Virus record (IMG/VR): IMGVR_UViG_3300032271_000686
Coordinates: 1 to 21,546 of that record
DNA from: a virus
Reading direction: 5' to 3' (one strand)
DNA length: 21,546 nucleotides
The position numbers and the translations under genes were made by a program. This document shows positions 1-21,546 of the stretch, piece after piece. A model generated the notes under the pieces. The model had not been told where the DNA came from. It was given only the letters and a program-made list of their open reading frames with translations, and ran no database searches. Every line of letters starts with the position of its first letter. Position 1 is the stretch's first letter.

Positions 1-13
1 GCTCTTCCGATCT
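1..13. other. Residual Illumina adapter sequence
   Basis: The first 13 bases, GCTCTTCCGATCT, are identical to the 3' end of the standard Illumina TruSeq adapter. The homology stops abruptly at base 14. This is a library artefact joined to the contig end, not phage DNA, and should be trimmed. It marks the physical end of a sequenced fragment. Confidence 0.9.
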
Positions 14-160
14 CCTGACAAAACTCCAGAATGGCGTTTTGGGGGGACTCTTTCGCACATAATGTCCGATTTCATGCCCAAAATGGCAAAGAGTCAACCA
101 AAAGTCAGTTACTTTCCGTAATAACGTGCAAATCACTAAAAGTAGCAATTGGGGGCGCAA
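14..160 (+). promoter_or_regulatory. Leader upstream of the terminase genes
   Basis: No convincing gene is seen here. It holds a perfect 8-bp inverted repeat, GACTCTTT (46-53) and AAAGAGTC (88-95), with a smaller hairpin TGCC (75-78)/GGCA (85-88) inside the loop. A CATAAT hexamer at 58-63 could be a -10 element, but no good -35 element stands at the right distance. In many phages the region just before the small terminase gene carries the packaging (cos or pac) site, so the repeat could be a terminase binding site. That role is inference from position only. Confidence 0.3.
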
Positions 161-406
161 ATGACAGTTCGGGAAGCAGTCGAAGCGCAAATTGCTGGCC
201 TGCCTGGTGCAATCGCTCACCCTGGCCTTGCCGCTGCAGCTCTTGTGTTGGCGTCCAAATTGGATGATGACGCGGGCATGGCAACTGCAGCCGTTGCCCG
301 AGAGTTGCGCGCAACGCTAACCGAGCTTGAAGGTGAGGGCACCGTCGATGACGAACTCGCCGACCTTGTTGGCCGATTGTCAGCCCCGGTACGCGACGAA
401 TCGTGA
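161..406 (+). CDS. Putative terminase small subunit
   Basis: An 81-residue, Ala/Leu/Asp/Glu-rich, probably all-helical protein immediately before the large terminase gene. The middle (about residues 22-56: PGLAAAALVLASKLDDD, then VARELRATLTELEGEG) resembles small proteins that precede the large terminase in many actinobacterial phages and are often annotated as small terminase. The usual role of that protein is to recognise the packaging site and load the large subunit. ATG 161 is chosen because GGGGG lies at 151-155; a TTG at 149 in the same frame has no such site. The 3' end overlaps the large terminase gene by 59 bases. No clear HTH can be read by eye, so the call rests on position and general resemblance. 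Confidence 0.55.
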   Translation: MTVREAVEAQIAGLPGAIAHPGLAAAALVLASKLDDDAGMATAAVARELRATLTELEGEGTVDDELADLVGRLSAPVRDES

Positions 407-1787
407 TCCCAACTCTGCAACGTATGGCGGCCGTGTAGCCGAGATTGCAGAAATACTTGGCACGCCCCTGATGCCTTGGCAACGCCTTGTTGCCGATATT
501 GCTCTTGAGATAAACCCCGACACGGGTCGGCTTAAGTACCGCGAAGTGATTTTGACGGTGCCCCGCCAGTCGGGCAAGTCAACGTTGATTTTGGCGGTGG
601 CCATTCAACGCGCTTTAGGCATGGGTGAACGTCAAAACATCGTTTACGCCGCGCAGACCCGCAAAGACGCCATTGGCAAAATGTTTGATGACTGGTGGCG
701 CATCTTGCAAGATTCGCCGTTTAAAGCCGTTGTGAATCAGCGGTTGTATTCGGGCCGCGAAGCTTGGATGTGGTCGAACGGTTCGCGTCACGGCTTGTTG
801 TCGAATACTGAAAAATCAGGTCACGGTTCAACAGTTGACTTGGGCATTGTTGACGAAGCATTTAGCCAGGTCGATGACCGCGTGGAGCAATCACTTTCGC
901 CGGCCATGATTACTCGACCTGAGCCGCAACAGTGGACAGTTTCAACCGCGGGCACTGAATCGTCGGTTTATCTGGCGCGCAAAGTTGCGCAGGGTCGAAC
1001 CAATGTGAATAAACCGGGAAGCATGACCGCGTTCTTTGAATGGTCGGCACATCCTGATGATGATCCAGCCGACCCGGCAACGTGGTGGTCATGTATGCCA
1101 GCCCTCGGGCATGGCAACGTAACTGAAACTGCCGTGGCGGCTGAATTTGAAAAAATGGAACTTGCCGAATTCAAACGCGCTTATCTGAACATTCCGGTTC
1201 GCAATGATGAGGGCGAATCTGTTATTTCACCAGAGTTGTGGCTGGCTGGCAGATTTGAGCAAGGCGAAGTTCAGTCAATGCCCGAGCCAGTCGTCTTCGC
1301 TGTTGATGCTTCCGAAGATTTAGAGTCGGTCGCTATCGCGGCAGCCGGTGACCTCGGTTTTGATCGCGCCCAAGTTGAAATTGTCGAACATCGCCCTGGC
1401 TCTCACTGGGTGATTGCTCGAATGCTGGAATTAGCCGAACGCTGGAATGGGCGTTTCGTTATTGCGCCCAAATCTCCGGCGGCGGTTTTGTTACCCGATA
1501 TGCGCCGCGCTGGCCTTGATCCGGTCATATTGGCGCAAGCCGACATCGCTGCAGCGTGTGGAGCGTTCCGAGATTTGGCAGTTAATGGCCGATTAAGTCA
1601 TGGCGCGCACCCCGGTCTAGATATTGCGGTTACGGCAGCTCGACGCAAAGCAGTTGCCGATCAGTGGGTGTGGATTCGTAAAGACTCACGTTCTGACATT
1701 TCGCCGTTATACGCGGCAACTCTTGCCGTGTTCGGGGCCATCTCACTACCTGCCCCGCCTGTTGATGTTTCCCTCAGTGTTTGGTGA
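348..1787 (+). CDS. terL: Terminase large subunit (packaging ATPase and nuclease)
   Basis: A 479-residue DNA packaging motor that uses ATP to pump DNA into the prohead and cuts the concatemer. The N-terminal ATPase has a Walker A motif VPRQSGKS at residues 71-78, a Walker B LGIVDE at 165-170 with the catalytic Glu, and a coupling motif TVSTAGT at 197-203. The C-terminal RNase H-like nuclease starts near residue 315 with VVFAVDASED (D320 is the likely metal ligand) and has another acidic candidate at D450 in SDISPLYAA. Length is normal for the family. The start is ATG 348, preceded by AAGGTGAGGG at 330-339; a TTG at 327 is in frame but less likely. The gene begins inside the small terminase gene in another frame, and its stop codon overlaps the GAAAGGAA ribosome site of the next gene. 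Confidence 0.95.
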   Translation: MTNSPTLLADCQPRYATNRDPNSATYGGRVAEIAEILGTPLMPWQRLVADIALEINPDTGRLKYREVILTVPRQSGKSTLILAVAIQRALGMGERQNIVYAAQTRKDAIGKMFDDWWRILQDSPFKAVVNQRLYSGREAWMWSNGSRHGLLSNTEKSGHGSTVDLGIVDEAFSQVDDRVEQSLSPAMITRPEPQQWTVSTAGTESSVYLARKVAQGRTNVNKPGSMTAFFEWSAHPDDDPADPATWWSCMPALGHGNVTETAVAAEFEKMELAEFKRAYLNIPVRNDEGESVISPELWLAGRFEQGEVQSMPEPVVFAVDASEDLESVAIAAAGDLGFDRAQVEIVEHRPGSHWVIARMLELAERWNGRFVIAPKSPAAVLLPDMRRAGLDPVILAQADIAAACGAFRDLAVNGRLSHGAHPGLDIAVTAARRKAVADQWVWIRKDSRSDISPLYAATLAVFGAISLPAPPVDVSLSVW

Positions 1788-1799
1788 AAGGAACCACCT

Positions 1800-1943
1800 G
1801 TGAACGTGCGCGCCTTCATCACGACAGCCCTCGAGGTCGTAGGCCTTGTGCTGATCGTGTGCGGCTTCGCTGCGATCTCGGTTCCGGCCGCCGTTATTGC
1901 AGCCGGTTTTAGTCTGGCCCTAATTGGTTGGGCGCAATCATGA
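1800..1943 (+). CDS. Small membrane protein between terminase and portal
   Basis: A 47-residue protein that starts with GTG, MNVRAFITTALEVVG and so on. A hydrophobic stretch runs from about residue 11 to 44 (VVGLVLIVCGFAAISVPAAV, then IAAGFSLALIGW), long enough for one or two membrane helices. GAAAGGAA at 1786-1793 gives a strong ribosome site 6 bases before the start. The stop overlaps the portal ATG (ATGA), so it probably couples terminase and portal translation. Short hydrophobic proteins of this kind occur at the same place in a number of actinobacterial siphoviruses; their function is not known to me. Confidence 0.75.
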   Translation: MNVRAFITTALEVVGLVLIVCGFAAISVPAAVIAAGFSLALIGWAQS

Positions 1944-3154
1944 GCCTTCTGAAGCGTTCGGAAACTCGATCATGGGCTGTTGAACCAATCGCTTCGCCGT
2001 TTCCCGGCACTAGCGTTTACGGCCCTAGTGCGGGTGCGCCATCCATTGATTCAGCCATGCAAGTTTCGGCTGTGTGGGCTTGTGTGCGTTTGCTGGCTGA
2101 CACGGTGTCGATGATGCCTCTTACGGCTTACACGTATCGGGATGGCATTCGCACGCCGATTCCTGACCCGCCGCTACTTGTGCAACCGTCGGCTGATTCA
2201 TCAATGCCCGATTTCATGTATCAGTTGATGGTTTCGGCATTGCTGCGCGGCAACACGTATGGGCGCATTGTTCGACGCGATCAACTCGGTTACCCTATGC
2301 AAATTGAACTGGCATCACCGGATTCTGTGAGCATGCGCGTTGATCGCCAAACGGGCAAAAATGCTTACATTTTTGGCGGCGTGCAAATTGCCAACGAAGA
2401 TGTGTTTCATTTCAAGGCGTACAGATTCCCCGGCGCAAATCAAGGTTTATCGCCAATTCAATACGCTCGACGATCAGTGGCCACCGATCTGGCAGTAAGC
2501 GATTTCGCTTACGGCTTTTTCCGCGATGGCGCTCACCCGTCTTCGGTTCTTTCCACCGATCAGCCAATTAATCAAGAACAGGCGCTCACCATTAAAGAGC
2601 GGTTCTTGTCGGCGGTTAAGGGACGCGAACCGGCAATTCTCGGCGCTGGTATCAAGTACCAACAAATTCAGATCAGCCCTGAAGAGTCGCAATTTTTGGC
2701 TACGCAGAAATATGGCACCGCCGAAATTGCGCGCGTGTTTGGTGTGCCGCCGGAAATGATTGCGGCCGAGGCCGGCAACTCAATGACTTACGCCAACGTA
2801 GAGCAACGATCAATTGACTTCTTGACCTACTCGGTGCAGTCGTGGCTAACCCGAATTGAAGCCGCGTTTCGTCCGTTGTTGCCAGGCGCCAAGCACGCTC
2901 GTTTCGACACGTCGGTTCTGCTTCGCACTGACCTTGAAACCCGCATGAAGGCAACCGCGATTGGTATCGCATCTAAGCAGCTCACGCCCGATGAGGCCCG
3001 AGCCATGAACGATCTTCCACCGTTGACCGATGACCAGAAAAACATGCTTTCGCTGGTTCCTCTTGATGTGTCGCCGATGGGCACCGCCAAGTCAATGCCA
3101 GTAACACCGATTCCAGAGGGCACAACACCCACTGAAGGGAATGCACCCGCATGA
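1940..3154 (+). CDS. Portal protein (HK97 family)
   Basis: A 404-residue protein of the HK97-type portal family, which forms the twelve-fold ring at one capsid vertex through which DNA enters and to which the tail attaches. Family marks include MQVSAVWACVRLLADTVSMM near the N-terminus, LMVSALLRGNTYGRIVR, the FHFKAYRFPG segment, and YGTAEIARVFGVPPEMIAA with the following SMTYANVEQRSIDFL. The C-terminal 30 residues are Pro/Thr-rich and low in complexity. ATG 1940 overlaps the stop of the small membrane protein; there is little ribosome site of its own, so translation is probably coupled. A TTG at 1928 would add four residues. The stop overlaps the protease start (ATGA at 3151). Confidence 0.93.
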   Translation: MSLLKRSETRSWAVEPIASPFPGTSVYGPSAGAPSIDSAMQVSAVWACVRLLADTVSMMPLTAYTYRDGIRTPIPDPPLLVQPSADSSMPDFMYQLMVSALLRGNTYGRIVRRDQLGYPMQIELASPDSVSMRVDRQTGKNAYIFGGVQIANEDVFHFKAYRFPGANQGLSPIQYARRSVATDLAVSDFAYGFFRDGAHPSSVLSTDQPINQEQALTIKERFLSAVKGREPAILGAGIKYQQIQISPEESQFLATQKYGTAEIARVFGVPPEMIAAEAGNSMTYANVEQRSIDFLTYSVQSWLTRIEAAFRPLLPGAKHARFDTSVLLRTDLETRMKATAIGIASKQLTPDEARAMNDLPPLTDDQKNMLSLVPLDVSPMGTAKSMPVTPIPEGTTPTEGNAPA

Positions 3155-3927
3155 AGTTGCAAGAGCGCCGAATGGCCTTTTCCAATCTTGAGGTTCGCCA
3201 AGATTCAACTGCGCCTATGTTGACCGGATATGCAAGCACGTTTAACCAGCCGTACTCAATGGGCTGGTATTCAGAAAGCGTTGCGCCCGAAGCGTTCAAC
3301 CGAACCTTGGGCCGCAACCCTGACGTTCGACTTCTTATCAACCATGAAGGTCTGCCGCTTGCGCGCACAACTTCGGGAACCCTTGAACTTTCCACCGATA
3401 GCGAAGGGCTAATGTTCCGCGCTACCTTGGACGGTTCAGACCCTGACGTTCAATCGCTAATGCCCAAGGTTATGCGCGGCGATTTGAATCAGGCCAGTTT
3501 CGGTTTTCGCACCATTCAAGATGAATGGTCAAGCGACATGAGCAGCCGCGTTCTTCGTCAACTTGATCTCAACGATGGCGATGTTTCGGTTGTCACCTAC
3601 CCCGCCAACCCGGCCACGTCGGTGGGTATGCGCGCTGGTGGTTCTCATGTCGATGCTGTGACTTCCGCATTGCGCGCCCTTGAATCTCGCGCCGCAAGCG
3701 ACGAAGAAATTGTGTCAGTGCTTACCCGTGCGCTGGCCACGTTTGCCGCAGTTGACGCGATCGTTGACGCTGCGCAAAACGACATTGCCGAATATCTCGG
3801 GATTCCTAACCCCGACCTTGAGCAAGACGAAATGGACGGCATGACTTCACTGGACGGCATGGATGACCCCATGCGCGCCGCACGTCACCTGCTTGAGCTT
3901 CGTAAGCGTCAGTTGCAAGCCATCTGA
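3151..3927 (+). CDS. HK97-family prohead protease
   Basis: A 258-residue serine protease of the HK97 prohead (S78) family, which trims the capsid scaffold domain during maturation. The N-terminal half carries the family pattern: GYASTFNQPY, then VAPEAFNRTL, the catalytic His in NHEG (H65) and the catalytic Ser in the ASFGFR motif (S116), followed by LNDGDVSVVTYPANPAT. The last roughly 90 residues are helical and acidic (PDLEQDEMDGM region), which may be a scaffold-like or self-cleaved tail. It overlaps the portal stop by four bases and precedes the capsid gene, the standard order for this head type. Confidence 0.92.
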   Translation: MKLQERRMAFSNLEVRQDSTAPMLTGYASTFNQPYSMGWYSESVAPEAFNRTLGRNPDVRLLINHEGLPLARTTSGTLELSTDSEGLMFRATLDGSDPDVQSLMPKVMRGDLNQASFGFRTIQDEWSSDMSSRVLRQLDLNDGDVSVVTYPANPATSVGMRAGGSHVDAVTSALRALESRAASDEEIVSVLTRALATFAAVDAIVDAAQNDIAEYLGIPNPDLEQDEMDGMTSLDGMDDPMRAARHLLELRKRQLQAI

Positions 3928-3980
3928 CATAGCAACACCGCACGACCCGTAACGCCTCGCACGTACCAGCCCCCCGGCCA

Positions 3981-4049
3981 CCTTTCAGGTCTCCGGTGCC
4001 CTGCCATGTGCCCGCATCACGGCAGTCACCTACCCAAAAACCTGAAAGG
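3981..4049 (+). promoter_or_regulatory. 10-bp inverted repeat overlapping the capsid ribosome site
   Basis: CCTTTCAGGT at 3981-3990 is the exact reverse complement of ACCTGAAAGG at 4040-4049, with 49 bases between. The right arm contains most of the Shine-Dalgarno GAAAGGAA (4044-4051) of the major capsid gene, so pairing of the arms would hide that site. The rest of the 130-base gap (3928-4057) is C-rich with no ORF of note. A smaller pairing, ACCT (3980-3983)/AGGT (3987-3990), could compete with the long one. A translational switch for capsid synthesis is inferred from the geometry. Confidence 0.5.
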
Positions 4050-4057
4050 AAAAACTC

Positions 4058-5401
4058 ATGCTTGACAAGTTCAAGGAGCAGCGGGCCGCCATGAAGGCGA
4101 AGCTTGACGCTCTTATTGCTACCGCTGAAACGGAAAGCCGTTCACTCAGCGCCGATGAAAACACCGATTTTGATGCAACCCTCGCCGAGATTCGTAAGAT
4201 CGACGAGCGCATCACCGAATTGCAAGAAGCCGAGGTTCGTGAGGCTCACGCCGCCGCGCATCGCGTCGAAACTCGCGCCACCGAGACCGCATCGGTCACC
4301 GTTGGTGCCGAGGCTAACCCTGTCTACCGTCAAGACTCGGAGAACTCGTTCTTCGTTGACGTGTTCCGCGCCAAAGCCGAAGGCGATGTTGAAGCCCGTT
4401 CACGCCTGGCACGTTCGCAGGAAACTCGCGCCGGAGACCTCGTTTCGGTCACCGCAACGCAGGGTGGCGTTTTCGCACCGCCCTTGTGGATCACCGAAAG
4501 CTACGTTGCTCTCGCGCGTCCCCACCGCGTCATGGCTGATCTGCTTAATCACGAAGTTCTGCCCAAGGGCATTTCTTCAATCAACCTGCCCAAGGTTTCG
4601 GGCGGTTCAGGTGCTGGCGTTCAGGCCACACAGAACAGCGCACTGACCGACACTGCGCTGACCAGCACTTCGGTTTCGTCGGGTATCACCATGATCGCCG
4701 GCAAGCAGATCGTTTCGCGCCAGTTGATCGACCAGAGCGGCATTCCGTTCGATCGCATCATCCTTCAGGACCTTGCCGCTGATTACGCTGCACAGCTCGA
4801 CAAGCAGGTTCTCTACGGAACTGGCTCAAACGGCCAGCTTCGCGGCCTCGCTGGCGCTGGGACGACGATCACCTTCACTACTTCAAGCCCGAAGGTCATC
4901 GACGCCACCACTTCGGCTAACTCGCTGTACAACGCAATCATCCGCGCCAAGAACTCGGTTGAGTCCAACCGCTACTTGGCACCAACGGCAATCGTGCTAA
5001 GGCCTGATCGCTGGAATCAGGTATTGGAAACGTTGGACTCCAGCGGACGCCCCTTGGTCGTTCCTGCTGCAGACACCACTTCGTTCAATGCAATTGCCTC
5101 AACTGGCGAACCCATTGCAGAGGGCGCAGTTGGCAATCTGCTAGGCCTTCCGGTCTACCTCGACCCGAATATTCCGGTAACGATGAACTCGGCAACCAAC
5201 CAGGACGCCATCTTCGTTCTTCGTCGTGATGATATTTGGCTGTACGAGACCGAGCTGGAAACCGCATCATTCGATGCAACCTACGCCGACAACGCAAGCA
5301 TCCTGTTCCGCGTTCTTGGCTACACGGCTCTCATTCCCGATCGGTACGCCTCCTCGACCTCGGTCATCCTCGGCACCGGCATGGTTCAGGCCAGCCTGTA
5401 A
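4058..5401 (+). CDS. Major capsid protein (HK97 fold)
   Basis: A 447-residue HK97-type major capsid protein. Residues 1 to about 95 form a charged helical scaffold (delta) domain, beginning MLDKFKEQRAAMKAKLDAL, of the kind removed by the prohead protease. The mature shell domain follows, with TQGGVFAPPLWITESYVALA, the VLPKGISSINLPKV strand, IVSRQLIDQSG, the ADYAAQLDKQVLYGTGSNGQ spine helix region and a C-terminal P-domain ending near LGTGMVQASL. The start is fixed by GAAAGGAA at 4044-4051, six bases ahead. It is isolated from its neighbours by structured gaps on both sides, unlike almost every other gene here, which fits separate tuning of its expression. Confidence 0.95.
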   Translation: MLDKFKEQRAAMKAKLDALIATAETESRSLSADENTDFDATLAEIRKIDERITELQEAEVREAHAAAHRVETRATETASVTVGAEANPVYRQDSENSFFVDVFRAKAEGDVEARSRLARSQETRAGDLVSVTATQGGVFAPPLWITESYVALARPHRVMADLLNHEVLPKGISSINLPKVSGGSGAGVQATQNSALTDTALTSTSVSSGITMIAGKQIVSRQLIDQSGIPFDRIILQDLAADYAAQLDKQVLYGTGSNGQLRGLAGAGTTITFTTSSPKVIDATTSANSLYNAIIRAKNSVESNRYLAPTAIVLRPDRWNQVLETLDSSGRPLVVPAADTTSFNAIASTGEPIAEGAVGNLLGLPVYLDPNIPVTMNSATNQDAIFVLRRDDIWLYETELETASFDATYADNASILFRVLGYTALIPDRYASSTSVILGTGMVQASL

Positions 5402-5408
5402 CACCACC

Positions 5409-5426
5409 TAGAACCGTAAGGTTCTA
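5409..5426 (+). promoter_or_regulatory. Hairpin just downstream of the capsid gene
   Basis: A perfect 7-bp stem TAGAACC (5409-5415) and GGTTCTA (5420-5426) closed by a GTAA loop, which is a stable GNRA-type tetraloop. It begins eight bases after the capsid stop codon. No T run follows, so it is not a standard terminator. Protection of the capsid mRNA 3' end is a reasonable reading. Confidence 0.55.
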
Positions 5427-5438
5427 CGGATTCAATCA

Positions 5439-5461
5439 GCCCGGCTTTGCTCGTCGGGTTA
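5439..5461 (+). promoter_or_regulatory. Second, weaker hairpin after the capsid gene
   Basis: AGCCCG and CGGGTT can pair with one G-U, leaving an 11-base loop. It sits between the strong tetraloop hairpin and the 13-bp hairpin, so the three form a row. Alone it is marginal. Confidence 0.3.
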
Positions 5462-5496
5462 GGAAGGCCCCGCATCCCTCCGGTGTGGGGCCTTCC
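5462..5496 (+). terminator. Strong 13-bp hairpin, possible terminator or attenuator
   Basis: GGAAGGCCCCGCA (5462-5474) pairs with TGTGGGGCCTTCC (5484-5496), 13 bp with one G-U pair and a 9-base loop. It is the strongest hairpin noticed in the window. The sequence after it (GCATCCCCGGAGG) lacks the U tract of an intrinsic terminator, so partial termination, RNase protection or a processing site are all possible. It lies directly before the ribosome site of the glycosyltransferase gene, so it probably lowers that gene's expression relative to capsid. Confidence 0.5.
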
Positions 5497-5517
5497 GCAT
5501 CCCCGGAGGAAAATACA

Positions 5518-6378
5518 ATGCACCGTAAACACCAGATCGTCATTGGCTGGATTGATCCAGGCGTCGTTGATGGCATGTTTGCCCTGTCAATGATGGAAAT
5601 TTTCGCTAAGCGCGCACATTTGATTTCTAACATTTTGCGCATTGAAGCCGGCGGCTTGTTGTCGAGAGCGCGCAATGAGATCGCCGCAAACTTTATGGAC
5701 TCTGACGCTGACTGGCTGTTTATGATCGACAGCGACGAAGCGATTACGGTTGCCGATTTCGACAAGCTTGTTGAAACCGCGCATGACAAATTGCGCCCGT
5801 TTGTGGCTGGCGTTTATTACGGCGCAGCCAATGGGCCAGATATTTACCCCGAACCCGTCCCGCTGATTTTCCGCGACGCCGAGGGCAACAAATACTTTCC
5901 AATTACCGAATACCCCGAGAACGCCGTGATTCCGATTACGGCCGCTGGTACGGGTTGCATTTTGGTTCATCGTTCAGTGTTGGCAGCGATTCAAGAACGC
6001 GCCACCGAACATCAAGGCCCGCATTGGTGCTGGTTCCTTGACCTGCCCGTTGGGCAGCAATGGTTTGGCGAGGATATGTATTTTTGCCGCCAAGTTCACG
6101 ACCTCGGATTTCCAATGGTGGCCCATACCGGCGTGCAACTTTTGCATCGCAAACGCTATTGGCTTGGCCGCAAACATTTCGAACGTTTCCAATTTCTTAC
6201 GCGCGAAGATCGCAGCGTGTTAGCCCCAGCAGACAAGGACAACAACGTGAGCATTGAGTCTTTGCGCGAAGAACTGGCCGCCGCGATTGAAGCCGACGAC
6301 AAAATCAAGGTCAACGAGCTGCGCAATCAAATAACGCAATTGCACGACCTTGAGCATGAGACACGCGAGGCTAACTAA
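5518..6378 (+). CDS. GT-A fold glycosyltransferase (family 2-like)
   Basis: A 286-residue probable sugar transferase. The family signs are ARNEIAANFMDSDADWLFMI followed by the metal and nucleotide-sugar binding DSD at residues 71-73, a PFVAGVYYG strand, the TAAGTGCILVHRSVL acceptor-side segment, GEDMYFCRQVHDLG (E185/D186, catalytic base region) and a VAHTGVQLLH His-containing motif. No signal peptide or membrane helix is seen, so it acts in the cytoplasm. The last 45 residues are a predicted coiled coil. ATG 5518 follows GGAGGA (5505-5510); longer readings in the same frame run back into the capsid gene and are rejected. Sitting between capsid and connector genes, it may glycosylate a virion protein, but the target is unknown. 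The stop overlaps the next ATG (TAATG). Confidence 0.82.
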   Translation: MHRKHQIVIGWIDPGVVDGMFALSMMEIFAKRAHLISNILRIEAGGLLSRARNEIAANFMDSDADWLFMIDSDEAITVADFDKLVETAHDKLRPFVAGVYYGAANGPDIYPEPVPLIFRDAEGNKYFPITEYPENAVIPITAAGTGCILVHRSVLAAIQERATEHQGPHWCWFLDLPVGQQWFGEDMYFCRQVHDLGFPMVAHTGVQLLHRKRYWLGRKHFERFQFLTREDRSVLAPADKDNNVSIESLREELAAAIEADDKIKVNELRNQITQLHDLEHETREAN

Positions 6379-7265
6379 TGGCAGCGTATGAACTTGGCGA
6401 TCTAGTTCCGTTATCGGTTTCAGTTACCGATTCAACGGGCGTTGCCGCCAACGCAACCACTGTTGTGGTCACCATCGTGCAACCCGATGGCACAAGCGTT
6501 GGCCCATACACGCCCACTAACGCCACCACCGGCTCATACGTGTACACGTTCACGCCAACCCTTGTTGGTCATCACACGTACCGTTTCCAAGCCACTGGAA
6601 CCAATGCCAGCAATTATGCGGGCGCATTCAATGTTCTGCCATCAGTCGCCCCAATCGTCACCCTCGACGAGATCAAGGCGCACCTGTCGCTTGTCGGCTC
6701 ATACGACGATGCAGAACTTGCCGCGTTCCTCGCTACTGCCATTCCCGTAGTTGAGTCGATCGTTGGGCCAATTACGCCTCGCACGATCGTTGGCGAAGGT
6801 CACGCGGCTGGCTCAGTGCAAATCACGACCAATTACCGACCAATCATCAGTGTTGAGTCGATCACTGAAATGGTCGGCCAACAGCAGCGCACACTAACGT
6901 TGCAACCCGTTGGCTACGCCACCGACAATTACGGCTACTCAATTGACTCGTACACTCGCGGCCTGATTACTCGACGTGGCACTGGAAGCCTGGCGTACAA
7001 CTTCGGCATGATCGGCCACGGCTCGGGCCTTGGCGTCAACACGGTTCTAATTTCGTACACCGCTGGCCGAACTAACCCGCCCGAAAATGTGCGCTTCATG
7101 GTCAAAGAACTTGTCAAATACATGTGGCGCCAAGTCAAGGGCGGCCAAGCCTCGTTCCAAGATGGATCGTTTAGCCCAGCTGCAACTTCGGGCATTTCCG
7201 AAGCCATGATGGCGCGGCTACGTTTCTTGGCTGGCAATGAAACAACCGTGCCAGGTATTGCCTGA
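6378..7265 (+). CDS. Head-tail connector with N-terminal Ig-like domain
   Basis: A 295-residue fusion. Residues 1 to about 88 look like a bacterial Ig-like beta sandwich: alternating hydrophobic strands such as VPLSVSVTDSTG, TTVVVTIVQPDGT, the TGSYVYTFTP turn and GHHTYRFQATGT. From residue 95 (VTLDEIKAHLSLVGSYDDAE) begins a region matching the HK97 gp6-like connector or adaptor family, which usually opens with TLEEVKxxLRI and forms a ring under the portal. The C-terminal part continues with FMVKELVKYMWRQVKGG. Typical connectors of this type are around 100 to 200 residues, so the length excess is the added domain. Display of the Ig domain at the neck is inference. It is joined to neighbours by TAATG and TGATG overlaps. 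Confidence 0.75.
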   Translation: MAAYELGDLVPLSVSVTDSTGVAANATTVVVTIVQPDGTSVGPYTPTNATTGSYVYTFTPTLVGHHTYRFQATGTNASNYAGAFNVLPSVAPIVTLDEIKAHLSLVGSYDDAELAAFLATAIPVVESIVGPITPRTIVGEGHAAGSVQITTNYRPIISVESITEMVGQQQRTLTLQPVGYATDNYGYSIDSYTRGLITRRGTGSLAYNFGMIGHGSGLGVNTVLISYTAGRTNPPENVRFMVKELVKYMWRQVKGGQASFQDGSFSPAATSGISEAMMARLRFLAGNETTVPGIA

Positions 7266-7768
7266 TGGCGTACACAATCATTCCTGACGTGCGGGCCGCA
7301 CTTCAAGACACAATTCTTCCGGCCGCCTTGGCTAACCTTCCGGCCACAATCACCGTTGCCGGCAACACGGTTGCGTTGCGTAAACCGGAAATTCATTACG
7401 GAACGCCAGCCACCGGGCAGCCGCCGAACTCGCTAGTTGTCATCGGCCCCAGTGCTGGCGATGACCAACAGTTTGCAAACTTGCCCGACAACCAAACGCG
7501 CAGCCGTGAAGAACGTTTCTCGATCACCATGATGATTTGGTATCTGATTGGTGACACTTCGCCAGCCGCGCAACGAGTTGCGACCGAATCCTCATTTCAG
7601 ATTTACCGCACCATCCAAGGCTACTTGCGCACGGGCAACCCGTGGCAAGGAATCCTTTCCGCGCCTTACACGGTCAATCTCGAGCGCGTCAGCGATCGAG
7701 ATTTCAACGTGGCCGAAGGCCGCGGCTCAATGCTCGACTGCAACCTCTCAATTTTCACCAAGGTCTAA
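7265..7768 (+). CDS. Probable tail terminator protein
   Basis: A 167-residue protein with the pattern of siphovirus tail terminator or tail completion proteins. It has an N-terminal helix (DVRAALQDTILPAALANLP), a Y-G-x-P segment followed by NSLVVIGPSAGDDQQ, then REERFSITMMIWYLIGD, a helix ATESSFQIYRTIQGYLR and a final strand pair ending LDCNLSIFTKV. This order resembles actinobacterial phage proteins that cap the tail tube and stop its growth. Its position between connector and major tail protein fits. A head closure role cannot be excluded from sequence alone. It starts within the stop codon of the connector gene (TGATG). Confidence 0.6.
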   Translation: MAYTIIPDVRAALQDTILPAALANLPATITVAGNTVALRKPEIHYGTPATGQPPNSLVVIGPSAGDDQQFANLPDNQTRSREERFSITMMIWYLIGDTSPAAQRVATESSFQIYRTIQGYLRTGNPWQGILSAPYTVNLERVSDRDFNVAEGRGSMLDCNLSIFTKV

Positions 7769-7791
7769 GACCCCCGAAAGGAAAAGCCATC

Positions 7792-8028
7792 ATGGCCCGC
7801 ATTGTCTACGTCGGCCCCGACGAGCAAGTTGAAACCGAACCTACTGGCCTAGTTGTCAAGGGCGATGTCGTCGAAGTTGACGACGACCAGGCTGGCGGCC
7901 TCGTTGGCTACGGCGATGGCCTTTGGCAATACGCACCCGAAAGCGGCAAGAAGCCCGCTCCGGTTGATCCCGCGCCAGTTGATCCAGCACCCGCCGACCC
8001 AATTGACCCAGCCGCTCCGGCTGCCTGA
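7792..8028 (+). CDS. Small acidic protein with Pro/Ala/Asp repeat tail
   Basis: A 78-residue acidic protein. The first 50 residues (MARIVYVGPDEQVETEP, then VVKGDVVEVDDDQAGGLV) resemble a small beta-rich protein that often sits before the major tail protein in actinobacterial phages, with the signature 'V..GxxVEVDDxxA'. Residues 54 to the end are a tandem low-complexity tail built on PVDPAP (PAPVDPAPVDPAPADP). ATG 7792 is fixed by GAAAGGAA at 7776-7783; an earlier in-frame start at 7642 lies inside the previous gene. Function unknown, possibly a head or neck accessory. Its stop codon overlaps the ribosome site of the major tail protein. Confidence 0.65.
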   Translation: MARIVYVGPDEQVETEPTGLVVKGDVVEVDDDQAGGLVGYGDGLWQYAPESGKKPAPVDPAPVDPAPADPIDPAAPAA

Positions 8029-8043
8029 AAGGAACGAACTTAA

Positions 8044-9345
8044 ATGGCTAATCTCGGAACTGGCTTAGACGCCTCCGTTGGTTTTGGAGTCGAGTCGTCC
8101 TGGAACACTCCAGCAACAATTAGTCGCTTCTTGCCCTTCGATAGCGACACGGTTTCGCGCAAAAAGACAACCGTGCAAGGCATGGGTTTGCGCTCAGGCA
8201 TCTTGTCACCATTCGCCGCCAACCGTCGTATCGCAACTCGCGAAGCAACGGGAAACATCACGATGGACGTTCAAAATCAAGGCATGGGTTTGCTGTTCAA
8301 CCACATGCTTGGCACTAACTCAATCAGCAATTCGGGCAGCGTTTACACTCAGGTTTTCACACTTGGATCACGTCGAGGCTTGTCTTTGACGGCGCAGATT
8401 GGTCGCCCTTCCGCAGATGGAACGGTTAACCCGTTCACCTACACCGGCGGCAAGATTGTCGATTACGAATTGTCATTGGCCACCAATCAGTTGTTCAAGT
8501 TGAACTTGGGCATGGATTTTGCCGACGAAATCACTTTGGCTAACACGCCTACGATTTCGGGTATCACCCAAACCGGCACCGCCGGAAGTACCACGTACTA
8601 CTACCGCGTGTCGGCGAACTTGGCCTCGGGCGAAACCTCGGCCGGTGCCGAATTCAAAACAGCGTTGAGCAACGCCACGTTGTCGTCAACCAATTACAAC
8701 GTAGTCACTTGGGCAGCTGTAACTGGCGCAACGTCGTACAACGTGTATCGATCAAGCACGGCCGGCGCTGAACTTAAAATTGCCAGCAACGTTTCCACCA
8801 CGAATTACAACGACCAGAGCAACACCGCCGGTGTTGGCTCACCTTTCGGCCCATTGCTCACCACGCCCACGTACACTGCCGTTTTATCGGCTGCTCCGTT
8901 CGCCTTTACTGGCGCAAACACCTTGACCCTCGGCGGTTCGGCCGTGGCTGCTGTCAAGAAGTTTTCAGTCAAGCCAACCAATCCAAGTAAGACCGATCGG
9001 TTCTACTTGGGATCGTCGGGCGTCAAGGCGGAACAAGTCGACAACGCTTACCGCACCGTAACTGGCACCCTCGAATGCGAGTTCACTAGCTTGTCGGCGT
9101 TGTATGCCGCTTACGCGGCAGACACTGGCCTTGCATTCCAGTTCAAGGTAATTGGCGATTACATTGCCAGCACCAGCACGCCCTATTCGGTGCAGATTGA
9201 CATGCCGAAGATTTTCTTGGACGGCGACACTCCGAACGTTACCGGCCCTGACATTCTCACCCAAACCGTTCCGTTTGTTGCCCTTTACGATGGCACCAAC
9301 TCGGCCCTAACTATCACCAACGTTACTTCGGATACGGCTCTGTAG
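8044..9345 (+). CDS. Major tail tube protein with inserted FN3-like domain
   Basis: A 433-residue tail tube protein. The N-terminal part (GLDASVGFGVESSWNTPATI, then SRKKTTVQGMGLRSG, ATGNITMDVQNQGMGLLFNH) is typical of siphovirus tube proteins of the 'VGxGxE.TWGTP' class. The C-terminal part (residues 270 to 433) continues with a phrase SVKPTNPSKTDRFYLGSSGV, a VTGTLECEFTSL strand and IDMPKIFLDGDTPNVTGPD, also usual for the family. Between them, residues 168-270 are an FN3-like beta sandwich that is likely displayed outside the tube. A relative of the same domain is found in the tail tip protein. GAAAGGAA at 8027-8034 gives the ribosome site. High expression is expected for the tube subunit. 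Confidence 0.88.
   Translation: MANLGTGLDASVGFGVESSWNTPATISRFLPFDSDTVSRKKTTVQGMGLRSGILSPFAANRRIATREATGNITMDVQNQGMGLLFNHMLGTNSISNSGSVYTQVFTLGSRRGLSLTAQIGRPSADGTVNPFTYTGGKIVDYELSLATNQLFKLNLGMDFADEITLANTPTISGITQTGTAGSTTYYYRVSANLASGETSAGAEFKTALSNATLSSTNYNVVTWAAVTGATSYNVYRSSTAGAELKIASNVSTTNYNDQSNTAGVGSPFGPLLTTPTYTAVLSAAPFAFTGANTLTLGGSAVAAVKKFSVKPTNPSKTDRFYLGSSGVKAEQVDNAYRTVTGTLECEFTSLSALYAAYAADTGLAFQFKVIGDYIASTSTPYSVQIDMPKIFLDGDTPNVTGPDILTQTVPFVALYDGTNSALTITNVTSDTAL
8545..8853 (+). repeat. FN3-like domain cassette, copy 1 (in major tail protein)
   Basis: Encodes residues 168-270 of the major tail protein. Key shared stretches are TTYYYRVSANL, GET-AG, YNVVTW-AVTGA-SYNVYR, GAELKIASN, YNDQS and SP-GPL. 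The same order of motifs is found at 17443-17745 in the tail tip gene. By eye more than half of the residues match while the nucleotides have drifted, so the copies are old or were acquired separately from related sources. Confidence 0.8.
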
Positions 9346-9347
9346 TC

Positions 9348-10007
9348 ATGCCCGCCAATTATGGCGAAGCAATCAAAATCGTTGGCTTGAAGGAATTAGA
9401 GGCAAAAGCTAAAGCCGCAGGAAAGAAGCTTGACCCAGAACTGAGGGCGGGTAATTACGCCGCCGCCCTCGAGGTCAAAACCAAGGCACAGCAGATTGCT
9501 TCAGGAGTTGACAAGCACGCGGCGACGGCCGCCGATGCAATCTATGTTTCAGCATCGGCGGCTTCAGCAAAATTGGTTTTGCAGCGCACGCCCGCAGTTC
9601 CGTTTGCACTGGGCGCGGAGTGGGGAGCAAAACACAATTTGCCGCGCACAGTCTTTAGCAAAGTAACCAAGATTCACGGCCCTTCAACGCAATACACGCG
9701 CAGGCAAAAAGATGGCAGTTACAAAACTTTTACCCGAAAGGGCAAAGCGGTTGCTGTCATCAAAGAAGGCGGCCGCACAATCAAAGGGTGGAACCAGTTT
9801 AAAGACTGGCGCGGAAATGCCACTTCGGCGGCCGTTGGCGACGAACTGGGCGCGTTGGGGTCAAGTCATGGCAGAACAGTTGACGATCTGCCCGCCGGTT
9901 ACTTCATGTGGCCCGCATTTAGGGAAATGATTCCGATCATTCGTGACCAAGAGCAAGCGCGCGTTCAAGAGTTACTTGAAAAAGAATTTGCGCGCCTTAA
10001 CGGCTAG
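9348..10007 (+). CDS. HK97 gp10-like neck or minor tail protein
   Basis: A 219-residue protein of the HK97 gp10-like type. The N-terminus has the family pattern GLKELEAKAKAAGKKLDPEL, followed by a helix AALEVKTKAQQIASG. A strand LVLQRTPAVPFALGAEWGAK corresponds to the usual 'PYAxxxEFG' segment, and GYFMWPAFREMIPIIRDQEQ near the end corresponds to the 'GYFLxPAL' helix. Such proteins join the head to the tail. Here the gene lies after the major tail protein, two bases from its stop, and before the tape measure gene, where tail assembly chaperone genes usually stand. A basic insert (residues about 115-145, TRRQKDGSYKTFTRKGKA) is rich in Lys and Arg. Confidence 0.65.
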   Translation: MPANYGEAIKIVGLKELEAKAKAAGKKLDPELRAGNYAAALEVKTKAQQIASGVDKHAATAADAIYVSASAASAKLVLQRTPAVPFALGAEWGAKHNLPRTVFSKVTKIHGPSTQYTRRQKDGSYKTFTRKGKAVAVIKEGGRTIKGWNQFKDWRGNATSAAVGDELGALGSSHGRTVDDLPAGYFMWPAFREMIPIIRDQEQARVQELLEKEFARLNG

Positions 10008-10018
10008 GGGAAGGCGAC

Positions 10019-12514
10019 ATGGCTACAGCCAAAGTTGAAATCATCGTTGTCGCCGATGCAGCCCAGGCCGAGGCGGTTCTTGGTCGACTAGGCACGACGG
10101 TGGGAACCACCGGCAAGGTCGCTGAGACTGAAGCCGTAAAGATGGAATCTTTCACTGAGAAACTGGTTGCCGCTGGCCCCGCTGGACAGACCGCCGCAAC
10201 GGGCGTTGAAGAAATCGCGGGCGCACTTACCAGCAAACTCGGTATTGCTTCGGGTGCAGCTTCGGGGCAAATCAATGCGTTAAACAAAATGCTTGGCGGC
10301 TTGTCTGGTGGCGCTTTAGGTGCCGCCGCTGGCGTGGCTGCATTTGCCGTTGCCGCAGGAATAGTTCTTGAAGTAATCAACAAAGCCGTTGAAGGTTTCA
10401 TTCACTACGCCGATGGCGTTCGTCGCATGGAAATTGCTACCGGACTAGGCGCGCGTGAAGCGGGTTTACTGGTAAATGAGTTTAAGCTTCTGGGCATTGG
10501 TGCTGATGAAGCCGCCGGACTTATGTTCAAATTCGACAAAAATTTGGGCACTGGAAAATTAGCAAAGTACGGAATTGAAATTCGGGACGCTTCCGGCTCC
10601 AATAAAGAATTCAATGTTGTGCTTGATGAACTTCTCAATCGGCTGGGTTCTTCAAGTTCGGCTGCTGAGCGAGCGGCTATTGCAACGGCTGCATTTGGTA
10701 AAGGGGCAATGACCTTAACGCCACTGCTGGCCATGAATTCTCAAGAATATGCAAAATTAAAGGAAGAAGCCGCTAACGGTTTCTTGCCAACCGAAAAAGA
10801 CATTGTTGCTGCGCATGAACTTGAAGTTTCAATGCGAGCACTTGGTATGCAAGTTGACAAGATCAAACTGCAATTCGGCGAACAATTGTTGCCCGTCGTT
10901 CAAGGTGCTCTTACCACGATTTCGACGGCAATTGATCACGTTTCGTTTGACAACATGCTTATCGGCATCACTAAGTTCTTGGATGTCGCAACGGCAGGCG
11001 TTCCAGTTTTTGAAACCATCGCCCGAGTACTTGGTTTCATTGGTCAAAACAATGCGGCAGCGGCAACACAAGCCGGCGAAAATGCTGCCGCGACAGAAGA
11101 TTTAGCGAAGGCATCTCAACAAGCCACGGACGCAATCACCGCCAACATTGATGCAGCCCAAGCACAGCTTGATCTTGAAAAGATGCAAGTTGACTGGGCC
11201 AAGAAGGTTGCCGACGCTGAAGCCAAAAAGGCAAAAGATATTGCCGATGCCAAGGCCGCGCAGACTAAAGCCAATACCGATTTAGTCAAAGCGGAGCAAG
11301 ATGGCGCAACGGCAATTGCCAAAGCAAATGCCGACGTTGCCGACAAAATCATTAGCGGTCAAGAAAAGATTGCGGCGGCTCGCAAGCATCAAGCCGATAC
11401 TGCCCAATCAGATTCTGAAGCCGTCATTTCTGCTTCTGAAGCGGTCACCTCGGCAACGCAACGCCAGGCCGACAATGCTCAGCGCGACTCTGACGCTATC
11501 GTTTCGGCGCAAAACCGAATTCTTGACATTCAGCAAAGAATTCGTCAAGACAAAGAACAAGACGTTCAATCGGCGCGTAGCGTTGCTGACGCTGAAAAGA
11601 ATTTGCAACGTGTTCGAGAAGATATTGGCGCTGGACGAATTGGCGGCGATGCGGCCAGCCGCGCCTTTCAAGACGCGCAGGAAAGACTGCAACGCGCGCA
11701 ACAGGATTCGCAAACGTCAGCGCAAAATCGTGCCGACCGAATGGCTCAAGATGAACGCGAACTTGCGCAAGCCGAAAAAACGTTGGCAGAAGCGCGGCAC
11801 GCTCGGGATCAGGATCGAGTAAATGATGCGCACGCAGTTGACGACGCTAGGCGCAAATTAGCGGAAGCAGAGAAGAAACGGGCCGAAGACACGGTTTCTG
11901 AAGCCGCCGCCGTTGCTAAAGCAGAAAAGGAATCAGCGGCAGCAATTACGGCAGCTCGGGCTGCTGTAACGGCGGCTGAGCAAAATGCTGCGGCCAAAAT
12001 CGCGGCGGCTCGCTCCTCCGTGACGACGGCAACTAAAAATTTGCATGATGCCGAACATGAGGCCGGCATTAGCGCGTTTGATTTGCGTCAACATGAACTT
12101 GATTTGGAAAAGGCGCATTTGCGCGTTGAAACGTCTACCAATAAAGCGTCTGAAGCTTTTGGAACCTTTCAATCAAACATGGGTGAGGCGCACAAAAAAG
12201 CCGTTTTATTGGGCGGCGTATTAGACAGTATGAACGCTACAACCATGCCGCAATTCATGCGTCGATTGAGTGAAGCGGGCTTATTGCCCGATCAAATTAT
12301 TGGCGTTAATTCGCATTTGCCGATCAATCCCGACAGTGACCAAAGCATGAATTTGGCAGCTCATCAAAACGTGCATGTTCATATCAACGCGGGCGGCCTG
12401 GTTATGGACCCCGCTTCAGCCGACCATGTTGGCCGAACTGTCGCCAACGGTGTCATCCAAGAAATTCAACGCAGAACAAACAACGGCGAAACAATTCCAC
12501 GCCGACGACCATAA
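10019..12514 (+). CDS. Tail tape measure protein
   Basis: An 831-residue tape measure protein, which sets tail length and is ejected ahead of DNA at infection. Residues 65-125 hold a Gly/Ala-rich hydrophobic region (LGGLSGGALGAAAGVAAFAV) that could span a membrane. Residues about 130-290 resemble the family's N-terminal phrase (YADGVRRMEIATGLGAREAG, TAAFGKGAMTLTPLL). Residues about 355-715 are an Ala/Lys/Glu/Gln-rich coiled coil with a degenerate repeat: ADTAQSDSEAVISA and ADNAQRDSDAIVSA, at about 11392-11431 and 11469-11508. At the usual 0.15 nm per residue the tail would be close to 125 nm. No peptidase or lysozyme domain is visible. The start ATG 10019 follows AGGGGAAGG at 10007-10015. Confidence 0.85.
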   Translation: MATAKVEIIVVADAAQAEAVLGRLGTTVGTTGKVAETEAVKMESFTEKLVAAGPAGQTAATGVEEIAGALTSKLGIASGAASGQINALNKMLGGLSGGALGAAAGVAAFAVAAGIVLEVINKAVEGFIHYADGVRRMEIATGLGAREAGLLVNEFKLLGIGADEAAGLMFKFDKNLGTGKLAKYGIEIRDASGSNKEFNVVLDELLNRLGSSSSAAERAAIATAAFGKGAMTLTPLLAMNSQEYAKLKEEAANGFLPTEKDIVAAHELEVSMRALGMQVDKIKLQFGEQLLPVVQGALTTISTAIDHVSFDNMLIGITKFLDVATAGVPVFETIARVLGFIGQNNAAAATQAGENAAATEDLAKASQQATDAITANIDAAQAQLDLEKMQVDWAKKVADAEAKKAKDIADAKAAQTKANTDLVKAEQDGATAIAKANADVADKIISGQEKIAAARKHQADTAQSDSEAVISASEAVTSATQRQADNAQRDSDAIVSAQNRILDIQQRIRQDKEQDVQSARSVADAEKNLQRVREDIGAGRIGGDAASRAFQDAQERLQRAQQDSQTSAQNRADRMAQDERELAQAEKTLAEARHARDQDRVNDAHAVDDARRKLAEAEKKRAEDTVSEAAAVAKAEKESAAAITAARAAVTAAEQNAAAKIAAARSSVTTATKNLHDAEHEAGISAFDLRQHELDLEKAHLRVETSTNKASEAFGTFQSNMGEAHKKAVLLGGVLDSMNATTMPQFMRRLSEAGLLPDQIIGVNSHLPINPDSDQSMNLAAHQNVHVHINAGGLVMDPASADHVGRTVANGVIQEIQRRTNNGETIPRRRP

Positions 12515-12522
12515 GGGGCACA

Positions 12523-12606
12523 GTGAGTAATCCCGAAATCATTCTCAAATTTGAAGCAACCGCAGAAGCGGAAGTTATCCGCGCTACCGATAAGGAAGAA
12601 AACTAA
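12523..12606 (+). CDS. Possible 27-residue protein after the tape measure gene
   Basis: A GTG-started ORF encoding 27 acidic residues (MSNPEIILKFEATAEAEVIR and seven more). AAGGGG at 12513-12518 stands four bases before the start, and its stop overlaps the next gene's ATG (TAATG). The tight fit between two real genes supports translation, at least as a coupling peptide. No function is recognised. Confidence 0.45.
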   Translation: MSNPEIILKFEATAEAEVIRATDKEEN

Positions 12607-13004
12607 TGGCTGTTGGCGTATCAACCACCCTTGCTAATTCGTGGCTCAACGTCATTCGCGGCGGTGCGGCGGGCACGACCTACACAGCACCTTCGGCAAT
12701 ATATCTGCAATTGCATACTGCAAATCCAGGCTCGAGTGGTTCTACAAGTGTTTCATCGGTTACAACTCGTCAGGCTGCAACGTTCGGTGCGGCAAGCAGT
12801 GGCGCTTTGACTCTTTCCAATACCCCATCATTTACGAGCTGGGCCGGTACGAACGGCGAAGTTGTCACGCACATCTCGTTCTGGGATGCATCGTCGGCCG
12901 GAAACTTTCTCTGGTCAGCGGCTTTGCTTGCTAGCAAAACCCTCTCAACGGGTGACACCCTGAACATCACCACTTCTTCGCTAACCTTCACCACCGCGTC
13001 CTAA
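12606..13004 (+). CDS. Small phage tail-fibre-family protein
   Basis: A 132-residue beta-rich protein. Its layout matches a common family of small phage structural proteins: an N-terminal helix ANSWLNVIRGG, then TYTAPSAIYLQLHTANPGS (the 'tVyvgLhTadP' phrase), RQAATFGAASSGALTLSNTP, WGT-like turn WAGTNGEVVTHISFWDA, and LWSAALLASKTLSTGDTLNI leading to the last strand. Members are often annotated as tail fibre or hypothetical proteins and lie with minor tail genes. A role at the tail tip or on the virion surface is inferred from family and position. Confidence 0.65.
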   Translation: MAVGVSTTLANSWLNVIRGGAAGTTYTAPSAIYLQLHTANPGSSGSTSVSSVTTRQAATFGAASSGALTLSNTPSFTSWAGTNGEVVTHISFWDASSAGNFLWSAALLASKTLSTGDTLNITTSSLTFTTAS

Positions 13005-13006
13005 TC

Positions 13007-14135
<1,129 letters not shown>

Positions 14136-14136
<1 letters not shown>

Positions 14137-15515
14137 TGGCTACCTACACTTGTGCGTTAGTTGTCAGTAGTGGCGTCATGCTCACTAAATACACGGAAAA
14201 TTCTTCAAATGTCACGTATCTGACTCAGGCGGGCACCGCTGGCTCAGGTGCTGCAACTGTTAACGCTTTTCAAGTACCGTCATCCTCCCCAGTTGTCCAA
14301 ATGACTCATTTGCCCGACCGAGGAAACAAAAATTACGAATCGTGGAACGCTAGACAAGTCGGGCAAACTTTTGACACGTCGGCGATTCCAACTGGAGAGA
14401 CAGTTAGTGCCGTCACATATACCGCACTAATTCAAAACACCACCTTTGGTACTCCGTGGTCGTTGAAAGCGTATTCGGGTAGTTACAACACAACCGCGAA
14501 TTTGGCCGACTATCGTTCGCCCGCGCAATTGACCACATTGCTGTTCACTTTCAGCACGCCCAACTCAAACGGAACTCCGGCGGCGCAAACTGCCACCGGA
14601 ACAACTGCCGCAAACACTGCAATCAATAAAGGTGGTACAACCCAACTCATCGTGGTCGATGGAAACTACCCATCGGGCACGTTTCCTGCCATCGGGTCAA
14701 ATAGTCAAACCATCATTACTGCCACGGCTGTTCAGTCTTACCTAACGGTCACAACAGGATCAGGCGGCACCACTCAGACCGCTACCGTTACCGACGTCAC
14801 TAATTCGCCGATCGTCGCCGCAGACACGTCAGTAACTCGACCAGCGACAACCACGGGCATTACCACCTCGCCAACCGTCGCCGCTGCGGCTGCTGCGATT
14901 CAATCCGCTAACGCCTCAACGACGATCAGCTCAACGCCCGCCGCCTCGGCGACCGTGGTGCGGGCCGTTGACGCCGCAGTTACTACTAGCCCGACCTCGA
15001 CGGCCAGCGGAACGGCAACACAATCCGCTACAGCATCAGTTACGACATCGCCGACACCGACCGCCACAGCCACACAGAGCGCCTCAGCCAAGAGCGCCGA
15101 CGCTGCCCTAACAACTAGCCCAACCACGGCTGCAACTGGCGTGCGCATCGTTACGGCCAGTGCGACCAATGTGACCGTTTCGCCAACAACCTCGGCCGCA
15201 GCGGTTCGAGTAGTCCTAGCCGATTCGTCCACAACGACCACGCCAAGCACCAGCGGGCAAAGCGCCGCAACGCACAACGCCATCGCGGCCTATGCGGTAA
15301 CTCCGTTGACCGCCGCAGCCGTGACGGTTACGCGCACAGTTACAGCCACGGGCGTGACGGTTGCGACAGTAACGGCGGCTGTTGCCGCAATCGCCGATCG
15401 GCGCGGCTCAATGGCCGTAAGTAACGCATCAAATTCCAGCATGACTAATGCAAATAAATCGAGTGCCAACATGTCGGCTGCAAATGGGGCAACAGCAACA
15501 ATGACAGGGGCTTAA
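14136..15515 (+). CDS. Thr/Ala/Ser-rich repetitive tail fibre-like protein
   Basis: A 459-residue protein with three parts. Residues 1 to about 205 look like a beta jelly roll; the phrase VGQTFDTSAIPTGETVSAVT resembles DNRLRE-type carbohydrate or surface modules. Residues about 213-418 are a degenerate repeat of roughly 20 to 24 residues centred on T-T-S-P-T (GITTSPTVAAA, AVTTSPTSTA, SVTTSPTPTA, ALTTSPTTAA, NVTVSPTTSA), with almost no charged or aromatic residues. The last about 35 residues change to Asn/Ser/Met (SNASNSSMTNANKSSANMSA). It probably forms an extended, trimeric or stalk-like surface fibre. Repeats with many Thr and Ser could be sugar-bearing, and a glycosyltransferase is encoded upstream. 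The start is at a TAATG junction. Confidence 0.65.
14778..15390 (+). repeat. Degenerate TTSPT coding repeat
   Basis: About eight or nine imperfect units of roughly 60 to 72 bases, each with a T-T-S-P-T-like core followed by Ala/Thr/Val. Units differ at many third positions, so the array is not a recent expansion. The strong A/T/S/V bias makes long open frames appear on the complementary strand as well; those are not genes. Confidence 0.6.
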
Positions 15516-15516
15516 C

Positions 15517-18354
15517 GTGGCGGTCCAAAGTACGTACACAGTTGACACGCAAATACTGAACAACACATACGCGCAAGCAGAAGTTCAATCGAACGTTAAT
15601 ACTCCGATTAGTTTTTCTGTTCAAGCTGCATGGAATGATGGCCCCGACGCGGCAAGCCCGACCTGGTATGAGATTGCTTCAGTCGAAAGAATCGAAACTG
15701 GGCCTCGCGGTCGGACGTATGAGTTAGACACCATAGTTCCCACTCGGAGCAAAATTCGTATCGACAATACTTCAAATTCTTACGGCCCCAAACAGCGCAC
15801 CAATTTGATGCCTTACGCAACATTTTGGTCAACAAGTGCAACGAGTTATTGGGCGCCCGTTTCGGGGACTTTAACTCGCACGTCAGCGACAATGGCCAAC
15901 GGAAACAGCGGCTATGTGGGTCGCTATGTCGCATCTGCTGGCGGTTCCGGCATCAGAATTCCTTACACTCCACGAAATCTATCTTTATCTGTTTCGCAAA
16001 ACACTACATACACAGTTCAGACGAAAATTCGTCAACAAACAGCCGGAACGTATGGCTGGAATGTGTATCTGGAAATGTACGATTCCAGCGGAACGTCAAC
16101 GGGAGGTTTTTACTCACCAACATATGTGACATCCGTTAACGGATCATGGGTAACGCTTTCACAGACATTCCTTACCTCGCCAAATACGGCCAAGCTCTAT
16201 ATCGAATTCAACCCGACCGCAGCGTTGCCTTCGGGTGCAACTTTTGATTTTGATCAAATCATGGTTGAAGCATCCTCAACCGCAGGAACATTTTTTGACG
16301 GCAGTTCGGCTAACTGTGCATGGAATGGAACGCAATATGCTTCGGCGTCGGTGAGTTTAAGCACCGCAACCACCGACAAGCAGATTAGAGCGATTGCCAC
16401 GTTTAACGGCACTCCCTATCGAATTCTTACGGGCAACATTGAATCAATTCCGGCAACTCTTGATTCTGGACAATTTGATTATGCTTCAAGCACGTATGGC
16501 GTCATTGATCGACAAGACCAATTGCTCACCACGTCGTTACGAGCTGCATACATTGAATGGACGATGCATCAAAGCCCGACAGTGTTCGTCCCATTCAGCG
16601 AACCGGCAGCGACGAGCGGCGTTCGTAATCAAGTAACGGGCGAAATTTTCCCGTTTGTCGCCAAACCGTCAAGCGGCTCAGGAATTACCGCTTTTACGTT
16701 GGCTAACTTGGGCGATAGCCCAATGTTTCCGGTGACCAATCCGGCAACGTGCTGCAATTTCGTGCCATACATTGATTCGACCAGTTCAACTTATGATGCT
16801 GGAACGGCCGTCGTGTTGGCTACGGGTGGAACTGGCACATTTGTTAGAGGGTCTCAATATGCGATTCGATTTACGTTTCGCACGTTAGCCAACAGCGGAT
16901 ACTTCTTCTCCCAAGGCGACAATTACCAAATCAACATCGGCCTGAGTGGCGGCCATTTGGTCGCAAATTTTCCAACGACTAGCGGTCAAACTAATCTTGA
17001 TGCCAACACAACAATTATTGGCGGCCAGCCATACGAGAAACAGCCCTATTTCAATGACGGATTTCCGCACGTTGTAGAGCTGAGAATATCAACTTCAAGG
17101 CAATCGCTATATGTCGATGGAGTTGAAACCGCTTTTTCAACTTTTACGCCTAGCACAATCTCGCCAGGCGCTTCTAATGGTCATGCCAGCGATCACGCAT
17201 ATATTGGTTACGAAGACCCAAGCCGAACTCCCTACTGGGGGCCATTCAGCGGCAGCATTTCAGATTTTGCCATTTTTGATAGCTCATACATCACCACATA
17301 CAGCGCAGCAAACAGTTCTGCCCTGACATTGGTGGCGGCAAACGGTTTTGCCACTGACACAATCAAAACACGAATTGGTCGAATTCTTGACTGGATTGAC
17401 CCAAACATTCCGCGCGCCACTGGAACAATGACATGCGCCGCAACGCCCACCATTACCAATTCGGGAATTGCGGAAACCACCACCTACTACTATCGAATTT
17501 CAGCGAACCTGCCCAATGGCGAAACATGCGCCGGTGATGAAGGAGTCATTACTACAGGCGCGGCCATTTTATCCAGTTCTCGCTACAACGTCGTCACATG
17601 GCCAGCCGTAACAGGAGCGGTTTCATACAACGTTTATCGTTCAACGGTAAGCGGCGCAGAATTGAAAATTGCTAGCAATTTGACTTCGCGCACGTATAAC
17701 GACCAATCATCGGCGACGGGTTCAAGTTCGCCCTTAGGCCCGCTCACCGGGCCTTTGGTGTGCGCAGGGGTAAATGCGTGGCAAGCATGTTCTGACGCAA
17801 TGCTCGGTGATGGCGGTCTGCTTTACATTGATGCGTTCAACTCAGTAACGACAATGGCGGCATCTGACCGTTTAGCGTCACCAAGTGCTTTAACGTTGGG
17901 CACAACGTTGTGGCCGATCGCTTCAACAAATTTGACGTTCGAAGTTGATCGACAACATTTAGTGAACGAGATTGTTGCTACGTATCCAGGCGGCCCGTCA
18001 AATACGTACAAGGATTCGGTTAGCCAATCTCGTTATCGTCGCCGCACTTCGGCTTCAACCATCACATTTCCGGTTGCAAGTGATACTGCTTTAAGCGTTG
18101 CGGCTAACAACTATTTGGCCCGTTACGCTTACCCGCGCGCACGTATCGGTTCTATCACTTTGGACGTATTCACCAATCCTTCGTTGATTCCTTACGTGAT
18201 GAATTTTGATCCCGGCGAAAAGGTGACCATTACTAATCTGCCAGCCACCGCGCCCGCGACAACAATGGATTTCCACATTGAAGGCGTGACACATCAGATC
18301 ACTGCAACGTCGTGGCAAACGATTTTGCAACTTAGCCCCTACATCCCAAATTAA
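15517..18354 (+). CDS. Large multidomain minor tail (tip) protein
   Basis: A 945-residue tail tip protein. Residues 1-95 (VERIETGPRGRTYELDTIVP) resemble the N-terminal base domain of actinobacterial phage minor tail proteins. Residues about 97-265 look like a CBM-type jelly roll (LYIEFNPTAALPSGATFDFD, then FFDGSSANCAWNGTQYAS). Residues about 400-595 resemble a LamG or concanavalin fold (VVELRISTSRQSLYVDGVET, AYIGYEDPS, SGSISDFAIFDSSY). Residues 643-743 are an FN3-like domain related to that in the tail tube protein. Residues about 805-945 (HLVNEIVATYPGG and FDPGEKVTITNLPA) are the usual C-terminal base part. Two sugar-binding-like folds point to host recognition. The start is GTG 15517 with AGGGGC just upstream; stop at 18352. 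Confidence 0.8.
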   Translation: MAVQSTYTVDTQILNNTYAQAEVQSNVNTPISFSVQAAWNDGPDAASPTWYEIASVERIETGPRGRTYELDTIVPTRSKIRIDNTSNSYGPKQRTNLMPYATFWSTSATSYWAPVSGTLTRTSATMANGNSGYVGRYVASAGGSGIRIPYTPRNLSLSVSQNTTYTVQTKIRQQTAGTYGWNVYLEMYDSSGTSTGGFYSPTYVTSVNGSWVTLSQTFLTSPNTAKLYIEFNPTAALPSGATFDFDQIMVEASSTAGTFFDGSSANCAWNGTQYASASVSLSTATTDKQIRAIATFNGTPYRILTGNIESIPATLDSGQFDYASSTYGVIDRQDQLLTTSLRAAYIEWTMHQSPTVFVPFSEPAATSGVRNQVTGEIFPFVAKPSSGSGITAFTLANLGDSPMFPVTNPATCCNFVPYIDSTSSTYDAGTAVVLATGGTGTFVRGSQYAIRFTFRTLANSGYFFSQGDNYQINIGLSGGHLVANFPTTSGQTNLDANTTIIGGQPYEKQPYFNDGFPHVVELRISTSRQSLYVDGVETAFSTFTPSTISPGASNGHASDHAYIGYEDPSRTPYWGPFSGSISDFAIFDSSYITTYSAANSSALTLVAANGFATDTIKTRIGRILDWIDPNIPRATGTMTCAATPTITNSGIAETTTYYYRISANLPNGETCAGDEGVITTGAAILSSSRYNVVTWPAVTGAVSYNVYRSTVSGAELKIASNLTSRTYNDQSSATGSSSPLGPLTGPLVCAGVNAWQACSDAMLGDGGLLYIDAFNSVTTMAASDRLASPSALTLGTTLWPIASTNLTFEVDRQHLVNEIVATYPGGPSNTYKDSVSQSRYRRRTSASTITFPVASDTALSVAANNYLARYAYPRARIGSITLDVFTNPSLIPYVMNFDPGEKVTITNLPATAPATTMDFHIEGVTHQITATSWQTILQLSPYIPN
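17443..17745 (+). repeat. FN3-like domain cassette, copy 2 (in tail tip protein)
   Basis: Encodes residues 643-743 of the 945-residue tail tip protein. It shares TTYYYRISANL, GET-AG, YNVVTW-AVTGA-SYNVYR, GAELKIASN, YNDQS and SP-GPL with the domain at 8545-8853. A Cys in MTCAATPT just before it and one in NGETCAGDEG distinguish this copy. Confidence 0.8.
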
Positions 18355-18364
18355 GGAATGAGTG

Positions 18365-18652
18365 ATGACTGAGAGCAGCGATCACTCCCTACTTGTCACC
18401 ATCGCCCAGGGCTTGGCCCGCGTCGAGGCCGGCATCAACTCGCTCAATGGCCGTATCGACCGCCTTGACCGAACGATCGACGACCACGAGGACAGGTTGC
18501 GCGTTGTTGAGCGCAGCGAACTTGTGACCACCGACGACCTCGGAGAGCGTGATGCCCGAGCTGCACAATCTCGCCGCTGGCTCGTCGGGCTGATCTGTAC
18601 CAACGTCGTGGTGCTACTGGCCGCCATTTTGTCTTACGTCTTGGCCCATTGA
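18365..18652 (+). CDS. Coiled-coil membrane protein (haemolysin XhlA or holin-like)
   Basis: A 95-residue protein. Residues 8-62 form a heptad coiled coil (LARVEAGINSLNGRIDRLDR and onwards), and residues about 70-93 are one membrane helix (RWLVGLICTNVVVLLAAILS). This layout matches XhlA-like and other holin-associated proteins of phages of Gram-positive hosts, with the coiled coil on one side of the membrane. AAGGA at 18353-18357 overlaps the previous stop and sets up ATG 18365 (an adjacent GTG at 18362 is an alternative). Position before holin and endolysin supports a part in lysis or in membrane contact of the tail. Confidence 0.7.
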   Translation: MTESSDHSLLVTIAQGLARVEAGINSLNGRIDRLDRTIDDHEDRLRVVERSELVTTDDLGERDARAAQSRRWLVGLICTNVVVLLAAILSYVLAH

Positions 18653-18753
18653 CTCAAGCCGACCCTTGGCGCTGCGCACTCTGCGAGCGCCTTTTCGCCG
18701 TGCCCGTATTGGCTCGTGACTGCGAGCAAACCCATCTAGAAGAATGCGAGTGA
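18649..18753 (+). CDS. 34-residue zinc-finger-like microprotein
   Basis: A TTG-started ORF overlapping the preceding stop as TTGA, the same junction type as seen at 19102. It encodes MTQADPWRCALCERLFAVPV and 14 more residues. C9 and C12 form a CxxC, and C25, H29 and C33 a C-x3-H-x4-C, a plausible zinc-binding set. A gap of four bases separates it from the holin ATG. It would fill what is otherwise an unusually long gap in the operon. Function unknown; the rare start codon lowers certainty. Confidence 0.5.
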   Translation: MTQADPWRCALCERLFAVPVLARDCEQTHLEECE

Positions 18754-18757
18754 AGTA

Positions 18758-19105
18758 ATGACCGGAATCCTCGACAAGATGCCCCCAGCGTTGCGCCATG
18801 CGGTTCTAGTGGCCGCTGGAATTTGCTTCACCGCGCTAATCCAGTGGGTACAGACCGACTACACGAATTGGGGTCTACCGCCTCAGGTCGTCGCCCTGCT
18901 CGGCTTTGCAATCCCTATGGCGCTTAACTACCTCACGCCTTGGCTGACCACGCAGTACGGCATCGGCTCTAGCGCGTACTCGCCGGTTCTTGTCGACCCC
19001 ACGCCCGTGGTCAACGCACCTGTTGACGTGCCCGTTGAGGCTCAGCCGGCGGAGGTTGCACCTGCTGCCACGCCCACCGACCCGACCGTTACATCGGCGG
19101 CTTGA
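18758..19105 (+). CDS. Putative holin
   Basis: A 115-residue protein with two membrane helices, about residues 13-30 (HAVLVAAGICFTALIQWV) and 40-60 (LPPQVVALLGFAIPMALNYL). A long soluble C-terminal tail rich in Pro, Val, Ala and Thr follows (VEAQPAEVAPAATPTDP). Small two-helix proteins just before the endolysin are usually holins, which form the membrane lesion that releases endolysin. The Pro-rich tail is longer than a plain holin needs. The start ATG 18758 has only a weak GAGTGAAG ribosome site upstream, so low expression or coupling to the preceding small ORF is likely. Confidence 0.7.
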   Translation: MTGILDKMPPALRHAVLVAAGICFTALIQWVQTDYTNWGLPPQVVALLGFAIPMALNYLTPWLTTQYGIGSSAYSPVLVDPTPVVNAPVDVPVEAQPAEVAPAATPTDPTVTSAA

Positions 19106-19107
19106 AC

Positions 19108-20322
19108 ATGGCCACATCTATTAACGGTTGGCCCGTCCTGGACGACGGTGACCCGCGAATCGCAACTGGCATCATTCCTGGCGTTGGTCGGCCTGTGACA
19201 TTGGCGCGCGCTTGTCTGCCCGTGTTTTTGCATTTCTACGCTGCATGGCAGAAGGAAATGGGGCCGCGTATGTCGATTAAGACTGGTCCGATCGACGGCT
19301 GGGAAGTTCGACAAAGCCGAGTGCCTGGGGCAGGATTTTCCAACCATGCGAGTGCTTCGGCGTGCGACGTTTTATACGACACGGTTCTGCCGGCCGATGG
19401 TCAACCACATATGACGGCCGCCGAGAAAGCCAAACTCGACAAGATCCTGAGCCGGTATGTCACCAGCGACGGCCACCGCATTTTTGCTAACGGCGAATGG
19501 TGGAAGCCGCCGTACTGCGACGGTATGCACACCGAGCTGTCGCAGGGCTGGGATCGTGGCGCGCTACGCAATACGACGGCCGCCGATGTCGCCAACGTCA
19601 TCAAGCGCCTCGGCATTAAGCCCGATGGGACCGTTAGCCCGTTGCAAAAAATCATTAACGTCATTAAGCCAAAGCCGAAGGCGCCACTGTCGGCGCATCA
19701 AGCGCACTTGGCGCACTTGGCCAACACGGGCCAGAAGCCACCAGCACCGCTACCGCCGAAGCCAGTACCGCCAAAGCCCGCACCGTTGACCGCGCACCAA
19801 CTGCATATGCAGCACCTAACGCACTCGACCTCAACGACGCCGGCCGTGGCTACTGGCAGCGGCCCCGACTGGCTTATCAAGTTCCTACGCGCGCACAAGG
19901 TGCCGAATGAGCGCGCTTGGTTTGCCATCGCCATGCGTGAATCCGGCGGCAGTAGTTCAGAAATTTATCCCGCGGGATCGCCCCACAATGGCTGGGCAAC
20001 CGATCAGGCGCCCTACTGGGACACCGGCCTATTTCAGGTCAACAATCGGCACTACCCAGATGTAGCAAGGCTCTACGGCTCGGATATGCGCGCCATGCTC
20101 AACGCCGAAAACAACCTCGACTTCGCACTGAAACACTTGTCTTGGTCTGACTGGGGTTTAAAGATCACCACCGACGCCAACGGCGTGGCAAGCGATTACG
20201 CATTTTCTTGGGATGGGTGGCCGCCACCCTACATGCCTGGACAATCGGGCGCAGTAAGCGCCGAGGCTGGATTTAAGCAGTGGTGGGATGCCTATCCGAC
20301 CTACGCGGCGAAGGTCAAGTGA
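19108..20322 (+). CDS. Two-domain endolysin: M15 peptidase plus lysozyme-like domain
   Basis: A 404-residue peptidoglycan hydrolase. Residues 1 to about 170 are an M15 (VanY-like) metallopeptidase: zinc ligands H80 and D87 in GFSNHASASACDV and H141 in CDGMHTEL. Residues about 188-250 are a Pro/His-rich linker with two related units, APLSAHQAHLAHLA and APLTAHQLHMQHLT. Residues 252-404 are a lysozyme-like transglycosylase domain with the likely catalytic Glu at 278 (IAMRESGG) and DTGLFQVNNRHYPD. Together they would cut both stem peptides and glycan. No signal peptide is seen, so export through a holin is expected. ATG 19108 is used; TTG 19102, overlapping the holin stop, would add two residues. 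The stop overlaps the next start (TGATG). Confidence 0.87.
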   Translation: MATSINGWPVLDDGDPRIATGIIPGVGRPVTLARACLPVFLHFYAAWQKEMGPRMSIKTGPIDGWEVRQSRVPGAGFSNHASASACDVLYDTVLPADGQPHMTAAEKAKLDKILSRYVTSDGHRIFANGEWWKPPYCDGMHTELSQGWDRGALRNTTAADVANVIKRLGIKPDGTVSPLQKIINVIKPKPKAPLSAHQAHLAHLANTGQKPPAPLPPKPVPPKPAPLTAHQLHMQHLTHSTSTTPAVATGSGPDWLIKFLRAHKVPNERAWFAIAMRESGGSSSEIYPAGSPHNGWATDQAPYWDTGLFQVNNRHYPDVARLYGSDMRAMLNAENNLDFALKHLSWSDWGLKITTDANGVASDYAFSWDGWPPPYMPGQSGAVSAEAGFKQWWDAYPTYAAKVK

Positions 20323-20453
20323 TGCAGCCCGAGGATGTGGCCGTGGGCTTCATGTTCTTCGGCCTCGCCATCGGTGGCGCGTTCATTGGTCGATTCGCTT
20401 ATCACTTCGCCAAAGAACTAAAAGACAAACCCGATCGGTTCGACATTTACTAG
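20322..20453 (+). CDS. 43-residue membrane protein downstream of endolysin
   Basis: A short protein with one membrane helix, about residues 7-27 (AVGFMFFGLAIGGAFIGRFA), then a charged tail (KELKDKPDRFDIY). Its ATG overlaps the endolysin stop (TGATG), and its TAG is followed at once by another in-frame ATG. Small single-helix proteins in lysis cassettes can be second holins, antiholins or spanin-like helpers; which applies cannot be told here. Confidence 0.65.
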   Translation: MQPEDVAVGFMFFGLAIGGAFIGRFAYHFAKELKDKPDRFDIY

Positions 20454-20471
20454 ATGATCGAAGGGGCACCG

Positions 20472-20711
20472 ATGAAGCTAAAAAACGCGCTAGAGGCTGA
20501 AGCGGCACGAGCTGTCGTCAAAGGCCCGCGCTGCACCGTAGGGCAATTGCTAAAAACCCTCGACGAGGAGGACGCTGCGGCTTTGCGCGAGTGCATTGCT
20601 AGCGACATGCAGTTAGAAAACATTGCCCGCGCAATACGCGAGACCGGCGTGCAAATGTCAGCGATGACAGTTTCGCGCCATCGTCGAGGGCTGTGCTTGT
20701 GTGATGGGTGA
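20472..20711 (+). CDS. Small HTH-like DNA-binding protein
   Basis: A 79-residue protein. The core CTVGQLLKTLDEEDAAALRE followed by DMQLENIARAIRETGVQMSA and MTVSRHRRGLC resembles small helix-turn-helix proteins found in actinobacterial phages, where the last part (TVxRHRRGxCxC) is the likely recognition helix and ends in a C-x-C. ATG 20472 is preferred because GAAGGGGC lies at 20459-20466; ATG 20454 directly after the preceding stop would add six residues. A regulatory role, or a part in packaging or DNA metabolism, is possible. It overlaps the exonuclease gene by eight bases. Confidence 0.6.
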   Translation: MKLKNALEAEAARAVVKGPRCTVGQLLKTLDEEDAAALRECIASDMQLENIARAIRETGVQMSAMTVSRHRRGLCLCDG

Positions 20712-21507
20712 TCTCGCGCGCAACCTCAAAAAAGCCCAGCCGCGCATTCTGACGATCGACCTTGAGCGCCTGCCAGGTGAAGTCACGATGGACGTGTGGG
20801 AGCCGCGTGACTTTCGGCGAATCAACTACGTTCACCCAGACAAATGGCAGCAGTTGCCAAAAACACTGTGCGCAAGCGGACATTTTATGGGTGAAAAGAT
20901 GTACAAGTTTGTTGCCGCATGGGAGCAGCCCGACGATCCTTGGCACGTAGCCCGCACCGTCTGGGATTGGATGAACGACGCCGATTATGTCGTCGGCTTC
21001 AACTCCAAATCGGCCGACGAAAAGTGGCTCAGGTCGGACTGGGCAATGGCCGGAAATTTGCCCCTACCGGCGCCATACCGTTCGATAGACCTATACCTAA
21101 TCGCCCGTCAACAGTTTTCGTTTGAGTCGAAGTCGCTGCGCCACCTCTGCGATCGCCTCGGCATTGAAAATAAGGACGGGCATTACAACGCGCAAGAAGC
21201 GAAAGCCGCAATGGCCGGCGATGTCAAAGCACAGGCGCGGCTGCGGCGTTATAACCGGCAAGACGTGAAAGTGACCGAGTTAGCGTTTCAGCGACTGCGG
21301 CCCTACCTAGGTAACGCGCTGAACTGGGGCCTAGTCGTCGGCGATGATGTGCGCTGTTGTGTGGTCTGTGGCTGCGAACAACTTGAGTCGGCAGGTTTCG
21401 CCACTACTGCCGTGACCCGATATCCCGCGTATAGATGCACTGAGTGTGGCGCGATCCAGCGCGGCAAGAGTCGATCAGCAGCCGTCGAAATGCGAGGGGT
21501 CAGGTAA
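20704..21507 (+). CDS. DEDDy 3'-5' exonuclease with C-terminal zinc ribbon
   Basis: A 267-residue RNase H-fold exonuclease of DnaQ type. The acidic set is complete: D19 and E21 in ILTIDLERLPG (Exo I), D105 in VVGFNSKSADEKWL (Exo II), and Y183-x3-D187 in RRYNRQDVKV (Exo III, the Y marking the DEDDy subclass). A helix SLRHLCDRLGIENKDGHYNA matches the family's linker. Residues 219-248 add a zinc ribbon with C219/C222 and C245/C248. Likely roles are DNA degradation, repair or replication proofreading; no polymerase is fused. GTG 20701, three bases upstream, has a better spaced GAGGG (20686-20690) and is an alternative start. Confidence 0.75.
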   Translation: MGDLARNLKKAQPRILTIDLERLPGEVTMDVWEPRDFRRINYVHPDKWQQLPKTLCASGHFMGEKMYKFVAAWEQPDDPWHVARTVWDWMNDADYVVGFNSKSADEKWLRSDWAMAGNLPLPAPYRSIDLYLIARQQFSFESKSLRHLCDRLGIENKDGHYNAQEAKAAMAGDVKAQARLRRYNRQDVKVTELAFQRLRPYLGNALNWGLVVGDDVRCCVVCGCEQLESAGFATTAVTRYPAYRCTECGAIQRGKSRSAAVEMRGVR

Positions 21508-21546
21508 TGGACTACATCGACCGCACAATCTTGGAAGAAGCGGCCA
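21507..21546 (+). CDS. Start of a further gene, truncated by the window end
   Basis: ATG 21507 overlaps the exonuclease stop (TAATG) and follows GAGGGG at 21494-21499. Thirteen codons are visible, MDYIDRTILEEAA, and the frame is open to the last base. The sequence is too short to identify; a gene is likely because it keeps the operon's junction pattern. Confidence 0.6.
   Translation, partial: MDYIDRTILEEAA

Follow-up and report, generated by a model that had tools for sequence, protein, structure and literature searches.

The 21,546-base virus record IMGVR_UViG_3300032271_000686, referred to in full as the window, encodes two related FN3-like domains, one inserted into the major tail (tube) protein (MTP) and one in a putative tail tip protein. 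Our preferred reading, to which we assign a probability of roughly 0.55, is that a promiscuous FN3-like module is present twice in one virion as the outcome of an old copying event within the phage lineage, and that both copies would face outward for weak binding of the host surface.

The tail gene run and the tube protein

The window carries a head-tail gene run in the order terminase, portal, protease, HK97-type capsid protein, neck genes, MTP, tape measure, minor tail/fibre genes and putative tip protein. The features under study are collected in Table 1.

Table 1. Features of the tail gene region, with positions in the window.
Feature	Position	Strand	Basis
Major tail (tube) protein, MTP, 433 aa, phiC31 gp39 / PF18906 family, with inserted FN3-like domain	8044..9345	+	PF18906, phrog_290, phiC31/Streptomyces phage MTP homology, P74-26 fold match
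First tube beta-sandwich, MTP aa 1-160	8044..8523	+	model strands and one helix; homology to domain-less MTPs
Inserted FN3-like domain, MTP aa 163-275 (core aa 168-270 = 8545-8853)	8530..8868	+	absent from 36 full-length homologues; predicted seven-strand sandwich, pLDDT 86
Diverged patch, MTP aa 221-268 (versus L003/L004)	8704..8847	+	22/48 codons changed versus 72/433 in the whole gene, permutation p <0.001
Second tube beta-sandwich, MTP aa 283-433	8890..9342	+	model and fold match
Tape measure gene	10019-12514		
Putative tail tip / minor tail protein, 945 aa	15517..18354	+	LamG, CBM_4_9, phrog_5313 matches
Weak CBM_4_9 match, tip aa 109-232			
LamG, tip aa 454-585			
Second FN3-like domain copy, tip aa 638-747 (core aa 643-743)	17428..17757	+	alignment to MTP copy; family HMM E 5e-25
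phrog_5313 C-terminus, tip aa 756-941			

Further genes of the run were recorded in passing. A glycosyltransferase-like gene (phrog_34859, E 8e-29) lies at about 5480-6378, between the capsid and neck genes, and is also found in the phage contigs L004 and L075. Between the MTP and tape measure genes there is a phrog_5 (tail completion / Neck1-like) gene at 9348-10007, with a gene at the same place in L075 (6814-7455); this interval of the window contained no recognisable G/GT-type pair of tail chaperones. A DUF4915 / TIGR03032-like protein, conserved in L004, is encoded at 13007-13870. Directly ahead of the tip gene, positions 14136-15515 encode a 459-aa Thr/Ser/Ala-rich protein with degenerate repeats of the type TTSPT..ATATVVRAV.., whose L004 counterpart measures 416 aa and differs at the N-terminus.

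The MTP matches PF18906 (Phage_tube_2) over both of its halves (E 6.3e-18; protein 7-413, profile 1-266 of 266) as well as phrog_290 (E 4.5e-26). The predicted tube part matches the tail tube proteins of P74-26 (8ed0; Z 24.7, 318 residues), SH-Ab15497 (Z 23.8) and T5 (9iny; Z 20.0). By homology and predicted structure, the MTP is thus a tail tube protein of the phiC31 gp39 type with the two-sandwich fold of P74-26 and T5 pb6. In that class, two tube sandwiches joined by a linker are present in each chain, and trimers form pseudo-hexameric rings (PMC10034513, PMC8718954).

When the phiC31 and Sebastisaurus MTPs were aligned to the window MTP, both flanks proved to be conserved while the domain was missing. 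The same holds for phiC31 gp39 and the Streptomyces phage MTPs (PF18906, phrog_290), which belong to the same tube family on either side of the insertion and are without the domain of about 100 aa. In an MTP-alignment scan, none of 36 full-length homologues (325-342 aa, some of them near-identical) carried the domain, the gap corresponding to window residues 162-272. Among these MTP relatives, those bearing the domain were restricted to the window, L003, L004 (MTPs 97% identical) and L075, the last of which is 63% identical to the window MTP over the whole protein and 66% in the domain. In the full MTP model, strands run to residue 163 and resume from residue 293, which places the insertion between the two halves; the inserted region itself has a pLDDT below 50 in that model. 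Compared with its domain-less relatives, the MTP is therefore interrupted by an insertion at the linker that joins its two tube sandwiches. Gain by insertion in this lineage is a simpler reading than loss in all the others. The insert shares with phage decoration domains its location on a virion structural protein and its dispensability in relatives, and domain shuffling, which had been proposed from the sequence alone, gains support both from this clean insertion and from the occurrence of the family in many unrelated phage proteins.

The two copies in the window are close kin

MTP residues 163-275 and residues 638-746 of the putative tip protein share about 62% identity over 109 columns. The sequence-only reading had pointed to this likeness, and its details held: the domains are located at MTP residues 168-270 and at tip residues 643-743 within the tip open reading frame, and the strings YNVVTW, SYNVYR, GAELKIASN and YNDQS are found in both copies in the same order, although these strings are partly family consensus. 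It had further described the two copies as diverged in their DNA. Indeed, the nucleotide sequences are 61% identical overall, and their matches are confined to two blocks of 76% identity (97 and 58 nt). The repeat was absent among the 20 families listed by a general repeat finder, and with the MTP domain as query against the whole record exactly two places were matched, in the MTP and in the tip protein. That the two host proteins are unrelated was likewise upheld. The name 'tail tip' for the second, in contrast, is provisional and draws on gene order, the LamG and CBM-like domains, and weak matches to phrog_5313 and minor tail proteins. Among the other phage contigs scanned there were no tip orthologues over the FN3-like region, and a match in L004 was limited to the first ~150 residues.

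Conceivably, the shared strings could reflect chance or convergence on an FN3 consensus. Of the 56 core residues that are identical in the two copies, 34 are common in the domain family, so that family consensus accounts for much of the resemblance; the remaining 22 are not common. Chance was ruled out by shuffling, since the local alignment scored 328 while the best of 500 same-residue shuffles reached 91. In addition, the copies share 7 residues that are rare (<5%) in the family, whereas 1,485 other pairs share 0.09 such residues on average and 6 at most. The probability left to chance or convergence is therefore negligible. Consensus explains the likeness in part, but the copies in MTP and tip are truly close kin, as their shared rare residues exceed those of all background pairs.

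An old copying event is favoured over separate acquisition

The closest sequences to the tip copy by identity are the MTP copies (63%), followed by L075 (55%) and then by others at no more than 46%. Among the ~60 copies sampled, none outside the MTP orthologues was closer to either copy than the two are to each other. Accordingly, when the copies are ranked by identity they are nearest neighbours, MTP orthologues apart. The trees favoured a joint clade of MTP and tip but were less uniform, and they are compatible both with copying inside the genome and with separate capture from a related pool. In a 61-row tree the MTP, L004, L075 and tip copies formed one group (94/91, below the tool's star level), in which placing the tip inside or outside the MTPs, that is, the order of tip and L075, made little difference (AU p 0.32). 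In a 12-row tree the grouping of MTP and tip was lost, and the tip copy fell weakly with L007/L012. Exclusive rare residues numbered 6 for the pair MTP and L075 and 3 for the pair MTP and tip.

The synonymous divergence of the two copies is near saturation. At positions where the window MTP and the tip have the same residue, 32 of 68 codons are identical, where codon usage predicts 24.0 (z 2.1); by the same measure, MTP and L075 are at expectation (z 0.0) and MTP and L003 far above it (z 9.8). Since the synonymous codons are near saturation, the copies split long ago, and it is not conversion that keeps them alike.

Three origins have to be weighed against these data. From the sequence relationships we infer that an old copying event in this phage lineage gave rise to the tip and MTP copies from a single ancestor, and with modest confidence we favour this over separate capture. 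The competing idea, that both copies were acquired separately from a pool of related modules shared among phages of the same hosts, without any copying in this genome, is possible but somewhat less probable. It would be in keeping with the wide distribution of the family and its insertion in many unrelated proteins, with tree support for MTP plus tip that is not decisive, and with the presence in the unrelated phage L005 of a copy 54% identical to that of the MTP. Yet, leaving aside MTP orthologues, none of the ~60 copies comes closer to either member of the pair, and the 7 shared rare residues surpass the background maximum. Exchange within one genome, which the sequence-only reading had also raised, thus stays plausible in its old form. 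As a recent or ongoing process of gene conversion that maintains the likeness, it is highly improbable and was rejected: the excess of identical codons is slight and barely above saturation, and DNA identity is low even in the best blocks. The diverged patch described below is altered at synonymous and nonsynonymous sites, as allele replacement would have it, but in residues 218-249 the tip copy is equally far from the window MTP (25/96 differences) and from the L003 MTP (24/96).

Part of the MTP module was likely replaced

The module is the least conserved part of the MTP gene between close relatives: the window and L003 MTPs differ at 12 residues, of which 8 fall within residues 221-268 (Table 1). 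Between these two, changes are over-represented in the patch at synonymous positions (odds ratio 3.9, p 4e-4) and also at nonsynonymous ones (odds ratio 19, p 5e-6). L003 and L004 have the same domain sequence while differing at 22 sites over the gene. Taken as a pattern of substitutions, the patch is likely a part of the module that was replaced by a diverged allele from an unseen donor. The tip copy was not this donor, because the window and L003 MTPs are equally distant from it.

The domain family in other phages

Iterated profile searches of phage contigs returned 64 hits to the domain family, which were distributed over unrelated proteins and nearly all internal. Its hosts include Arthrobacter Korravirus MTPs, a tail-sheath-like protein of L009 and many proteins of ~950 aa; when the domain model was compared with BFVD, it matched a major tail protein, stabilization proteins, a connector and a capsid protein. 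In the Korravirus MTP gp11 (BigMack, HunterDalle) the domain belongs to the same FN3-like family and is 36-38% identical to the tip copy, whereas outside the domain gp11 and the window MTP had no tblastn match. In bacterial genomes the closest copies were distant, with at most 52% identity over short pieces.

Two other contigs deserve mention. L009 has two copies of the family in two structural proteins (7164-7781 and 9689-11503), which pair together in the 61-row tree (99/87); one of the host proteins reads, by its sequence, as a tail sheath with the FN3-like domain near its N-terminus. In L005, the copy is located in a beta-helix-like protein (8609-11713) and includes YNVVTWAAVTGA.

The module reads as a strand-rearranged FN3/Ig-like sandwich

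Modelled by AlphaFold2 from a 32-row alignment, the module consists of seven strands (pLDDT 86). The family profile matches the Fn3-like domain 3mpc (E 2e-10), and in combination with the structural match this marks the module as a beta-sandwich of the Ig/FN3 type. Membership of the canonical FN3 family (PF00041) was not borne out by Pfam, which gave no match to it and just sub-threshold matches to GH85_C and similar Ig folds.

The HMMER alignment ran in swapped order: profile columns 45-95 were placed on 3mpc residues 15-66 and columns 10-35 on residues 63-88. This order was repeated for 5g56 (the same module as 3mpc), 1k85 and 7jgu, and on this alignment the module would depart from the canonical strand order A-B-C-C'-E-F-G. 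Taken alone, the match of columns 10-35 to 3mpc is weak, with an i-Evalue of 1.6 against the whole PDB. When the model was aligned structurally with 3mpc, chain residues 3-65 were covered (62 residues, rmsd 2.2 A, Z 5.3) and the F-G part was left out, as a sequential aligner must do if the hairpin comes earlier in the module. We thus read the predicted module as a sandwich of the FN3/Ig type in which the F-G hairpin precedes B-C-C'-E. This could be a simple circular permutation, but an A-FG-BCC'E order fits the profile and the 3mpc alignment as well, because that alignment starts in strand A, at residue 3, from the first residues of the module model. The literature searched contained no mention of a phage FN3 with circular permutation.

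Sequential matches from end to end were obtained with two solved phage domains, at modest Z values: the SPO1 capsid chain (PDB 9vel; Z 8.3, 99 residues) and IG1 of the phicrAss001 muzzle (PMC10172136; residues 161-296, Z 6.1, 107 residues). Both are 13-18% identical to the module in sequence and are located in different host proteins.

A probable role in attachment

Ig-like and FN3 domains on structural proteins of tailed phages were reportedly described by Fraser et al. in 2006. These domains have been reviewed (PMC9022992, PMC8718954), and on siphophage tubes they stand out from the outer surface, can often be dispensed with and have been proposed as weak binders of carbohydrates on the host surface. 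The module of the window resembles them in being carried on tube and fibre/baseplate proteins, in moving between unrelated proteins and in its proposed weak surface binding. In contrast to the known tube modules of lambda, T5 and SPP1, which are mostly C-terminal, it lies in the inter-sandwich linker and is accompanied by a sister copy in this phage's putative tip protein. The tube proteins of P74-26 and T5 likewise have two beta-sandwich halves per chain, but P74-26 has a plain linker and T5 a C-terminal Big_2 domain where the window MTP has an FN3-like domain in the linker. The window is therefore a fresh case of a known phage habit, in which the place of insertion and the use of one module in both tube and tip would be modest novelties.

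An adhesin function, as the sequence-only reading had assumed, can be inferred from this literature. Located in the MTP linker, the module would be displayed once per tube subunit on the outside of the tail, and the tip copy, among LamG and CBM-like domains, would place the same module near the adsorption end. Projecting outward along the tail and close to its tip, the modules could repeatedly and weakly bind (glycan) structures on the host surface, and would thereby help adsorption rather than tube building. By analogy with known phage domains, multivalent weak attachment is the most likely role. Its main rival is a mechanical role, in which the inserted domain would brace the tail tube instead of binding and would be reused in the tip for the same reason. 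In the MTP of YSD1, an inserted beta-sandwich (domain 2) packs on the neighbouring subunit (PMC8718954), and the module is internal here as well, not C-terminal. We nevertheless consider a brace unlikely, since homologues form the tube protein without the domain, and since the module is the least conserved part of its gene, unlike a packing interface.

Going beyond the attachment role itself, it is a rather doubtful idea that this lineage made the linker between the tube sandwiches a slot for a strand-rearranged FN3 module, which spread to the tip; the phage might then have one binding specificity along the tail and at the adsorption end, diversifying by allele replacement.

The findings point to a strand-rearranged FN3-like module that structural proteins of phages commonly take up as a plug-in unit and that is missed by the Pfam FN3 model. 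MTPs with and without the module form a clean pair, in which the decoration is removable and the tube untouched, and the window adds a sister copy in the same genome near the putative tip. Because of this pair and the sister copy, the weak multivalent aid to adsorption that has been proposed for Ig-like tail domains would be directly testable.
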